In this document: piece by piece, positions 1 through 64,000 of the stretch | Layout: each line of letters starts with the position of its first letter | Position numbering within the stretch: position 1 is the first letter of the stretch | Assembly: GCA_029262895.1 (NCBI GenBank) | Contig: JAJCYM010000074.1 | Span: 1 to 64,000, forward strand | DNA length: 64,000 nucleotides | Reading direction: 5' to 3' | Origin: Roseivirga sp. | Lineage (GTDB): Bacteria > Bacteroidota > Bacteroidia > Cytophagales > Cyclobacteriaceae | The notes under the pieces: generated by a model | The model's database searches: none | What the model was told of the DNA's origin: nothing | Seen by the model: only the letters and a program-made list of their open reading frames with translations | Made by a program: the position numbers and the translations under genes

Positions 1-126
1 TCGACTATCGACTATCGACTATCGACTATCGACTATCGACTATCGACTATCGACTATCGACTATCGACTATCGACTATCGACTATCGACTATCGACTATC
101 GACTATCGACTATCGACTATCGACTA
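1..126. repeat. heptanucleotide microsatellite (TCGACTA)18
   Basis: Eighteen perfect head-to-tail copies of TCGACTA run from the first base to position 126 and stop five bases before the stop codon of the next gene. The array probably continues to the left of the window. The same unit recurs at 5999-6053. There are no spacers, so it is not a CRISPR. A perfect array of this length should be prone to slippage, and it lies just downstream of a leftward gene, where it would be in the 3' untranslated region. Confidence 0.98.
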
Positions 127-130
127 TCTC

Positions 131-577
131 CTAATCATAAACATAACGCCAGGTGCCATCAGGTTGACGTTTCCAGACAGTGTGAAATAATCCTTCTCCT
201 TCGTAGTCTTCACCATTTTCACGTGTGCCACTGAATTTTGCCTTGCCCCAGGTATAAGCCATTGTGAAATCGTCAGAAACCTCTACACGATCAGGCTTCC
301 AGGTAAGGGTTACATTGGTATTGGTCTTTTCAGCATAGAAGGCATAAATAGAGTCCTTTCCTATAATCATTCGTCCACTACGCTGAATACCGGCATTTGG
401 AGCCGCAAAATGAGCAAAGGCAGCAGCCCGCCCTTCCTTAGCCAACATCTCATTGAAGGCCTGTTCCATATCATAAATTTGCTGAACTGCTTCTTCACGT
501 GTGATCTTTTGGTCCGCTTGATATTGTGAGCAACTGGCGAGGACTAGTATTAGGGCTAAGCTTAAAAAATGTCTCAT
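131..577 (-). CDS. DUF4440/SnoaL-like lipoprotein
   Basis: A 148-residue protein with an SPII signal: hydrophobic residues 4-14, then lipobox LASC with Cys16, so probably a periplasm-facing lipoprotein. The rest (about 25-148) resembles the NTF2-like DUF4440/SnoaL fold seen in ketosteroid isomerase-like proteins: a helical N-terminus (REEAVQQIYDMEQAF), a central GKDSIYAFY segment and a C-terminal sheet ending WKRQPDGTWRYVYD. I chose ATG 577; an upstream TTG at 583 would add two residues. The substrate is unknown and many family members have no known reaction. Its stop codon lies next to the heptamer array. It appears monocistronic, with a palindromic repeat upstream. Confidence 0.8.
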   Translation of the reverse strand: MRHFLSLALILVLASCSQYQADQKITREEAVQQIYDMEQAFNEMLAKEGRAAAFAHFAAPNAGIQRSGRMIIGKDSIYAFYAEKTNTNVTLTWKPDRVEVSDDFTMAYTWGKAKFSGTRENGEDYEGEGLFHTVWKRQPDGTWRYVYD

Positions 578-610
578 CTTCAATTTCGTTTTGTCCTCCC
601 CTTTAGGGAA

Positions 611-644
611 GCCTGCCTGTCGGCAGACAGGGTGTCCGCAGGAC
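611..644. repeat. REP-like palindromic element
   Basis: Overlapping inverted repeats lie between two leftward genes: CCTGTC/GACAGG (616-621, 626-631), an alternative CTGCC/GGCAG pairing (613-617, 622-626), then GTCC-GCA-GGAC (634-644). The stretch is GC-rich compared with its surroundings and has no T-run, so it looks more like a dispersed palindromic repeat than a terminator. I recall similar short palindromes in other Bacteroidota intergenic regions, but a genome copy count is needed. Confidence 0.6.
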
Positions 645-651
645 GGAGGAG

Positions 652-1812
652 TTATTCCGTCCAGCTCATTGGATAGTTTTTATCCACATATTCCAGGGCC
701 TCTTCTGTTAAATATAATGGCTTAAAAGTATCCAGCATCACTGCCAATTCTTCGGTTTCTTTGGCTCCAATGCTTTTTTCTACTGTTCCTGGATGCGGGC
801 CATGTGGAAGACCACCAGGGTGCAGGGTAAACGAACCTCTGTCTACCCCCTTTCTACTCATAAAATTGCCTTCGACATAGTACAACACCTCGTCTGAGTC
901 AATATTGCTATGATTATAAGGCGCTGGAATAGCGAGTGGATGATAATCAAATAGTCTTGGTACAAAGGAGCAAATCACGTAGCCATAGGCCTGAAATGTC
1001 TGATGTACTGGTGGTGGCTGATGGATTCTACCAGTTATAGGTTCAAAGTCGTGAATCGATAAGGCATACGGAAATAGAAAGCCATCCCAGCCTACAATGT
1101 CGAAAGGACTATGCCCATAAAGGTATTGATGCAAGAACCCCTGCTTCTTTATTTTGACTAAGTAGTCACCCTTTTCGCTTTCAGTATTTAACTTTTCCGG
1201 TGGGCGCATATCCCGCTCACAATAGGGTGAGTGTTCTTCTAATTGCCCAAGTTCATTGCGATAACGTTTGACGGTTTCAACAGGGGCATTGGATTCTATT
1301 ACCAGGATTCGCGCGGGCTCATTGTCCCATTCTAGCTTATAGATGGTCGTGCGAGGAATAACTACATAGTCGCCCGATTTAATTCTTAAGCTACCAAATT
1401 GAGAATGCAAATGGCCATTGCCATCATGGATGTAAAGTACCTCATCGGCCTCTGCGTTTTTGTAATAGTAATCCATGCTCAGTTTTTCTGTATGGAGAAG
1501 ACCAAATGTCACATCTGAATTGGTAAATAACATTTTACGACCTTCTAAAAAGTCGTTTCCAGTAAAACCGATCTTGGAGGTATTCAAATGTGTTTGGCGA
1601 AGCGAATAGTCTTCGGCAATCTTATGACCATAAGGAACCGGTGCCTTAAGTTCCTTGATTTGTGTTGGTGGGTAAATATGATAGAGGTTGGAGTAGATTC
1701 CGGAAAATCCCTTCGAACTTACCAATTCCTCCTTGTAGAGCGAGCCATCTGGTTGCCTGAATTGAGTATGCCTTTTAGGAGGAATCTCACCTAGTTTGTA
1801 GTAATACGCCAT
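652..1812 (-). CDS. hmgA: homogentisate 1,2-dioxygenase
   Basis: A 386-residue protein of the HmgA family, which opens the ring of homogentisate with O2 and Fe(II) to give maleylacetoacetate in tyrosine/phenylalanine breakdown. The bacteroidete-type short form is recognisable from the N-terminus (MAYYYKLGEIPPKRH) and the double cupin fold. Candidate iron ligands are His301, Glu308 (HSNIDSDE) and His337 (LPHGPHPG). It starts at ATG 1812 inside the last codons of the upstream protease gene (26-base overlap), so the two are probably co-transcribed and possibly translationally coupled. No other tyrosine-catabolism gene is in the window. The annotation rests on whole-sequence resemblance and the C-terminal metal-site region. 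Confidence 0.92.
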   Translation of the reverse strand: MAYYYKLGEIPPKRHTQFRQPDGSLYKEELVSSKGFSGIYSNLYHIYPPTQIKELKAPVPYGHKIAEDYSLRQTHLNTSKIGFTGNDFLEGRKMLFTNSDVTFGLLHTEKLSMDYYYKNAEADEVLYIHDGNGHLHSQFGSLRIKSGDYVVIPRTTIYKLEWDNEPARILVIESNAPVETVKRYRNELGQLEEHSPYCERDMRPPEKLNTESEKGDYLVKIKKQGFLHQYLYGHSPFDIVGWDGFLFPYALSIHDFEPITGRIHQPPPVHQTFQAYGYVICSFVPRLFDYHPLAIPAPYNHSNIDSDEVLYYVEGNFMSRKGVDRGSFTLHPGGLPHGPHPGTVEKSIGAKETEELAVMLDTFKPLYLTEEALEYVDKNYPMSWTE

Positions 1813-3430
1813 TCGGTTTGCTTAAAAGTCCGGTGTTATTAAAAAGTCTGAGTGCTTCCTTGTAAATCTCGTTGGTCTCGTTAAAAATCTTGTAGAATGC
1901 ATCATCGTCAAAGAGGTCTCTGGCAATTTGTGCTTTCACAAGATGAGCTAATAATTTTTTTGATTTATTGAATTGTCTGGACCTGAAGGGAAGACCATTT
2001 CTTACACCAACATCCGTGACCTCTTTCAACATGGCATCAGTAATGTTGAACTCGTCATAGAATTTTTCAACCGACCAGTCTTTCAACCATTTATTTTGGT
2101 CTCTATATTCCAAAGTAAACTCACGAACCGAATTGCTGGCTACCAGCGCGTTGATATATCGGGTATTATTTGAAGTGTCCAATGCCACAAAATAATCTGG
2201 CATAATACCCCCTCCACCATAGACGGTCCTTCCTGTTGAGGTCTGATAGGCCAAACTTTCGTCAAAACGAACACTGTCAGCGCTGAATAATTCACCGGAG
2301 GTGTAGCGATTGTAATAGTCAGAATTGTAATCGGTCTCCCCATCTTCATAGGGTTTTTGAATAGATCTGCCACTAGGCGTGTAATAACGGGCGATGGTCA
2401 TTCTTAGCTCTGAGCCATCGTTTAGATCAAAAGGCAATTGAACCAGGCCCTTGCCAAATGATCTTCTGCCTACGATTAAAGCCCTATCATTGTCCTGAAG
2501 TGCACCAGCCACAATTTCAGAAGCGGAAGCACTGCTTTCATTTACCAATACTACAATAGGGCCTTCTTCAAAAATTCCTTTTCTGGAAGCCCGTGCTTCA
2601 CTGTCGTACTTTTTTCCTTGCCCTTTCTGACTCACTATAGTGGCATTACCGGGTATCAACTCATCGGCCATATTGATGGCTGCACTCATATAGCCACCAC
2701 CGTTGTTCTGTAAATCCAAAATGAGTTTTTTCATACCGCTATCCACCAATTTCCCCAGCGCTTCTCTGAATTCCCCGTAGGTGTTTTCGGCAAACTTATT
2801 CACCTTGATATAGCCGGTTTCGTCATCAACCATATAGCTGGCGTCTACGGAATATTGTGGGATGGCTCCTCTTGTAAGCTCAAAGTCGATCAGTTCCTCT
2901 TCATTTTTTCTTTTGACACCTACCACCACCTTCGAGCCTCGAGGTCCTCTCAATAGGTCATAGATTTTACGGGTGTTCAGGCCAATACCAGCAATGTTTT
3001 GTCCATCTACTTTGATGATTCTGTCGCCTCCGGTGATGCCAGCCTTTTCCGAAGGACCACCCGGTAACTCTCGAACCACGTAAATGGTATCTCTTAACAG
3101 ATTGAACTCAACCCCTATTCCATCAAAACTCGCCCTGAGCTGCGATTGGGCCAATATCCTGTCCTGAGCAGAAATATAAACTGTATGTGGATCAAGTTTG
3201 TCCAGCATTTGCTCTATGGACTCCTCCAACAATTCAGCAGTGTTGACCGAGTCGACATAGTCCTTTTCTATGTACTCCATCAATTGTGTGAATTTCTGAA
3301 TAGAGCCAAGGTATTTCGATCCCCCGGTTGGCTTTCCAAACCTTGAGCCAATCAAAATGCCGACCACAATGGCACCTGAAATGATAAGAGGTAATCTTAT
3401 GTTGAATTTTGAGTTTTTCGTCTCGCTCAC
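1787..3430 (-). CDS. S41 family C-terminal processing protease
   Basis: A 547-residue carboxy-terminal processing (CtpA/Tsp-type) serine protease, anchored by an N-terminal membrane segment (about 13-29) with the catalytic part in the periplasm. Order: N-terminal helices, PDZ domain (about 103-178, with GPSEKAGITGGDRI), then the S41 core. The Ser/Lys pair is visible: Ser302 in NESSASASE and Lys327 in SFGKG, 25 apart as in E. coli Tsp, with Gln331 four residues on. The protein extends well past the core, as is common in Bacteroidota. The start is GTG 3430; no better ATG is seen nearby. It is the first gene of a two-gene unit with homogentisate dioxygenase and is divergent from the RIC-like gene. 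Confidence 0.93.
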   Translation of the reverse strand: MSETKNSKFNIRLPLIISGAIVVGILIGSRFGKPTGGSKYLGSIQKFTQLMEYIEKDYVDSVNTAELLEESIEQMLDKLDPHTVYISAQDRILAQSQLRASFDGIGVEFNLLRDTIYVVRELPGGPSEKAGITGGDRIIKVDGQNIAGIGLNTRKIYDLLRGPRGSKVVVGVKRKNEEELIDFELTRGAIPQYSVDASYMVDDETGYIKVNKFAENTYGEFREALGKLVDSGMKKLILDLQNNGGGYMSAAINMADELIPGNATIVSQKGQGKKYDSEARASRKGIFEEGPIVVLVNESSASASEIVAGALQDNDRALIVGRRSFGKGLVQLPFDLNDGSELRMTIARYYTPSGRSIQKPYEDGETDYNSDYYNRYTSGELFSADSVRFDESLAYQTSTGRTVYGGGGIMPDYFVALDTSNNTRYINALVASNSVREFTLEYRDQNKWLKDWSVEKFYDEFNITDAMLKEVTDVGVRNGLPFRSRQFNKSKKLLAHLVKAQIARDLFDDDAFYKIFNETNEIYKEALRLFNNTGLLSKPNGVLLQTR

Positions 3431-3606
3431 GTTCCTTCTTTTCTAAATGAGTGGTAAATTTAATCTTTTTGCAAAAACATCGGTTTAAAGATGCTCCCGG
3501 TTTATAGCTAACGGAATACAAGAAGCGGTGTTTTTGCTAATTTTCAATAGAAAAGGGTATGTAACCTCCCTAAAATCTTCTTATTTTTAGCAAGCCAACA
3601 GGTCAA

Positions 3607-4359
3607 ATGCAGGAGCTATACCATAAAACTATCACAGATTTAGTGTCGGAGAACTTCGTCCGAGCTTCCACGCTTTACTATTTTGGTGTTAAGTTCTATG
3701 ACTATAGAGAAGAGACACTGGAACAGGTTTGTTTGGAGAAGGGCCTGAATATCACTACTGTTTTAAGCAGTATGGAGTCCGTCAACAAGGAAGATGTAAG
3801 CCAGAATGTTCAACTTATGGCCTACCCGGTTGATTTGGTGATAGAGTATCTCAAGCATAGCCACTTTATCTTCGTTAAAAAAAGATTGCCTTATATAGGA
3901 CAGTTGATTGATGGATTGGCTGATGTGAATTTCAGGTATTCCAGCTTATCAAAAGATTTAAAAGCAGTTTTCCCATTATTCGTAGAAGATTTTATAGAGC
4001 ATATTTACGAGGAGGAGGATATTCTTTTTGCTTATATCGGCTCTTTATCCAAGTTTTTATCCGGAGATAAACCTGCCTCAAATGTCTATTATGGAATGGA
4101 AAAGAATTCCATCCAGGAATTTGCTCTTGATCATGGCGAACATGAGAATGAGATGGAGGGATTGAGTAAGATCACTAATGGTTATGCTTACTGTGATGAG
4201 GCCGATTTGCATATCAAAGTGCTATTTAAGGAGTTGGCTCGCCTTGAAAATGATTTGAAAATTCATGCTAAGGTGGAAGACAATATTCTCTTCCCAAAAT
4301 CTCTTCAGCTGGAGCGTCTGGTTAAGCTCAGGTTTCACGAATTGGCCAAACTAAATTAA
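3607..4359 (+). CDS. RIC/YtfE-like di-iron protein
   Basis: A 250-residue protein resembling the YtfE/ScdA (RIC) iron-sulfur repair family. Residues 1-55 match the ScdA_N/DUF542 region (RASTLYYFGVKFYDY, then CLEKGLNITTVL). The family's adjacent Cys pair in that region is missing here, where FYDY stands in its place. Residues 75-250 form a hemerythrin-like bundle whose ligand spacing matches E. coli YtfE: His84, His132/Glu136, His176 or His179, His220/Glu224. RIC proteins respond to nitrosative and oxidative damage; without the Cys pair the role may differ. The stop codon overlaps the ruvX start (TAATG), so it leads an operon with ruvX and def. Confidence 0.8.
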   Translation: MQELYHKTITDLVSENFVRASTLYYFGVKFYDYREETLEQVCLEKGLNITTVLSSMESVNKEDVSQNVQLMAYPVDLVIEYLKHSHFIFVKKRLPYIGQLIDGLADVNFRYSSLSKDLKAVFPLFVEDFIEHIYEEEDILFAYIGSLSKFLSGDKPASNVYYGMEKNSIQEFALDHGEHENEMEGLSKITNGYAYCDEADLHIKVLFKELARLENDLKIHAKVEDNILFPKSLQLERLVKLRFHELAKLN

Positions 4360-4769
4360 TGGGCAGAATTCTGGCCATTGATTATGGTAGCAAAAGAGTT
4401 GGGCTTGCCGTAACCGATCCCCTTCAAATAATAGCCTCACCACTTGAAACAGTTCATTCCAAAGATGTGATCCAATATTTAAAGGATTATGATCAAAATG
4501 AAGGGATTGAGTCTCTGGTATTGGGTATGCCTAAAAAGCTAGACAATACACCAACCAACGCTACACCTCTGGTTGAGCAATTTCATCACCTGCTTAAAAA
4601 GAATTTTCCGCAAAAACCCGTTTATTTGCAAGACGAAAGATTTACCTCCAAAATGGCACTGGATGCGATGATTGCAGGAGGTTCAAAAAAGAAGGATAGG
4701 AGGGAGAAGGGCAACATTGATAAAATCAGTGCTGCAATAATTCTCCAATCATATCTTGAGAGTAGATGA
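4359..4769 (+). CDS. ruvX: YqgF/RuvX family putative pre-16S rRNA nuclease
   Basis: A 136-residue cytoplasmic RNase H-fold protein of the RuvX/YqgF family, implicated in 16S rRNA 5' maturation and earlier proposed as a Holliday junction resolvase. Visible motifs: ILAIDYGSKRVGLAVTD with the first acidic residue (Asp7), LVLGMPKKLD, and QDERFTS with the later acidic residues. Length is typical. The ATG overlaps the preceding stop by one base and the stop is five bases before the deformylase ATG, so all three genes are probably one transcript. RuvX next to peptide deformylase places it in a translation and ribosome-maturation context. Confidence 0.93.
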   Translation: MGRILAIDYGSKRVGLAVTDPLQIIASPLETVHSKDVIQYLKDYDQNEGIESLVLGMPKKLDNTPTNATPLVEQFHHLLKKNFPQKPVYLQDERFTSKMALDAMIAGGSKKKDRREKGNIDKISAAIILQSYLESR

Positions 4770-4773
4770 ACAG

Positions 4774-5328
4774 ATGATATACCCAATAGTAGCGTACGGT
4801 GACCCAATTTTAAGAAAAGAAGCCAAGGATTTTCCAGAAGGATCAGAGGATTTGACTTCCGTAGTTGAAAATATGTTCGAGACTATGTACAAAGCCAATG
4901 GCGTAGGGCTTGCAGCTCCTCAAATTGGAAAATCGCAGCGGATTTTTATCGTGGATTCCACTCAAATGGGAGATGAAGAATTTGAGGGAGTGAAACGGGC
5001 CTTCATCAATCCTGAGATTTTGGATGAATACGGGGACGAATGGACTTTTGAAGAAGGATGTCTCAGCATTCCTGACATTAGGGCGGATGTAGAGAGACCC
5101 GAAAAATTAACCATTCGTTACTTTGATGAACTCTGGAATGAGCATGAAGAGGAGTTTGATGATGTAACAGCCAGAATTATTCAGCATGAATATGATCATC
5201 TGGATGGTGTCCTGTTCACAGACTATTTAAAAGGGTTAAAAAAACAGATGCTCAGATCGAAACTCGTCAATATCTCAAAAGGGATTGTGAAGGTCGATTA
5301 TCGAATGAAATTTCCGGATAAGAAATGA
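4774..5328 (+). CDS. def: peptide deformylase
   Basis: A 184-residue peptide deformylase that removes the N-formyl group from nascent proteins, using a metal bound by Cys and two His. All three signature motifs are present: GVGLAAPQIG (43-52), EGCLS with Cys96, and QHEYDHLDG with His138, Glu139 and His142. I start at ATG 4774, five bases after the ruvX stop, rather than at TTG 4756 inside ruvX, because the protein then begins MIYPIVAYGDPILRK as family members usually do. It is the essential member of this small operon. Confidence 0.97.
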   Translation: MIYPIVAYGDPILRKEAKDFPEGSEDLTSVVENMFETMYKANGVGLAAPQIGKSQRIFIVDSTQMGDEEFEGVKRAFINPEILDEYGDEWTFEEGCLSIPDIRADVERPEKLTIRYFDELWNEHEEEFDDVTARIIQHEYDHLDGVLFTDYLKGLKKQMLRSKLVNISKGIVKVDYRMKFPDKK

Positions 5329-5359
5329 GATTTAATAATTGGTCGATTTGAAAATTGAT

Positions 5360-5782
5360 ATGATGAGACATTCTTTGAAATTTGGGCTTTTGCTATTTAT
5401 CATTTTTTCATCTTGTGAATCCGGTCACCACGAGTCAAATGACAATGACGGCCTAGATGAATCAACTGCCATTGACAACCCCTTTGTGCATACAGCCTAC
5501 TTCTGGTTTAATGAGGGTGTTTCCGAAGACCAGCTCAGTGCTTTTTATACCGATACCGAGAAGTTAAGAGACATAAAGACTGTAAAAGCCCTTTACTATG
5601 GCAAACCCGCCAATACAGATAGGCCTGTGGTAGAAAAGAGTTATGACTTTGCTGTGGTAGTGCATTTCGAAAACCTGGCTGGCCATGATACTTATCAGCA
5701 GGACCCAATACACTTGGCCCTTTTAGAAAACCACTCCGGCCTTTGGGAAAAGGTGATGGTAACAGACGTGGATCCACACTAG
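5360..5782 (+). CDS. Dabb-domain lipoprotein
   Basis: A 140-residue protein with a lipoprotein signal (hydrophobic stretch, then FSSC) followed by an acidic Ser/Asn/Asp linker. The C-terminal about 95 residues look like a stress-responsive A/B barrel (Dabb) domain: HTAYFWFNEGVSEDQ at the start, KSYDFAVVVHFENLAGHDTY in the middle and an HPxH-like region replaced by DPIHLALL. Dabb proteins are dimeric alpha-beta barrels with mostly unknown substrates. I use ATG 5360; the frame is also open from TTG 5339. It sits 31 bases after def and could be co-transcribed. The repeat-rich region begins just downstream. Confidence 0.78.
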   Translation: MMRHSLKFGLLLFIIFSSCESGHHESNDNDGLDESTAIDNPFVHTAYFWFNEGVSEDQLSAFYTDTEKLRDIKTVKALYYGKPANTDRPVVEKSYDFAVVVHFENLAGHDTYQQDPIHLALLENHSGLWEKVMVTDVDPH

Positions 5783-5812
5783 TCGCCTCTCTCGAAATTC
5801 ACAGGGTAAATT

Positions 5813-5868
5813 CCAAGCACCAAGCACCAAGCACCAAGCACTAAGCACTAAGCACTAAGCACCAAGCA
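5813..5868. repeat. heptanucleotide microsatellite (CCAAGCA/CTAAGCA)8
   Basis: Eight units of seven bases: four CCAAGCA, three CTAAGCA, one CCAAGCA. The block of three variant units suggests slippage or conversion inside the array. It is preceded by GGTAAATT and followed by ACCCAAATTCCAAAACC; the same flanks occur near 47294-47330 around a single unit. Confidence 0.95.
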
Positions 5869-5998
5869 CCAAAACCCAAATTCCAAAACCGGCTATCTAC
5901 GTTAATCTTTTTTTGCTGAGGAACGAAGCATCTCCGGTTCAAATAACCAATATCCTGATTACCTAATTTCCCAATCAACCAATCCCAATCTCTCGTTT

Positions 5999-6053
5999 TC
6001 GACTATCGACTATCGACTATCGACTATCGACTATCGACTATCGACTATCGACT
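5999..6053. repeat. heptanucleotide microsatellite (TCGACTA)7.9
   Basis: Seven perfect TCGACTA copies plus a partial eighth, the same unit as the array at 1-126. The upstream flank TCTCGTTTTC resembles the flank of the CAAACTT array at 47355, so the flank seems to be conserved while the heptamer differs. Confidence 0.97.
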
Positions 6054-6213
6054 TCAAGCCTGCCTAAACGCTGGAACAGATAGGAATTATCCCTTTCAGT
6101 GGTATCCATTTGATTGCGGTCAGACGGGTAATGAACCCGTTGAGTCTCGTCCTTACTAGATAAATCTCAATCTTTTTAGTCTGGTATGTAACCATTAAAA
6201 TTTTACTCAGTAT

Positions 6214-6239
6214 ATTAGTTTGACAAATAAGAGTGAAAT
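6214..6239 (+). promoter_or_regulatory. 26-base motif upstream of padR, copy 1
   Basis: ATTAGTTTGACAAATAAGAG and the following six bases match the sequence at 6602-6627 in 23 of 26 positions. Copy 1 is five bases upstream of a short ORF that overlaps the padR start; copy 2 runs into the permease start. It may be a shared operator, promoter segment or translation-initiation region. That it binds PadR is inference. Confidence 0.55.
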
Positions 6240-6243
6240 AAAA

Positions 6244-6279
6244 ATGACTATCGCACCGTTTAAACCTGCAATACTATGA
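6244..6279 (+). CDS. possible 11-residue leader peptide before padR
   Basis: An ATG at 6244 opens an 11-codon frame (MTIAPFKPAIL) whose TGA overlaps the padR ATG as ATGA (6276-6279). The start follows the conserved AAATAAGAGTGAAAT motif that also precedes the permease start. This arrangement would couple padR translation to the leader. A frame this short can arise by chance, and no peptide function is implied. Confidence 0.35.
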   Translation: MTIAPFKPAIL

Positions 6280-6599
6280 AGGGAACACATTTAGGTGAAT
6301 TTGAAGAGCTTGTACTACTGACATGTGCCTTACTGATTGACACGGCATATAGCGTGTCTATTGCAGATGAAATTGAAAAACAAACAGGCCGGGATATCAC
6401 GCTCTCCACGGTTCACACTGCTCTTTATCGACTTGAAAAAAAGGGTTTTGTCGAGTCCTATATTGGTGAACCCACCAAGGATCGGGGAGGCCGCAGAAAA
6501 CGACTTTATAGAATTAATGAAGCTGGATTTAGTACTCTGAATCAAGCCAAAGAACTTAGAAACAGGATATGGGACATGTTGCCAAAATATGACTTTTGA
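6276..6599 (+). CDS. PadR family transcriptional regulator
   Basis: A 107-residue winged-helix repressor of the PadR family. It opens with LGEFEELVLLTCALLIDTAYSVSIADEIEKQ, followed by the recognition helix region TLSTVHTALYRLEKKGFVES and the wing with GGRRKRLYRINEAG, all typical. It is a short PadR, so dimerisation depends on the C-terminal helix (about 85-107). It sits 26 bases upstream of a large FtsX-type permease. PadR regulators beside ATPase-less permeases are a recurring pair (known from the ADOP permeases of Acidobacteria and similar Bacteroidota proteins). Probable self-regulation and control of the permease are inferred from position and the repeated 26-base motif. Confidence 0.92.
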   Translation: MKGTHLGEFEELVLLTCALLIDTAYSVSIADEIEKQTGRDITLSTVHTALYRLEKKGFVESYIGEPTKDRGGRRKRLYRINEAGFSTLNQAKELRNRIWDMLPKYDF

Positions 6600-6601
6600 A
6601 C

Positions 6602-6627
6602 ATTAGTCTTACAAATAAGAGTTAAAT
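6602..6627 (+). promoter_or_regulatory. 26-base motif upstream of permease, copy 2
   Basis: The second copy of the motif at 6214-6239, with differences only at positions 7, 9 and 22. Here it overlaps the first two bases of the permease ATG, so the AAGAG part lies at ribosome-binding distance. The copy starts three bases after the padR stop codon. Confidence 0.55.
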
Positions 6628-9244
6628 GCAAGAATATAAACCCCCGCGTTGGCCCGACAAGTTCCTTGAATGGTATTGCTCCAAGCATTACCTCGAAGAG
6701 GTACAGGGCGATTTGCATGAATGGCACAAGAGGAGGATCCTGAAGTCGGGAAAGTTTAGAGCCAGACTTTTGTACGGGTATGATGTGATCACCTATCTAA
6801 AATTATTCAGAGTCAAAAACTTAAATGATATGGAAAAAAGAAGCAACGTTTTGTTCTTCAGTTATCTCAAAATGGCTGTTAGACAATTCAAACGAAATTT
6901 GGCTTATGCCACAATGAACACACTCGGATTGGCAATTGGCTTGGTCAGCGTTTTGCTCATCTCATTATATATTCTTGAAGAGTTGAGTTATGATCGCTTT
7001 CACGAAAATGGTGATGAGATTTATAGACTTATCAATCATAATCCGGGTTCCGGAAGGCTGGGTGACGCAACTCCTTCACCTTGGAAAAAGAATATGGAGA
7101 TTGCCTTCCCGGAGATTTTGGCTCACACCAGATTAGGACAGGATGTAGTGCTGGTCAATGACGGGGAACGGAATTTTCTTGAGAATGGATTTTATTGGGC
7201 CGATGATAATTTTTTGGAATTCTTCAGTTTCAAGATATTATCCGGTGATCGAACAACTTTGCTCGATGAACCCAATTCCATTGTTCTGACTGAATCAAAG
7301 GCCCTGCGTTATTTCAATCGGTTGGACGTGGTAGGAGAGTTAATGCCAATCAAAGTTTATGATGGCAACAAAGATTTTTTGATGAAGGTGACAGGTGTGA
7401 TTGAAGACATACCTGGAAACTCACATCTCCAATTTGACTTCTTGGGTTCTATGTCGACCACTTCAGAAATGTATGGCCGGTTTGAGCGCATATGGGGTCT
7501 TAATTGGATGCAAGCCTATGTTAGGCTGCCAGAGGATCAGAATGTTGGAGCATTGGAGGCTAAAATGCCAGCGTTTTTTGAAAAATTCAGGGGAGAAGGT
7601 ACATCAGAACATAGCAGCATTGTATTTCAACCCTTGCAGGAAGTTCGGCTTAACTCTCAGAATGTTGAGGGCAAATTAGCCAAGGGTGATAAGGACAACC
7701 TTGTGCTGTTCGGTTTCGTGGCGGTACTTATTTTGATTGCAGCCTCATTTAACTACATCAACCTTACCACCGCAAAATCGACAAGGAGAGGCAGAGAAGT
7801 CGGCATGCGTAAAGTCCTGGGGGCTGGTCGCAAACAGGTGATTAGACAATTTTATGTTGAATGTGCTCTTCAATTGACCCTGGCCTTTGTCATTGCTTTT
7901 GTAGCCGTGATTGGAATTTTGCCTCTTTTTAATTCAGTTGTTGAAAAGAGCATGACCTCCCTGGATTTATTCAGATTACCGGTGATGTTGGTAATGGCTA
8001 GTGTGTTTATCGTGATCCTACTTCTTTCTGGATTTTACCCTGCTTTGGTAATGAATAGGTTCAAACCGGTTGATGTGCTTCGCAGCAATCTGACCAGCGT
8101 GTTGGGGAATCGGTCCTGGCTCAGAAAGGCTCAGGTACTGGTGCAATTTTCGATTGCCACATTTCTTATTTCCAGCACTTTGATTGTAGTGAATCAAATG
8201 AAATTGTTTAATAATCATGACATGGGGTTCAATGCGAAACAGCTCATCAATATTCCGGTTGACGATAGGAATCTACAGGAGCAGTTGATGATTATCAAAG
8301 ACAGAATGCGACAGGTACCAGGTGTGATGGAAGTTACCGCTTCGGGAGAAGCCTTGCCCAGCGCCATGAATAATAAATGGAATTTCGAGTGGGACGGCAA
8401 GTCTGATGAACAAGGTGAGGGCATCTACATGGTGGCTATAGACTATGACTACTTTAAGACGCTCGAAACGGACATTACTTTGGGCCGAAACATATCAGCC
8501 GATTTGCCCACAGATTCAAGCACAGTTTGTCTTATCAATGAGGCCGCTTATGCCCTTACCGGATGGAAAGACATTGAAGGGAAAAAGGTAAAATTTGGAG
8601 GCAATGAAAGGCTTGTGGCCGGTGTCGTAGAGAACTTCAATTATAACTCACTGCATAATAATGTAGCCCCTGCGGCTTACGTGATATTCGGGCCGGGTGC
8701 CAGAGTGAGCCCTGATAACCTTATTTTAAGAATGGACGCTGGCAATCTCTCAACCGCTTTGGACAATTTGGATAATATTTGGAGAGAATTTTCAGAGCAG
8801 CCCTTCAACTTCTCTTTTGTTGACCAGACCTTTGCACGGCTTTATGGAGATGAACAGAAGTTCATGAAAGTATTAATCAGCTTTGCTACGGTGGGCGTTT
8901 TTCTAGGCATTCTTGGCTTGGTGGGTTTAGTATCATTTGTGGCTGAAAGGCGATCCAAGGAAATAAGCATTAGAAAAGTGCTTGGAGCAAGTAGGGGCGA
9001 GGTGCTTAATCAGGTGGCAGGACAGTTTATTCAGATATTTGCCTTGTCGATGTTGATTGCTTTGCCTTTGAGTTGGTTTGCCATGGGGAAATGGCTACAG
9101 GGATTTGCCTATTCTGTCGATCTAACCTGGAAGATTTTTGCGCTGTCTTCGCTTATCGCTTTGGTCATTACAGTGCTAAGCATAGGCACACATGCTTTGA
9201 AAATTGCTTCTGCCAATCCAACAAAGCACTTATCAAGTCAGTAG
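6626..9244 (+). CDS. FtsX-type ABC permease with PadR-linked prefix domain
   Basis: An 872-residue inner-membrane protein made of two MacB-periplasmic/FtsX halves. Residues 1-65 (PPRWPDKFLEWYCSKHYLEEVQGDLHEWHKRR) form a cytoplasmic prefix typical of permeases paired with PadR. The first half has a membrane helix near 95-115, a large periplasmic domain and FtsX helices near 360-480 (RRGREVGMRKVLGAGRKQVI). The second half repeats this (RSKEISIRKVLGASRGEVL, about 770-790). No ATPase gene is adjacent, as is usual for this family, so energy coupling and substrate are unknown. Relatives are loosely linked with export, antimicrobial resistance or envelope stress. Confidence 0.88.
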   Translation: MQEYKPPRWPDKFLEWYCSKHYLEEVQGDLHEWHKRRILKSGKFRARLLYGYDVITYLKLFRVKNLNDMEKRSNVLFFSYLKMAVRQFKRNLAYATMNTLGLAIGLVSVLLISLYILEELSYDRFHENGDEIYRLINHNPGSGRLGDATPSPWKKNMEIAFPEILAHTRLGQDVVLVNDGERNFLENGFYWADDNFLEFFSFKILSGDRTTLLDEPNSIVLTESKALRYFNRLDVVGELMPIKVYDGNKDFLMKVTGVIEDIPGNSHLQFDFLGSMSTTSEMYGRFERIWGLNWMQAYVRLPEDQNVGALEAKMPAFFEKFRGEGTSEHSSIVFQPLQEVRLNSQNVEGKLAKGDKDNLVLFGFVAVLILIAASFNYINLTTAKSTRRGREVGMRKVLGAGRKQVIRQFYVECALQLTLAFVIAFVAVIGILPLFNSVVEKSMTSLDLFRLPVMLVMASVFIVILLLSGFYPALVMNRFKPVDVLRSNLTSVLGNRSWLRKAQVLVQFSIATFLISSTLIVVNQMKLFNNHDMGFNAKQLINIPVDDRNLQEQLMIIKDRMRQVPGVMEVTASGEALPSAMNNKWNFEWDGKSDEQGEGIYMVAIDYDYFKTLETDITLGRNISADLPTDSSTVCLINEAAYALTGWKDIEGKKVKFGGNERLVAGVVENFNYNSLHNNVAPAAYVIFGPGARVSPDNLILRMDAGNLSTALDNLDNIWREFSEQPFNFSFVDQTFARLYGDEQKFMKVLISFATVGVFLGILGLVGLVSFVAERRSKEISIRKVLGASRGEVLNQVAGQFIQIFALSMLIALPLSWFAMGKWLQGFAYSVDLTWKIFALSSLIALVITVLSIGTHALKIASANPTKHLSSQ

Positions 9245-9279
9245 GCAGGATTAGATGTTTTTTTGACAAGTATGAGATT

Positions 9280-9315
9280 CTTCGTTCCTGCTTCAGTGTT
9301 GAACCAGGAACGAAG
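9280..9315. repeat. 10-bp inverted repeat between convergent genes
   Basis: CTTCGTTCCT (9280-9289) pairs perfectly with AGGAACGAAG (9306-9315) across a 16-base loop, between the permease and the convergent SUMF1-like gene. No U-run follows on either strand. The AGGAACGAAGC core also occurs at 5919-5929, which suggests a dispersed repeat; it may still end transcripts from both sides. Confidence 0.6.
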
Positions 9316-9375
9316 CCTCTTGTAGTCAATCCATAATGGTTTAGACAATTCTAAATTGTGCGAACCATCACCAGA

Positions 9376-10209
9376 TTATTTTTCCAGCACCTCCATTACA
9401 TAGCGAAATCCTACATAAGGAGAATAATCGAACCCTTTGAATTCGTCTTCGGCATCTATCCTTATGTAATAACCTGAGCTCCCAAAACTCCCTCCCTTTG
9501 TAGATCCTCTTTCCGCCAGCATTTCTGCAGCATTACCACTAAGGTTATATAATCCAAGTGGTCCATGTAAATGACTATTTACCGCTTGGGTTAGTTTTCG
9601 GCCCTTTTTGCTCTGGTCGAGTTTCTGTAGTTCGATGAAACTCGAATTAGGTTTGTTGATGTCCATTTTGACTTCGGACTGAACTATCGCCCGAAAGTTT
9701 GCGACATACTTTCCTTTGGAATTTTTGGTATAGGGACCACCCCACGGATATATAATATCCCTTTCTCGTCCTCCCTTGGCAATGTCCATCCATTCTTCAC
9801 TTGTGGGAAGTCTGAATTTCACCTTGTTAAACTTTCTCTTCTTGGAAGTATTGTACTGGTCGGTTAGCCATTGGCAAAAATTTATAGCACCATCATAGGT
9901 GATATTGACTACGGGATAATTATCAAAGGCCTGATGGGAGGAATAATATTCAGTGTTTTTCTCAGAAAGGTCAAGGGATTCCCATCCTTGGGACCTTACT
10001 GAAGACGTTTTGATAATTTCTTGCTGGTTATCGTTTTCAGCCCAGCTTAAAAATTTGCGATATTCTGCATTAGTGGTTTCAAACTTGTTCACATAAAATG
10101 TTTCACTAATCTTCACCATTTGTTGCTCCACAAATTTGATAGACACCGGAGTGGTTGGGATTACAAATAGGAATGATGAGATCATCAAAATTGAGGTTAA
10201 GGTTTTCAT
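9376..10209 (-). CDS. SUMF1/FGE-like secreted protein lacking the FGE cysteines
   Basis: A 277-residue protein with a signal peptide (about 1-22) and a formylglycine-generating-enzyme-type domain: FYVNKFETTNAEYRKFL, FRLPTSEEWMDIAKGG, YPWGG, GNAAEM and the closing YVGFRYV are standard landmarks. The catalytic Cys region of genuine FGE is absent: the family GFRC position reads GFRYV, and the only Cys seen is in INFCQWL. It is therefore unlikely to activate the sulfatases at the right end of the window. Related secreted SUMF1 proteins in Bacteroidota include the gliding/T9SS proteins GldJ and GldK, but this is shorter and not clearly either. It stands alone and has its own upstream region. Confidence 0.8.
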   Translation of the reverse strand: MKTLTSILMISSFLFVIPTTPVSIKFVEQQMVKISETFYVNKFETTNAEYRKFLSWAENDNQQEIIKTSSVRSQGWESLDLSEKNTEYYSSHQAFDNYPVVNITYDGAINFCQWLTDQYNTSKKRKFNKVKFRLPTSEEWMDIAKGGRERDIIYPWGGPYTKNSKGKYVANFRAIVQSEVKMDINKPNSSFIELQKLDQSKKGRKLTQAVNSHLHGPLGLYNLSGNAAEMLAERGSTKGGSFGSSGYYIRIDAEDEFKGFDYSPYVGFRYVMEVLEK

Positions 10210-10352
10210 CTTGTCGAAGTTGGTTTTCTGTAAAACGAAATGTTCTACATAATTCTTGTTGATTCCAACATATAATTACGAATCACTCGATCTCCATTCA
10301 TCAAGTTTTTGAAAATAGCTGACGATAAGATGTCATATGGCATCATTCTGGC

Positions 10353-10382
10353 TTTGATAGGAACGCAGAATCCCTATTTTTG
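10353..10382 (+). promoter_or_regulatory. candidate Bacteroidetes-type promoter
   Basis: TTTG at 10353-10356 and TATTTTTG at 10375-10382 are separated by 18 bases, which fits the -33 TTTG and -7 TAnnTTTG signature of the primary sigma factor in Bacteroidota. It is about 30 bases upstream of the symporter ATG. Confidence 0.5.
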
Positions 10383-10411
10383 TGCCTTTCTAAAAACCCA
10401 TAGCAGTTGAT

Positions 10412-12115
10412 ATGCAGCAATTAAACGATTTCCTTTCCCTTATTGATAGTTACATCGGAAGTGCAGGATGGTTCCCTTTTACTTTGTTGGGTGTTGGCTT
10501 GTTCTTCACAATTTATCTCAAGTTTCCACAAATCAGATTTTTCCGATTCGCCATGAAAGTGGTCAAAGGAAAGTTTGATCGAAAAGAGGATGAAGGAGAT
10601 ACCTCACACTTTCAAGCATTGACAACTGCGCTTTCGGGTACTGTGGGTACTGGTAATATTGCCGGTGTTGCCTTTGCTATTCATTTGGGTGGACCGGCCG
10701 CTTTGTTTTGGATGTTGGTTACAGCCGGCATTGGTATGTGTACCAAATTTGTTGAGGTTACGCTTTCACATAAATACAGAGAAAAAGCATCGGACGGTAC
10801 CATGGCCGGAGGGCCGATGTACTATATGAAAAACGCTCGTTTTGACCTTTTTGGGAAACGAGTCAATATGAAGTGGTTGGCAGTAGTCTTTGCCATTGCG
10901 ACTGTACTTTCAGCTTTTGGAACAGGTAGTTTACCTCAAATCAATAGTATCTCTACTTCGATGGAAGCCACCTTTGGCATAGAATTGTGGATTACTGGAG
11001 CAGTGTTAGCCGTACTTCTGGGTATCGTTATCATTGGCGGAATTAAAAGAATTGCAGCCATTACCGAGAAGCTGGTTCCAACCATGGCGATCATTTACTT
11101 TATCGGTTGTTTTGCCGTTATCCTTGCTAATTTGGGCAACATTCTTCCTTCGATAGTCGCAATCTTTGCTGATGTATTCACGGGTTCTGCTGCCACTGGC
11201 GGATTCCTTGGAGCCACATTAGCCTTCGCTTTCGATCGTGGAGTCAACAGAGGTTTGTTCTCAAATGAGGCCGGTCAGGGTAGCGCACCAATTGCCCATG
11301 CTTCTGCTAAGGCACATGAGCCTGTATCCGAAGGCATGGTGGCCATTTTAGAACCTTTCATTGATACGATCATCATTTGTACAATCACAGGTCTCACTTT
11401 GCTTTCTTCCGGAGTTTGGAATGAAAAGCATATAAACAATTTTCAGGATTCCGATATGGAGATATTGGCCGGAACCAATTATACCGATGAGACTGAGGCC
11501 GGTATTACAACGCTTTCCAAGCACATCACCAATATAGAAGAGCAACCACTATATTCCGGTCAATTAGAAGTGAGCAATGGCAAAATCACTTCTGCCGTAT
11601 CGGTTATTCATGCGAGGTCTTTGGCAGAGAATGTTGAGGTACTCAATGAGTCTGATCAGCCCTATACCGGTTCTATTAGTATAGAGAATGGCAAGCCACA
11701 AAACTCCAGTGAAAAGTTTGTAGGACAGTCCCTTGTACATAGTGCCCCTCTGACCACGATTGCCTTTACGAAAGGCTTCTTTGGTGACTATGGCCAGTAC
11801 ATTGTCTCTATTGGTTTGCTGCTATTTGCGTTCAGTACAGCCATTTCCTGGTCATATTATGGAGATAGGGCCATGACTTTCCTTTGGGGCTCGGGATCAG
11901 TGAAGTATTTTAGAATTGTCTATGTCGCGGCCTTTTTTCTGGCTTCGTTTCAGGATACCACAATAATCTGGACACTTTCCGGTATTACCATTGCCCTAAT
12001 GACATTGCCTAACCTTGTCGGTATTTTCTGGCTTCGCAAAGAAATGAAATCGACCATTAGCGATTTTTGGAAGGGCTTCAAAAAGGAATTCCCTGAAGAG
12101 AAGGCGTTGGAGTAG
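10412..12115 (+). CDS. alanine/glycine:cation symporter (AgcS family)
   Basis: A 567-residue inner-membrane transporter that takes up alanine or glycine with Na+ or H+. The family signature is clear near residues 70-95 ([20 protein letters not shown]), followed by [28 protein letters not shown] (about 280-300) and closing helices with [14 protein letters not shown]. Family members are usually about 450-500 residues; this one has an extra hydrophilic loop of roughly 90-100 residues (about 345-440, from [11 protein letters not shown] to GQSLVHSAP) between two late helices. A rho-independent terminator follows, so it is a single-gene unit. Substrate preference cannot be read from sequence. Confidence 0.92.
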
Positions 12116-12139
12116 AAGTCCACTTTAAATAGAAATTTT

Positions 12140-12168
12140 AAAGTCAGGTTGAAGAGCCTGACTTTTTT
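12140..12168 (+). terminator. rho-independent terminator of symporter gene
   Basis: AAAGTCAGG (12140-12148) pairs with CCTGACTTT (12157-12165) across an eight-base loop and is followed by T residues, 25 bases after the symporter stop. Confidence 0.9.
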
Positions 12169-12183
12169 GGCTTAATTGAAATA

Positions 12184-12594
12184 GTGAACCTACTCCTAAA
12201 TTTGCACTTCATATGCAGAGATTGTAAAGAACGGTGCCCTTCAAAGGTACGGGCCGGAGACAGGTATAGACTGTACAAAAAGCTTGGTATGAACCCGAGT
12301 TTGGAATGTCCGAATTGCGGACATAGGGCTAATTATCATATAAACAGAATTTTTGCCAGAGTCAATTATGGATTGACCTTGTTGATTTATTCGGTGTTTG
12401 GTCTGCTATCATACCTCTTGGGGCACTACTTTTTTGATACTTATTGGCGTGGAAATGTTTTGATAGACGATAGGGTGATAGAGGTTACTTTTGGTGCCCT
12501 GCTGCTCCCAGTAGTTATTGCTGGAGTTTTATGGAAATCACTCAATGATGCCCAGGATTCTTTTAATGCTGGCAGAGTACCTGGAGAGCGCTGA
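12184..12594 (+). CDS. zinc-ribbon, two-helix membrane protein
   Basis: A 136-residue protein of no recognised family. The N-terminal about 50 residues contain two Cys pairs (CRDCKERC from Cys11 and CPNCGHR from Cys42) that look like a zinc ribbon. Two membrane helices follow (about 62-82 and 100-118), and the C-terminus (KSLNDAQDSFNAGRVPGER) is polar. The start is GTG 12184; no in-frame ATG lies near. It may be a small membrane-tethered regulatory or assembly factor, but this is not established. Its TGA abuts the stop of the convergent TfoX gene with no spacer. Confidence 0.65.
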   Translation: MNLLLNLHFICRDCKERCPSKVRAGDRYRLYKKLGMNPSLECPNCGHRANYHINRIFARVNYGLTLLIYSVFGLLSYLLGHYFFDTYWRGNVLIDDRVIEVTFGALLLPVVIAGVLWKSLNDAQDSFNAGRVPGER

Positions 12595-12948
12595 TCACTT
12601 TTTCTTTTTCTTCTTTTTGCTTTTGACAGCAAGTGGATTAAAGTCCAGACATAGCTGTATCCAATATTCCAATTGATCATCAGTATCTATGCCTTCTGCA
12701 TCTACAAAAACGTAGCCCTTCATAGGTCGTCCTGTGAAGTTCATTTCCTTGCAGCCAGGTTTTTGTAGTGACTCCTCATAGAGGTCAGGATTGATGCGAG
12801 CCATAAGCTCATCATGCACTATGCCCAGGCACATTTTGTCATCTACCATATAGCAGAGTCCGCCCATCATTTTCTTTTCCTCGTAAATGGTGCCTTTTTC
12901 CTTAAGAACTCGTCCGATACGATCTGCTAAAAATTCGCTGTATGCCAT
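12595..12948 (-). CDS. TfoX N-terminal domain protein
   Basis: A 117-residue protein matching the TfoX/Sxy N-terminal domain: MAYSEFLADRIGRVL, then KKMMGGLCYMVDDKMCLGIV and RPMKGYVFVDAEGI. In Proteobacteria TfoX is a competence regulator; bacteroidete single-domain relatives are uncharacterised. I start at ATG 12948 rather than TTG 12972. The protein ends in an unusual basic tail (KSKKKKKKK) encoded by an A-rich run, which might aid nucleic-acid binding or be prone to slippage. Its stop is directly joined to the stop of the facing gene (TGA/TCA at 12592-12597). Confidence 0.85.
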   Translation of the reverse strand: MAYSEFLADRIGRVLKEKGTIYEEKKMMGGLCYMVDDKMCLGIVHDELMARINPDLYEESLQKPGCKEMNFTGRPMKGYVFVDAEGIDTDDQLEYWIQLCLDFNPLAVKSKKKKKKK

Positions 12949-13037
12949 TTCTGAACAATTAAGAATTATCAATTTAGAATTAAGAATTAGATTCTCAATC
13001 CACTACTTGACGATATCTCACTTCAGAAAGGGACAAA

Positions 13038-13901
13038 TTAAACCCCGATAATTACTTTCGAAGTAGCAATTCCGGCAAGCATAAACTCACAGAGTGCTTT
13101 TGCCTGTCCTTCCACTGTTGGTATGGCGGCAATGTCTGAAGCCCTTAAGACAGCCCCATTAAAGGGAGAAGAAAGCCACTCGCCATGAGGCAGATCGGGC
13201 ACATTGTCATAGGAATTATCTCCATCTGCCGACCAGGTGGTGATATAATAGTAGGGTTCATCACTGGCTTCGTCATGAATGCCCATTCCTATACTAAAAG
13301 ACTTGGTGGCATTTCCATTCTCATCAAAGGTCATCGGGATATAAGCACCATGGTCAAAATGGTGAGGCCAGGTTCTTACGGTAGAAGCAGTTTTGTATTG
13401 AGCAGCAAAGGCTCTTAGAATCAAGTCGCTGTTTTCCCGGTGTTTAGCTATTTCGGCAAACAACTCTGGATTTTGGAAACTGTAGGTTGCACCATCATCA
13501 GTTGCGTGATGAGGGATATCATAATGGATATCCAACTTCATTTTATCACTATCCACTTCAAATTGGTGGAGATGGATTTTCACCCAATCCAGGATCTGAG
13601 CATTGGTCAATCCCTCCAATCGACAATTGTCAACCTCATTCATGTCTTTATCATACATGAGCAAAGTGAGTTCCTTCGACCTCATGGCAAATCGAAATTT
13701 CCCTTTTGGACTATCCGCCCAATTGCCGGCCAGGACCTCTTGATCGTTGAGCCATTCCAAATTCGTATGACTATCATCAGGTTGGTTTTCAACATAGAAC
13801 TTGCCCACCATGGCAATAAACTGAACTCCACGATGGATGAGGTCGGTGGCAGGAGCCAAGGTTTTTGGATTGAGCGTCAGCAATTTCCAGTTATTCATCA
13901 T
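13038..13901 (-). CDS. DUF5996-like protein
   Basis: A 287-residue probably cytoplasmic protein. It resembles DUF5996 proteins: TRTWPHHFDHG-like histidine motif (TWPHHFDHGAYIP), a SIGMGIHDEASDEPYYYITTW segment that matches the family's GDEGIPEPYFYVTAY, and a closing GEWLSSPFNGAVL. No function is known for the family. I start at ATG 13901, which forms an ATGA overlap with the upstream zinc-ribbon gene; an upstream in-frame ATG at 13952 would overlap much more. It is the last gene of a four-gene operon with SRPBCC and DUF427 proteins. Confidence 0.7.
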   Translation of the reverse strand: MMNNWKLLTLNPKTLAPATDLIHRGVQFIAMVGKFYVENQPDDSHTNLEWLNDQEVLAGNWADSPKGKFRFAMRSKELTLLMYDKDMNEVDNCRLEGLTNAQILDWVKIHLHQFEVDSDKMKLDIHYDIPHHATDDGATYSFQNPELFAEIAKHRENSDLILRAFAAQYKTASTVRTWPHHFDHGAYIPMTFDENGNATKSFSIGMGIHDEASDEPYYYITTWSADGDNSYDNVPDLPHGEWLSSPFNGAVLRASDIAAIPTVEGQAKALCEFMLAGIATSKVIIGV

Positions 13902-14170
13902 AGGCTTATTTCTTTTAAATCTTTGCTGTAGTTTTTTTGGCAAGTAGGACAAACATAGCCTTGTGCATGTTTTTTCAACTGGATGCCGCTTACATGGTTA
14001 ACCACAAAATCCTGAATGAAGGCATGTCGGCTGTTGTTATTATTAACGTCAATTTGCTTGTCCTCCATAAGGTCGATGGCCTTGCCACCATATTCCTGGA
14101 GTCCCCAACAATTTGGGCACACTCCTTCAGGTTTCGGAAGTGGATTCTTTTTCCAATGAAAGAGTCCCAT
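13898..14170 (-). CDS. small zinc-ribbon protein
   Basis: A 90-residue protein with two CxxC pairs, CPNC (about 18-21) and CPTC (about 74-77), probably one zinc site. The middle is polar (DKQIDVNNNNSRHAFIQDF). No enzyme motif is seen. It overlaps DUF427 upstream by one base and the DUF5996-like gene downstream by four bases, so all are translated from one transcript. Confidence 0.75.
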   Translation of the reverse strand: MGLFHWKKNPLPKPEGVCPNCWGLQEYGGKAIDLMEDKQIDVNNNNSRHAFIQDFVVNHVSGIQLKKHAQGYVCPTCQKNYSKDLKEISL

Positions 14171-14451
14171 CAGTTTTCGATTTGAACACCTTTCCAGAAG
14201 GCTACATGATTCTTGATTCCTTTTGCCAACTCTGAAGTTTCAGGATAGTACCAGGCGGCATCTGTATTTTCGCTGCCATTCACTTCCAAACTGTAGTAGC
14301 TGGCCAGGCCTTTCCATGGGCAAGTGGTGTGCGTGTTACTTTCTTTGTAATACTCTTTTTTGATTGAGTCATGTGGGAAATAGTGATTGCCTTCAACCAC
14401 CACTGTTTCATTGCTTTCTGCAATTACTTCTCCGTTCCAAATTGCTTTCAT
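14170..14451 (-). CDS. DUF427 domain protein
   Basis: A 93-residue single-domain DUF427 protein. The family pattern is clear: MKAIWNGEVIAESN, EGNHYFPHDSI, then TTCPWKGLASYYSLEVNG and DAAWYYPETSELAKGIKNHVAF. The CPWKG and AWYYP motifs probably line a pocket. The reaction is unknown; DUF427 proteins are widespread cytoplasmic beta proteins. It is the second gene of the operon, two bases after the SRPBCC gene's end. Confidence 0.92.
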   Translation of the reverse strand: MKAIWNGEVIAESNETVVVEGNHYFPHDSIKKEYYKESNTHTTCPWKGLASYYSLEVNGSENTDAAWYYPETSELAKGIKNHVAFWKGVQIEN

Positions 14452-14452
14452 A

Positions 14453-14902
14453 TTATTCTGTTCTGGTGTTTTCTTCTAAAATTCTCTTGATTTCTTTGAG
14501 GTCCTTTTTATTCGCTTTTCTCATCATTGGAACCATTAATGGCGCCATTAGTTTTGAAAAGCCTTTTGGAAGACCTCTGTTTCTCAAAGTCATTAATGTT
14601 TTTTCCGCCCCAATAGTTTCCCAGGTGTATGTGGTCTCCATGGGGAAGGGTCCATTTGTCGTCTTCATGACCATTTTTTGATGAGGGATTAGCTCCTGAA
14701 CTCCGTAAACATAAGAGAGCTGTTTACCCATGAATTCTGCCTTGAAACCTATTTGAGATCCAATTTGCAGAGGTTTTTCACTGAGCCATTCAGAGGTTTT
14801 TATGTTTACATACCATTCACAAGCGTTGTCAGGATCGGAAGCATATTCATAGACCCTTTCCAAGGGAGCATTTATTTCGATTTCGGTGATTACATCTACC
14901 AT
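14453..14902 (-). CDS. SRPBCC/polyketide cyclase-like protein
   Basis: A 149-residue START-like (SRPBCC) protein: VITEIEINAPLERVYEYASDPDNACEWYVN at the N-terminus is the usual opening, and TYTWETIGAEKTLMTLRNRG and the long C-terminal helix close the helix-grip fold. Such proteins bind hydrophobic ligands. The tail is basic (MMRKANKKDLKEIKRIL). It is the first gene of the operon, 24 bases downstream-facing from malic enzyme's end, so it could be read through from the larger operon upstream. Confidence 0.82.
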   Translation of the reverse strand: MVDVITEIEINAPLERVYEYASDPDNACEWYVNIKTSEWLSEKPLQIGSQIGFKAEFMGKQLSYVYGVQELIPHQKMVMKTTNGPFPMETTYTWETIGAEKTLMTLRNRGLPKGFSKLMAPLMVPMMRKANKKDLKEIKRILEENTRTE

Positions 14903-14926
14903 TGCGAGATTGTTTGTTCGACTCTA

Positions 14927-16543
14927 TTAATAAGTCGGATCAAACATATAATCTGTGATTTCCTGATGAAGGTTTTCTGATTTTTCTGTTCTTGCCAGCC
15001 CAAGATCGTATATATTCTCGGCTACCGCAACGGCAATGTTCAATGAAATATCCCTGATATTTGGCAAAGGTGGGTATAGCGAGCCCAGCAATATATCATC
15101 GTCACTAACCTGTTCTGCCAGTACTTTAGCGGCTACGAGAAAGGTTGCTTCAGGAATCCGTTTTGCTTCTGAATGGATTGCTCCCAAGCCAATTCCAGGA
15201 AAGATATAGGCATTATTACCTTGCCCGGGTTTGTAGGTTCTTCCACTATAAGTCACTTTTTTGAAAGGGCTACCACTGGCAAAAACTGCGTTTCCGTTGC
15301 TCCAGGAATAGGCTTGCCTGGCAGTACATTCTGCACGTGAAGTGGGATTGGAAAGTGCGAAAATGACCGGCCTGTCATTGATGGCTGTCATGCGCTCAAT
15401 TACTTCCCTTGTAAATGCACCTCCAAACCCTGTTGCCCCGATAAGCACTTGAGGTTGAATTTCATCAATGGCTTCAATGAATTCCATTTCTTCGTGATCA
15501 TGGGCATAGGGTAAATTATGCTCCATCAAATCATCTCTACCAGAAACTACAAGACCGTTGATATCAACAAACCAAAGTCGTTGTATGGCCTCGTCCTTAC
15601 TCAGTCCTTCCTTTTCAAATGCCCGAACCATTAAATCTGCGATTCCCGTGGCGGCAGATCCCGCACCAAGGAACATTATTTTAAGGTCTTTGAAAGGAAT
15701 CCCCGTGATTTTGCTGGAAGCATAAACACCGGCAAGCGTGACGGCTGCTGTACCTTGAATATCATCATTAAAGCAAAGCACTTTTTTGCGATATTTCCTA
15801 AGTAAGGCATAGGCGTTGGGTGTCAAAAAATCCTCAAATTGAATCAGAGCCTTTGGATATTTGTCCTGTATGGCCTGAACAAATTCATCCACCAGTTCGA
15901 AATAGGCATCACCTTCGAGACGCTTATGAGGATAGCCCAGGTAGAGAATATCATTGAGTATTTCCTCATTATTGGTGCCTACATCGAGCATTACCGGCAA
16001 GCATTGGTCTGGCTGGATTCCGGCACAAGCAGAATAAAGTGCCAGTTTGCCTATTGGAATTCCCATACCGTTGGCCCCTAAATCTCCTAAGCCCAGAATT
16101 CGCTGTCCATCTGTGACCACTACAACTCTGATGTCCTTTTTTGGCCAATTGTCTAAAATCTTGCGAATCTCGCCTTTGTCTTCCGGTGAAATATAGAATC
16201 CTTTGGATTGGCGAAAGATTGTCGAGAACTCCTTACACGCCTGACCCACTGTAGGCGTGTAGATAATTGGCATGATTTGCTCAATGTGGTCGATTACAGT
16301 TCGATAAAAAAGCCTCTCGTTTCTGTCTTGAAGAGAAGATAGGAGCACATATCTCTCAATATCGGATTCTTTGCGTCCAAGGTTTTCCATCAGACGAGTC
16401 ATCTGTAATTCCTGTGGACTCACTGAATAGGGTAGCAATCCTCTAAGTCCGAGCTCTTCTCTTTCTTCTCTTGAAAAGGCAAGAGATTTGGTAATTACTC
16501 CATCTTGGAGCACATCGAAATTTCTCTTTTCGGTATCGGCCAT
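14927..16543 (-). CDS. maeA: NAD-type malic enzyme
   Basis: A 538-residue malic enzyme (malate + NAD(P)+ to pyruvate + CO2 + NAD(P)H), of the long SfcA/MaeA type. Visible landmarks are MPIIYTPTVGQACKEFS, VVVVTDGQRILGLGDLG with the catalytic region, CFNDDIQGTAAVTLAGV, the Rossmann motif FLGAGSAATGIADL and IFALSNPTSRAECT. Length is normal. NAD preference is inferred from the family branch. It lies 16 bases downstream of the Rieske-ThDP enzyme and is the last gene of the leftward operon starting at 23011, which links pyruvate production to that pyruvate-type ThDP enzyme. Confidence 0.93.
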   Translation of the reverse strand: MADTEKRNFDVLQDGVITKSLAFSREEREELGLRGLLPYSVSPQELQMTRLMENLGRKESDIERYVLLSSLQDRNERLFYRTVIDHIEQIMPIIYTPTVGQACKEFSTIFRQSKGFYISPEDKGEIRKILDNWPKKDIRVVVVTDGQRILGLGDLGANGMGIPIGKLALYSACAGIQPDQCLPVMLDVGTNNEEILNDILYLGYPHKRLEGDAYFELVDEFVQAIQDKYPKALIQFEDFLTPNAYALLRKYRKKVLCFNDDIQGTAAVTLAGVYASSKITGIPFKDLKIMFLGAGSAATGIADLMVRAFEKEGLSKDEAIQRLWFVDINGLVVSGRDDLMEHNLPYAHDHEEMEFIEAIDEIQPQVLIGATGFGGAFTREVIERMTAINDRPVIFALSNPTSRAECTARQAYSWSNGNAVFASGSPFKKVTYSGRTYKPGQGNNAYIFPGIGLGAIHSEAKRIPEATFLVAAKVLAEQVSDDDILLGSLYPPLPNIRDISLNIAVAVAENIYDLGLARTEKSENLHQEITDYMFDPTY

Positions 16544-16559
16544 AGACTAAGTTAAGTGG

Positions 16560-18506
16560 CTAAATCAATGACACATCTGCAATCACTTCCAGCATTGCAG
16601 GTCCGTCATGTGCAAATACTTTTTTCATACCTTCTTCAAGTGCATCCTTGGTTTCTACCCGAATGCCAAGTGCTCCGCAACTATTGGCATAGTCAGCAAA
16701 GTTTGGGTTATGCAGGTCGGTAGCCCAGACATCAAATTCTCCGGCCCTCTGTTCCTTCGAAATTTTGCCCAACTCAGAGTTGTTCAGAAGGATCAGCTTG
16801 ATTGGCATGTTGTATTTCACAGCTGTGGTAATTTCCGCCAAGTACTGGCAGAAGCCACCGTCACCAGCCACGGCAATTACGGCACGTGAATCACCCACTG
16901 CGGCCCAGGCACCCATGGCAGCAGGGAAACCAAAGCCAATAGAGCCGAGGTAACCTGACATTAAGAAGGTGTGCTTTTTGCACTCGAAATATCGGCCTAG
17001 AGAATAGGCATTGTTGCCAACGTCTGCACAGACCACCGCATTTTCCGGAGCTAATTTGTTCATGGCTTCGAAAACGGCAATGGAGCTTACACCGGCACCA
17101 TGGTCATCGAGTAGCCTTTTTGCTTTTTCAGACTTCCAAATGGCCCAGCGCTTGGCCACCTCAGGCCTGCGATCTTCTGTTTCTACCTTGCCGGAAATGG
17201 CCTCTCTGAACAGACCTACGGTCACTGAGATTTCACCCCAAACGGGGGCATCAATTTTATGAAACTTACTTAGGGCCAAAGGATCGAAATCAACCTGAAT
17301 AGTCGGTTTGTGATCTGTAATGCCAGTATGGTTGGAGAATGAAGCTCCAAAGACACAAAGCAAATCTGATTCATTCATAAACCACGAAGCTATTGGAGTT
17401 CCGCTGCGTCCCAATACTCCGCAACCCAAGGGGTGATTATCAGGAATTTGCCCTTTTCCTTTAAAGGTTGTCATCACTGGAGCATTGATGCTCTCAGCAA
17501 ATGCTATGATCGCATCCATATGGAATCTGGCCCCATGTCCAACAATGATAACAGGCTTTTTGGAGGCCTTAAACATGTCAATGGCCTTGTCCAAACTTTC
17601 TTTTGGAGGGGAAATTTGCATTGGAGTCATGCGGCCTTCGGGTGTGCCGGCTGCTGAATTTTCAGGTGCAGGAAGCTCTTGTACCTCGTCCGGAAAGGTG
17701 AGGTGAGATACGTCTCTGTTCAGAATAGCATGTTTCACTGCAAGTGCCATCAATTCCGAATGCTTGGAATTATTCTGAGCGCGATGGTTGAACTCCGCTA
17801 CAGTGCTAAACGCTTTTACCAAATCTACTTCCTGGAAATTTCCGGTGCCCACCACTTGTGTGGCCACCTGGCCGGTCAAGGCAAGGATAGGGGCTCGATC
17901 TACTTTGGCATCCCAAAGACCGGTGAACATATTGGTGGAACCTGGTCCGGCAATGGCAAAGCAAGCGGCAGGTTTGCCGGTTAACTTTCCATAGGCGGAA
18001 GCAGCAAATGCCGCAGCACCCTCGTGACGGATTCCGAAGAATTTCAAATTACCTTTTTCTTCCTGTCTGCGCAAGGCATCGGCAAAACCTAAATTAGAAT
18101 GACCTACCATGCCAAATACTCGGTTTACACCCCAGTTCACCATGGTTTCGGCCATCACATCAGAGATGGTGGTTTCATGTTCAGCTTCTTGCTCAATACC
18201 TACATAGACAGCTCCATTCTCCTCTTTGGTCAGGAAAGTATCTACACCATCATCAAAGCCAGGAGCTATTCCAGTACAAGGATGATAATCCCATCCATGC
18301 CATGGGCAACGCAATAATCCATTTTCGATACTCCCTTCTCCAAGTGGTCCTCCTTGATGTGGACATTTGTTGTCTAAAGCGGAGAACTTGCCTTCGAAAT
18401 GTGTTAAACATATGCCTTGATGTTCTGCTGTGACAGACATTACTCTTCCTTCCGGTAGCTCATTAGTATCGTCAAGTACCTTATGCCATTTTAAATTCTT
18501 TCCCAT
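16560..18506 (-). CDS. Rieske-ThDP enzyme fusion (pyruvate oxidase/acetolactate synthase-like)
   Basis: A 648-residue fusion. Residues 1-105 are a Rieske ferredoxin domain with ligands Cys48, His50, Cys67 and His70 (CPHQGG and CPWHGW). Residues 110-648 are a ThDP-dependent enzyme of the pyruvate oxidase/acetolactate synthase class: catalytic Glu162 (IRHEGAAAFAA), central domain from about 300, and the ThDP/Mg motif GDGG at 548-551 with Asn575. The partner substrate is probably pyruvate or another 2-oxoacid. A Rieske domain on such an enzyme suggests that electrons from the decarboxylation leave through the cluster instead of to O2 or not at all. It is four bases from DUF2721 upstream and next to malic enzyme. 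Which reaction it performs is not established. Confidence 0.88.
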   Translation of the reverse strand: MGKNLKWHKVLDDTNELPEGRVMSVTAEHQGICLTHFEGKFSALDNKCPHQGGPLGEGSIENGLLRCPWHGWDYHPCTGIAPGFDDGVDTFLTKEENGAVYVGIEQEAEHETTISDVMAETMVNWGVNRVFGMVGHSNLGFADALRRQEEKGNLKFFGIRHEGAAAFAASAYGKLTGKPAACFAIAGPGSTNMFTGLWDAKVDRAPILALTGQVATQVVGTGNFQEVDLVKAFSTVAEFNHRAQNNSKHSELMALAVKHAILNRDVSHLTFPDEVQELPAPENSAAGTPEGRMTPMQISPPKESLDKAIDMFKASKKPVIIVGHGARFHMDAIIAFAESINAPVMTTFKGKGQIPDNHPLGCGVLGRSGTPIASWFMNESDLLCVFGASFSNHTGITDHKPTIQVDFDPLALSKFHKIDAPVWGEISVTVGLFREAISGKVETEDRRPEVAKRWAIWKSEKAKRLLDDHGAGVSSIAVFEAMNKLAPENAVVCADVGNNAYSLGRYFECKKHTFLMSGYLGSIGFGFPAAMGAWAAVGDSRAVIAVAGDGGFCQYLAEITTAVKYNMPIKLILLNNSELGKISKEQRAGEFDVWATDLHNPNFADYANSCGALGIRVETKDALEEGMKKVFAHDGPAMLEVIADVSLI

Positions 18507-18509
18507 GAT

Positions 18510-18908
18510 TTATGCTTTGGATATGCTCTTTAAATATTGATTTCTTTTGATTTTGACAGACCTTATTGAAAAGGTCATTAACAATAAAGTGGCAACTACC
18601 AATGTGGCTATTCCGATGATTACAAGTATATGATGATAAGTGATATCGATCATGATATCCTGAAGGTCAGAGATGCCTCCGAGTAGGCCGGCTACAGCAA
18701 AAACTGCCGTGCTGATGTACAAACAGACCAGAGAGATATTGAGAAGCGACATTTGAGTAATCTTAATCTCTACCAAATGTGTATTGCAATCTTCCTGATG
18801 TAGCAGCCTATCTATTTCACTGCTTATTGCACTGGATAGGTTGGAAGTTGACATGATCATCATGCCAATGCCTGGTAAGAGTGTTAATGGAATTACCCAA
18901 TCATCCAT
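18510..18908 (-). CDS. DUF2721-like membrane protein
   Basis: A 132-residue protein with three likely membrane helices (about 3-24, 54-78 and 92-116). It resembles DUF2721: an initial LLPGIGMMIMSTSNLSSAISSEIDRL, a central helix pair and a C-terminal basic end. No catalytic residues are seen. Its ATG overlaps the stop of the 267-residue gene by one base, and its stop is four bases before the Rieske-ThDP gene, so it belongs to the operon. It may anchor or organise the complex, but this is inference. Confidence 0.7.
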   Translation of the reverse strand: MDDWVIPLTLLPGIGMMIMSTSNLSSAISSEIDRLLHQEDCNTHLVEIKITQMSLLNISLVCLYISTAVFAVAGLLGGISDLQDIMIDITYHHILVIIGIATLVVATLLLMTFSIRSVKIKRNQYLKSISKA

Positions 18909-19711
18909 TAGTCAAGTCTTTTAATTTTCGTTGGATCAATATAGATCACGTTCCACTCGTCCAGGGTTTCAATTCTGCCCGAAATGGATGCCGGGTCGGC
19001 TATATATCGAAGCAATTCGTTGTTGATCTGCTCACCATTTTCACCCAAAATCAGGTAGTAGTTGGCCTGCTCTTCTTCATTTTGAACAACAAACATGGGA
19101 GGAATACCTCCCGCAATGCAAAGTCCGGCACATGAACGATGCGGTTTACCTTGTCCCGGTTTCATCGATCCGAAATAACATTTTGGGTCTATAATCTCTC
19201 CACTTAAAGTCACATTTCCTGGACCACCACTGTTTTCGCGATAATAGAGATGTTCGCTTTGGATTGGCTTTGAACTCAGATAAGCATTCCCTTTTTCGGT
19301 TAGTTCGAGTAGGGTCACACCATTATGATAAATGAGTGTGCCTCTTATTTTGACCATAACTTCGTTTAGGGGCTGGCCAATTTTATCCTTGATTTTGCTG
19401 ACCGACTCCATGGCGCCAATTTTACCATAGTTGATCAAAAGAATGTTTTTGTACACTTCATGTCCATGGATGTCGGTACCGGCACTAACCTTTAAAAACG
19501 GTTGAGGGCTTTCATAGAGATAACCTTCCAGTTCTGTCAATTCTCCGAATTCATAAGTGCCATTGGAGATAAAGCGCTGTGAAGTTGAAATGACATACAC
19601 GACAACAAACAAGAGCAGAAAGAGCAGTGCTATAACGAGCTTTGCAAACTTTGATATGCCCTTATCTGCCTTAGGCATATAACCGACATAGAATTCTTCT
19701 TTCTTATCCAT
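18908..19711 (-). CDS. membrane-anchored protein with conserved-looking Cys/His motif
   Basis: A 267-residue protein with one N-terminal membrane helix (about 24-43) and the rest outside the cytoplasm. Residues 170-210 contain GEIIDPKCYFGSMKPGQGK followed by HRSCAGLCIAGGIPP, placing Cys178, His191, Cys194 and Cys198 close together. This looks like a metal or cofactor site. I recall similar motifs in uncharacterised proteins beside membrane redox enzymes, which needs a search. Its start overlaps the Rieske-haem protein gene by eight bases. It could receive electrons from the membrane haem protein, as an inference from position. Confidence 0.6.
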   Translation of the reverse strand: MDKKEEFYVGYMPKADKGISKFAKLVIALLFLLLFVVVYVISTSQRFISNGTYEFGELTELEGYLYESPQPFLKVSAGTDIHGHEVYKNILLINYGKIGAMESVSKIKDKIGQPLNEVMVKIRGTLIYHNGVTLLELTEKGNAYLSSKPIQSEHLYYRENSGGPGNVTLSGEIIDPKCYFGSMKPGQGKPHRSCAGLCIAGGIPPMFVVQNEEEQANYYLILGENGEQINNELLRYIADPASISGRIETLDEWNVIYIDPTKIKRLD

Positions 19712-20747
19712 TGTTGTCGATTTTTGGAAATAAAACTGGTGGCCTTTCAGTTCCCTCAGGATAAGGTTGAGGATTTACTAATACTTTGTTACCCTCGAGC
19801 TTCAGATCATAGGTGCTCACCATCTCCTTAAAAGGAGGTGGAGAAGATCCATTCTGTGGTTCATATTGGTAGCCATGCCATGGGCAGGTCACACAGCCGT
19901 CAATCACTTTGCCTTCACCCAGTGGTCCGTTTTGATGCTTGCAAACATTATTAATTGCCGAGAGCTTGCCGTCATACTTGAAGATGGCAATGTTCTCACC
20001 ATTGAAGGTCACAATTTTAGCACAGTCATCTGCGATGTCTTTGAGGTCACAGGCATAGATAAATTCCTCGGTAGTCTTTTCATCAAGTCCCTTTGTAGAG
20101 CTTATTGAACTGATGATATGGAGTGAGGTGATGGCAAGAAATCCAAATGCCAACAGCCAAATCAATGTGGGTGCAGATTCAAGTTGAATCACCCCTAAAA
20201 AGACATGGAGTACGATTAGGGAATAGGCCACATAGACCATCATGTGGAGTGTTTTCCATACCCTAGGGCTGAGATTTTTTAGCCAGAAGTCATGACTGGT
20301 AGCTGCCATTAAAAAGAAGATGATCAAGGCTGCAAAGCCCAGTACTTGAAATGGGAACTCTGTGAATGAGAAGTAATTGGTATTGGAGGTGAATAGCGCA
20401 ACCAAAGCCACCTTATTGCCTAAAGAACTGAATTGCAGTATGCTAAAGACCCCATGGACCAAAGCCACTAAAAACATCGTCACACCTAGATGTCTGCGAT
20501 TATAGAGCAGTGGTAAAAATTTTGTATTGAGCCTGGCCAGAGGCCCAATGGCTAGGATTATGTGCAATAATAGAATCGCTAAAGTGGCCGTTGCCCTGAT
20601 AATCAAAGTCTCTCCGGTAATTTCGGGCTGGAAAATAGTGGTTAACCCGACAAAGGCTCCTAAATAGACAATCACAAAGGCAACCAAAGTCCAATCATAG
20701 ATCTTCTTTTGCCGGTTCCATAATATGGCTGCGTAGTCTACACTCAT
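19704..20747 (-). CDS. ferric-reductase-like haem membrane protein with C-terminal Rieske domain
   Basis: A 347-residue fusion. Residues 15-215 have six or seven membrane helices like the ferric-reductase/MsrQ/NOX transmembrane domain, with candidate haem ligands His62, His98, His168 and His181 and the loop RRHLG. Residues 228-330 are a Rieske domain with Cys269, His271, Cys288 and His291 (CKHQNG and CPWHGY). Usually this membrane domain is followed by a flavin reductase module; here a Rieske cluster takes that place. The Rieske part is probably cytoplasmic, so electrons would move from it across the membrane through haem. It overlaps its neighbours by 4 bases upstream and 8 bases downstream. 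Confidence 0.85.
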   Translation of the reverse strand: MSVDYAAILWNRQKKIYDWTLVAFVIVYLGAFVGLTTIFQPEITGETLIIRATATLAILLLHIILAIGPLARLNTKFLPLLYNRRHLGVTMFLVALVHGVFSILQFSSLGNKVALVALFTSNTNYFSFTEFPFQVLGFAALIIFFLMAATSHDFWLKNLSPRVWKTLHMMVYVAYSLIVLHVFLGVIQLESAPTLIWLLAFGFLAITSLHIISSISSTKGLDEKTTEEFIYACDLKDIADDCAKIVTFNGENIAIFKYDGKLSAINNVCKHQNGPLGEGKVIDGCVTCPWHGYQYEPQNGSSPPPFKEMVSTYDLKLEGNKVLVNPQPYPEGTERPPVLFPKIDNNG

Positions 20748-21187
20748 TGTTTGAGGTCCTTCAGGGCTTTTGTGTCAAATATATTTTTGGTAAGCTCATC
20801 CTGAACTTGAACATTATCGCTTTGAAGAAAAACTGTATTTGGAATACTGAACTCATAAGACCTCATCTCATTGATCTGACCAATCAATAAAGGACTGCTT
20901 CCGGTCAGATAAACAGTGGCAAAGGCCGACTTTAATGGCTTAAGCAAATCAACTTTTAAGAGGTATGTGCTGTCCAGTTTTTCTAAGTGCCATACCAAGA
21001 CATCGTCAGGATTAAACTCTTCATGGCTGGACGTGCAGGTGGTCATTCCAACAGGACAATAGGTCATGGGAACGTCTTCAATCGGATTAGTCGGGATACT
21101 TTTCATGGCGGCCGATATAGCAAATCCGACTACAATTAACACAGTCCACCACATTCTCCTATGCCGTTTTCTCAGATGGATATTCAT
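20744..21187 (-). CDS. membrane-anchored protein of unknown function (Rieske operon)
   Basis: A 147-residue protein with a basic N-terminus (MNIHLRKRHRRMWW), one membrane helix (about 13-31) and an exported domain of about 115 residues. The first part of that domain has CPVGMTTC just after PMTY and then SSHEEF, possibly a disulfide or metal site. I recognise no family. The start is ATG 21187, giving an ATGA overlap with the gene before; a longer in-frame start (21226) would overlap more. Its stop region overlaps the Rieske-haem gene. A periplasmic partner of the haem protein is plausible. Confidence 0.6.
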   Translation of the reverse strand: MNIHLRKRHRRMWWTVLIVVGFAISAAMKSIPTNPIEDVPMTYCPVGMTTCTSSHEEFNPDDVLVWHLEKLDSTYLLKVDLLKPLKSAFATVYLTGSSPLLIGQINEMRSYEFSIPNTVFLQSDNVQVQDELTKNIFDTKALKDLKQ

Positions 21188-21396
21188 GCTTTTGCAGCCC
21201 TCCATTTTTTTAACAAAACGGGCCACAATGCCACCACTCCCGGAAAGATCAAAACCTTGAAAAAGCGCGGTGCCTTTTTTACCCCACCATCCATTAAATG
21301 AACGCCAGTCTTCATAAAAGGGAAGTAGAAGACAATCCCGATTAAGAGATAAAGGCCAGCCATTATCAGCAATATGGAAACGATTTGAACTACCAT
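21184..21396 (-). CDS. small two-helix membrane protein (Rieske operon)
   Basis: A 70-residue protein with two hydrophobic segments (about 5-27 and 46-60) joined by GVHLMDGGVKKAPRFFK, ending PGVVALWPVLLKKWRAAKA. Such size and pattern suit a small subunit of a membrane complex. No family name is certain. It starts one base after the Rieske-glutamate-synthase-like stop codon and overlaps the next gene by four bases. Confidence 0.65.
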   Translation of the reverse strand: MVVQIVSILLIMAGLYLLIGIVFYFPFMKTGVHLMDGGVKKAPRFFKVLIFPGVVALWPVLLKKWRAAKA

Positions 21397-21397
21397 T

Positions 21398-23011
21398 TTA
21401 AGGGTTTACTCCCGCATAAGGAATGCCCGTCAGTTTGTGCATGTCCCAATTGAAGGTGCTTAAATCAGATCGCTCAAATTTTGAGAGATCATCATGTCCG
21501 CAAGACCTGGCAACTACTCGCATCAGGTCAGTGGTGGCACTGAAAAAGTTGTGCAACTGCTTGGCCGAGGCCTGAATTTGTAAACGCTGCCTTAGGTTTT
21601 CTTTCTGTGTGGCAATACCCACAGGACAGTTGTTAGTGTTGCAGGCTCGCATGCCCAAACAGCCAATGGCTTGCAATGCTGAATTAGAAACGGCTATGGC
21701 ATCAGCCCCCATCATCATGGCCTTTGAAAAGTCCTCTGCTACCCGGAGTCCCCCGGTAATTACTAGAGTTACCCCATGTGCATTTCTATCGTCCAAATGC
21801 TTTCTGGCTCTGGCCAATGCAGGAATGGTAGGAACGTTGATGTTATCTCTCAAAATCGTTGGTGCAGCTCCGGTTCCACCACCTCGTCCATCAAGGATGA
21901 TATAATCTACGCCAACCTCCAGCGCAAAGTCGATGTCATCTTCCAGCCTGGCTGCGGATATCTTAAAACCGACAGGAATACCCCCTGTAACCTCACGGAC
22001 TTTTTCGGCAAAGTCCTTAAAATCCTTGACACCATGAAAATCAGGGAAGGTAGCCGGAGAGATGGCTGACTCTCCTTCATTCAGACCCCTGACCTCAGCA
22101 ATTTCTTTGGAGACTTTGTGACCGGGTAAATGTCCGCCAGTTCCTGTTTTAGCGCCTTGACCTCCTTTAAAATGGAAGGCTTGTACGTTTTTAAGTTTAT
22201 CCCAGCTAAAGCCAAATTGTGCCGAAGCAAGCTCGTAGAAATAGCGAGAGTTGCTTTCCTGCTCCTCTGGAAGCATGCCGCCTTCTCCTGAACAAATACC
22301 GGTTCCGGCCATTTCAGCACCCTTGGAAAGTGAGATTTTAGCTTCTCTGGATAATGCTCCGAATGACATATCAGATACAAACAAAGGGATATCCAATTCC
22401 AATGGTTTCTTGGCATTCGGACCAATTACCACTTTTGTTCCTACATCTTCATGGTCTAGCAAAGGCCTTCTGGAAAGTTGTGCAGGAAGGAATTGAATGT
22501 CTTCCCATTTAGGTAAGGTGTTCCTATCGACACCCATGGCGTCCGTTGGGCCATGATGCCCCCAGTTTTTTAAGCCGTTTTGTGCGAGTTCTTTAATGTA
22601 GCGGGTATAAGGTTCTGTGCTTTCCGGATGTGTGTCGGCATAGGCCCCTAAGTAGGAATCTCGGTCGAAGGGGGCAGGGTTCGCTACCTCGAAGTCTTTA
22701 ATTTCTTGTCTATCAACAAGCACCTCATCTCCACTGATTTGTGCTTCGAACTTGTTTAAAACTTCGCTGTTATTGTATTCACTAACACCAGTATCGATTC
22801 TATAATCCCAGTTGTGGACTCCGCAAATCAGGTTATGTCCATCAACATGACCATCGGATAGCAATGCTCCACGGTGCAAACAGCGACCGTAGAGTACGGA
22901 AACCTCCTGACCGTAACGGATGACTACTAAATCGGTATTTTCTACTAAAGCATGGGTCGGTTCCTTATCCAGTAGTTCGGAAAAATTGGCAACCTTGATC
23001 GGGTCTTTCAT
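21398..23011 (-). CDS. Rieske-glutamate-synthase-like FMN/FeS protein
   Basis: A 537-residue fusion and the first gene of the operon. Residues 1-110 are a Rieske domain with Cys44, His46, Cys63 and His66 (CLHRGALL and CGVHNWDY). Residues 130-537 are the FMN-binding barrel of the glutamate synthase large subunit: GGQGAKTGTGGHLPG, VGFKISAARLEDD, ILDGRGGGTGAAP, and the cluster motif CLGMRACNTNNCPVG with three Cys for a 3Fe-4S cluster. The amidotransferase domain and the C-terminal glutamate synthase domain are absent, so it is not a normal glutamate synthase. A redox relay of Rieske, FMN and 3Fe-4S is a reasonable reading. Substrate unknown. Confidence 0.88.
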   Translation of the reverse strand: MKDPIKVANFSELLDKEPTHALVENTDLVVIRYGQEVSVLYGRCLHRGALLSDGHVDGHNLICGVHNWDYRIDTGVSEYNNSEVLNKFEAQISGDEVLVDRQEIKDFEVANPAPFDRDSYLGAYADTHPESTEPYTRYIKELAQNGLKNWGHHGPTDAMGVDRNTLPKWEDIQFLPAQLSRRPLLDHEDVGTKVVIGPNAKKPLELDIPLFVSDMSFGALSREAKISLSKGAEMAGTGICSGEGGMLPEEQESNSRYFYELASAQFGFSWDKLKNVQAFHFKGGQGAKTGTGGHLPGHKVSKEIAEVRGLNEGESAISPATFPDFHGVKDFKDFAEKVREVTGGIPVGFKISAARLEDDIDFALEVGVDYIILDGRGGGTGAAPTILRDNINVPTIPALARARKHLDDRNAHGVTLVITGGLRVAEDFSKAMMMGADAIAVSNSALQAIGCLGMRACNTNNCPVGIATQKENLRQRLQIQASAKQLHNFFSATTDLMRVVARSCGHDDLSKFERSDLSTFNWDMHKLTGIPYAGVNP

Positions 23012-23106
23012 AAACAGGGACGATTAAAAAATTTCGTATAAACGAAAGCTAATTAATTACAAGTCAAAATGAAAGTCTGTTGGGCGAGCGACATTTTTGG
23101 TTTTTC

Positions 23107-23829
23107 TTAGGAATGAGTGATCCAAGATGTCTTTTTACTTGCCAATTCTGTGTTTCTGAGGAAGTAGAGATAGCTGGCCAGTAGAAAGGCTCCTATGCCT
23201 GTGAAAATATGCCATAAGAAGTGTGTACCAAATGCGACATATTCTGTGAATTGTTTGTCGGCTCCACGGAAATAGATGGCCAAAATGAAACATGCTATGG
23301 CAAAGACAATTTGCAGGGCGCCCTTCATTTTGGTTTTTCTAAGTACAAGTAGGAATGGCAGTAAAAAAGCAACCCCGCCAATGACATAAGACATATTGAT
23401 GGCAGCCTGCCCTGAAAAATAGCTAAAAACTGCGGTGCGCAGCAAATAAACTCCGACCACCACCAAAACACCCATCCACCATTTGGGCATTACCTTTATC
23501 CATAGATAGGCGGTGATAGAAAGAGTTAGGAGTAGGGCGGGCATATAGTCCATAAGCAAAAAGACCCTTGAAGTTCTCAGGCCATGGAATAGGGTACTTC
23601 CCAAACCATTGATAAAGAGAATTGGAATACAATAAAGAAGAAACCCATATTGCAGTGGCTCTTTTCGAATCTTCCAGAGAAAGTAAACAGCCGGGGCTGC
23701 AATGGCCAGGGATGAAAAGGCATTCCATGGTTCTACAATAAGATTATCGGTGATATGCGTTTCGGCATACCATGGGCCGCCATCTTTGATTTGTTCTGGT
23801 CCTAAGAGCATAGGTTGAATTATTACCAT
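23107..23829 (-). CDS. ceramidase-like CREST membrane hydrolase
   Basis: A 240-residue protein with about seven membrane helices. It has the CREST superfamily pattern of alkaline ceramidases: Ser78 and His82 (GSTLFHG), Asp94 (LLMDYMP), and a late His203/His207 pair (HFLWHIF), which together bind zinc. The enzyme would cleave an amide in a sphingolipid or related lipid; many Bacteroidota make sphingolipids, which supports a ceramidase-type role, but the substrate is not shown. It lies 95 bases upstream of the Rieske operon in the same direction and may share a transcript. A second in-frame start (M7) is possible. Confidence 0.8.
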   Translation of the reverse strand: MVIIQPMLLGPEQIKDGGPWYAETHITDNLIVEPWNAFSSLAIAAPAVYFLWKIRKEPLQYGFLLYCIPILFINGLGSTLFHGLRTSRVFLLMDYMPALLLTLSITAYLWIKVMPKWWMGVLVVVGVYLLRTAVFSYFSGQAAINMSYVIGGVAFLLPFLLVLRKTKMKGALQIVFAIACFILAIYFRGADKQFTEYVAFGTHFLWHIFTGIGAFLLASYLYFLRNTELASKKTSWITHS

Positions 23830-23992
23830 TTACTCAACTGAATGAGCCTAAATTTAGTTGCGCAATTCATTGGGTTTTTGGTCGGCCAACCTGCCGGATG
23901 AAGATAATCCAGAGACTGGAAAAGTAAATTGAGAGAAAATGATAAATTGCAAATACTGTTTTATAGCAGGATAATTTCCCTTTTACCTTGAT

Positions 23993-24008
23993 TGTGCAGT
24001 TCTGCACA
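23993..24008. promoter_or_regulatory. perfect 7-bp inverted repeat, possible operator
   Basis: TGTGCAG-TT-CTGCACA is a perfect palindrome 64 bases before the start of the 210-residue gene and 164 bases before the divergent ceramidase-like gene. The two-base centre fits a dimeric regulator site better than a terminator. No regulator is adjacent. Confidence 0.45.
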
Positions 24009-24071
24009 CTCTTCTTGGAACTAGCGTTGTTGCCAAGGTACCATCAGGAAGGTAGTAAATGATGACTTATT

Positions 24072-24704
24072 ATGAGAGACTTCAAATACAAATTAGCCAA
24101 ATACCCTTCTATTGAGGGAGCATTTATATTACTCGATCCATCGGATACAGGGTATACACAGCATGAGGTTGATTTTTCCGGAACCCATGATGAGTGCTGT
24201 AATTTCATAAGTGAATATTCTGGTGATTCTGGGTCAAAGCCAATCGACTGGAGCAGTCAGAACATTTCTCATGTAAATACCGAGGGGACATCACAAACTT
24301 CAAATAGGGGAAATGGATCCGATATTTTCTATATAAGTGAGGTTCTAGATAAGCGAGTATTTATCAAAAATTCAGAGGAATATTTTCTTGGATTTAGAGA
24401 AGAAGAGCTTTGGCTGACTAAGGAAGCTGGAGAATACACACAGCTTGTTATTAAGCAAGGTTATAAGCCTAATACCTATTCCATTCATAATATTGATGAT
24501 GTTAGTTTGGGTTTTAAGGATGAGAAAGTATGGGTGAGCGATAGGGTTGGAGGCTATGAGGAGTTCTCTTTTCGCAATATGGGTACAGGTTATTGCATTC
24601 ATAATAAATCATACCAAGTGCTGGTAAGCGATGGAGATAAGTTAAGTGTAGAGAGACAGATAAACGGTCGGGACAATCAAAAATTTAGTGTCCATCTGCT
24701 ATAG
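24072..24704 (+). CDS. hypothetical protein with three beta-trefoil-like repeats
   Basis: A 210-residue protein with no signal peptide. Residues 1-95 are polar and include a short CC pair (DECCNF) and a Ser/Asn-rich linker. Residues about 103-210 hold three similar units of 33-38 residues, each with a hydrophobic FLGF/SLGF/QVLV strand, an acidic turn (EEEL, DEKV, GDKL), and Y/F strands ending SIHN, CIHN or SVHLL. This triplication resembles a beta-trefoil (fascin-like or ricin-like). If so it may bind carbohydrate, actin-like or other ligands. No family name is certain and the gene stands alone. Confidence 0.55.
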   Translation: MRDFKYKLAKYPSIEGAFILLDPSDTGYTQHEVDFSGTHDECCNFISEYSGDSGSKPIDWSSQNISHVNTEGTSQTSNRGNGSDIFYISEVLDKRVFIKNSEEYFLGFREEELWLTKEAGEYTQLVIKQGYKPNTYSIHNIDDVSLGFKDEKVWVSDRVGGYEEFSFRNMGTGYCIHNKSYQVLVSDGDKLSVERQINGRDNQKFSVHLL

Positions 24705-24763
24705 AAAACTACCAAAGATCACCTCATTCCCTATTTTTTAATCTGTCCACCTCTTTTGGATTC

Positions 24764-24778
24764 AAGACTCAGAGTCTT
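24764..24778. terminator. short palindrome, possible terminator
   Basis: AAGACTC-A-GAGTCTT is a perfect seven-base inverted repeat with a one-base centre, 60 bases after the 210-residue gene. There is no T-run, so a terminator role is doubtful. Confidence 0.3.
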
Positions 24779-24832
24779 CTGTGAATGATTCTGGAGGCCA
24801 AGTTAATCCAGTACTTCCAGACAATTGAGTTC

Positions 24833-24865
24833 TTACTTTTTCTTTGTATGACCAAAGAAAAGTAA
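24833..24865. repeat. long A/T-rich hairpin (TTACTTTTTCTTTG)
   Basis: TTACTTTTTCTTTG (24833-24846) pairs with CAAAGAAAAGTAA (24853-24865) across six bases with one bulged T. The continuation AACAAAAGAAAAGACACC is familiar to me from dispersed hairpins in many bacterial genomes, so it is probably a copy of a REP-like element. Confidence 0.6.
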
Positions 24866-25153
24866 CAAAAGAAAAGACACCACCGTCAAAACCATCGAGT
24901 TGTGCTTAACTGTATGATTTGGGTAAGTCGGTCGATGGTCACACTGACCGTGGACGCTTTCCCTCCGTGTTGGATCTGTGTTGCGTATGAATCGATAATA
25001 GCGAGGTTTGACATTACTCTATCCTTTTTTATCCTGAGGCACGAAGGATCTCTTGCATCTACGAAGGGAAACCCTGAGTAATTAAAACGAACAATTTAGT
25101 TGTTAGTTTCGTAACTACTTACTTAGTTCGTATTCAAACCAAAACTCAAAAGC

Positions 25154-25918
25154 ATGAATTTTTTAATAAAGACCCTTTGTATGGTTACTCTTCTTGCAAG
25201 CACTCCCTCAGATATTGTGATGCGCCATGACGTGGATGAGTCAAAATATATTGAGCTGGGAGAGAAATATGGTGGGTCTGCCATTCGGTTGAATGCTGGC
25301 TGTGGCACATTTATCCATCCCAATTGGATTCTCACGGCTGCTCATGTGTCCACTGTTCCCCAAATGGGTGATGATGTGACTGTGAATGGTGTGAAATATA
25401 AAATCAAACAGAACATCGCTCACCCTGAGTTTAATATGAGTAGAGGTGGAATAGCGCATGATATTGCGCTTTTGGAGCTGGAGAAGGCGGTGCCAGGCGT
25501 TGAATTGGCCAAACTCTACGAAAAGTCTGACGAGGTAGGAAAGACCATCATTTTTGCAGGAACAGGCTGGGCCGGCACCGGTGACAAAGGCATGGCTGAT
25601 GGTGAGATCAATAAGGATCGAAAACTACGTGCGGCCCGGAACAAGGTGAATGGCACCAACCGCCCAGGATATATCCGTTTCACTTTTGATGCCCCGGGAT
25701 CTGCAGAGGCATTGCCTTTGGAGGGTATCAGCGGACCTGGCGATAGTGGTGGACCGGCCCTTTGGTTCGATGGCGGGCAGGCCTACATCATGGGGGTGAG
25801 CTCTCATCAAGATGGTAAGGGTATGGGCAAACCAGAAGGTCGCTATGGTGTAGATGAATATTACACTCGTGTGTCAACACATCTGGATTGGATCAAGGAG
25901 GTGATGGGGGAGCAATAG
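25154..25918 (+). CDS. trypsin-like (S1) serine protease
   Basis: A 254-residue exported protease with a signal peptide (about 1-19). The S1 triad is complete: His64 in TAAHV, Asp103 in HDIALLELE and Ser198 in GPGDSGGPALW. The usual early motif RLNAGCGTFIHPNWILTAAH is present. It is the size of a single-domain trypsin, with no added targeting domain. It probably acts in the periplasm or outside the cell. The gene stands alone between intergenic regions. Confidence 0.92.
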   Translation: MNFLIKTLCMVTLLASTPSDIVMRHDVDESKYIELGEKYGGSAIRLNAGCGTFIHPNWILTAAHVSTVPQMGDDVTVNGVKYKIKQNIAHPEFNMSRGGIAHDIALLELEKAVPGVELAKLYEKSDEVGKTIIFAGTGWAGTGDKGMADGEINKDRKLRAARNKVNGTNRPGYIRFTFDAPGSAEALPLEGISGPGDSGGPALWFDGGQAYIMGVSSHQDGKGMGKPEGRYGVDEYYTRVSTHLDWIKEVMGEQ

Positions 25919-26016
25919 GCTGCTAAAAACCTTGTGAATTGTAGGCGCTTATGTTTTTGCTGTGAGCGGTTTCGTTCCGTAGGGCATTGTTGCTCATAGC
26001 TTTTGTTGACTAATAT

Positions 26017-26637
26017 TTATCTATTCAAAATACCGCAAATCATATTCAATTGTTGAAACTGATTTCGATCGTATACTATAAGCCTTGACCTTCTTGATTG
26101 GATCATGTTTCTGATTACCTCATTGTATTCAAAGTCCTTGTTCCGAAAACATTGCTTTATTATATCATTTCCTTCAAGAATTGAATTGCTAATTGCATTG
26201 TAGAACAACCCAAAACCTTTCTGTATTTCACTAACGTCATCTTTATTATAGTATCCGAATAGGTAAAGTTCATTTCTTAGATTCTTAGTATCAAACCAGA
26301 GTTTATTAATTCTGCTATTAGAAGTTTGCGCTTTTTCTAAATATGTTTTTTGGATTTTGTGTAGATCGATCTTACCTAATGCGCTGTCCTTTTCTACTTC
26401 TAAAACAAAGTTTTCAAAGAGGACTAACAACTCATTAAATTCATACCCAAGATCATTATTTACATTGACAAGTCTTAATTCGAATTCAGCAATTGCCTCT
26501 CTTTTTTCTCTGTTCTCCTGTAATTTAGGAATGAGCAGGTAAGTAATTATTGAACCGATAATGAGTAGTGTTATCGGATGTTTAGATATGCTTTTCATGA
26601 TTTTTTGATATTTACCTGTTGCCACCTTAGGAGTCAT
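26017..26637 (-). CDS. membrane-anchored hypothetical protein, promoter twin of lodA
   Basis: A 206-residue protein with one membrane segment (about 21-37, ITLLIIGSIITYLLIP), then a long helical, charged region (KLQENREKREAIAEFELRL onward) and no recognised motif. Its A+T-rich coding sequence differs from neighbours. The DNA upstream of its start matches the DNA upstream of lodA (see 26642-26730 and 30523-30624), so the two may respond to the same signal. It lies 148 bases after lodB, in the same direction. Start ATG 26637; a later ATG would remove 13 residues. Function unknown. Confidence 0.6.
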   Translation of the reverse strand: MTPKVATGKYQKIMKSISKHPITLLIIGSIITYLLIPKLQENREKREAIAEFELRLVNVNNDLGYEFNELLVLFENFVLEVEKDSALGKIDLHKIQKTYLEKAQTSNSRINKLWFDTKNLRNELYLFGYYNKDDVSEIQKGFGLFYNAISNSILEGNDIIKQCFRNKDFEYNEVIRNMIQSRRSRLIVYDRNQFQQLNMICGILNR

Positions 26638-26641
26638 GCTT

Positions 26642-26730
26642 TATTGTGTTTACGTCATTTACAATTTAATCAATCTAATATTTTTTGTGAAAAGAACTTT
26701 CGGCTATATGGGTGTAAATCTCAGTTGTTT
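26642..26730 (-). promoter_or_regulatory. upstream region duplicated before lodA, copy A
   Basis: This DNA shares blocks with 30523-30624: TTGTGTTTA, TTTAATCAATCTAAT, CGGCTATATGG and AGT.GTTTTGAT occur in the same order with similar spacing. Both copies sit just upstream of a leftward gene. A shared regulator or a duplicated promoter is the simplest explanation. Confidence 0.6.
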
Positions 26731-26785
26731 TGATAGCGTTATTCCCTAATAAATCTGGATACCTCAATCATAAGAGGAAGAGATT

Positions 26786-27907
26786 TCATCCACTAACATG
26801 CACTGGTTTGGTAAATATATTATCGTTCCAAAAAGAATTTGCTTTCCAACGGGTTTCCGTATCGTACAATTTCCTTTTGTGTTTTAGATATTCATTAAAT
26901 ATTTGGGTGAGCGTGTCTTCATAATTTTGAAAATGACTTTCTGAATCATCTTTCAAATGAGATTCAATCGCTTTTGCAGAGGCATCTGCACAATAGATTG
27001 CGTTTGAAATTCCATGTGATGACAAGGGGTCAAAAGAAGTCGCAGCATCTCCTATGGCCAACCAATTTGATCCGGCAATTTTAGAGGCCCTGGATGAATT
27101 GGCATCTCCTCCAACCACTTTTCGATTTAAGTCATTGGTAAGAAAGTCTTTTAATAGTTTGGTCTTTGAGAGCACCGTTTTCCAGTGCTGATAGCTTTTT
27201 AGCTGTGGGAGTATTGGGTTTCCTTTTTGTGTAAAAATGGTCATGCCATTGATCTGTTCGTTCAAGGATGAAACAATGCCCCATCCGTGCTCAAAGGATT
27301 CTGAAAAGACACTGTGCACCAATTTTGGATGTTTGATAAAGGGTAAATGGCAGCTCAACGCTATCAGGTTGTCGTAGGGCTCACTTGCAATTCCCAGATG
27401 CTTTAGGACATTTCTATTTCGCCCGGTTGCATCAATAACTACACGACCGTTTATGGTGCGGACAGTATTGTTGGATTCAATGTTGATGCTGACGTTTTCA
27501 TCTGATCTATTGATTTCCATTAGATCATTGAACCGTACCACCTTGTCCTTTACGACTTCCTCCAGATCATTCAGTAAGGCTTGCTTGTTCAATTTTAGAC
27601 CGTACTTGTATGGGTTGTGGAAGAAGAAATGATTGTCAGTGACGGTATCAGAACCCCAAAGCGAATGGTATCCAAAAGTCTTACTGGAGCTTTTTTCAAA
27701 AAGCTCCAGTAAGTTTAATGATTCTAACAACACCAATGCCGAAGGTGGTAGTGTCTCCGGCATTGGCATTATTTTTCTTTTATCAACTCGGTCTAAAAGG
27801 ACATGATCTACATTTCTTTCCTTTAAAAGAATAGACAAAATCAATCCTGAAATACCCTTGCCGACAATAATGACATCTGTATTGATTTTTGCATCGGCCA
27901 TGCTCAT
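26786..27907 (-). CDS. lodB: LodB-type flavoprotein
   Basis: A 373-residue FAD-dependent protein of the geranylgeranyl reductase/halogenase-like fold: the Rossmann motif DVIIVGKGISGL at the N-terminus, VVIDATGRNRNVL in the middle, and the second FAD motif WLAIGDAATSFDPLSSHGIS near 280. It follows a LodA-type gene by seven bases. In the known system LodB is the flavoprotein needed to make the cysteine tryptophylquinone of LodA, so its role here is assigned by that pairing. I start at ATG 27907; TTG 27910 is also open. Symbol by family, not by tested function. Confidence 0.83.
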   Translation of the reverse strand: MSMADAKINTDVIIVGKGISGLILSILLKERNVDHVLLDRVDKRKIMPMPETLPPSALVLLESLNLLELFEKSSSKTFGYHSLWGSDTVTDNHFFFHNPYKYGLKLNKQALLNDLEEVVKDKVVRFNDLMEINRSDENVSINIESNNTVRTINGRVVIDATGRNRNVLKHLGIASEPYDNLIALSCHLPFIKHPKLVHSVFSESFEHGWGIVSSLNEQINGMTIFTQKGNPILPQLKSYQHWKTVLSKTKLLKDFLTNDLNRKVVGGDANSSRASKIAGSNWLAIGDAATSFDPLSSHGISNAIYCADASAKAIESHLKDDSESHFQNYEDTLTQIFNEYLKHKRKLYDTETRWKANSFWNDNIFTKPVHVSG

Positions 27908-27914
27908 CAACTGC

Positions 27915-30482
27915 TTATAAGAAGACGAGGTAAAAACTGGATGCTCCCTGATTACCTCCGAATAGATCTCCGTACATAGTTGTTATCTCTACATGCTTCC
28001 CAACCAGGTTTTTAGCTTGAAATATTTCCGTGAGATCAATGGGGCCTTTAGGGGTTATCCTACCAGAATTACCATTGCTATAATCATGTTTATATACTTC
28101 CACGCCATCGACCAAAATTAACACCTCATCGTCTACATACATCGCTCCGGTCCCATCTGGGCTGGCGGATAGTATGATGAGCCCGTCAGATGGGATCGAT
28201 ACATTAGAAACAACATTGGTATAAAACGGTTGGTTTCCGGTTACAGATTCATTGGGATATTCCTCTCCTAACAAAACAGGCGTATTCGCTTGTATGCCAT
28301 TTCCCTCATAAGCCACATATACGGTCTCAGGAAGTCCCGGCACATCCAACTTGCGACCTGTGACTACCCCAATCTGGTTCCATTTGTAAACCATATTGAC
28401 TAATCCGTTTAGATATCCTCCTTCGGCATGATATCCTACATAGCCTGTGTCGGTGGTTTGTAACCAGGGCTGACGGCTTGCATAAATATTTCTCTTGGTA
28501 TCCTGTAATGTTGACGGATCTTTAATTTTATCAAAGCTATCTGAAGTTAGCACGTCTATTGGAAGGTTTGCAGCCCACCAGGCAGGAACAGGATATTGGG
28601 AGTTGGTCCACACGGCTTGGCAAGATCCGGCATCAGACTGCCAGGGAATTCCCATCCATTTGGTAAGGTCTCCAGGTGTACTTTTCCACAACCAATTTGT
28701 TTCATCGTATCTTGGGTTTAATGGATTCAACGAAGCGGCTACATCATTTGGACTCATTAGAAAACCAAAATCATTATAGAAAATGGAATCTTGCTCTTCC
28801 CTACTTGCTGCGTTGATTCGAATCTCCCTTAAACCGTAAAGTTCTTTTTCTTCATATTGAAGGATTCCACTCACAGACTGATGAGACAAGGTGTTCTCTT
28901 TATACATTTGTGCATGTCGCATTGGCCAGGTTAATTCTACACCTGGATGGAAGCCGCCACCGTATAAGGTTTCTAAAACCGCACGCGTCATTAGTAGAGG
29001 AGCTTTAGCCTGATCTGAGGCAGCCACCTCAAATTCCAGCATGTAGTACTTCCCTATTTCTGTCATAATGGACTCCGGATCCAGGAGTTTCTCCAAATCT
29101 ATTACTAGGTTTAAACCTTCAGAAGTATCAAAATGACCTTCACTCCATAGTTTCAATTGTTCATACAACATGGGTGGAATGGCAAACCACTGAGCTGGAC
29201 TTCCAGGGTAGTTAATTCCGTCTCCAACGTAATAAGGAAGCTTTAATTTTTCATTGCCAAGTCCCAAAGCGCTTAAATCCGTCATGTCCTTACTAGGGAT
29301 GATGGGCTCATTGTCGTAATCGTAAATCGGATTTCTGAATAATTCGAAGATTTTTTTACGTACTGACTTTGCCTCGGCTTCATCTGATGGATCTGGTTTA
29401 TTAAAGATCCATTTAAACGTCCCTTCAGCGACTAATTTATCAATCTCCTCTTTGAACGATGGTGCAAGAAAGTCTCCTAAATTGACCCATTGCATTCGGT
29501 AAAATTTAACAAATAAAGGAAGCACCAAACTCAATCGGGATACATCAGAAGTATAGGTCGTCTTATCATCTGCTCCACAGATAAGATCGAACAAGGATGA
29601 TATGGGTTGAATTTGGGGTGCATAATCTGGTGGTGCAGTAGCGATCCATGCTGCTGATTTCGGATCGTCCAAAACAATGGTTTCTCCACCGCCTTTAGGC
29701 GTTATTTTTGCGGTAACTCGTCCATCGCAGATATCATCGTACCAGTTTGAATTGTCTGCAAAGTCGGTATTGAGATCCGATGGATTTAAGGAAGCAGAAA
29801 TACCATCAGCACCATAAAAAATCAGCGACCCATTAGTCTCGGCATTTTCGGGGTCATCATCATATTCAAGGGTACCAAGATTTACTGTCTTTGAATTGGT
29901 GTTCATTTTGGAGGCAATATGACTTACGCCTTCCTCGAACTTGGGAAAAGGGAATAAACCTTCAATGGCCATTCGGGTATTAGCACCTGATACGGACGCG
30001 AAATTTGGACCATTTACCAACTCTTCTCTATAGTTGTTAATGCCTCTTCCGTCTAAACCTTCACTGGGTATATTCGGATTTCTTGAGCTGGCATTAAGGC
30101 CTGGCGCAATTTTATGGTCGTGAAAGTTTTTACTTAAATTATTGTGGTTCTCCATTTGAACGGAGAGGTCCATGCTGTTGTTGAAGTCATACCAGAATGG
30201 CTTTTTATTGGCCACTTCAACCGACCATTCAATGTCATATTCGCTTGCAGGTAATTTATTCGTGGGATTTCCATCCGCATCACATTCATAGATATAAAAT
30301 CTCTGTGCCTGCTTTTTTAACGCACCGTCTGGGGTAAAATAGGTTTGATCAGTTTTGAACATGTTTGCCCAGGGCACTTCCGGACTAAAAATAACTTCAC
30401 TTTTTTCTGGTTTTCCATTCCCCATACGTGCAATTCCGATGGATGGATAAATTCTAAACTTGGGTTTTTCTTGATTTGTCAT
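27915..30482 (-). CDS. lodA: LodA/GoxA-type quinoprotein amino acid oxidase
   Basis: An 855-residue protein whose start (KFRIYPSIGIARMGN) and the segment DLTKWMGIPWQSDAGSCQAV are characteristic of LodA-like oxidases, which use cysteine tryptophylquinone to oxidise an amino acid with O2, releasing ammonia and H2O2. Candidate cofactor residues are Cys621 (DAGSC) and a later Trp (Trp673, or Trp636). Known LodA is about 725 residues; this one has an extra C-terminal part of about 140 residues (from about 705) that looks like a beta-sandwich. No signal peptide is seen, as in LodA. Substrate (lysine, glycine or other) cannot be told from sequence. It is paired with lodB. Confidence 0.85.
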   Translation of the reverse strand: MTNQEKPKFRIYPSIGIARMGNGKPEKSEVIFSPEVPWANMFKTDQTYFTPDGALKKQAQRFYIYECDADGNPTNKLPASEYDIEWSVEVANKKPFWYDFNNSMDLSVQMENHNNLSKNFHDHKIAPGLNASSRNPNIPSEGLDGRGINNYREELVNGPNFASVSGANTRMAIEGLFPFPKFEEGVSHIASKMNTNSKTVNLGTLEYDDDPENAETNGSLIFYGADGISASLNPSDLNTDFADNSNWYDDICDGRVTAKITPKGGGETIVLDDPKSAAWIATAPPDYAPQIQPISSLFDLICGADDKTTYTSDVSRLSLVLPLFVKFYRMQWVNLGDFLAPSFKEEIDKLVAEGTFKWIFNKPDPSDEAEAKSVRKKIFELFRNPIYDYDNEPIIPSKDMTDLSALGLGNEKLKLPYYVGDGINYPGSPAQWFAIPPMLYEQLKLWSEGHFDTSEGLNLVIDLEKLLDPESIMTEIGKYYMLEFEVAASDQAKAPLLMTRAVLETLYGGGFHPGVELTWPMRHAQMYKENTLSHQSVSGILQYEEKELYGLREIRINAASREEQDSIFYNDFGFLMSPNDVAASLNPLNPRYDETNWLWKSTPGDLTKWMGIPWQSDAGSCQAVWTNSQYPVPAWWAANLPIDVLTSDSFDKIKDPSTLQDTKRNIYASRQPWLQTTDTGYVGYHAEGGYLNGLVNMVYKWNQIGVVTGRKLDVPGLPETVYVAYEGNGIQANTPVLLGEEYPNESVTGNQPFYTNVVSNVSIPSDGLIILSASPDGTGAMYVDDEVLILVDGVEVYKHDYSNGNSGRITPKGPIDLTEIFQAKNLVGKHVEITTMYGDLFGGNQGASSFYLVFL

Positions 30483-30522
30483 ATCTATATTTTAATAGTC
30501 CATAATGTATAGGTATACACTG

Positions 30523-30624
30523 TTGTGTTTATTCAATTAATGTTTTAATCAATCTAATTAATATTCCTTTTGATAAAAATAAATTCCGGCTATATGGTTT
30601 GAATTTGAGTCGTTTGATTTTTGG
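30523..30624 (-). promoter_or_regulatory. upstream region of lodA, copy B of duplicated DNA
   Basis: Shared blocks with 26642-26730 include TTGTGTTTA, TTTTAATCAATCTAATTA, TTCCGGCTATATGGTTTG and a GTTTGATT end. The copies are about 100 bases long and start about 40 bases (copy B) and a few bases (copy A) from their start codons. Promoter function is inferred from location. Confidence 0.6.
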
Positions 30625-30667
30625 TTGTGATCCAAATTTAGACTCAAGTTTCAACTACCTGTTACCA

Positions 30668-30699
30668 CAAAAGAGGTATAATCAAGTGTACCTCTTTTG
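30668..30699. promoter_or_regulatory. 11-bp perfect inverted repeat, operator candidate
   Basis: CAAAAGAGGTA (30668-30678) pairs perfectly with TACCTCTTTTG (30689-30699) around ten bases. It lies between divergent lodA and the AraC-type regulator, 122 bases before the latter. No T-run follows, so a protein-binding site is more likely than a terminator. Binding by the AraC protein is inference. Confidence 0.5.
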
Positions 30700-30820
30700 A
30701 GTTACGTGGAGTTTTGTCAACAGGAATCTCAATACCTTCTAATTCAAGGTTGCTTGAAGGTTTGATACCGAGATTTGATTTGGCGTTAATTCAAACACCA
30801 GAATTAGTTTAATTTGTGGC

Positions 30821-31873
30821 GTGAAAACCATCTTACTTGTTGGTGTTATCCAAGGCCTATTCGTATTGGCGTTATTGTTGATAAGATCTAATAAGTCTGC
30901 TACGGAAAGAATACTGCTTTTCTGGCTTTCACTAATTGTTCTCCATCTTGGTTTCTCATATCTATTAAGGGATGGTTTGGTAGCTAATCCGATTTTAGCT
31001 GTCTTAAATAGTACGGTTTCTTTTGTTCAGGGACCAATGCTGTATTTATATTTCACCTCGCTCTATGTAGGCAAAATAGGCAGGCTGAAAATGAGCTTAC
31101 ATTTTCTGCCGGCAGTTCTTCTCCTCATTTTTCAGTTTTCAGGCCAAACAAGTCCTGGGCTTATCAACGCTTTTTACATCTATTTAATGGCGGCAGTCCC
31201 ACTTTATATTTTATGGATTTTCAGATGCCTTTGGTTGATTTCAAAGAATGAAGGAGAGCAGTGGAAAAGTATCTTTAATTGGACGAAAATTCCATTGATT
31301 GGTCTGGGCATTATCTGGTTGACTTTCCTGGTTTTTGAATATCTGGTGAGGCAAGATGTTGTTGAGGTGAGATCTTACTTTTTTATATCAGTCACGGCCT
31401 TTGTCTACCTTATGGCTTTGCACCTTTATAGAAACGGTGCTTCAGTGCAAGCAATTCAAAACGAAAGGACTGACCCTTCTGTGGACAATTTGGAGGCAGC
31501 CGTGAAGTATAGAAAATCAGGGCTCACAGCTTCCAAAGCTCAAGTGCTCCATGAATCTATGTTGACCTATATGAAGGAGGAACGGCCATTTCTTGATTCC
31601 GAATTGAGCTTAAATCAATTGGCGGCCGCTCTGCAAACTCGAAGCAATCATTTGTCTCAGGTAATCAATGAAGTAGAGCAGAAGAGCTTCAATGATTTTG
31701 TCAATAGTTATCGGATTAAGGCCTTTGTGGATATGTATAATTCCAGCGAAGATGAAAAAAAATCCCTACTGGGCTTAGCTTACGATTGCGGATTCACTTC
31801 TAAATCAACCTTTAATCGCATCTTCAAAAAGGAGCTGGGTCAAAGCCCTACTGAGTACTTTCAGAAAGCTTAA
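30821..31873 (+). CDS. membrane-bound AraC family regulator
   Basis: A 350-residue protein with about seven membrane helices in residues 1-205 and a C-terminal AraC/XylS DNA-binding domain (about 255-350). The second helix-turn-helix is clear: LAYDCGFTSKSTFNRIFKKELGQSPTEYF. The first is around LSLNQLAAALQTRSNHLSQVIN. It would sense a membrane or periplasmic signal directly. The start is GTG 30821. It is divergent from lodAB across a region with an inverted repeat and a duplicated promoter, and it is followed by a retropepsin-like gene, so both are candidate targets. Confidence 0.9.
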   Translation: MKTILLVGVIQGLFVLALLLIRSNKSATERILLFWLSLIVLHLGFSYLLRDGLVANPILAVLNSTVSFVQGPMLYLYFTSLYVGKIGRLKMSLHFLPAVLLLIFQFSGQTSPGLINAFYIYLMAAVPLYILWIFRCLWLISKNEGEQWKSIFNWTKIPLIGLGIIWLTFLVFEYLVRQDVVEVRSYFFISVTAFVYLMALHLYRNGASVQAIQNERTDPSVDNLEAAVKYRKSGLTASKAQVLHESMLTYMKEERPFLDSELSLNQLAAALQTRSNHLSQVINEVEQKSFNDFVNSYRIKAFVDMYNSSEDEKKSLLGLAYDCGFTSKSTFNRIFKKELGQSPTEYFQKA

Positions 31874-31891
31874 CACTATTTAACACTAAAT

Positions 31892-31909
31892 GCGTGTCAT
31901 CGCACACGC
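31892..31909. promoter_or_regulatory. inverted repeat upstream of retropepsin-like gene
   Basis: GCGTGT-CATCGC-ACACGC is a perfect 6-bp inverted repeat, preceded by a direct repeat TAACACTAT/TAACACTAA (31871-31889). It sits between the AraC gene stop and the next start. A regulatory site is plausible, but a weak terminator cannot be excluded. Confidence 0.35.
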
Positions 31910-31963
31910 TGGGTCGATTCTGGTCATTTTAAGCTGTTTTTTTGAGTCTTAATTGAAACAGTT

Positions 31964-33226
31964 ATGAAAAAAATAATCGCATTATCCGTGTTATTGCTCT
32001 TGATCAATAAGGTCGATGCACAGTATTCAAAAGACCCGCAACAATTCCATTCAACGGTTCATACCTTATGGGAAAGCCTAAATGCCCAAGACTACAAGTT
32101 GTTAAGCACTTTTATAGATGAGGATTTTACTTATCAAGGTTATGATGGAGATATGGCTACCATGATCATGAAGCAAGTAGTAGAAGGGTGGGAGAAAAGT
32201 ATTGATGAAATACGAGTAGATAAAGTAAGCCTGGTGGATCAAAAATTTCTACTAGAGGTATCCTTTATGATGTCGCAAGGCGAGCCAGAAAAACATCATC
32301 TCAAGTTGACACAAGACAAGAAGATTTTGGAGGCTGAGATTGCTAAGATTCAATTGGGTGGCCATGGAGCAGGGAATGAAGAAGCTTCAAACAAAAGAGA
32401 TAACGAGAAGGACATAAGGCCGGAGTATGTAGAAATACCCATGGTTATTAAGAATAGAGACATGGTTGTTGAGGCCACAGTGAATGGGAAAACAGGCTAT
32501 CTCTATTTCGATACTGGGGCGCCAGCCTTGATTCTTAACACCGATGCTTTCGAGGAAGATGAATTGGATATTAAGGGGCCAATGCACGGTGTTAGCGGGG
32601 CTACTGGTGAAACTTCAACAGTCAGATTGGGGGTCGATAACTTTAAAATGAAGGGTATAGAGGTCAACGACATAGCCGGGATGGGAATGGACCTAAGTCA
32701 TTTAAAAGAAAAGGGAAACCTTGGTCTGATTGGCATGGACATCATGAAAGGGTACCTGACAGTTTTTGATACTAAGAACCAAAAAATTGTGATGCGCAAG
32801 TTGGATGAAAGTGGTGAGCTTAAAGACAAGTCGTTTTTGGATGATTTTATGGCCATTGATATCGAGATGTATGCCCATATGCCTATTATTCCGGTTGAAA
32901 TTAACGGGAGAAAATTGAGGTTGGTTTTGGATAGTGGAGGTTCTGATGCACAGTTTAATGAGGAGTTTAAAGAATCATTGAAGGGTAGCTATAATTTTGT
33001 GAAAACAGATACGCTACGGGGTTCTGGTAAAAATCATATCCCAATGGACCTTTATAGCTTCGATGAAGTCAAGTTTGCGAATTCACTTTTTAAGGATGTT
33101 AATGTGATGTTCAAAGGAGTTCCTGGCCTTGTATCTGTGGCTGATGGCTTAATTGGTTGGGATATATTCTACGGTGCTGTACTTGCCTTTGACCTGGATC
33201 ATGGGAAGCTCTATGTGAAGAAGTAG
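31964..33226 (+). CDS. exported protein with two retropepsin-like domains
   Basis: A 420-residue protein with a signal peptide (about 1-19, cleavage after VDAQ region). Residues 25-130 look like an NTF2/SnoaL-type domain (DYKLLSTFIDEDFTY). Two aspartic-protease-like halves follow: YFDTGAPALIL with Asp183 and GLIGMDI near 255, then VLDSGGSDAQF with Asp323 and GLIGWDIF near 397. Two such lobes in one chain resemble the pepsin arrangement made of retropepsin-like halves. It lies 90 bases downstream of the AraC gene and may be its target. A terminator follows. Confidence 0.8.
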   Translation: MKKIIALSVLLLLINKVDAQYSKDPQQFHSTVHTLWESLNAQDYKLLSTFIDEDFTYQGYDGDMATMIMKQVVEGWEKSIDEIRVDKVSLVDQKFLLEVSFMMSQGEPEKHHLKLTQDKKILEAEIAKIQLGGHGAGNEEASNKRDNEKDIRPEYVEIPMVIKNRDMVVEATVNGKTGYLYFDTGAPALILNTDAFEEDELDIKGPMHGVSGATGETSTVRLGVDNFKMKGIEVNDIAGMGMDLSHLKEKGNLGLIGMDIMKGYLTVFDTKNQKIVMRKLDESGELKDKSFLDDFMAIDIEMYAHMPIIPVEINGRKLRLVLDSGGSDAQFNEEFKESLKGSYNFVKTDTLRGSGKNHIPMDLYSFDEVKFANSLFKDVNVMFKGVPGLVSVADGLIGWDIFYGAVLAFDLDHGKLYVKK

Positions 33227-33301
33227 ACGGAATTTGTCCATGAGAATGCACTATTTAGTCATAAATGGTCTGACATATTAATTAAAATTGATGAGCCTTT
33301 T

Positions 33302-33336
33302 AAAACGCAGTCATAGGTTGGCTGCGTTTTCTTTTT
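33302..33336 (+). terminator. rho-independent terminator after retropepsin-like gene
   Basis: AAAACGCAG (33302-33310) pairs with CTGCGTTTT (33322-33330) around an 11-base loop, followed by CTTTTT. It is 76 bases after the stop codon. Confidence 0.85.
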
Positions 33337-33482
33337 AATTAGATTTCAAACTCATCAATATGATTCATCTATTTCGACAACTCAAAGTGGGAAAGGCAGG
33401 GTGTATGTACCTGATATAGGTTGACCAAAAAAGTGGAATAATGCAGACATATGTTCAGAGAATGAAGCCTATCTACAACTAC

Positions 33483-35621
33483 TTAGAATTGGACACCAGC
33501 CTCTGCCTCAAGTGCTTCCTGCTTCTTTAAAAGCAAACCCAGATTCTTCTCATATAGTCTTTTCAATCGAGTGCCAGCGTCTTGAACCTGTTCTCTAAAT
33601 TCTTGTACACGATCAAAGTCTAAAGTGGTTATTGGGATGAATGCCACTTTGCCATTCACCAAATACTGTCCCAATTTTTGAAGGTCACCTATATTTCCCA
33701 GAATGGGGACTTGAACAGTCTTAGCATTTCTGACCAAGTCTTCCATTTGCTGTTTTAAGCTAAAGAATTTGTCAGCATAGACTTTGACTTCACTGTCCGC
33801 AACCTCCCCCATTTCAATAATTTTTCCAATTGCTTCCTCTAAGGGTTGCTCAATTTTCGAGAGTTGTTCAGTCAGAATATTCACACTGGCGGTGAAAATA
33901 TACCGATCACTTAGCTCTGTGTCATCGGGTGTGTATCGTTGATTCAATAGCGTATAAATTGCAAATAACTGTTCATGTTTGGCATTGAACCAATCATCAT
34001 CTTCTGCCGTCAAAGCCATAACTTTCTCATGGGCCGTTTGCAATTCTCCAAACCCGAAAGACTGACCCTGAATTTCTACTGAACCATTTTTATCCTGCGA
34101 TTGTGCCAGGGTTATTAATTCGATCAATTTGTCATTCTTTTCAAGTACGCTATCCATTTTATTTTTGAAGGAATCATCCCAAAGTGCCTTGAGGTGGGTT
34201 AATAGGTTTTCCTCTGAAATAGCTTGTCTTTCCAAAATGTCTTTCAGCGAATCTTTGGGAGAAATGTTGAGTGTTCGGAGATCAAAAAACCCTTTGTACC
34301 TCTCATGATAGTCCGATTCGCTTAATTCATCATAGATGAAATCCTGAACGGCTTCTTTTGGTATAAACTCTATGCGATTGCTGTCCTCACTCACCTCGTA
34401 CAAGTTCTGTGTGACTTTTTCGGCAAGGGTATCTGGGTTATCAAATAACTCCCAAGGCGATCTATCATCCACAACCCCTTCAACAAAATTGGCTTTGGCG
34501 TTTTGTTCCCTTTTAAAGTCGGAGGGGTGGCTTGCGTACATGCCAGATCCAGCTCCCTCGTCTTTATCAAAGAGCTGGTAGTTGGAAAGAGGCTCTGTTA
34601 CCTTATTTGAGAATATATGTTCCTTAAAATAGCTGTTGTTTTTTTCGAGGTATTCGTGGCATTTTCGATGATTGAAAAAGAGATCGTTGGTATAAATGTT
34701 TTGATCATTGGCAGTTTGCAACTGGCCGAATGTGAAGTTATAAGATTGGCCGGTTAAGCCGATTTTATAGAGGCCGCTGATAATATTATTGCTGCCTGTA
34801 ACACTTACCGCAACCAAATCGGCATTGTACTCCATTTGACGCGAAAGAGAGGAGTGCAGTAAGTTCATAGCCTTGTAAAGGAGGCTCATAAAAAGCCGGA
34901 CTAGCCAAATAATAGGTGACAAAATCCAACCAAAAACTGCGAATCTAAAATCCATTTTTTTCCACCGTTCCAGTAAATCATCCCAACGATCTCGTTCGTT
35001 CACCATGTCATAAATAATGCTGTTGGCCATATACACGTAGCTTCCCAGCTTCATGCTGCTTTGGGCAAAATGCCCGAACTCATGGGCAAGTACTGCTTTA
35101 AATTCTGTGAGATTTATGGAATTGACCAGCCCCAGACCAATAAGCAGATTCTTTTTAACAGGAAAGAAAAGGCTGAGGACTGTGCTGTTATAAAATACTG
35201 CAGCGTTAATCTCATGGTTCACGAACACCTTTTTTGGGAAAGGAGCACCAACCTCCTTGCTCAACTTCCTGATAAACTCAAACAACCTGGGGTGTTCTTG
35301 TTCGGTGATCTCCACATGCAGCGGATTTTCAGTGGAGTGTTTTTTAAATAGAAATTTTAGCAAAAAGCCAAACAGCATTACCGACATGGCCACCAAACCT
35401 ATCTTTAATAAGATATCCCATTTTGTGAAGTCGGTTCTAAGCGGGTACATGGCGGATAAATAGGCGAGATACCCAGCGCCTGCAATCATAGCCAGAAATA
35501 ATATGAAAAAGAGTGCGATGGCCAAGAGGTTGACGATAACCTGACTTCGATATTGGCTGGTAACTTTGGTGATAACGTCTTTGTTAATGTTGGGACTTTC
35601 AGGGTAGTAGTTCTCAATCAT
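33483..35621 (-). CDS. M48 family zinc metalloprotease
   Basis: A 712-residue membrane protease. Two N-terminal helices (about 28-50 and 70-93) precede the M48 domain with HEFGH at His180-His184 (AVLAHEFGHFAQSSM); a further glutamate ligand is probably in RQMEYNAD near 267. Another membrane segment lies near 222-245. The C-terminal about 380 residues are mostly helical, acidic and not part of the standard domain; similar long forms occur in Bacteroidota. It may act in membrane protein quality control, as HtpX and Ste24 do, but the partner is not known. A 600-base gap separates it from the divergent permease. Confidence 0.88.
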   Translation of the reverse strand: MIENYYPESPNINKDVITKVTSQYRSQVIVNLLAIALFFILFLAMIAGAGYLAYLSAMYPLRTDFTKWDILLKIGLVAMSVMLFGFLLKFLFKKHSTENPLHVEITEQEHPRLFEFIRKLSKEVGAPFPKKVFVNHEINAAVFYNSTVLSLFFPVKKNLLIGLGLVNSINLTEFKAVLAHEFGHFAQSSMKLGSYVYMANSIIYDMVNERDRWDDLLERWKKMDFRFAVFGWILSPIIWLVRLFMSLLYKAMNLLHSSLSRQMEYNADLVAVSVTGSNNIISGLYKIGLTGQSYNFTFGQLQTANDQNIYTNDLFFNHRKCHEYLEKNNSYFKEHIFSNKVTEPLSNYQLFDKDEGAGSGMYASHPSDFKREQNAKANFVEGVVDDRSPWELFDNPDTLAEKVTQNLYEVSEDSNRIEFIPKEAVQDFIYDELSESDYHERYKGFFDLRTLNISPKDSLKDILERQAISEENLLTHLKALWDDSFKNKMDSVLEKNDKLIELITLAQSQDKNGSVEIQGQSFGFGELQTAHEKVMALTAEDDDWFNAKHEQLFAIYTLLNQRYTPDDTELSDRYIFTASVNILTEQLSKIEQPLEEAIGKIIEMGEVADSEVKVYADKFFSLKQQMEDLVRNAKTVQVPILGNIGDLQKLGQYLVNGKVAFIPITTLDFDRVQEFREQVQDAGTRLKRLYEKNLGLLLKKQEALEAEAGVQF

Positions 35622-36225
35622 AGTAAAGAGAGTTGAATTCTATTGTTGATTTATTGTCTTTTAAAATATTAATTCTCAAATAAGGGGCCGAGCATACTTC
35701 TTCAAGTGGTACCGATTTAGGAGTTAGGGTAAGCATTTTGATCCTTTTGCTGCTCTTGCCTTTCCGTCATAGCAACTTATTTCCGGGCTATTGCGGAGAA
35801 GAATAAGTTCTTTTTTAATAAAATGACTGTCCGAAAAATTAATGACTTGTGTAGTAACATGACTGTTTAATTGGGAGCGCTATACATGCTGATTCGAGGA
35901 AATTCAGCACTAGTATATCCCTCATTGCGATAAAGACCAAACAGGCTGATTGAACTTAGGTTCAAAATCTCAAAAAACCAAATTGGGTATTGAGATAAAC
36001 GGAGGTCGACTTATTAGATGGCTAGCCATGATTTGTCGTAGGAGTGGTGGCCTATAATCTGGACAACAGCAAGATGTGTCTGATAATGTAGGAAATTACG
36101 AATGACTTGCGTTCGTTGTATGTCTCCTTCTATGATGAATTAATTAAGTTGAATGATGCTTTAAGTTTTTATATAAATGTTGAAGTACATACGGTGTTTA
36201 TTCGTTTAATCAAAAACTCAGCACA
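35622..36225. other. intergenic region, one hairpin
   Basis: About 600 bases with no supported gene; short frames here lack recognisable similarity. One hairpin is seen: AACTTATT (35774-35781) with AATAAGTT (35802-35809) followed by CTTTTTTAA. It has the form of a rho-independent terminator on the plus strand but has no gene before it, so it may be an attenuator or a relic. The promoters of the M48 and FtsX-type genes should lie at the two ends. Confidence 0.45.
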
Positions 36226-38655
36226 ATGTTTAGAAACCTTCGCTTTTTCACCCAAGGAAAACAACGTCAAAAGGGGCTGCTCAATCTGCTTAATATCATC
36301 GGTCTTTCCATCGGTATTGCTGTTTTCATATTCATTATTCAGTATGCCCAATATGAATGGAGCTATGACCAATTCCACGAAGATGCTGATCAAATCTATA
36401 GGGTTACATACGCTCGTGAGAGACCTGGTCAGGACCCTTATGTGAGTGCTGCTTCTTTTCCGGCTTTAGGGCCTGCGGTAGAAAGAGATTATGAGGAAGT
36501 GACTGCCTCTTGCCGAGTTGTTCCGGTTTGGGGATTGAAGGGATTGATGGTTTGGGAGGAACGCTCGGTAGAGTCGGAATTTATCAATTATGCAGATGCC
36601 AATCTTTTTGACTTTTTCTCCTTTGAATTGGTCCAAGGGAACCCGGGTACAGCGCTGACCAATCAGCATACTGCAGTCCTTTCTAAAAGTAAGGCCGATG
36701 CCCTGTTTGGGGATAACCCTGCTGTGGGTGAACGAATAGAAATGCAAACACGTGATGGGCGCTATTTCTTTGAAGTGACGGGGGTCTTTGATGATTCCGT
36801 ACCAACACACATCACAACAGATGTATTTCTGTCATGGACTTCACTATATGCCATTCCGACTGTGGATCGCGATCGCATCGAAAACAATTGGCAATGGACC
36901 CAATACCCTGCCTATGTGAAGCTTTTGCCAAGTGTTCAACCTGAGCAATTGGTAGCAAAGTTTCCAGGCTTGATCGAAAAGTATTTGCCCGACAGTCCGG
37001 GAAAGGAATTGGTTTCTTTTGACCTCCAGCCTTTAAAGTCCATCCATCTAAATTCTCACCTCTACCGGGAGATCGATGAAAATGGAAGTGCACAGGTAGT
37101 CAATACCATGGTGATTATTGGCGTGTTGGTGTTGATTATTGCCTGGATTAATTATGTAAATCTCTATACTGCCAGCGTGGCTGACCGATTGAAGGCTGTG
37201 GGGATTAGAAAAACCCTGGGAGCATCTCGATCCGACCTGTTCATTAGGTTTATGCGGGAAGCCATGGTATTTAGTCTGGTAGCCATTCTTCTGGCGGTCG
37301 CTATTCTTTATGTTTTGAAACCCTATGTGATACAACAAGTAGGGTTGAATTTCCCACAGTCCGAGTTGTTGACCATGAGTGATCTGCTGATTATTGCTGC
37401 GTTGTGGCTGTCAACCAGTCTGCTATGTGGCATTTATCCGGCTACATTTATCTCAAGAATAGCTCCTTTGAAGGCACTTAAAGACAAAGGTGGTATGTCT
37501 GCTTCGGGTAAATTGAGAAGAGCCTTAGTGATTTTTCAATTTATGGCTTCCGCCTTGCTGATCGGAGGTACCATGGTCATTCGTCAGCAGGTAGATCATA
37601 TGGCTAATGTTGATTTAGGTGTGAACAAAGAAGATATTTTGGTACTAGACACCTATCTCTATGACCGAGGCGAAAGGGAACATCACCAAAAACTAAAGCT
37701 GTTCAAAAATATCCTTAATGGATATCCAGGGGTCCGGAAAGTCGCCTACTCTTCCAGTGTTTTAGGAGATGAATCTCCCTTCTCTACCAATTCGGTGGTG
37801 CTGGGTAGAAACCTGGGAGATGAAGGTACCGGGATTATGGATATGCATATTGTTGGTCCTGATTATTTACCTATGATTGAGGCGGAGATGCTTGCAGGCA
37901 GGAATTTTCAATATGAATCAGATTCCATGAGCTTAATTATTAATGAGAAAGCCGTGGCCCTTTACGGTTTTGATTCACCTGATGCAGCCATGAATCAACG
38001 GATTGTTTTTCCCGGTCCGGGCGACACCTTGAACATCATTGGTGTGGTGGAAGACTTCATTCAAGTTTCAGCCAAAGAGACCATCCGTCCTACAGTCTTC
38101 CGAAATAATCAATGGGAGCTCTCAAAAGTATCTGTTCAGCTGGACGATGTCTATTTATCAGAGTTCCTGACTTATGCTCAGGAAGAGCATGCAAAAGTAT
38201 TCCCAACGTCTCCATTTAACTTTACCATGATCGATGAGATTTTGGTGGCCAATGATGCTGCCGAAAGCAATTTTGGTCAACTTTTCAATCTCTTCAGCCT
38301 GCTCACCATTTTCATCGCCCTTCTGGGGATTCTGGCCTTGTCTTACTTTATGGCAGACAAGCGCAAGAAAGAAGTTTGCGTACGAAAAGTACTGGGTTCT
38401 TCCCGAGTCGCCATTATTGGGCTGGTCTTTAAGGATTTTGCAAAGCTGGTCATTCTGGGCAATCTAATTGCCATTCCAGTACTCTACCTGGCTGCAGGGG
38501 AGTGGTTAAATCAATTTGCCAACAGGGTTGACTTCAACTGGCTGGTGCCACTGATCGCTACAGGTTTGAGTATGACTTTGGCCTTCCTGTTCTCTTCGGT
38601 GAACCTGGCTCAGCTGGCAAGATCTAACCCTGCACAGGTGTTGAGAAATGAGTGA
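36226..38655 (+). CDS. FtsX-type ABC permease
   Basis: An 809-residue inner-membrane protein with two MacB-periplasmic/FtsX halves: an N-terminal helix (about 22-42, IIGLSIGIAVFIFIIQYA), periplasmic domain, FtsX helices near 290-410 (RLKAVGIRKTLGASRSDLF), then a second half (RRALVIFQFMASALLIG, about 425) ending with KKEVCVRKVLGSSRVAI (about 705) and four late helices. Unlike the permease at 6626, it has no prefix domain and no PadR gene next to it. No ATPase gene is adjacent. Its TGA directly abuts the stop of the convergent DUF6090-type gene. Confidence 0.88.
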   Translation: MFRNLRFFTQGKQRQKGLLNLLNIIGLSIGIAVFIFIIQYAQYEWSYDQFHEDADQIYRVTYARERPGQDPYVSAASFPALGPAVERDYEEVTASCRVVPVWGLKGLMVWEERSVESEFINYADANLFDFFSFELVQGNPGTALTNQHTAVLSKSKADALFGDNPAVGERIEMQTRDGRYFFEVTGVFDDSVPTHITTDVFLSWTSLYAIPTVDRDRIENNWQWTQYPAYVKLLPSVQPEQLVAKFPGLIEKYLPDSPGKELVSFDLQPLKSIHLNSHLYREIDENGSAQVVNTMVIIGVLVLIIAWINYVNLYTASVADRLKAVGIRKTLGASRSDLFIRFMREAMVFSLVAILLAVAILYVLKPYVIQQVGLNFPQSELLTMSDLLIIAALWLSTSLLCGIYPATFISRIAPLKALKDKGGMSASGKLRRALVIFQFMASALLIGGTMVIRQQVDHMANVDLGVNKEDILVLDTYLYDRGEREHHQKLKLFKNILNGYPGVRKVAYSSSVLGDESPFSTNSVVLGRNLGDEGTGIMDMHIVGPDYLPMIEAEMLAGRNFQYESDSMSLIINEKAVALYGFDSPDAAMNQRIVFPGPGDTLNIIGVVEDFIQVSAKETIRPTVFRNNQWELSKVSVQLDDVYLSEFLTYAQEEHAKVFPTSPFNFTMIDEILVANDAAESNFGQLFNLFSLLTIFIALLGILALSYFMADKRKKEVCVRKVLGSSRVAIIGLVFKDFAKLVILGNLIAIPVLYLAAGEWLNQFANRVDFNWLVPLIATGLSMTLAFLFSSVNLAQLARSNPAQVLRNE

Positions 38656-39384
38656 TCATTTGTCCGGATTCAGCTCGAGATCAATCAAGCTGTAAATGGT
38701 ACTGGCCTGGTAATCCATGGCCTCATAGTTGTCCTTGATGGTCTCCTGGATATAGAGTGACATATGCAATAATTCCTTGAACATGGAATCTTTAATCGTG
38801 TTGCCATAGTGGTTGGGAGTTGAAGATTCACCTAAGGCGGTATTATGAAAATTATTGAGCAGGTAATCCGTCCAGCGAGGAGTGAGTTGTTGTGCTTCAT
38901 ATTCTCTTTCAATTTTCTCCAGATAGTTGATCGAGACTTCGTAAAAATTGGTAATTGACTTTCGCAAGTCATCGTTACTGATAAAGGTAAGCCCAGCCGA
39001 CTTGATGGCTTCAAAAGAAGAAGTATTCAACGTCATCGTGCTGATGTTGCACATATTCCCGAAATGAAAATCGAGGGTATCGGAATAGGGGATGTTCTCT
39101 TCGATAGTTTGAATGATAGTCTCTAAGGATGTAATAGCTTGTTCACGAAGTTCAATATTAAAGTCGAAGTCACTGCGGTTTTGTTCAATATCTTCTTTGA
39201 GTTCTGAGAGTAGCTTTAATTCTAGGTTTCTAACCTTCTTGTCTTCACTCCAATTGTTGATGCTTAGCGCAATAAGGATTCCGGCTACTACCAGTACAAT
39301 CTCGCCAATAACATAGGGCATGTAGCTGCTCCAGTTTCCGTTCTTCATGGAAGAATGCCGCATTTTGTTGAATAGTTTGATCAT
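38656..39384 (-). CDS. DUF6090-type membrane protein, paralogue 8
   Basis: A 242-residue single-pass protein, last in the tandem array. The N-terminus is longer and basic (MIKLFNKMRHSSMKNGNW), the membrane segment is YVIGEIVLVVAGILIALSINN (about 25-46), and NWSEDKK follows. The shared motif reads SFEAIKSAGLTFISNDDLR (about 118-136), then a helical C-terminus. It belongs with paralogue 7 in N-terminal type (VGEIxLVVxGILIAL). It is separated from the rest by 313 bases that hold a gene fossil. Function of the family is unknown. Confidence 0.78.
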   Translation of the reverse strand: MIKLFNKMRHSSMKNGNWSSYMPYVIGEIVLVVAGILIALSINNWSEDKKVRNLELKLLSELKEDIEQNRSDFDFNIELREQAITSLETIIQTIEENIPYSDTLDFHFGNMCNISTMTLNTSSFEAIKSAGLTFISNDDLRKSITNFYEVSINYLEKIEREYEAQQLTPRWTDYLLNNFHNTALGESSTPNHYGNTIKDSMFKELLHMSLYIQETIKDNYEAMDYQASTIYSLIDLELNPDK

Positions 39385-39697
39385 CCGGCTAAGGCTGGTT
39401 GATCACAATACTTCACAAAGGGGTAAAGGGCTGCGTTTGTAAGTTTGATTACGGAACTATCCCACTTTGGAGGGGGCTGAACGTCTTAGTTTTCTGAGGG
39501 AGTTGATCATAGCATCTTTTCAATTTGTGTTCACATATAAGCTGCTTTCTTATTTTTCTGAATCGGATGATCATGATTTGTTCGTTTTGCCATCCGCATG
39601 CCCTTTTATTCCCTGAAGGGAACCTACCCGTACAGCAAACGAAATATTTGTTGGCATGCCTTTAGGGACCGAGGGCTGATTTTACTGAATAAGGAGA
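39385..39697. other. gap in the DUF6090-type array
   Basis: No intact gene. It contains the fossil at 39457-39510 and otherwise unremarkable sequence; AT-rich DNA just upstream of paralogue 8 may hold a promoter. The gap probably records loss of a former paralogue. Confidence 0.55.
39457..39510 (-). pseudogene. 5' fossil of a DUF6090-type paralogue
   Basis: Leftward from ATG 39510 the frame reads MINSLRKLRRSAPSKVG then stop. The first ten residues closely match the start of paralogue 7 (MLNFLRKLRRKE), and the DNA CTTAGTTTTCTGAGG is nearly identical to CTAAGTTTTCTGAGG at the start of that gene. The rest of the gene is gone, so this is a truncated relic. Confidence 0.6.
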
Positions 39698-40444
39698 TCA
39701 CTTCATTGCATTTATGTGCTCAATAAATTTTCCGCCAACGGCAATCAATTCCAAATAATATTCCTGGATTACTGCATTGGAGCCACCTCTTAGTATTGCA
39801 CCTTCTACAGCCGGATCTTTTAAGGCTTGTGAATTCTCTTGCTTTATCCGTTCTATAACCCCTTGTTCTAATCCCAGGTCATTTATGTTAACCTGTGAAT
39901 AAAAAAAGACCTTGGCTATTGGGGTTCTGCCAATCCATTGGGCTTCCATTTCTTCAATGAAGAGATTAGCGCTTCGTTCATCGAGTTGAATTTTTTCAAC
40001 TTGTGCATAATAGTCGTAGAGGTTTTTGAGAATGACTTTGTTTTTGATCTTCCCAATAAATCCAGAGCTCTTAAGTGCCTCAAAGCCACTAGTGTTTGGG
40101 GTAAAATAAAATTCAATAAAATTGCTTATAGCGGCCCTGAGCATAACATCATGATCAAATTTATCTTGAACATATAGGTCAATGGCCTTTCGACTATTTA
40201 TAATCACCGAATCTCTTTGGGCTTTTATTGCAATAGCTTTCTTAATATCTTCCTCAATATTTTGGGATACTTGGATTAAGTAATCCTCCAGTTCGTTCTG
40301 CTGCTGCCTTTCGGTGTTCCTGTTATTGATGCCAAGGGCAATAAGGATTCCAACCACCACCAGGAAGATTTCTCCAACTGCGTATTTCAGATAGCGTGTG
40401 CCTTTCATCTCTTTTCGTCTAAGTTTTCTGAGGAAGTTGAGCAT
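39698..40444 (-). CDS. DUF6090-type membrane protein, paralogue 7
   Basis: A 248-residue single-pass protein: basic start (MLNFLRKLRRKEMKGTRY), membrane segment AVGEIFLVVVGILIALGINN, then NTERQQQNELEDYL as the beginning of a helical region. The shared motif is GFEALKSSGFIGKIKNK (about 118-134) followed by LKNLYDYYAQVE. Immediately upstream lies the fossil start of another paralogue (40440-40481) in another frame, so this gene's present start region was joined to it by a deletion or recombination. The protein is probably anchored in the inner membrane with most of the chain outside. Confidence 0.78.
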   Translation of the reverse strand: MLNFLRKLRRKEMKGTRYLKYAVGEIFLVVVGILIALGINNRNTERQQQNELEDYLIQVSQNIEEDIKKAIAIKAQRDSVIINSRKAIDLYVQDKFDHDVMLRAAISNFIEFYFTPNTSGFEALKSSGFIGKIKNKVILKNLYDYYAQVEKIQLDERSANLFIEEMEAQWIGRTPIAKVFFYSQVNINDLGLEQGVIERIKQENSQALKDPAVEGAILRGGSNAVIQEYYLELIAVGGKFIEHINAMK

Positions 40445-40481
40445 ATTTCCGGTTGAGTTTGAAGTTGGGTTTGCGGATTAT
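40440..40481 (-). pseudogene. 5' fossil of a DUF6090-type paralogue with lost start codon
   Basis: Leftward from 40481 the sequence reads ATA followed by codons for IRKPNFKLNRKYA, matching the MIRKPNFKLNWKYA start of paralogues 2 and 3 except that ATG is ATA and Trp is Arg. It then runs out of frame into the paralogue 7 start. In intact junctions the upstream stop overlaps as ATGA; here the change of ATG to ATA turned that stop into TAA. Confidence 0.7.
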
Positions 40482-41191
40482 CGTTTCAGTCTTTCATTGA
40501 TTAGTGACTTAAGCTTGTTTCCCATTTCCATTAATTCTCGGTAACTGCTATCGATAAATCCTGCTCTCAGGTTCACACTAATCAGGCTTGGATGGTCATA
40601 AACTAGGGCCAGAATTTGTTGTTCTTGTCGGTTGAGGACTGCCTCTCTTTTGTTGGTGTATATATCAGTCACCATAATCATGAATTCAGTGGTAGCCGCG
40701 CTTTTTACAAATTCAAGTTCCTGGGCCTCTATGAATTGGTTCATACTGCTCTCATCCTCATGGATTTCCTCATAGTAACTATAGTAGTCGAACAGTGCTT
40801 TCTCAATTTGCCCTCCTTGAATATTGCTTAGAAAACCCGAAGCTTTTAGGCTTTCAAAGCCATTGGAGTTCAAGGTCAGATACTCTTCCTCAAGTTGAGT
40901 CAATCCAGCCATAAGTGCTTCAAGTGAAGGTTTTTTGACTCTTACTGCCTGTATATATTTTTCACCTGCGGCTGTCTTTTCTACACTTACTTGAATGAAG
41001 CGTGAAATCTCTAGTGAATCGCTGCTCAAATTATTTGCAATAGTAGCCAGGTAGCTATTGACTTTTATCTTGTCTTTCCTTTCTTCATTCCAATTTTGAA
41101 ACCAAATAGCGCTGGTAATACCAATGAAAATTAGCAGCACTTCCCCCAGAGCATATTTCCAATTGAGTTTGAAGTTGCGTTTGCGGATCAT
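40478..41191 (-). CDS. DUF6090-type membrane protein, paralogue 6
   Basis: A 237-residue protein with short N-terminus MIRKRNFKLNWKYALGE, membrane segment LLIFIGITSAIWF (about 18-31) and QNWNEERKDKIK. The shared motif is NGFESLKASGFLSNIQGG (about 107-124) then ALFDYYSYYEE. It overlaps paralogue 5 upstream by four bases (ATGA). Its stop TAA overlaps the fossil at 40440-40481. C-terminal helices (SSYRELMEMGNKLKSLI) are the likeliest contact surface. No enzymatic motif. Confidence 0.8.
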   Translation of the reverse strand: MIRKRNFKLNWKYALGEVLLIFIGITSAIWFQNWNEERKDKIKVNSYLATIANNLSSDSLEISRFIQVSVEKTAAGEKYIQAVRVKKPSLEALMAGLTQLEEEYLTLNSNGFESLKASGFLSNIQGGQIEKALFDYYSYYEEIHEDESSMNQFIEAQELEFVKSAATTEFMIMVTDIYTNKREAVLNRQEQQILALVYDHPSLISVNLRAGFIDSSYRELMEMGNKLKSLINERLKR

Positions 41192-41874
41192 CTTTGGTTT
41201 GACTGGATTTTTTGAATCAATTGGTTATTCATACTCATCAGTTGCTGATATCTCTCTTTTGCTCGGCCATCAGAACCTCTTCTTGTTCGCAAGTAATTAT
41301 AATAGAGCGTTCTACTTTGCTCTGAATTGAATGTTACAAAATCTTTCCAAACATCGTTTGGAGGAACCATTGGTTGTTCAGATGAGAGCCTCGTAATCAA
41401 GTCAACTGCCCAATTATTATTGCCTTCTTCATATCTTTTCATCTCGATATGATGATTGGCCAAATTGACCAGTTCTGATCTGATTTCACCATCCAAAACC
41501 TTTAGATTCCCAGAAGCAACCAAATCATCATAGGTATCGGTATTGGCAAAAAATTCAAAGAAAAGCATGTCTTGTAGAAGGTCAATAAGCATTTCATGCT
41601 TTTCCGGTTTGCTCCTGTTTAGTGCTACAATGCTATCCGCAGTTTCATATAATTTAAGGTGTTGGTTTACTCGACCAATTAGCTCATTGAGGTCATTATT
41701 GTCTCTTTCTAAATCGAGCAGTAGACGATCATAATAGTCATATTTCAGTTGATCACCTCTCTGGGTTTCATTGAAATTCTGAAATGTAATGGCCAAGCTT
41801 ATACCCAAAAAAATTAGGACTAGTTCACCTAGTGCATATTTCCAGTTCAATTTGAAGTTTCGTTTTCGGATCAT
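41188..41874 (-). CDS. DUF6090-type membrane protein, paralogue 5
   Basis: A 228-residue protein, the shortest of the array. The first 14 residues are identical to paralogue 6 (MIRKRNFKLNWKYA), then GELVLIFLGISLAITFQNFNETQR. The shared motif is TYDDLVASGNLKVLDGE (about 110-126). Divergence rises sharply after residue 40, so the 5' end is far more conserved than the rest. Overlaps of four bases on both sides show translational coupling with paralogues 4 and 6. Confidence 0.8.
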   Translation of the reverse strand: MIRKRNFKLNWKYALGELVLIFLGISLAITFQNFNETQRGDQLKYDYYDRLLLDLERDNNDLNELIGRVNQHLKLYETADSIVALNRSKPEKHEMLIDLLQDMLFFEFFANTDTYDDLVASGNLKVLDGEIRSELVNLANHHIEMKRYEEGNNNWAVDLITRLSSEQPMVPPNDVWKDFVTFNSEQSRTLYYNYLRTRRGSDGRAKERYQQLMSMNNQLIQKIQSNQR

Positions 41875-42569
41875 TGTTCTAGATATTCGTCTATTGCGGC
41901 AATCACTTCATCAATTTTTTCGAGACCTTCCCTATAATTTAGTTTACACTCCCGTGAGGCAATGGTGTGGGTAAACAAGTAGCGGGCAAGCTCCACATCA
42001 TTTAATAGTGCGTTAATGTTTTTTAGATCCATTCGTGGATCGGTAGTCTTATTTTTTTTCATTTGCTGAACCTGAACCTCGGTGATCATAAACTCGCTGA
42101 TGCGTGTTCGAATTTTATTAGTTACCAGATCTTTGAAAAAATTTAAGTCTTCTTCCCAGGATTCGTACATGACGTAGAGGGATTGAATTTTAAGACCCAA
42201 ATCTTCATCCAACCATTCAAGTCGACCCGATGATTTATATAGGTCAAATGCAGTGGTGTTTAGCTCCGGATTGGCAGTGCTATTAATAAGCGGGATTCCG
42301 CGGACAGCTATCGATGTAGGCGCCCCTGTTATGACTCTCGCAACAGCCGTATCCAATCGGATATGGGCTTTAATGACATCGTTTAAACTTGTACTGTCTT
42401 GTATGAGATCTGCTCTGATCTGCTTAAGAATAAGGACTTTCTGGTTATTGATTTTTTTGCTCTCATTCCAATTCTGGAACCAAATCGCCAGACTGATACC
42501 TAAAAATATCAGCACCAGTTCCCCGAGTGCGTATTTCCAATTGAGCTTAATTTTTCGTTTATCGGTCAT
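41871..42569 (-). CDS. DUF6090-type membrane protein, paralogue 4
   Basis: A 232-residue protein: MTDKRKIKLNWKYALGE, membrane segment LVLIFLGISLAIWF and QNWNESKKINN. The shared motif is AFDLYKSSGRLEWLDED (about 112-128) followed by IQSLYVMYESWEEDL. Starts with TDKRK rather than IRK, so it has diverged at the very start while keeping NWKYALGE. Four-base overlaps on both sides. Confidence 0.8.
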   Translation of the reverse strand: MTDKRKIKLNWKYALGELVLIFLGISLAIWFQNWNESKKINNQKVLILKQIRADLIQDSTSLNDVIKAHIRLDTAVARVITGAPTSIAVRGIPLINSTANPELNTTAFDLYKSSGRLEWLDEDLGLKIQSLYVMYESWEEDLNFFKDLVTNKIRTRISEFMITEVQVQQMKKNKTTDPRMDLKNINALLNDVELARYLFTHTIASRECKLNYREGLEKIDEVIAAIDEYLEQ

Positions 42570-43321
42570 TCAAAATTATTTAAGACGTTTTCGATTTTGG
42601 ATTTAAAGTCATTGATGTAGGTAATCATTGTGGCATAAGTGAGGTTCTGCTCCTGACCAGTTGCCATCATTGACCGGATACTTGCTTGAAAAACAGGACT
42701 CTGTTTGATTGATCTAATGAGTAGATCATCGGGTCTTACATCTTGCTGGGCAATTCCTGCTGCCTCCATATTGTCGGTATAACGCTCCATGGCTCCTCTG
42801 AAGAATGTATTCGATTCGGCCCAATCTTCAAGCTGCTCGTAGACAGTCACTATTTCCGAGCGTAAGGCATTGTCCTGAATGGCCTGAAGCTTTCCCGAGG
42901 ATGTGATTTCCTCGAAACCCGCTGTTCTGGTGTCGATCACCTGGATAGTCCTGCAAAACAGTAAATCTCTTGATAGCGGAGACAAGTGATTAAATAATTG
43001 AAGGTATCTGACTGACCAGAGAGAATCAAGGGTCATATCATCGAGTTGAAAAATATCTTGATGATTCTTATCAATGAGACCTAAAATATTGTTTCCGGCT
43101 ATAATCCTGATCTTGGCAGCCTGAAGGGCATCTTCAATATCATCAACGGTAGCTTCCATATCAGAGATGATTAGGCCATAAAAATGCTCTTCGAGCTTTC
43201 GATCTTTCTTTTGCTCATTCCAATTATTAAACCAAATGGCACTGGTGATACCAATGAAAATGAGAAGAATTTCACCAAGTGCATATTTCCAGTTCAGTTT
43301 AAAGTTGGGTTTGCGAATCAT
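42566..43321 (-). CDS. DUF6090-type membrane protein, paralogue 3
   Basis: A 251-residue protein, the longest of the array: MIRKPNFKLNWKYALGE, membrane segment ILLIFIGITSAIWF and NNWNEQKKDRK. The motif is GFEEITSSGKLQAIQDN (about 136-152), placed later than in the others because of an insertion near 75-100 (QDIFQLDDMTLDSLW). Its first 20 codons are very similar to the fossil at 40440-40481. It has a 23-base gap upstream and a four-base overlap downstream. Confidence 0.8.
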   Translation of the reverse strand: MIRKPNFKLNWKYALGEILLIFIGITSAIWFNNWNEQKKDRKLEEHFYGLIISDMEATVDDIEDALQAAKIRIIAGNNILGLIDKNHQDIFQLDDMTLDSLWSVRYLQLFNHLSPLSRDLLFCRTIQVIDTRTAGFEEITSSGKLQAIQDNALRSEIVTVYEQLEDWAESNTFFRGAMERYTDNMEAAGIAQQDVRPDDLLIRSIKQSPVFQASIRSMMATGQEQNLTYATMITYINDFKSKIENVLNNFE

Positions 43322-43344
43322 TGCTCTCTTTTGTAATAGTCTGA

Positions 43345-44091
43345 CTAGTCATTTATTTCAGTACGAATGAGCTCCAGTATCTCATGGATTTCTTCTAGAA
43401 ATCTTTCGTATCTTAGGTTGGCCTCATCGTCAGTGGCCACGGCATTTTGAACCATAATCTTTGATTTTGGATGCTTCCGAAATCCATTAATATCTATCCC
43501 CAATTTTTTCATTTCTGTGAACGTGCTGTCCTGGTCAGAATCAGGAGGATTGCGCCAGATCAAAGCCATAATTTCAGCATTAAAAAAATCAGACAAATGA
43601 TCGTTGTATTCCTGTTTGCGATGGCTTGACTCATTGTAAAAAAATGATTGATTGAGACTTAGCCTGCTCATAAAATTCACAATTCGATTTTTAATGACCT
43701 TATTACTTAATAAGTCGATTCGGCCAGAAGCCACCAACTCATCATAAGTAGGGATAAAAGGACTGTACTCAACGGTTCGGCCATTAAAAAACAGATGGGT
43801 AACCATATCGACTGAATCAATCGGCATTGTTTTCTCAATCCACAAGCTATTTTTGATTTGCCTCCCCTTTTGCATCTTTAAGTCTGTCAGAAATACAAAT
43901 CGCTTAAGTTTAGCACTGTCTAACTCAAAATCGGTTAATAAGCTTTCCAGAATGGTCTGTTCCTGTGATTTTAACTTCAGGTTTGCATTCAAATTCTGAA
44001 AAGAGATGGCAAGACTGATACCCAGAAAGATGAGTACTAATTCACCGATGGCGTACTTCCAATTAAGCTTAAAGTTGGGTTTTCGGATCAT
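43345..44091 (-). CDS. DUF6090-type membrane protein, paralogue 2
   Basis: A 248-residue protein: MIRKPNFKLNWKYAIGE, membrane segment LVLIFLGISLAISF and QNLNANLKLKSQEQ, where the NWNE signature is changed to NLNA. The motif reads TYDELVASGRIDLLSNK (about 117-133). Its C-terminal half has a distinct insertion (FNAEIMALIWRNPPDSDQ). It overlaps paralogue 1 by four bases. Confidence 0.8.
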   Translation of the reverse strand: MIRKPNFKLNWKYAIGELVLIFLGISLAISFQNLNANLKLKSQEQTILESLLTDFELDSAKLKRFVFLTDLKMQKGRQIKNSLWIEKTMPIDSVDMVTHLFFNGRTVEYSPFIPTYDELVASGRIDLLSNKVIKNRIVNFMSRLSLNQSFFYNESSHRKQEYNDHLSDFFNAEIMALIWRNPPDSDQDSTFTEMKKLGIDINGFRKHPKSKIMVQNAVATDDEANLRYERFLEEIHEILELIRTEIND

Positions 44092-44807
44092 TTTAAAAGG
44101 GATTTGTTTAAATGTCCGATTAGGCTCTCGGAGGAAGTCAGCAGGGCTTGATACCTTCCTTTGAGCGCTGCAAGTGAATTGTATTGGTCTTCAATTTTAT
44201 TCTCAAAACGAAAATCATTAAGAACAATCCGGCTGTCAATGTCGAACGCGGAGCCATTTAATTTTCCCCTCGAATCACCAAACTGGCTGTCCATGTCTAC
44301 AATTGAAATACGTTCGGATAAATAGGGCATAAGCTGTAAGCGTACATGACCAACAATTATTTGTTCAATCAGAGCTGCTCTCTCTTTCTCAAATTTTAAG
44401 TTGAGACTTCCGTGGCGTATACTGTCATTATCAATAAGGTCAATTTTGCCGTTTTCAATTAAATCATGGAGGACTTCGTCCTCTGTATATAATACCGGGG
44501 AGTAGAGTGTATTGAAAATCAAACTGTCAATTGTAGAGCGTTTCCGGGATTTAGAGTCAGGGCCCATTTTTTCAAGGAGAGCATGAATAGACTCCATAGT
44601 TTGCTCTGTTAGCTGGAGTTGCTCTTGAATTAAACGAGAATTGGAAGTCGTCTCAGATAATAAGGCTGTCACAAGCTGGTGAGCTTCAATGTTCTCTTTC
44701 CGTTGGTCATTCCAATTGTCAAAGGCTATTGCCAGTGTGATGCTTATAAAAATGAAGATGATTTCGCCAATGGCGCTCTTCCAATTGATTTTGGATTTTT
44801 TGGACAT
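44088..44807 (-). CDS. DUF6090-type membrane protein, paralogue 1
   Basis: A 239-residue protein and the first gene of the array, so its upstream region probably carries the main promoter. It is the most divergent: MSKKSKINWKSAIGE, membrane segment IIFIFISITLAIAF and DNWNDQRKENI. The motif is weaker (LHDLIENGKIDLIDND). Loss of the SG pair (ENG in place of SSG/ASG) sets it apart. Single-pass, mostly extracytoplasmic by the positive-inside rule. Confidence 0.78.
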   Translation of the reverse strand: MSKKSKINWKSAIGEIIFIFISITLAIAFDNWNDQRKENIEAHQLVTALLSETTSNSRLIQEQLQLTEQTMESIHALLEKMGPDSKSRKRSTIDSLIFNTLYSPVLYTEDEVLHDLIENGKIDLIDNDSIRHGSLNLKFEKERAALIEQIIVGHVRLQLMPYLSERISIVDMDSQFGDSRGKLNGSAFDIDSRIVLNDFRFENKIEDQYNSLAALKGRYQALLTSSESLIGHLNKSLLK

Positions 44808-44898
44808 AGTTTAGTCGAAGGCTCCAAAATATAATCAAAATTGAGCGATTGGTATCTAAGAATGGTCAAGGGAACTATCTGCTTCAGCTGGAAAGGGG

Positions 44899-45177
44899 CT
44901 AAAGTTGGTCCTTGATTTGTTCAAAGCGTTTTATCTTGCCTCGATACATAAAATATCCGAACAGTAGGCCAACAATCATAAAAACAATAACTCGGGTGAT
45001 GAATTGCGCCAGGTCAAAGGCTCCACCACTCATCGATAGCGTGATAAAATAGGCTAATGAACCGGCTATGGTACCCCATAATAATGAGCCATAAATGACT
45101 ATGAACTTCCACTTAGGTGTGGGGTTATCTTTCCACTTCCTAAAGTTCTCGATTTCACGTTCTGTTGGTGCTCTCAT
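44899..45177 (-). CDS. two-helix membrane protein of unknown function
   Basis: A 92-residue protein: polar N-terminus (REIENFRKWKDNPTPKWK), two membrane helices (about 25-47 and 56-79) and a basic tail (RGKIKRFEQIKDQL). No family is recognised. It is 91 bases upstream of the DUF6090-type array in the same direction and may share its transcript, but the promoter could also lie in between. Confidence 0.65.
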   Translation of the reverse strand: MRAPTEREIENFRKWKDNPTPKWKFIVIYGSLLWGTIAGSLAYFITLSMSGGAFDLAQFITRVIVFMIVGLLFGYFMYRGKIKRFEQIKDQL

Positions 45178-45267
45178 GGACTAAATTTAATAATTTTTGA
45201 ATGAACCGGTCAGATGATAAATGCGCATCCTTTTGTTCCTGAGACCTGGCTTGCCTAATTTCCGGCT

Positions 45268-46410
45268 ATGCAAATTGACTCCAAGTTGCCCAATGTTGGG
45301 CTGACCATTTTTACAGTGATGTCCAAAATGGCCCAGGAATACAACGCCATCAATCTTTCGCAAGGGTTTCCGGATTTCCCAGTCGCAGAAGAATTAGTGG
45401 ATGGGATTCATCACTATATGAAACAGGGCATGAACCAGTACGCACCAATGCCAGGTATGCCCCAATTGAGACAGGAGATTTCAAAAAAGCTGGAAAGAAC
45501 CTATTCAAAACCCTTCGATGCAGAAACGGAAATTACCGTTACTGCCGGAGCCATTGAGGCGCTCAACTCCACAATCACTGCATTAGTCAGAACCGGTGAG
45601 GAGGTCATTATTATCGATCCGGCCTATGATGCCTACGCTCCAATTATTGAAATGAATGGTGCCATCCCGGTTTCGGTACCCCTAAAGTCAGAAGACTTTA
45701 GCCTGGACTGGGAGGTGATAAGGGGGAAAGTCTCTGATCGCACGCGCATGATTTTGCTCAATTCTCCCCACAATCCCACCGGGTCTGTAATTTCTGAGGA
45801 TGATCTAAGGCAGTTGGAAGACGTAGTGAGAGGTACTGACATTCTGGTTTTGTCCGATGAAGTCTATGAACATATCATATTCGATGGGCACGTGCATCAA
45901 TCTGTGCATTGGTCGGATGAACTGAAGAAACGATCAATCGTTACCAATTCATTCGGTAAAACCTTTCATGCTACCGGCTGGAGGATTGGCTATATGGTTG
46001 CACAGCCTGAATTAATGAAGGAAATCAGAAAGGTACATCAATACAATGCTTTCTGTGCACATACACCCACTCAACTGGCCATTGCAGACTATTTAAAAGA
46101 CCCGAACAACTATGAAAGTCTGCCTGAACTTTATCAGCCTAAGCGTGATTTGTTTTTGGAATTGACCAAATCCTCGCGATTTAAACCCATCCCTTGCTCA
46201 GGCACCTATTTTCAAGTATTGTCCTATGATGGCATCAGCGATAAAGGAGATATTGAGATGGCGGAGTGGATGACCAAGGAGCACGGACTGGCTGCCATAC
46301 CAATGTCTGTGTTTTATGATGACAAGAGAGATTTAAAAATGCTCCGCTTTTGTTTTGCCAAGGGGGAGGAAACACTTAAGGCTGCTGCTGACGTTCTTTG
46401 TGCTATTTAA
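45268..46410 (+). CDS. methionine aminotransferase (PLP, KAT/YbdL-like)
   Basis: A 380-residue class I PLP aminotransferase. The family of E. coli YbdL and glutamine transaminase K is suggested by INLSQGFPDFP, the pyridoxal lysine Lys231 in SFGKTFHATGWRIGY, and NSPHNPTG near 165. These enzymes transaminate 4-methylthio-2-oxobutyrate to methionine using glutamine. The following gene encodes an omega-amidase-type nitrilase, which would hydrolyse the 2-oxoglutaramate made from glutamine; this pairing is the main support for the methionine salvage role. A palindromic element separates the two genes. Confidence 0.9.
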   Translation: MQIDSKLPNVGLTIFTVMSKMAQEYNAINLSQGFPDFPVAEELVDGIHHYMKQGMNQYAPMPGMPQLRQEISKKLERTYSKPFDAETEITVTAGAIEALNSTITALVRTGEEVIIIDPAYDAYAPIIEMNGAIPVSVPLKSEDFSLDWEVIRGKVSDRTRMILLNSPHNPTGSVISEDDLRQLEDVVRGTDILVLSDEVYEHIIFDGHVHQSVHWSDELKKRSIVTNSFGKTFHATGWRIGYMVAQPELMKEIRKVHQYNAFCAHTPTQLAIADYLKDPNNYESLPELYQPKRDLFLELTKSSRFKPIPCSGTYFQVLSYDGISDKGDIEMAEWMTKEHGLAAIPMSVFYDDKRDLKMLRFCFAKGEETLKAAADVLCAI

Positions 46411-46421
46411 TTAAATTGTCA

Positions 46422-46475
46422 CCCTGAACTTGTTTCAGGGTCTTCTGGTTAGAGGCTGAAACGAGTTCAGCATGA
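46422..46475. repeat. paired palindromic REP-like element
   Basis: Two hairpins in inverted orientation: CCCTGAA-CTTGT-TTCAGGG (46422-46440) and GCTGAA-ACGAG-TTCAGC (46455-46471). The flanking TGTCACCCTGAACTTGTTTC and GTTCAGCATGA are familiar from dispersed repeats of Bacteroidota. The ATG at 46472 belongs to the element, which argues against it as the start of the nitrilase. Confidence 0.75.
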
Positions 46476-46486
46476 TTTCTATTAGA

Positions 46487-47257
46487 ATGCAAGACCTAAA
46501 ACTCACACTAATTCAATCCGATATCCACTGGCATCAAATAGAGGCCAATCTGGCCATGTTTGAAGAAAAAATCTGGCAGATAGAGGGGGAAACAGATATC
46601 ATCGTTTTGCCTGAGATGTTCAGCACTGGCTTTACAATGGAAACCAGCCTTGCTGAGCCCATGAACCTCACCACCTTTAAATGGATGAAGCAAATGGCTG
46701 CGCAGACTGGTGCTGTTGTCACTGGTTCGTTTATAGTGAAGGATGATGGACAGGCCTATAATCGTTTGATCTGGATGCAGCCCGATGGCGTGTTTATGGA
46801 ATATGACAAGCGCCACTTATTCCGCATGGCTGATGAGCACAATCACTTTGATTTTGGAAAGGACAGAATAGTTGTTGAATGGAAGGGATGGAAAATTTGT
46901 CCACTGGTCTGTTACGATCTACGCTTTCCTGTCTGGTCCAGAAACCTTAACCTTGAGTATGATGTACTGCTTTATGTTGCCAACTGGCCAGCCGTCCGTG
47001 TGAGCGCCTGGGATGCCTTGCTCAAAGCACGAGCGATTGAAAATGTGTCTTACGCTGTTGGTTTGAACCGGGTGGGTGACGATGGAAACGGCATTCCTTA
47101 TAATGGACATTCAGCGGCATATTCTCCGAAAGGAGAGACATTAGTGTTTTCTGATCAGGAAGAGTTGATTTCCCTAACACTCAATGCCAAGGACCTCTTC
47201 AATTTTCGTGAGAAATTCCCAGCGCATTTGGATGCGGATGGATTTGAGATAAAGTGA
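46487..47257 (+). CDS. omega-amidase-type nitrilase
   Basis: A 256-residue nitrilase-fold amidohydrolase resembling E. coli YafV/omega-amidase, which splits 2-oxoglutaramate to 2-oxoglutarate and ammonia. Triad, numbered from this start: Glu43 (VLPEMFS), Lys108 (YDKRHLF) and Cys142 (LVCYDLRFP). I prefer ATG 46487 (MQDLKLTLIQSDIHW) over ATG 46472, which lies in the palindromic repeat. With the preceding aminotransferase it makes the glutamine transaminase/omega-amidase pathway. Cytoplasmic. Confidence 0.9.
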   Translation: MQDLKLTLIQSDIHWHQIEANLAMFEEKIWQIEGETDIIVLPEMFSTGFTMETSLAEPMNLTTFKWMKQMAAQTGAVVTGSFIVKDDGQAYNRLIWMQPDGVFMEYDKRHLFRMADEHNHFDFGKDRIVVEWKGWKICPLVCYDLRFPVWSRNLNLEYDVLLYVANWPAVRVSAWDALLKARAIENVSYAVGLNRVGDDGNGIPYNGHSAAYSPKGETLVFSDQEELISLTLNAKDLFNFREKFPAHLDADGFEIK

Positions 47258-47295
47258 AATAAGTTTCGAGCCACGAGCAGGAAGTAGGAAAAGGT

Positions 47296-47417
47296 AAATT
47301 CCAAGCACCAAATCCCAAATTCCAAAACCCAAATTCCCAGCTCTCGTTTCCTATCAAACTTCAAACTTCAAACTTCAAACTTCAAACTTCAAACTTCAAA
47401 CTTCAAACTTCAAACTT
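47296..47417. repeat. composite element with (CAAACTT)9 microsatellite
   Basis: A C/A-rich lead (CCAAGCACCAAATCCC, CCCAAATTCCAAAACCC) is followed by CTCTCGTTTC and nine perfect copies of CAAACTT (47355-47417). Lead and flank match parts of 5811-5999, where the heptamer is CCAAGCA and then TCGACTA. It looks like a dispersed composite whose heptamer can be replaced. Confidence 0.85.
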
Positions 47418-47499
47418 CTAACCCCCATCTATCCAATTCAATTTCCTTTCTTCGTCAGAGCTTCTTACTTTTCAAATATTCAACCATGACCGATTAGCC

Positions 47500-50400
47500 A
47501 TGCGCATTAGAACCTTATTAACTATCTCTTTATCCATTCTTTTATTTACAGGCCTGCAAGCCCAAAAACTTGACATGTCACTATTAAAGGCTATGAAGCC
47601 CAGAAGTATAGGGCCTGCAGGAGCAAGCGGAAGAATTACAGCCTTTGATGTTGAATTAAAGAACCCAGACATTATTTATGCGGGTACTGCTGCTGGTGGT
47701 CTTTGGAAATCTCAAAATGGGGGTTCTACCTGGGATGTGCTTTTTGATGATGGTAAATCGGCATCCATTGGCTCTGTTGCGATTAATCAAAGCAATCCAA
47801 ATGAAATCTGGGTCGGAACGGGAGAAGGCAACCCAAGAAATAGTATGAATAATGGCGCGGGTATTTATAAGACCATAGATGGAGGAAGAAATTGGACCTT
47901 TTTGGGCCTCGAAAAAACGAATGGCATTCATAGAATTGTGCTTGACCCCGGCAATCCGAAGGTAGCCGTTGTGGCAGCTACCGGTACACCTTGGGGCGAA
48001 AATCCAGAAAGGGGAATTTACAAGACGGTTGATGGCGGAAAGACCTGGACCCAGACATTGTACGTTGATGAAAAGACTGGGGCCGCTGATTTGGTGGTAG
48101 ACCCTTCCAATCCAAACAAAATGATGGCTGCCATGTGGGAGCACAGGCGCTGGCCATGGTTTTTTAAATCAGGAGGCCCAGGATCAGGAATCTTTGTAAG
48201 CTTTGATGGGGGTGATACCTGGACAAAAAGGACATCAGAAGATGGTTTGCCGAGTGGTGATCTGGGTAGAATTGGATTGGCCTTTGCCCCGTCAGACCCT
48301 GATAGGGTTTATGCTTATGTAGAATCAAAATCGAATGCCGTTTATCGTTCAGATGATGGCGGTTTTCAATGGAGTAAAATTTCCAAAACTGGTGACAATG
48401 GGATTGGTGGAAGACCTTTCTACTATGCTGACATATATGTAGACCCTAAGAATGAGAATCGTATTTATAGTATTCATTCCAATGTTACCGTGTCGGAAGA
48501 TGGGGGGAAAACCTGGGGCAACTTTGTTACCTCCAGAAAAGTGCATACTGACCACCATGCCTGGTGGATTCATCCGGAAGATCCATCATTTATTTTAGAT
48601 GGCCATGACGGGGGACTCACTTACACCAGAGACCGGGGTAAGAACTGGCATTTTGTGGAGAGCCTTCCTTTGACACAGTTTTACCACGTTCGGGTCGACA
48701 ATGATATTCCGTACAATATTTACGGTGGTGCGCAGGATAACGGTTCATGGAGAGGCCCAAGTCAGTCCTGGTTTAAGGGAGGAATAAGAAATTTTTATTG
48801 GCAAAGGCTGAGTGTTGGTGATGGCTTCGATATGGCACCAGATCCATTAGACAATCGCTATGGCTGGTCAATGGGGCAGGGAGGTAACCTGAACTATTAT
48901 GATCGTGTTTCAGGTATTCTGTATAAGGTGCGTCCTGTACATCCGGATGGCGTTCCTTTGAGGTTTCATTGGAATGCTGCTTTGGCCACTGATCCAATAG
49001 ATAAACGAGTGGCCTACTATGGCAGCCAGTTTGTACATAAAACCAACGATCATGGTCAATCCTGGGAGATTATATCACCGGATTTGACGACCAATGATCC
49101 AGCCAAACAAGACTACAAAACAGGCGGACTTACCTACGACAACACTGCCGCTGAAAACCACACGACCATAATTTCCATAGCGCCAAGTCCCAAGCAGGCA
49201 GGTGTGATTTGGGTAGGAACCGATGATGGCAATGTGCAGATTACTCAAGATGGAGGAAAGACCTGGAACAATGTGGTGGAGAATATAAAAGGCCTGCCAA
49301 AGAATGCATGGATTGGCCAAATCCAACCTTCAGACTACAATGCTGCCGAGGCCTTTGTTACAGTTGATAACCACCGTATGAATGATTGGACGCCTTATGT
49401 ATATCACACCAAGAACTTTGGTCGCAGCTGGACCAGGATAGTGGATGAGAATAAAGTGAGAGGGGCCACGCTTAGCTTTGTTCAGGACGCAATCGAGCCG
49501 AAATTAATGTTTACCGGAACGGAATTTGGCTTATGGGTGAGTGTTGATGGCGGTGATAATTGGGCACAATGGACCAACGGCTTCGGAAGCATTCCTACGC
49601 AGGACATGGTGATCCATCCACGAGAGCACGACCTTGTGATTGGCACCTTTGGCAGGTCTTTTTGGATATTGGATGACATCCGTCCATTGCGTGCTATGGC
49701 GTCTATGGGACTCAGAGCTTTGTTGGATAAACCAGTTCAGATTTTTGACACTCCTGACGCTTATAAGGTATTTATTGGTGAATCATTCGGCTATCGCGCC
49801 AACCTTGTGGGAGATGCGATTTATGAGGCGGACAACAGGCCGCAGGGCGCAATGATTAGCTATTATTTCAAGGGTAATAAGGGAAAAGGCGGAAGAGTAA
49901 AAGTTGAAATTTTGAACACTGAAGGAGTGGTTGTTAAAAGCCTTAATCAATCTGCAAAACCAGGTGTGAATCGTTTTCAATGGAGATTTGATACGAATGG
50001 TCCCGCAAACCCGAATGTAACAGGTACCCAAGCGCGAAGAACTTCACGCGGCCCTGATGCGCTTCCTGGTACATATACGGTAAGACTGAGTTATAAAAAG
50101 GCTCAAAGTGAAACCACTATAAACGTACATGCAGATCCGCGAATTGAAGTGAATACAAATGACATGTTGGTCAAAAAGGAGTTTATGAATAAGCTCAACT
50201 CACTTCAGACGAACGTAAATAATATGTTGAATGACTTGCGCAAAGCCAAACAGACTATTGAAAAGGTAAATACAAGAGTAAAAACTGAGGACAAAGAAGT
50301 GTCTCAGCCAGTGTTGAAAACGGGTAAAGAAGTTGTCAAGGCGATTGATGCCCTTTACTATCAGATCACTGCGAAGCCTGTTAAGCAAGGGATCTATAGA

Positions 50401-50619
50401 GATGCCTCCGTTTTGTCAGCCCAGGTGAGAAATTTATCGTTTACGCTTCAATCTGTACAATTACCAGTAACAAAGAATCAGGAGACGGCCATGGCATTAT
50501 TAGAACCTGCTGTCAAGGCAATGGAGGCCAAGGTGAAAGCCGTACTTTCCAATGATTTTGGAAAGTATAAGGCATACATCAATGGCGTGGGTTTGAAAGT
50601 GATCGATGATAAGGACTGA
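47500..50619 (+). CDS. secreted BNR/VPS10-like beta-propeller protein
   Basis: A 1039-residue exported protein with a signal peptide (about 1-21). It is dominated by Asp-box/BNR repeats: eleven segments such as NGGSTWDVL, DGGKTWTQT, DGGDTWTKR and DGGDNWAQW between about 70 and 700, as in sortilin/VPS10-type ten-bladed propellers. The second part (about 780-860) has a beta domain with GTYTVRLSYKK, and the C-terminus is coiled (LNSLQTNVNNMLNDLRKAKQ). Such proteins are often annotated as glycosyl hydrolases, but no catalytic residue is apparent. No type IX tail is seen. The function is unknown. Confidence 0.82.
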   Translation: MRIRTLLTISLSILLFTGLQAQKLDMSLLKAMKPRSIGPAGASGRITAFDVELKNPDIIYAGTAAGGLWKSQNGGSTWDVLFDDGKSASIGSVAINQSNPNEIWVGTGEGNPRNSMNNGAGIYKTIDGGRNWTFLGLEKTNGIHRIVLDPGNPKVAVVAATGTPWGENPERGIYKTVDGGKTWTQTLYVDEKTGAADLVVDPSNPNKMMAAMWEHRRWPWFFKSGGPGSGIFVSFDGGDTWTKRTSEDGLPSGDLGRIGLAFAPSDPDRVYAYVESKSNAVYRSDDGGFQWSKISKTGDNGIGGRPFYYADIYVDPKNENRIYSIHSNVTVSEDGGKTWGNFVTSRKVHTDHHAWWIHPEDPSFILDGHDGGLTYTRDRGKNWHFVESLPLTQFYHVRVDNDIPYNIYGGAQDNGSWRGPSQSWFKGGIRNFYWQRLSVGDGFDMAPDPLDNRYGWSMGQGGNLNYYDRVSGILYKVRPVHPDGVPLRFHWNAALATDPIDKRVAYYGSQFVHKTNDHGQSWEIISPDLTTNDPAKQDYKTGGLTYDNTAAENHTTIISIAPSPKQAGVIWVGTDDGNVQITQDGGKTWNNVVENIKGLPKNAWIGQIQPSDYNAAEAFVTVDNHRMNDWTPYVYHTKNFGRSWTRIVDENKVRGATLSFVQDAIEPKLMFTGTEFGLWVSVDGGDNWAQWTNGFGSIPTQDMVIHPREHDLVIGTFGRSFWILDDIRPLRAMASMGLRALLDKPVQIFDTPDAYKVFIGESFGYRANLVGDAIYEADNRPQGAMISYYFKGNKGKGGRVKVEILNTEGVVVKSLNQSAKPGVNRFQWRFDTNGPANPNVTGTQARRTSRGPDALPGTYTVRLSYKKAQSETTINVHADPRIEVNTNDMLVKKEFMNKLNSLQTNVNNMLNDLRKAKQTIEKVNTRVKTEDKEVSQPVLKTGKEVVKAIDALYYQITAKPVKQGIYRDASVLSAQVRNLSFTLQSVQLPVTKNQETAMALLEPAVKAMEAKVKAVLSNDFGKYKAYINGVGLKVIDDKD

Positions 50620-50631
50620 TGGGGCTGTGAA

Positions 50632-51006
50632 TTACTTCAGCTGTTCAATTATTTCTTTTTCAGAAAGCCCTGAAAACAGCTGACCTTTGGTATGCCTGAT
50701 CACTTTTTCCAACATGGGATGTTCGCCATTAAAAAAAATGATCGGGCCTTTCTTTTTCCTTATGAGCTTTTCAACTAAGGTGATTACCCCTCCGAGCTTT
50801 TGATCAGGTTCCGACTCAATCAGAACCACAATCTCTTCTGCGTTTTCTATCTGCTCAGAGCCATAACCAATCACCAGATCATCAGAGTGATTATCGGCAT
50901 CAAAACAAAGCGCATTTGGGTAATACTTTTTCACCCAGTTCTGAATGGAGTGGGTAAATCGAATCTTCTCGATTGGGGCAACTTGGAGGTAAATGAATAG
51001 ATCCAT
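50632..51006 (-). CDS. hypothetical cytoplasmic protein
   Basis: A 124-residue protein with an alternating alpha/beta pattern: MDLFIYLQVAPIEK, LCFDADNHSDDLVIGYG, EIVVLIESEPDQ, GPIIFFNGEHPMLEKVI. No motif points to a reaction. It starts at ATG 51006, which overlaps the stop of the FG-GAP gene by one base (TGATG), so translation is coupled to that of the upstream surface protein. A small regulatory or chaperone-like role is possible but not supported by sequence. Confidence 0.6.
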   Translation of the reverse strand: MDLFIYLQVAPIEKIRFTHSIQNWVKKYYPNALCFDADNHSDDLVIGYGSEQIENAEEIVVLIESEPDQKLGGVITLVEKLIRKKKGPIIFFNGEHPMLEKVIRHTKGQLFSGLSEKEIIEQLK

Positions 51007-53195
51007 CAACGCTGGATAATTACCCTTTTTACCGTGGGTTTGTTAATGCCGTTTGACGCCCTGACTAAATAAATGCCTGGGGCAAGGCCGCTGCTGTTTA
51101 GTTCTAAACTGCTATTACCATTAATGGGTAGTCCCGAGTTGATCAATTGGCCGGTAATAGAATAAATTTCCAGTGTGGAGGCGACATCAGTTCTGACAAA
51201 GAAACGCTCTCGACTTGGGTTTGGGAATATGTTCATGGCGATAGCAGAGTTGGCCCCATTGTTCCCTCTTTCTGAGAGGTTTTCCAGCAGATAAAGCCCT
51301 CCACGATTGTTTCCAATCAAAAATGATGGCTTTCCAGTCCCCAACAAATCACCAGCTGTCAATGGAATTTCCAAACCGAATTTGGTGGACTCCAAGTTGT
51401 TCAGAGTTTCATTAATCAATACCTGAGTGCTAATACTGTCAGGTGTGAAGGAAAGTCCCAGGCTGCCGGAGTGTATCCTGACCTCTCCTGAAAAATCAGC
51501 CGTAATAAGTTCATCTCGCCCATCATTGTCCAGATCAGAGACAAATGGTACTAGATTCCTTCGGTTAAAATTGTTGGCAATGTCGGCAAATTCTGAAGTG
51601 ACCTCGCTGAAAACAAAATTCCCTGAGTTTCGAAGCACTTGCAGGGCACCCAAAGAAGTGCCCAAAAGCAAGTCTAAATTTCCGTCCTTGTCAAGATCAT
51701 AAAAGAAAGGTTGGTCTGTCTCTCTAGGTGAAATGCCCATTTCGATTACGGCCTGGAGGTCGATGGTCGAGTTTCTTGCGGCATTGTTCATGTGATAGAA
51801 CTGCCTGGTTTCATTAATTGGGTTAGTAGCCTGATAAGTAAGGTCCAAATCCCCATCCCCATCCAGATCCACAAACTGAGGCTTGATATTCCTGAATTTG
51901 CTATTGCTCAGGTTCAAGAAATCACTGTTGACTAATTCGAAAGTAGGTTCGAATCGCGAGCCTGTATTTTCAAAGTGATAAATACTCGCAATGAAGTCAG
52001 CACCCTCCGGCAACCCGCGGTTACCTACGAATAAATCCAAGTCACCATCTGAATCAAAGTCTACCAAGGCAGGGTAGGTGGTTTCTCCCAAGTCGATCAT
52101 TTCATGCTGAAGGAAGTTCTCTGAAGCGGCTAAACTGATATTAGTATTGCTGCCAGTGTTTTTATAAATAAAGGTGTTGGCACTAAAGTCAATACCATTC
52201 AAAAGGTTCTGGTCTGAGTTGGAGGAAATGACCAGGTCTTTAACACCATCAAAATCGAAGTCGTCAAAAAAGGCGGACGGAAAAATGTAAAAAGCAGCTG
52301 GATCAAAGTCTGGAAAGCTTGAAAAAGAAGTCATTAACGCAGTTTGAGCATTCCCAACATTCTCCATGAAATAAAGCGTTTCGCAGAACTCATCAGAGGT
52401 GATCAAATCCATGTCACCATCATTGTCTATATCGAAAGGGAGTATTGTTTTCCCTCCGGCATGTTCCACCTGCTCTACCACCTGCTCTTGCTCATTTTGA
52501 TTGATAATCCCTCCGGAACAAACCCCACCAAAAGAAATATCATTGCACTGACATTCCTCAAATCCGCCCCATCTACGCGTTTCTCGGATAAAGGTGAGTG
52601 CTCCACAACTGCCCGTATTCTCCACGCTCGTGTTCTTGTAATAATCAATGGTGCTGGCCGTGCTAAAACGATAAGTGAGTATGTCCAAATCCCCATCCCC
52701 ATCTATATCTTCAATACCAGGGATATCGGAGGCGTTAACTTGAAGGTTGATATCTGCCCCAAACCTTAGAAAGTCAGCGGCCGATTCCCATTCCAAAGTG
52801 TTTCCTGTGGTAGTATTTCTGAAAACAGTGATGCCCAGAGGCGTACTTGTAAAGAGGTCTTTTTGACCATCACAATCAAAGTCTTTAAGAATCAACCAAT
52901 CATCAACCTCTTCTGGAAAGAGCGACACATAGTCAGGGCTGAAAACGTAGGCATTGTCAATGGTCAGAAAAGTACTGAGCTCTTTAGAAATTCGGTGATA
53001 GACAACCAGGTCTTCGATACCATCCATATTCAAATCCAATTTTTGAAATTGTGCAGAGTTGAGTCCGCCAGTCCATGGCAGGGTTAAAGCTGTTCCGGAT
53101 ACGGAAACGGGTAGATCAGTTTTGAATTTAAATTGGTATTGTGCCGAGGCTAAATGCGGAATTAGCAATGCAACAAAAAGAAAGATTGGCCTCAT
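51006..53195 (-). CDS. FG-GAP/VCBS repeat protein with T9SS sorting domain
   Basis: A 729-residue secreted protein with a signal peptide (about 1-18) and at least nine calcium-binding FG-GAP motifs of the form DxDxDGxxD (DIDGDGDLDIL, DFDSDGDLDLF, DLDGDGDLDLT and others), giving integrin-alpha-like beta-propellers. The C-terminal about 75 residues (MNIFPNPSRERFFVRTD, LEIYSITGQLI, GIYLVRASNG) are a type A sorting domain of the type IX secretion system, so the protein is exported across the outer membrane and possibly attached to the surface. A cell-surface adhesion or binding role is likely. It is translationally coupled to a small hypothetical gene. Confidence 0.88.
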   Translation of the reverse strand: MRPIFLFVALLIPHLASAQYQFKFKTDLPVSVSGTALTLPWTGGLNSAQFQKLDLNMDGIEDLVVYHRISKELSTFLTIDNAYVFSPDYVSLFPEEVDDWLILKDFDCDGQKDLFTSTPLGITVFRNTTTGNTLEWESAADFLRFGADINLQVNASDIPGIEDIDGDGDLDILTYRFSTASTIDYYKNTSVENTGSCGALTFIRETRRWGGFEECQCNDISFGGVCSGGIINQNEQEQVVEQVEHAGGKTILPFDIDNDGDMDLITSDEFCETLYFMENVGNAQTALMTSFSSFPDFDPAAFYIFPSAFFDDFDFDGVKDLVISSNSDQNLLNGIDFSANTFIYKNTGSNTNISLAASENFLQHEMIDLGETTYPALVDFDSDGDLDLFVGNRGLPEGADFIASIYHFENTGSRFEPTFELVNSDFLNLSNSKFRNIKPQFVDLDGDGDLDLTYQATNPINETRQFYHMNNAARNSTIDLQAVIEMGISPRETDQPFFYDLDKDGNLDLLLGTSLGALQVLRNSGNFVFSEVTSEFADIANNFNRRNLVPFVSDLDNDGRDELITADFSGEVRIHSGSLGLSFTPDSISTQVLINETLNNLESTKFGLEIPLTAGDLLGTGKPSFLIGNNRGGLYLLENLSERGNNGANSAIAMNIFPNPSRERFFVRTDVASTLEIYSITGQLINSGLPINGNSSLELNSSGLAPGIYLVRASNGINKPTVKRVIIQR

Positions 53196-53317
53196 GGTAA
53201 CGATTTCGCTGTAAATTTACCTAAATACTCTTCTTCATGTAGAATTAACGCTTGATTAGCGTTTTCTGTATTAACTTGGAAAGAATGAAATGGATTCAGT
53301 TTCATGGTTGAGAATTT

Positions 53318-54601
53318 ATGATTGAGTCGTTATACCAACATTTTTTAAACGCAACAGGGGTTTCCACCGATACCAGGTCGATTCAAAAAGGCCAGATTTT
53401 CTTTGCCCTTAATGGCCCCAACTTCAATGCCAATAAATTTGCGGCTTCTGCCCTTGAAAGTGGTGCATCTCTAGCTGTGGTTGATGATGAAGCCTATGCC
53501 ACAGATAAACGCTACTTCCTTGTGAAGGATGGGCTGACTGCCTTGCAAGAATTGGCCAGGCATCACCGAAAACAATTGCAAATTCCTGTGATCGCTATCA
53601 CAGGTTCTAATGGGAAAACCAGCACCAAAGAGCTCATCCGAGATGTGCTTTCCAGAAAGTACAAGGTGTTGGCTACCAAAGGCAACCTGAATAACCATAT
53701 TGGGGTTCCGCTCACCTTGTTGAGCATCACACCTGATATTGAAATTGCTGTGGTAGAGATGGGTGCTAATCACATAGGAGAGATTGCTGCGCTATGCGAG
53801 CTTGCATTGCCTGATCATGGATTGATCACTAACATCGGCAAAGCTCACCTGGAGGGTTTTGGCAGTTTTGAGGGTGTAATTAGAGGCAAGAGTGAATTAT
53901 ACAATTATCTGATTCAAAATGAAGGAGTGGTGTTTGTCAACTCTCAAAACGAGATACTAGCAAACATGGCTCAGAGAAGAATTGCCTCTCCTGTTTATTA
54001 TCCGGCTGCAGGTGATTTTCTGCATGCTGAATTATTAGCCACTCAACCTTCAATCAGCTTTCAATCCGAATCGAAAGAGGAAGTGCATACCCAATTGACA
54101 GGAGCCTATAATTTTGAGAACATCTGTGCAGCACTTTGTGTGGGTAAATACTTTAAGGTGAGCGAAGCGGAGGCGAATGAAGCTGTATCGGCATATGTGC
54201 CTGAAAACAACCGCTCCCAAATTATTCAAAAAGGAGAGTTGACGATTATATTGGATGCTTACAATGCCAACCCATCATCTATGAGAGCGGCCTTGGAGAA
54301 TCTTCAAGCTCAGGCAAGCGCTCATAAAACAGCTATCCTCGGTGATATGTTTGAACTAGGAGAGGAGGGGCCTCAGGAACATAAGGCTCTGGGAGAACTG
54401 ACCAGACAATTAGGAATTGATCAGGTGCTGTACTGTGGTGAAATGATGAAAGCTGCTTATGATGCCAATCCGAATTCCAGCTATTTTGAAAGTAAGGAGG
54501 GCTTGGTAGAATTTTTGAAAAACAATCCGGTTTCAAACGGAACGGTATTGATCAAGGGCTCCAGAGGAATAGGCCTTGAAACGATTTTGGAGTACCTGTA
54601 A
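53318..54601 (+). CDS. murF: UDP-N-acetylmuramoyl-tripeptide--D-alanyl-D-alanine ligase
   Basis: A 427-residue Mur ligase that adds D-Ala-D-Ala to UDP-MurNAc-tripeptide in peptidoglycan synthesis. Landmarks: an N-terminal substrate domain with STDTRSIQKGQIFFAL, the ATP P-loop ITGSNGKTSTKE (about 94-105), EMGANHIGEIA near 148, LTGAYNFENICAAL near 265 and DAYNANPSSMRAAL near 310. ILxDxYNANPSSM is typical of MurF, unlike MurE or MurC. Length is normal. It is a lone gene here, not in a dcw cluster. Confidence 0.96.
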   Translation: MIESLYQHFLNATGVSTDTRSIQKGQIFFALNGPNFNANKFAASALESGASLAVVDDEAYATDKRYFLVKDGLTALQELARHHRKQLQIPVIAITGSNGKTSTKELIRDVLSRKYKVLATKGNLNNHIGVPLTLLSITPDIEIAVVEMGANHIGEIAALCELALPDHGLITNIGKAHLEGFGSFEGVIRGKSELYNYLIQNEGVVFVNSQNEILANMAQRRIASPVYYPAAGDFLHAELLATQPSISFQSESKEEVHTQLTGAYNFENICAALCVGKYFKVSEAEANEAVSAYVPENNRSQIIQKGELTIILDAYNANPSSMRAALENLQAQASAHKTAILGDMFELGEEGPQEHKALGELTRQLGIDQVLYCGEMMKAAYDANPNSSYFESKEGLVEFLKNNPVSNGTVLIKGSRGIGLETILEYL

Positions 54602-54634
54602 AAAAAATTGGGGGACCGTCCTCACGAGTCCCCC
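54600..54634 (-). terminator. terminator of the ECF/FecR operon
   Basis: GGGGGAC (54610-54616) pairs with GTCCCCC (54628-54634). On the minus strand the hairpin is followed by CAA and seven T residues, so it fits a rho-independent terminator for the leftward operon ending at 54717. It may also end murF, but the plus strand lacks a T-run after it. Confidence 0.75.
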
Positions 54635-54716
54635 ACCTCAACCTAAGAATTGGTGACTTTAACTGCTTAACCATTTAACTAATTTAGGTCACCATTGTCT
54701 TTAATATCGTTTCGCG

Positions 54717-55667
54717 CTATTGTGTTTTGCTTTTGATTATGACTTTGTCGTTTCCTTTGATTTCATATATATGACCTGATGCCAGTGTTAATTCATCCAG
54801 CGTTTTCCCAAGATCATCACGAGTAATCCATGTCGTAAGCACAGCGTCCATATCACTGGGATTCAAACCATCAAGTTGTACATCAATATCGAATTGTCTT
54901 TCAATTTCTTTTGTGATTTCTTTGAAGGAAATACTTTCCAATTCCCTCTCTCCATCAATCCATGCATCAATTTGTTCGAGCGCTATGGCTTTCGGCACAT
55001 CAACCATTCCAAGTTTTTTGGCTTTCACTCTTTCGCCTGGTGTAATGGTTTCCATTTCGCTTTCATTGTCAGTAACACGAACTTTTCCCGTTTTACAACT
55101 CACAACTAGCTCACCATTATAAATTCTGACATTAAAGCTGGTACCAAGCACTTCTACTTTGCCCAGCCTGGTGTTCACTGTGAAGTTGCTGCCTTTTTGA
55201 ACTTCGAAAAAAGCCTCTCCTTTCATGGAGAGACTCCTTTCGTCTTTCCAATTTCTTTTGGAATAGCTTAGTGCAGACCCTGCATTCAGGGTAACTACGG
55301 AATTATCGGGTAGGTGAAAAGAAGCCGTTTGTCCGAATGAAGTTTTATAAGTGACTGTATCAACAGCCTTGAATAGAAAAAAAGCACCAACCAACAACAC
55401 AACAGAGGCTGCCACTGCAATCCAGTAACGTCTATGAAGAGGTATTACCTTAGTTTCGCGTTCCTGGTCAACCTTATCAACCAAAATAGACCAAATTTCT
55501 TCCTTGGACCTTTTTTCAGGAACACGAAGTTTAGCGGCTTGCGCACCAGACCTGAGTAAAGCAACAATCTCATCAGTTCTTCCCATCTTTTCCATCACCT
55601 CATCTGACGAGAGGTTACCCTCAAGCCAATCTCTTTCCCACTCTCTATGGTGCTCTTTTTCGTGCAT
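54717..55667 (-). CDS. FecR-type anti-sigma factor, second copy
   Basis: A 316-residue protein with a short N-terminal cytoplasmic part (about 1-80), one membrane helix (about 84-103) and a periplasmic FecR domain (FHLPDNSVVTLNAGSALSYSK, TRLGKVEVLGTSFNVR) followed by a DUF4974-type C-terminal region (ESISFKEITKEIERQF, about 240-310). It transmits a receptor signal to an ECF sigma factor. It is downstream of the TonB receptor, whereas the first FecR is upstream, so this locus has two anti-sigma-type proteins for one visible sigma gene. Confidence 0.9.
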   Translation of the reverse strand: MHEKEHHREWERDWLEGNLSSDEVMEKMGRTDEIVALLRSGAQAAKLRVPEKRSKEEIWSILVDKVDQERETKVIPLHRRYWIAVAASVVLLVGAFFLFKAVDTVTYKTSFGQTASFHLPDNSVVTLNAGSALSYSKRNWKDERSLSMKGEAFFEVQKGSNFTVNTRLGKVEVLGTSFNVRIYNGELVVSCKTGKVRVTDNESEMETITPGERVKAKKLGMVDVPKAIALEQIDAWIDGERELESISFKEITKEIERQFDIDVQLDGLNPSDMDAVLTTWITRDDLGKTLDELTLASGHIYEIKGNDKVIIKSKTQ

Positions 55668-55719
55668 TCAGGGGTAATACACGCATATAGAGGGCAACCC
55701 TACTTTTTTTTGAAGTTTC

Positions 55720-58401
55720 TTAGAACTTGATATTTAGGAAAAGAGAAGGAGTGAAGTCAAGTAAAACAAGATCTCTGAATATGCTTTCATCGATGGTTCT
55801 TTGACCTCTTGCACCTTCCAAAACGCCAATATCGAGTTGTCTTCCCCGAACATTTCGCCTTCCCATCAAATTCAGGATGGAAATACCCAAATCCCCGCCA
55901 AACTTCGGGCCTCCGAATTTGTAGGCCATAGAGAGGTCGATTCGGTTGTAAACAGGTAGCCTCTGAACAGTTTTACGGGTGTTGTCAATTTCAAATTCTT
56001 GAATTCTGCCCTGGGCATCTCTTATGAAATTAATTTGGGGTTGTAAATAAGGTTTTCCGGAACCATAAATCCACGTTGCCGATATGTTAAAGCGCTTAAA
56101 ATCAAGCATATTCACGAATTTGATTTCATGCCTTTGGTCTTGTAATGAAGGTAGGGTCTGCCCTCTGTTGATCGCTCCAAAGCGATTGGTAGACTGTAGG
56201 TAGGTGTAGGCCAACCAACCAGAATAATTGCGTGTATCTTTTTGGAGCAGAATGTCAACACCATTGGAGTTGCCAAGTCCACCTGTGAATGTTAGTTCAG
56301 GCTCGGGTACTGTGCCGTTTCCTCTTAACACATGAGATACATTAAACTGAAACAGGCCTTGAACGCTCTTGGAGAAATACTCTACATCAAGATTCCAGCC
56401 ATTTTTCTTGTAATTAAATCCACCAGCAAAATTGGTTGATGCCAGTGGTGGTAGGCCCAGGTCATCAGCCAACGCCCAGAAGGTTTGGTTGTTGGTGAAA
56501 GGGTCATCCTGAACCACCTGATGGACTAATTGCTGGTAGCGGCCCAGAGAAAGTTTAACACCCAATTCCGGTGTGCCCTGATAACGCATTGACATTCTTG
56601 GAGAGATGAAATTTGTAAAGGTCAAACCAGTCACCGTATATCTAAGACCAGCCTCTAATATTAATTTTTCATTTGGTGTGAACTTCTCATTCACATAAAT
56701 TCCATAAATGCGTCCATCGTCTTTCTCTATTGGATTGACATCATCATTGACCTTGATGTTATAGTCAATCACTATTTTGCTCATGTTTAAGCCAAAATCA
56801 ATCCTGTGATTTTGATTAACGAAAACCTCGTTATCAAAAGCGAATTGTGTATCCTCAATGTTATTATCTCTGAGAACGGTATAGTCAAATTGCTCATTTC
56901 TGCCGTTGTCATTCAGATCAAATTGATAATTATAAGAGTAGTCTTCGAAAAAGTTTGAGCGTCCCAGAGTTACTCTGGAATAATATTGTCTGTTCCATTG
57001 TTTAGACCAACTAAATCCAAAGCCTTCATTGCCCCATTTGGCCCTTTCCTGCAGCATATCCTGGATACTAAAATTATTCGGGCTGTCTTGAAAAAGTCGC
57101 TCACTATCCGTTTTCAAATTATCATTCCCTCTATAATAGGTTACGGACAAAAGCTCATCCTCTGTTGACTGGTATGAAAACTTGGCATTAATATCACTGA
57201 AATGAAAATCTGGAATGATATTGTCACTTTCATCCCCAAAGGTGAGTTCCTCTACTTCTGAAGAGTTTTCGCGAGCTCGGGTGATTAAATTTTTGTACAA
57301 CTCAGTTTGTAGAATATCAGTAAAGGATCTGCGTCCGGTTAGTATGAAGGAGCCCTTTTTACCAAATAGGGGTGCCTGTATTCCAAAACGAGCACTGAGC
57401 ATGTTCATACCTACATTGAACTCAGGCTTGATCCTGCTGCCTGATTTTCCGGTAATGTCTATAACACCACCTACCCTATCACCATATTTAGGGGAAAAAC
57501 CGCTTTTATAAACTTGGATATCCTTAACCGCATCTGCGTTAATAGCACTGAAAACCCCAAAAAAATGGTCGAGCCGATAAATGGTAAAACCATCAAACTT
57601 GACTAGGTTTTGAGAAGGATCACTCCCACGAATGCTTAGGCCTCCGGCAGTTTCATCAGTGCCACTAATACCAGGTAACAACTGTAGCGAACGAAAAATG
57701 TCCAATTCTCCGAAGCTGGGGACATTCATGAGGCTTCTTGGGTTGATTGAGAGTTGACCAACATCTTCACCAATTTTTATGGTCTCGCTTGGTATGCTTT
57801 CAACCGTAACTCCGGGGATTCGCGTGGTCCTTTCACGCATTTCCACATTCATTGCTGACGTATTGTCCTTGGGGGTAAGTTTAGTAGAACTCACATTATA
57901 ACCCAGATAGGTGATTTCTATGGTGGAAGTATCCGAGGGCACATTAGGCAGCAGGAAACGACCATCTTTATTGGTGATTGTGCCTCGTGATGAGCCCGCA
58001 ACTCTCACCAGTGCATTCGGGAGTGTTTCTCCGGTAAGTCTGTCTCTTACCGAGCCCGATAATGTGAAATTATAAAGTGTCGGTACTGCAGAATCAGGTT
58101 CTATTATTTTTGGGATTAAGATGAACTTACCATTCAGAACCTGGTAGTCTATGCCCTTACCAGGTAAGATTTCCTCTAAAAAATCAGTGATACTTACATT
58201 GTTGTAAGAACCAGAAATAGCCAGCCCTGAAATCAGTGCATCATCATAGGCGAACTTGATTTTATATTTGTTTTTTAAGGTGCGAATGACCTTGGTGAGC
58301 GAGGTATTGGAGAACTCTTCAAAGATGACAGTTTCTCTTACATCCTGTGCCACAAGTCCGTTGAGGACTAAACTGAGGAGCAGTATGTAGATGAGTCTCA
58401 C
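55720..58401 (-). CDS. STN-type TonB-dependent receptor
   Basis: An 893-residue outer-membrane receptor. Order: signal peptide (about 1-18), secretin/TonB STN domain (about 25-95, SLTKVIRTLKNKYKIKFAYDD), carboxypeptidase-regulatory-like domain (about 108-195, LSGSVRDRLTGETL), plug (about 220-320, SIRGSDPSQNLVKFDGF) and a 22-strand-type barrel ending with ...SLFLNIKF. The STN domain contacts the FecR periplasmic domain. No SusD gene is adjacent, so it is not a typical SusCD pair; the substrate is unknown. GTG start, overlapping the stop of the first FecR by one base (TAGTG). Confidence 0.9.
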   Translation of the reverse strand: MRLIYILLLSLVLNGLVAQDVRETVIFEEFSNTSLTKVIRTLKNKYKIKFAYDDALISGLAISGSYNNVSITDFLEEILPGKGIDYQVLNGKFILIPKIIEPDSAVPTLYNFTLSGSVRDRLTGETLPNALVRVAGSSRGTITNKDGRFLLPNVPSDTSTIEITYLGYNVSSTKLTPKDNTSAMNVEMRERTTRIPGVTVESIPSETIKIGEDVGQLSINPRSLMNVPSFGELDIFRSLQLLPGISGTDETAGGLSIRGSDPSQNLVKFDGFTIYRLDHFFGVFSAINADAVKDIQVYKSGFSPKYGDRVGGVIDITGKSGSRIKPEFNVGMNMLSARFGIQAPLFGKKGSFILTGRRSFTDILQTELYKNLITRARENSSEVEELTFGDESDNIIPDFHFSDINAKFSYQSTEDELLSVTYYRGNDNLKTDSERLFQDSPNNFSIQDMLQERAKWGNEGFGFSWSKQWNRQYYSRVTLGRSNFFEDYSYNYQFDLNDNGRNEQFDYTVLRDNNIEDTQFAFDNEVFVNQNHRIDFGLNMSKIVIDYNIKVNDDVNPIEKDDGRIYGIYVNEKFTPNEKLILEAGLRYTVTGLTFTNFISPRMSMRYQGTPELGVKLSLGRYQQLVHQVVQDDPFTNNQTFWALADDLGLPPLASTNFAGGFNYKKNGWNLDVEYFSKSVQGLFQFNVSHVLRGNGTVPEPELTFTGGLGNSNGVDILLQKDTRNYSGWLAYTYLQSTNRFGAINRGQTLPSLQDQRHEIKFVNMLDFKRFNISATWIYGSGKPYLQPQINFIRDAQGRIQEFEIDNTRKTVQRLPVYNRIDLSMAYKFGGPKFGGDLGISILNLMGRRNVRGRQLDIGVLEGARGQRTIDESIFRDLVLLDFTPSLFLNIKF

Positions 58402-59300
58402 TATTGCACCGTTACCTGATTATCAATTGCTTCGTATTTCAAGCCCATTGGTGTAAAGACCAATTGAAGAGCTTCGGTCAAATTTTGGTTGTTGAAATAA
58501 CCGGAATAAGTCCGGTATTCAATATCCACTGAAACATTGATGGTGATGTTAAATTGTCTTTCTAATTCATCAATTACAGAAGCCAAATCAGCTTCATTGA
58601 AATAGAATTCGCCAATTCTCCAGGTTGCGGTTTGGTTAGGATCAAAGGATCCAATGTCTAAACGATTTGAATTTTTATCTATTGTGGCCTGCATTCCGGC
58701 TTCCAGCAATTGGCCTTTATCGGCATCATTACTTACTAATACTTTTCCCTCAAAACAAGAAACTTCCAGTGCCTCATCCCTCTGATAAACGTTGAAGCTG
58801 GTTCCGACAACGGTAACACTTCCCCTTTCCGTATTGATAACAAAATCCGACCCTGATTGCACCTCAAAATATCCCTCTCCAGTGAGGGTCAAAGTTCTGT
58901 TTTCAAGCCAGGACTTTTTGTTGTATTTGACGCTGGAATTAGCATTGAGGGTAACTACGGAATTGTCGGGTAGCGTAAATGCCTGTTGATCACCGAACCC
59001 GGTCGACAGCATGACATTTTGATTTGGCAAGAAAAAGTAGAGGCCAATAAACAGGACTGCAGCCACGGCTACAGCATAGCCAATCCAATTTCGCCTGCTG
59101 ACAGTCTCCGGAACCAACACCCTTTCTTTCTCATCGCTAGTGTCTATTTTAGACAGTAGTTGATCCCAGGCTTGTTGCTTACCAGTATTCACAGGAACAT
59201 TCAAGTTTTCTGTCAAGGCAATAACCCTCTCCATTTCCTGTCTTTCTTCAGAAGACATTTCCTGTTCCAGCCAATCTTTGATCAAATTATCTTTTGCCAC
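58401..59300 (-). CDS. FecR-type anti-sigma factor, first copy
   Basis: A 299-residue FecR protein: cytoplasmic N-terminus (about 1-68), one membrane helix (about 71-89), then FecR (FTLPDNSVVTLNANSSVKYNKK, ERGSVTVVGTSFNVYQR) and a DUF4974-type region (EADLASVIDELERQFNITINV). GTG start (GTGGCAAAAG), 12 bases after the sigma gene. It resembles the second FecR throughout, including the near-identical phrase LPDNSVVTLNA, so the two probably arose by duplication. Confidence 0.9.
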   Translation of the reverse strand: MAKDNLIKDWLEQEMSSEERQEMERVIALTENLNVPVNTGKQQAWDQLLSKIDTSDEKERVLVPETVSRRNWIGYAVAVAAVLFIGLYFFLPNQNVMLSTGFGDQQAFTLPDNSVVTLNANSSVKYNKKSWLENRTLTLTGEGYFEVQSGSDFVINTERGSVTVVGTSFNVYQRDEALEVSCFEGKVLVSNDADKGQLLEAGMQATIDKNSNRLDIGSFDPNQTATWRIGEFYFNEADLASVIDELERQFNITINVSVDIEYRTYSGYFNNQNLTEALQLVFTPMGLKYEAIDNQVTVQ

Positions 59301-59312
59301 AAGTCCTGTTCT

Positions 59313-59804
59313 TTAGATTTTATGGTGTATTCGCTCTCTAAGATAGTTTAAAGCACCATGCATCCGCTTTTCTACTGCTTTAACACTTAACTCAAGCCTT
59401 TCCGCTATCTCTTTATAAGTCAATTCGTCTATTCGGTTCATCAGAAAAACATCTCTCTGCTTCTCTGGCATGCCTGCAATCGTTCTTTCCAACTCCTCTT
59501 TGAACTCTTTCTCCTCTAAAGCGTACTCTGGAGATTCGGCATTTTTCTGATCCGTCTGCCTCTCTACAAAGTTCATCACCACCTTTCCGTGACGCACTTG
59601 ATTGAGAAACATATTGTTTGCAATGGTGTATAAATAGCTCTTAACCGTCTCTTCTTTGACCTCCTCACGTTTTTCCCACAATTTCAAAAATGCGTCTTGA
59701 GTGAGATCCTCGGCCATATCAACATCCCCACATTTATAGTAAATGAAATTTTTGATTGGGGTGTAATACTGATCGAATAGTGATCTAAACTGGCCCAGAG
59801 TCAT
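59313..59804 (-). CDS. ECF sigma factor (FecI-like)
   Basis: A 163-residue sigma-70 family protein: region 2 (about 10-75, DMAEDLTQDAFLKLWEKRE and KSYLYTIANNMFLNQVRH) and region 4 (about 108-158, MPEKQRDVFLMNRIDELTYKEIAERLELSVKAVEKRMHGAL). It heads the operon sigma-FecR-receptor-FecR and would activate its own receptor operon in response to ligand. Start ATG 59804. Confidence 0.95.
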   Translation of the reverse strand: MTLGQFRSLFDQYYTPIKNFIYYKCGDVDMAEDLTQDAFLKLWEKREEVKEETVKSYLYTIANNMFLNQVRHGKVVMNFVERQTDQKNAESPEYALEEKEFKEELERTIAGMPEKQRDVFLMNRIDELTYKEIAERLELSVKAVEKRMHGALNYLRERIHHKI

Positions 59805-59956
59805 TGATAAATGTTAGTTAGAATACACCTATTGCAAGATAATTAAATTTATAAAGCTGCCGCCCTTTATCTCGATTTTAAAAAAGATTTGAGATTTGCA
59901 TGGAAGTATTTGCATTAATAGAAACCAATATTACCTTTGCATTCCCAAATGGAAAG

Positions 59957-60031
59957 GGGCGCTTAGCTCAGTTGGTTCAGAGCACCTCGTTTACACCGAG
60001 GGGGTCGGGGGTTCGAATCCCTCAGCGCCCA
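59957..60031 (+). tRNA. tRNA-Val (anticodon TAC)
   Basis: A 75-base cloverleaf: acceptor GGGCGCT with AGCGCCC, D arm around TAGCTCAGTTGG, anticodon stem CCTCG/CGAGG with loop TTTACAC (anticodon TAC, reads GTA), and T arm GGGGG-TTCGAAT-CCCTC. CCA is not encoded. It stands in a region of 75-base duplications and is followed at once by a terminator. Confidence 0.95.
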
Positions 60032-60034
60032 CAC

Positions 60035-60064
60035 AAGGCAGTCAGAAATGGCTGCCTTTTTTTG
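60035..60064 (+). terminator. rho-independent terminator of tRNA-Val
   Basis: AAGGCAG (60035-60041) pairs with CTGCCTT (60052-60058) around ten bases and is followed by a T-run. A copy lies 160 bases downstream. Confidence 0.9.
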
Positions 60065-60138
60065 TGCCCGATTCCGATGATCAATGCTCTAAATGAGGGA
60101 TAAGAACCCAGGTTCGAAACGAGGCTTTTTGCCGAGTT

Positions 60139-60252
60139 CACGAGGGGGTGTGCGGCATGCTTTGAGCGTACGAGTAATCCCTCAGTGCCCACACAAGGCA
60201 GTCAGAAATGGCTGCCTTTTTTTGTGCCCGATTCCGATGATCAATGCTCTAA
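60139..60252 (+). repeat. second copy of tRNA-Val 3' end and terminator
   Basis: From AATCCCTCAGTGCCC (60176) to CAATGCTCTAA (60252) the sequence repeats 60016-60092 with one change in the tRNA part (GCGCCC to GTGCCC), 160 bases apart. Upstream of it, CACGAGGGGGTG (60139-60150) resembles the anticodon-arm/variable part of the tRNA, so it may be a decayed 3' half. Beyond 60093 and 60253 the two copies still resemble each other (GAGGGATAAGAACCCAGGTTCGAAAC versus GTGGGGTATGAGAACAGGTTC), so the duplicated unit was larger. Only the terminator looks functional. Confidence 0.75.
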
Positions 60253-60619
60253 GTGGGGTATGAGAACAGGTTCGAAACCGACCATTGGGAGGCGCTGGAC
60301 TTTGGGAGTTTTATTGCCGAACTCAACTAATTACCGTCATTACGAAGGAGGTGCGTCTGAAGTAATTCGCCTGTTGTGCCGATGTTTGTGTCTTCACAAA
60401 CATCTTTCTTCGAAACAGAGTGCTTAGAAAATCTCATCCGGTTCGTTTGTGAGGACACAAACGATGGCGGCACCTTGAATTTCTAACCGCTGACGGAAGC
60501 TTCGTATATGAGTCTCCTCTTGGCGAGCGTAAATACCACAAGACCGTTAAGTTGGCTTATATTAGTTGTGCTACTGGAGATTACCAGAATTTGATATCTT
60601 GAAGAATACTTCAGTACTT
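60253..60619. other. intergenic region with paired inverted repeats
   Basis: About 370 bases with no gene; it contains the two long palindromes at 60381-60404 and 60444-60463 and, near 60330-60350, a phrase (TACCGTCATTACGAAGGAGG) that resembles dispersed palindromic repeats. The last part should carry the promoter of the sulfatase genes. Confidence 0.6.
60381..60463. repeat. pair of inverted palindromes (TTTGTG.. family)
   Basis: GATGTTTGTG-TCTT-CACAAACATC (60381-60404) and CGTTTGTG-AGGA-CACAAACG (60444-60463) are each perfect hairpins and nearly reverse complements of each other (one change across the 18-base core). The flanks GGCAC and GTGCC also mirror. This is a paired-REP layout. A degenerate relative may be at 63589-63603. 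Confidence 0.75.
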
Positions 60620-62146
60620 ATGAAATCCAAGCTTTCCTTTTTAGCCCTAGCTATCTTCTTCATTGTCTCATCCTGTCAATCTAATGACACGGGAACAAAG
60701 CCCAATGTTATTATTTTCTTAGTGGATGATATGGGTTGGCAAGACACTTCCGTTCCATTTTGGACCCAACAAACGGCATTCAATCGACTGTATCAAACCC
60801 CAAATATGGAGCGTCTGGCTAGAGAAGGAATGAAATTCACGCAGGCTTATGCCTGCTCAGTATGTTCTCCGACAAGAGTGAGTCTAATGACAGGAATGAA
60901 TGCTGCCCGTCACCGTGTGACCAACTGGACATTGAGAAAGGACACACAATCAGTTGGCGATGATAACCTCTTGGAGCAACCCAAATGGAATATGAATGGC
61001 ATGAGTCCTGTAGAGGGTATTGATAATACCGCTCTTGCAACCCCGCTGCCCCAACTCTTCAAGAATGCAGGATACAAAACAATTCATACTGGCAAGGCTC
61101 ATTTGGGTGCCATGGAAACTCCGGCCTCTGACCCTTTGACACTCGGTTTTGACGTTAATATTGCCGGGCATGCGGCCGGTGCGCCTGGGAGCTATTATGG
61201 CAAAAACTCTTTCGGGAATGACAATCCGCAGAGGACAACATGGGCTGTACCCGGATTAGAGAAATACTATGGGGAGGATATTTATTTAAGTGAGGCCCTG
61301 ACTTTGGAAGCCATTGATGCCGTGACATCGGCTAATGAGGAAAACCAACCCTTCTTCCTATATATGGCTCATTACGCGGTCCACACGCCAATTCAGGGAG
61401 ATGATCGATTTCTTCAGAAATATATCGATCAGGGCATTGATTCAACGGAAGCTAAATATGCCTCAATGGTCGAAGGAATGGACAAAAGCCTGGGCGATAT
61501 CATGAACTTTCTGGAACAGAAGAACCTTGATGACAATACAATCATCTTATTTATGTCAGACAATGGTGGGCTGAGTGCAGTGGCCCGCGGAGGGGAAAGA
61601 CACACACATAACCTGCCTTTGAGTAGTGGAAAGGGTTCAGCCAGAGAAGGTGGAATCCGGGAGCCGATGATTGTAAAGTGGCCAAAGAAAGTAAGGCCCA
61701 ATTCCATGACCGATTCTTACGTGATTATTGAAGATTTTTTTCCAAGCGTTTTGGAAATGGCAGGCATAGATGGGTATAAAACAGTTCAAGAGATTGATGG
61801 AATTAGTTTTGTGCCGATACTTGAAGGTAAAGATGTGGCCAATACGCGCCCACTCTTTTGGCACTACCCCAACAGATGGGGCCCAAACGGTCCGGGAATC
61901 GGATCAACCAGTGCGGTGAGGCTAGGTGATTGGAAATTAATCTATTACCATGCTAATAGACATTTTGAGTTGTTCAACCTTGAAGCTGACATTGGCGAAA
62001 GCCAAAATCTGGCAGATACCTATCCTGAAGAACTAAATAAATTGGCGCAGATCCTTACAGATTATCTCCTGGAGGTAGATGCGCAAATGCCCATTGACAA
62101 ATCAACCGGAGAATTAGTGGAATATCCTGCCGAGATACTGAAATGA
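60620..62146 (+). CDS. arylsulfatase-type lipoprotein, sulfatase 1
   Basis: A 508-residue sulfatase (alkaline phosphatase superfamily) with an SPII signal ending in Cys19 (IVSSC). Metal and catalytic landmarks: DDMG with Asp36/Asp37, the FGly site Cys82 in CSPTR (VCSPTRVSLMTG), KAHLG near 170 and MSDNGG near 310. The Cys-type motif means it needs formylglycine made by FGE or an anaerobic sulfatase-maturing enzyme; no competent one is seen here. ATG 60620 chosen over the open upstream TTG. It likely cleaves sulfate esters of a polysaccharide in the periplasm. It overlaps the next sulfatase gene by four bases. Confidence 0.92.
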   Translation: MKSKLSFLALAIFFIVSSCQSNDTGTKPNVIIFLVDDMGWQDTSVPFWTQQTAFNRLYQTPNMERLAREGMKFTQAYACSVCSPTRVSLMTGMNAARHRVTNWTLRKDTQSVGDDNLLEQPKWNMNGMSPVEGIDNTALATPLPQLFKNAGYKTIHTGKAHLGAMETPASDPLTLGFDVNIAGHAAGAPGSYYGKNSFGNDNPQRTTWAVPGLEKYYGEDIYLSEALTLEAIDAVTSANEENQPFFLYMAHYAVHTPIQGDDRFLQKYIDQGIDSTEAKYASMVEGMDKSLGDIMNFLEQKNLDDNTIILFMSDNGGLSAVARGGERHTHNLPLSSGKGSAREGGIREPMIVKWPKKVRPNSMTDSYVIIEDFFPSVLEMAGIDGYKTVQEIDGISFVPILEGKDVANTRPLFWHYPNRWGPNGPGIGSTSAVRLGDWKLIYYHANRHFELFNLEADIGESQNLADTYPEELNKLAQILTDYLLEVDAQMPIDKSTGELVEYPAEILK

Positions 62147-63513
62147 GCAAGCGATTGATCATACCACTTTTGCTGATTTTGCTAGCCTGTTCGGGAAATG
62201 AAAATGACGAAATCAAACCCAATATCATTGTCATTTTTGCTGATGATGCAGGTTACGCGGACTTTAGCCTAAATGGTAATACATTAATCAGCACACCGAA
62301 TATTGATGGCATTGCCGCTAAGGGCGTCAAATTTACCAACGCCTATGTCAGTGGACCGGTGTGTAGCCCATCACGTGCAGGTTTGTTGACTGGTCGCTAT
62401 CAACAGCGCTTTGGGCATGAATATAACATCGGTGGCAATTTTGATAATAATGACCCTGACTCAATCGGATTGGCAGTCTCAGAAAAGACGATTGCCGATT
62501 ACCTGAAGACAGCGGGATACAAGACCAGCTTGATCGGTAAATGGCACTTGGGAGAACGGCCACAGTTTCATCCAAACCAGCGGGGCTTTGAGGAGTTTTT
62601 TGGAATGCTAAAAGGCAGCAGTGCCTATCACATAGGTAAGGCCAAAAACATTGAGCGTAATGGTGTACCAATTGAACCAATGGACTTGCCTTACCTGACT
62701 GATGCCTTTGGTGATGAGGCCGTTGATTTTATCCAACGAAATCAGGAAAATCCTTTTTTTCTTTTTCTATCCTTTAATGCTCCCCACACCCCGATGCACG
62801 CCAGAGCTGATTATCTCGAGGAGGCAAGAAATAACTTTGAAACCGAGCAAAGAGCCATTAATGCCGCAATGACAAGATCATTGGACGAGAATGTTGGCAA
62901 GGTTATGAATCAACTTCGGGCACTCGGCCTGGAAGAAAACACCTTGGTCATTTTCACTAATGACAATGGCGGAGCCATGCCGTACAATGCCTCAAATAAT
63001 GATCCTTTTTCAGGGACAAAAGGTACCTTTTTGGAAGGCGGAATTCATGTGCCCTTTGTAGCCCAATGGCCGGGTAAAATCACGGAAGGTTCAGAATACA
63101 CAAAGCCCATCATCACTTTGGACATTCTGCCAACTGCCCTGGCCGCTGCAAAAGTCGATGATGTTAAAAATCTGGATGGCGAAAATCTATTGCCATATCT
63201 GGCGGGGTCCAATGCAACACCACATCAGGAATTATTTTGGCGTCTCGGACACCATGGGGCAGTTCGCAGAGGAGATTGGAAGCTCATTTGGTTTGATGAC
63301 GCACCACCTCGCTTACATGATTTGTCCAAGGACATCAGCGAAAAGGTAGATGTAAGTGCTCAAAACCCTGAGCTTGTGAAAGACTTACTCAACTCCTTTC
63401 ACCAATGGGAAGAGGGGCTTATCAAGCCGCTATGGCGAACCGACCCGATCTGGAAAGCCCATTCCCGAGATCGATATAATCAGACATTTGTCGAAACACT
63501 TAGGCGCAATTAG
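62143..63513 (+). CDS. arylsulfatase-type lipoprotein, sulfatase 2
   Basis: A 456-residue sulfatase with an SPII signal ending in Cys16 (LLAC). Motifs: ADDAGYADF (metal Asp), the FGly site Cys74 in VCSPSRAGLLTG, KWHLGERPQFHPNQRGF near 140, NAPHTPMHA near 205 and NDNGG near 275. The start codon overlaps the stop of sulfatase 1 as ATGA. KWHLG and TPMH patterns are as in S1 sulfatases acting on sulfated glycans; exact substrate unknown. A REP-like terminator follows. Confidence 0.93.
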   Translation: MSKRLIIPLLLILLACSGNENDEIKPNIIVIFADDAGYADFSLNGNTLISTPNIDGIAAKGVKFTNAYVSGPVCSPSRAGLLTGRYQQRFGHEYNIGGNFDNNDPDSIGLAVSEKTIADYLKTAGYKTSLIGKWHLGERPQFHPNQRGFEEFFGMLKGSSAYHIGKAKNIERNGVPIEPMDLPYLTDAFGDEAVDFIQRNQENPFFLFLSFNAPHTPMHARADYLEEARNNFETEQRAINAAMTRSLDENVGKVMNQLRALGLEENTLVIFTNDNGGAMPYNASNNDPFSGTKGTFLEGGIHVPFVAQWPGKITEGSEYTKPIITLDILPTALAAAKVDDVKNLDGENLLPYLAGSNATPHQELFWRLGHHGAVRRGDWKLIWFDDAPPRLHDLSKDISEKVDVSAQNPELVKDLLNSFHQWEEGLIKPLWRTDPIWKAHSRDRYNQTFVETLRRN

Positions 63514-63527
63514 GACAGTCATCCGTC

Positions 63528-63556
63528 ATCCCGCATTTATTGCGGGATCTTTTTTT
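63528..63556 (+). terminator. rho-independent terminator after sulfatase 2
   Basis: ATCCCGCA (63528-63535) pairs with TGCGGGAT (63541-63548) around TTTAT and is followed by C and seven T residues. The hairpin (ATCCCGCATTTATTGCGGGAT) is also a well-known dispersed form, so it may be a REP used as a terminator. Confidence 0.85.
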
Positions 63557-63717
63557 GCAAATTACATTCATAAGAGGTCAATCAGTTGGTTTGTGAGGGC
63601 ATATACGAATGCGTACCAACCTCAGGAACAGAATTTGATAGGGCTTCACAAATAATCAAGAGCAAGTCTGAATTAATTACAGTAAATTAATCCTCCCAAC
63701 ATTCAACCTTAACCAAG

Positions 63718-64000
63718 ATGAAGAGAATCCTTCCACTGATATTACTCGCCTTTGTTCTTTTCGCCTGTGGCGACTCCGAAAAAGAGAACAAAAAACCGAA
63801 TATCATTTACATCATGGCCGATGACCTAGGCTATGGTGAACTAGGTATTTATGGCCAAACCAAAATCCAAACTCCGAACATTGACGCACTTGCCCGTTCC
63901 GGAATGATTTTCACACAACATTATTCCGGAGCCCCGGTCTGTGCACCAGCCCGTTATATGCTTATGACTGGCAAACATCCTGGGAATGCACACATTCGCG
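63718..64000 (+). CDS. arylsulfatase-type lipoprotein, sulfatase 3 (cut by window end)
   Basis: The first 94 codons of another sulfatase: MKRILPLILLAFVLFACG (SPII signal, Cys17), IMADDLGYGELGIYG with the metal Asp pair, and the FGly site CAPARYMLMTGK. The CxPAR form differs from the CSPTR and CSPSR of sulfatases 1 and 2. It follows the terminator by 161 bases, so it probably has its own promoter; I see nothing else in that gap. The 3' end is outside the window. Confidence 0.93.
   Translation, partial: MKRILPLILLAFVLFACGDSEKENKKPNIIYIMADDLGYGELGIYGQTKIQTPNIDALARSGMIFTQHYSGAPVCAPARYMLMTGKHPGNAHIR

Follow-up and report, generated by a model that had tools for sequence, protein, structure and literature searches.

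Three Rieske fusion genes in a conserved but modular cluster of Roseivirga, a possible Rieske-wired redox module

The window, a stretch of 64,000 nucleotides from Roseivirga sp. (contig JAJCYM010000074.1), had been predicted to carry eight leftward genes at 14927-23011 that overlap or are separated by fewer than 20 bases. All eight open reading frames were found there, all on the minus strand, with seven measured gaps of 1, -43, -4, -8, -1, 3 and 16 bases, and a consensus scan of the internal gaps found no minus-strand terminator-like site. The eight genes stand but the end point does not, as the run extends leftward by four further genes, to 13038, with gaps of 24, 1, -1 and -55 bases (SRPBCC, DUF427, 90-residue and 304-residue genes, in order). 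The features are as follows, locus counts referring to the best 80 of at least 567 R_ThDP loci (81 with the window counted):

21398..23011, minus strand: GltS_R, N-terminal Rieske domain plus FMN/3Fe-4S glutamate-synthase barrel, 537 residues (PF00355, 46 bits; PF01645, 301 bits)
21184..21396, minus strand: mem70, small membrane protein of 70 residues with two predicted transmembrane segments (homologue in 21/80 loci)
20744..21226, minus strand: exp160, one N-terminal anchor with the remainder predicted outside (topology prediction)
19704..20747, minus strand: FRD_R, six-transmembrane ferric-reductase-like haem domain plus C-terminal Rieske domain, the latter predicted cytosolic (Pfam Ferric_reduct and Rieske)
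18908..19711, minus strand: CysHis, transmembrane anchor plus two OB-like domains (invariant residues in 29/29)
18510..18908, minus strand: DUF2721-like membrane protein (PF11026, 25.8 bits, below the cut-off of 28.3)
16560..18506, minus strand: R_ThDP, N-terminal Rieske domain plus pyruvate-oxidase-like ThDP enzyme, 648 residues (Pfam Rieske and three TPP_enzyme domains)
14927..16543, minus strand: malic enzyme, large type (NF010052, 709 bits, above the cut-off of 326)
14453..14902, minus strand: SRPBCC (Polyketide_cyc2) protein, extending the run after a 24-base gap (Pfam)
14170..14451, minus strand: DUF427 protein (PF04248, 112 bits; 14/80 loci)
13898..14170, minus strand: 90-residue protein with CPNC and CPTC motifs (10/81 loci, window counted)
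13038..13952, minus strand: 304-residue protein, a recurrent neighbour without a Pfam match, perhaps DUF5996-like

Pfam gave no family for three of the eight proteins (mem70, exp160 and CysHis). The label 'exported', given earlier to the proteins at 20744-21226 and 18908-19711, fits poorly, since their topology looks single-anchor with the N-terminus inside. Among the best 80 of at least 567 loci, exp160 has a tblastn match in 11 and the DUF2721-like protein is present in 28, while the exp160 cluster spans 21 of 81 with the window counted. The DUF427 and 304-residue genes lie downstream in most relatives within the window's genus, at times at least 1 kb away.

Three Rieske domains with intact CxH/CxxH ligands, each fused to an unrelated partner, had been predicted, and both points hold: the ligands read CLH..CGVH, CKH..CPWH and CPH..CPWH, and Pfam assigns Glu_synthase, Ferric_reduct and TPP_enzyme domains to the partners. 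The ligands are invariant across the aligned homologues of each fusion, except for one gapped GltS_R row. The accompanying claim of high potential fared less well. Bc1-type Rieske proteins carry an extra disulfide Cys pair, and no such pair was found between the ligands of the three domains. Dioxygenase-ferredoxin models, a type usually of low potential, are the best match of all three, the closest being the HcaC and AndAb ferredoxins, followed by NirD and others, with every score below cut-off; a high potential is therefore not supported.

The closest relatives of R_ThDP appear to be pyruvate oxidases, in line with the ThDP pyruvate-type enzyme foreseen from the letters, and PoxB is its top PDB match (251 bits, residues 113-643). 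The Rieske ligands, E162, F224-Q225, D549 and K581 are conserved in 86/86 homologues, and G550, N575 and N576 in 85, 84 and 82 of them, respectively; the same residues recur in 11/11 matches, window counted, recovered without the Rieske pattern. By alignment R_ThDP has the Glu, the ThDP motif and the F-Q pair of PoxB/POX, a resemblance in motifs from which FAD binding and pyruvate turnover may be presumed. The best NCBIfam pyruvate-oxidase score (399 bits) stays below its cut-off of 742, as does R_ThDP for every NCBIfam model among the 25 of 57 matches listed. Invariant K581 is aligned with a Phe of PoxB, and therefore the substrate may be other than pyruvate. E. coli PoxB reaches quinone by a C-terminal membrane peptide; no peptide of this type was found in 86/86 homologues of R_ThDP, which end 5 residues past the PoxB-aligned part, versus 45 in PoxB.

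GltS_R retains the FMN/3Fe-4S barrel of glutamate synthase with its Cys ligands (C451/C457/C462 in 52/52 homologues), and its Rieske ligands are present in 51 of 52 aligned homologues, the remaining one being gapped. The amidotransferase domain is absent, as the 537 residues give just the Rieske and barrel matches, and T289, T291 and H294 (52, 51 and 52 of 52) stand where solved glutamate synthases have P, E and Q.

In the membrane module, H86, H98, H168 and H181 of FRD_R, all haem-type histidines, are invariant in 23/23, and its Rieske domain is predicted to be cytosolic from charge bias. The suggestion of a membrane haem protein that could carry electrons to the other side is supported. FRD_R scores 47.7 bits against the curated MsrQ model, short of the cut-off of 130. 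In CysHis, D175, K177, C178, M183, H191, C194 and C198 are invariant in 29/29, with no match to PDB sequences at E <= 1 and a best Pfam E of 0.069 for any of 27 members.

Whether the gene set is conserved as a block was answered by its distribution: it is conserved but modular, and the fusions co-occur far beyond chance. Across 395 genomes of the phylum, pairwise co-occurrence of the three fusions gave Fisher p values of 1e-7 to 3e-11 (kinship ignored), with R_ThDP and FRD_R found together in 6 genomes against 0.36 expected. The original prediction had named homologues without linkage as evidence against it, and such homologues were found in part for GltS_R, since 32/48 GltS_R genomes have neither R_ThDP nor FRD_R (GltS_R counts taking in those of G460 and G491, each interrupted by an in-frame stop), but not for R_ThDP or FRD_R, with GltS_R present in 10/11 and 12/13 of their genomes, respectively. 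FRD_R is missing in 5/11 R_ThDP genomes, thus the membrane module is not obligatory. Linkage is partial, R_ThDP and FRD_R being neighbours in 4 of the 6 phylum genomes that have both. Among 19 genomes of the window's genus, nine carry all three fusions, seven none, two GltS_R plus FRD_R and one GltS_R alone; absences in G620 and G614 mean little because these genomes are 80% and 84% complete, and the FRD_R of G613 carries one stop.

Around R_ThDP, synteny was followed in the 80 named loci, the best of at least 567, where GltS_R was found in 48 and FRD_R and CysHis in 24; these neighbour counts are lower bounds because many loci sit on short contigs. As the loci were chosen by patterns including Rieske residues, the ligands were rechecked in the 11 pattern-free matches (window counted) plus five plasmid matches. 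The 80 loci represent 79 genomes, L106 and L114 sharing one, and L083-L086, being the loci of G610, G613, G615 and G608, already form part of the genus counts. Parts of the set occur in Bacteroidota, Chlorobiota, Acidobacteriota and Pseudomonadota, as well as on an actinobacterial plasmid and on plasmids of haloarchaea, three of which have R_ThDP and GltS_R on one plasmid.

No GltS_R was found in 19 of the 79 R_ThDP genomes, and 2 more have nothing but a Rieske-less GltS (several of these genomes are incomplete MAGs). In 8 loci a gene for an FMN_red flavoprotein is found 0.07-2.3 kb upstream of R_ThDP, at the place that GltS_R occupies in other loci. In a search of 78 of the 79 genomes behind the best 80 of at least 567 loci (the L152 genome left out), its close orthologue turned up in 9 genomes, none of which has GltS_R, and in 0/57 of those with GltS_R (Fisher 1.6e-6, kinship ignored). 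Since the orthologues are 87-100% identical, this displacement may be one event. Distant FMN_red homologues (50-54%) occur in 6/47 genomes with linked GltS_R, and a Rieske+FMN_red fusion was found in L020.

We tentatively favour, as somewhat short of probable, a Rieske-wired redox module in which R_ThDP and GltS_R swap electrons via their Rieske domains and, where present, via a transmembrane diheme conduit. R_ThDP would use ThDP (and probably FAD) to oxidise a 2-oxo acid, pyruvate being the likeliest, and electrons would leave singly via the low-potential [2Fe-2S] Rieske domain at its own N-terminus, in place of the C-terminal membrane peptide of E. coli PoxB. Instead of relying on ferredoxin or a GltD subunit, GltS_R would swap electrons with its FMN/3Fe-4S centre via its own Rieske domain. 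In genomes that have the membrane module, the cytosolic Rieske domain of FRD_R would draw on the same pool, and its two b-type haems would pass electrons over the membrane to the extracytoplasmic OB-fold protein CysHis or to quinone. Co-inheritance, intact ligands, the four haem-type histidines, topology and the missing PoxB tail were seen or predicted from sequence; we infer all electron transfers, their outward direction, the substrates including pyruvate, FAD and the final acceptor. In favour of this reading count the co-occurrence and synteny, the shared haloarchaeal plasmids, the invariant ligands, the PoxB match with its tail missing, FMN_red at the place of GltS_R and the Rieske+FMN_red fusion; against it count the R_ThDP genomes without FRD_R or GltS_R, the GltS_R genomes with neither other fusion, the partial linkage, K581, a displacement by FMN_red that may be one event, its distant homologues beside linked GltS_R, and a malic enzyme that does not track R_ThDP.

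Three other readings were weighed. The original prediction linked the genes by a malic enzyme producing pyruvate for the ThDP enzyme, whose electrons go to the haem protein, which we consider quite improbable. A malic enzyme does lie in the block of all 9 R_ThDP genomes of the genus (two types, in two slots), and a small-type one follows R_ThDP by 0.3-0.4 kb in L155 and L162. However, it tracks GltS_R rather than R_ThDP, accompanying GltS_R in 12/12 GltS_R genomes of the genus, including G612 and G617, which are near-complete, lack R_ThDP and keep it in the block; beyond the genus it is near R_ThDP in just 2/76 loci (the best 80 of at least 567, four genus loci set aside). Of the interpretation first offered, the set of Rieske fusions, the ThDP class and the haem carrier are retained, and high potential and malic supply are not.

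It is unlikely that coupling is soluble only, with R_ThDP oxidation powering a reductive or reductive-amination reaction at the GltS_R FMN centre and the membrane module being accessory. The higher frequency of GltS_R than FRD_R in R_ThDP genomes (10/11 versus 6/11) favours this reading, as do L048, L049 and the archaeal plasmid stretches, which hold both soluble fusions with FRD_R not nearby; the lack of an amidotransferase domain, the T/T/H replacements, GltS_R in 12/13 FRD_R genomes and the 32/48 GltS_R genomes without either other fusion argue against it. Slightly less unlikely, though still doubtful, is a stress island where three unwired Rieske enzymes, each with its own reductase, are co-regulated for redox or pH stress. 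Its neighbours are suggestive: a Na+/H+ antiporter in 38, a YpdA-type reductase in 18 and a Crp-type regulator in 17 of the best 80 of at least 567 loci, YjeF_N and a histidine-specific methyltransferase in 5 loci each, and, on archaeal plasmids, a merA-annotated reductase, TauE, rhodanese and DsrE. Yet it gives no reason for the gain of Rieske domains by just these enzymes, nor for another flavoprotein at the place of GltS_R.

Returning to the Rieske-wired module, some bacteria, and in part archaea, keep genes of different Rieske-bearing enzymes close together, probably to let the enzymes trade electrons mutually and with the membrane. The wider proposal is more speculative than the module itself: an undescribed cytosolic system, with parts from Bacteroidota to haloarchaeal plasmids, in which unrelated oxidoreductases might use the Rieske plug as a shared currency for electrons, and a transmembrane diheme protein whose Rieske domain is cytosolic might export these to a new extracytoplasmic OB-fold Cys/His family. 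As to the earlier remark that no system with this layout was known, a full-text literature search found no description of it, nor of ThDP-Rieske or GltS-Rieske fusions. If the fusions cooperate, Rieske domains would be interchangeable connectors by which an enzyme of carbon oxidation and an FMN enzyme are joined to each other and to the membrane, extending their use beyond respiratory complexes and oxygenases; pyruvate-type oxidation would reach the membrane without PoxB-like docking, and a role would fall to several uncharacterised conserved families, namely CysHis, DUF2721, DUF427 and that of the 304-residue protein. The wiring is directly testable because the soluble fusions can be purified.

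Among known systems, PoxB/LpPOX share with R_ThDP the full-length ThDP fold with Glu, GDG-NN and F-Q at aligned places, whereas R_ThDP has the N-terminal Rieske domain, no extension after the fold and Lys at the PoxB Phe position. Pyruvate:ferredoxin oxidoreductase is likewise a ThDP enzyme handing single electrons to Fe-S centres, but differs in domain order, CoA dependence and its ferredoxin partner. The glutamate synthase large subunit has the PF01645 barrel and C-x5-C-x4-C cluster ligands of GltS_R, which in turn lacks the amidotransferase part and carries the N-terminal Rieske domain and T/T/H for P/E/Q. CDGSH-Glu_synthase proteins also fuse a [2Fe-2S] domain to a Glu_synthase domain, though of CDGSH rather than Rieske type, and the parts of that account consulted mention no linked ThDP or haem fusion (PMC5859297). 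FRD_R shares six transmembrane segments, a Ferric_reduct domain and His pairs with YedZ/MsrQ and NOX/ferric-reductase-domain proteins. In YedZ/MsrQ an Arg replaces the first haem His (PMC3591440), so FRD_R, which keeps it (H86, 23/23) and has all four, departs from that group. A figure legend lists Rieske among the domains attached to FRD proteins (PMC3591440), and in FRD_R such a domain stands in place of the FAD/NADPH domain.

A leftward run of eight genes had been predicted, and eight minus-strand ORFs were confirmed at 14927-23011, with spacings, in order, of 1, −43, −4, −8, −1, 3 and 16 bases. Domain search gave no family assignment for three of the eight and the following for the others:

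21398-23011, minus strand: GltS_R, Rieske plus glutamate-synthase barrel
19704-20747, minus strand: FRD_R, Ferric_reduct plus Rieske
16560-18506, minus strand: R_ThDP, Rieske plus TPP_enzyme N/M/C
minus strand: DUF2721-like protein, domain match under its cut-off
minus strand: malic enzyme

The run extends to 13038 through SRPBCC, DUF427, 90-residue and 304-residue proteins (gaps of 24, 1, −1 and −55). A terminator scan returned 15 sites on both strands together (11.2 expected), with no minus-strand terminator-like site inside the internal gaps, and a single putative transcript spanning 12 genes is plausible. Upstream of GltS_R, a ceramidase-like membrane protein (23107-23829) keeps its position in most examined genus members.

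Among 395 genomes sampled across the phylum, FRD_R was found in 13, R_ThDP in 11 and GltS_R with its Rieske domain in 48 (excluding 12 further genomes whose sole match was Rieske-less). By p values that ignore kinship, R_ThDP and FRD_R co-occurred (6 genomes versus 0.36 expected, p=1.4e-7), and GltS_R was present in 10 of 11 R_ThDP genomes (p=2.9e-9) and 12 of 13 FRD_R genomes (p=3.3e-11); all three pairings kept p≤2.4e-6 after the window's own genome was removed. Conservation of the gene set as a block is borne out as co-occurrence but not as a strict block, as 32 of the 48 GltS_R genomes carry neither other fusion and R_ThDP adjoins FRD_R in four of the six genomes carrying both. At the order level, FRD_R was found in 3 of 148 genomes, the window's included. 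Within the genus (19 genomes out of 39 relatives searched), R_ThDP, FRD_R and GltS_R were found in 9, 11 and 12 genomes, respectively, each larger set containing the smaller, and seven genomes had none of the three.

Comparison of 19 stretches resolved two modules: a membrane module (the small membrane protein mem70, a small anchored protein, FRD_R and the anchored protein CysHis), present in L004 and L005 without GltS_R or R_ThDP close by, and a soluble module (GltS_R, DUF2721 and R_ThDP), present in L048 and L049 without FRD_R close by. The two are found together in the window and in L037 and L039. Of 567 pattern matches in named genomes, the best 80 were kept as R_ThDP loci; going by record titles, most are Bacteroidota, and the others include Shewanella hanedai, two Chlorobiota and one from Pyrinomonadaceae. 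Among these 80, GltS_R was found in 48, the 304-residue protein in 43, an Na+/H+ antiporter in 38, DUF2721 in 28, FRD_R and CysHis in 24, DUF427 in 14 and malic enzyme in 6. In loci of the L091-L110 type, a longer conserved run lies downstream of CysHis: YHS, followed by LysE-, DinB-, NRDE- and ATP-grasp-like genes (labels assigned by eye) and a reversed YpdA-type reductase. Genome G543 holds two R_ThDP copies in differing contexts (L106, L114).

In eight of the best 80 loci, an FMN_red flavoprotein (PF03358) lies 0.07-2.3 kb upstream of R_ThDP, and in L092 and L104 it occupies, gene for gene, the slot of GltS_R in L091. Across the R_ThDP genomes of these best 80 of 567 matches, a close orthologue (≥87% identity) was found in nine genomes, all from the 19 where GltS_R was not found, and in 0 of 57 searched genomes having GltS_R (Fisher, 1.6e-6). 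The swap is read as suggesting an exchangeable flavoprotein electron partner, and since the orthologues are so alike, the replacement may be a single event. In genome G501, Rieske is itself fused to an NADPH-dependent FMN reductase (FMN_red) domain (L020:715-1827, minus strand) just 25% identical to FMN_red of L092; comparable Rieske matches, in open frames 243-416 residues long, occur in other genomes of its family, f37.

The original prediction had malic enzyme supplying pyruvate to the ThDP enzyme. The genus has two types of malic enzyme, each in its own slot: one of ~400 residues lies between GltS_R and mem70, the other, of 538 residues, after R_ThDP. At least one is present in 9 of 9 R_ThDP genomes of the genus. 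The prediction that genus genomes without R_ThDP lack malic enzyme failed: G612 has the large type after CysHis, G617 (also without FRD_R) has the small type adjoining GltS_R, and the small type is also on a 3.4-kb fragment from G620, a genome 80% complete. Malic enzyme accompanies GltS_R in 12 of 12 genus genomes; it was found in 2 of 76 named R_ThDP loci outside the genus (from the best 80 of 567), and in 20 phylum loci, the window's own included, none was seen closer to GltS_R than about 1.5 kb. On these counts, the gene linkage does not point to a malate-to-ThDP chain.

R_ThDP is plasmid-borne in four haloarchaea and one Mycobacteroides (E≤1e-100); in three of the haloarchaea its plasmid also carries GltS_R, at distances of about 1.4, 4 and 17 kb. 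On haloarchaeal plasmids (L163-L166, L170), R_ThDP and GltS_R lie amid merA-annotated reductases, rhodanese, DsrE, TauE/SafE, NAD(P)H-hydrate epimerase and redox genes; YjeF_N is also near R_ThDP in five bacterial loci. FRD_R is on five Rhizobium plasmids, adjoined by a CysHis homologue in both plasmids examined (L168, L169), where the pair lies near a divergently read Rieske-less ThDP gene (in L168 acetolactate-synthase-like, below cut-off) and CoA transferase.

In the likeliest reading, low-potential Rieske domains would form a common plug among enzymes of differing chemistry. R_ThDP electrons would pass to GltS_R or, in its place, FMN_red; wherever there is a membrane module, they would also reach FRD_R and the outside. 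The module's parts, ligands, topology and co-inheritance are seen in or predicted from sequence; every electron transfer, its direction, the substrates and the end acceptor are inferred.

Full-text search, judged on titles and abstract starts and covering few subscription journals, found neither Rieske-ThDP nor Rieske-GltS fusions described. A 2013 figure legend already lists Rieske among domains of FRD proteins (PMC3591440), and CDGSH joined to Glu_synthase is listed in 2018 (PMC5859297).

For the Rieske domains of all three fusions (that of R_ThDP compared alone), the best models were dioxygenase ferredoxins (HcaC, AndAb), every score below cut-off. Rieske proteins of the bc1 type have a Cys pair between the ligands, which inspection showed to be absent in all three. 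The best solved relative of R_ThDP is E. coli PoxB (251 bits). The four Rieske ligands of R_ThDP are invariant, as are E162, F224, Q225, D549 and K581, in all 86 homologues, archaeal and actinobacterial included, and in 11 sequences found without any Rieske pattern. All 86 stop five residues past the end of the PoxB alignment, while PoxB itself continues for 45 residues. K581 aligns with a Phe of PoxB, so the substrate may differ from pyruvate. All 52 aligned GltS_R homologues retain the three cluster cysteines, and 51 retain the Rieske ligands, the remaining row being gapped. The name glutamate synthase was not adopted: where solved glutamate synthases have P, E and Q, GltS_R has T289 (52/52), T291 (51/52) and H294 (52/52), and unlike them it is without the amidotransferase part.
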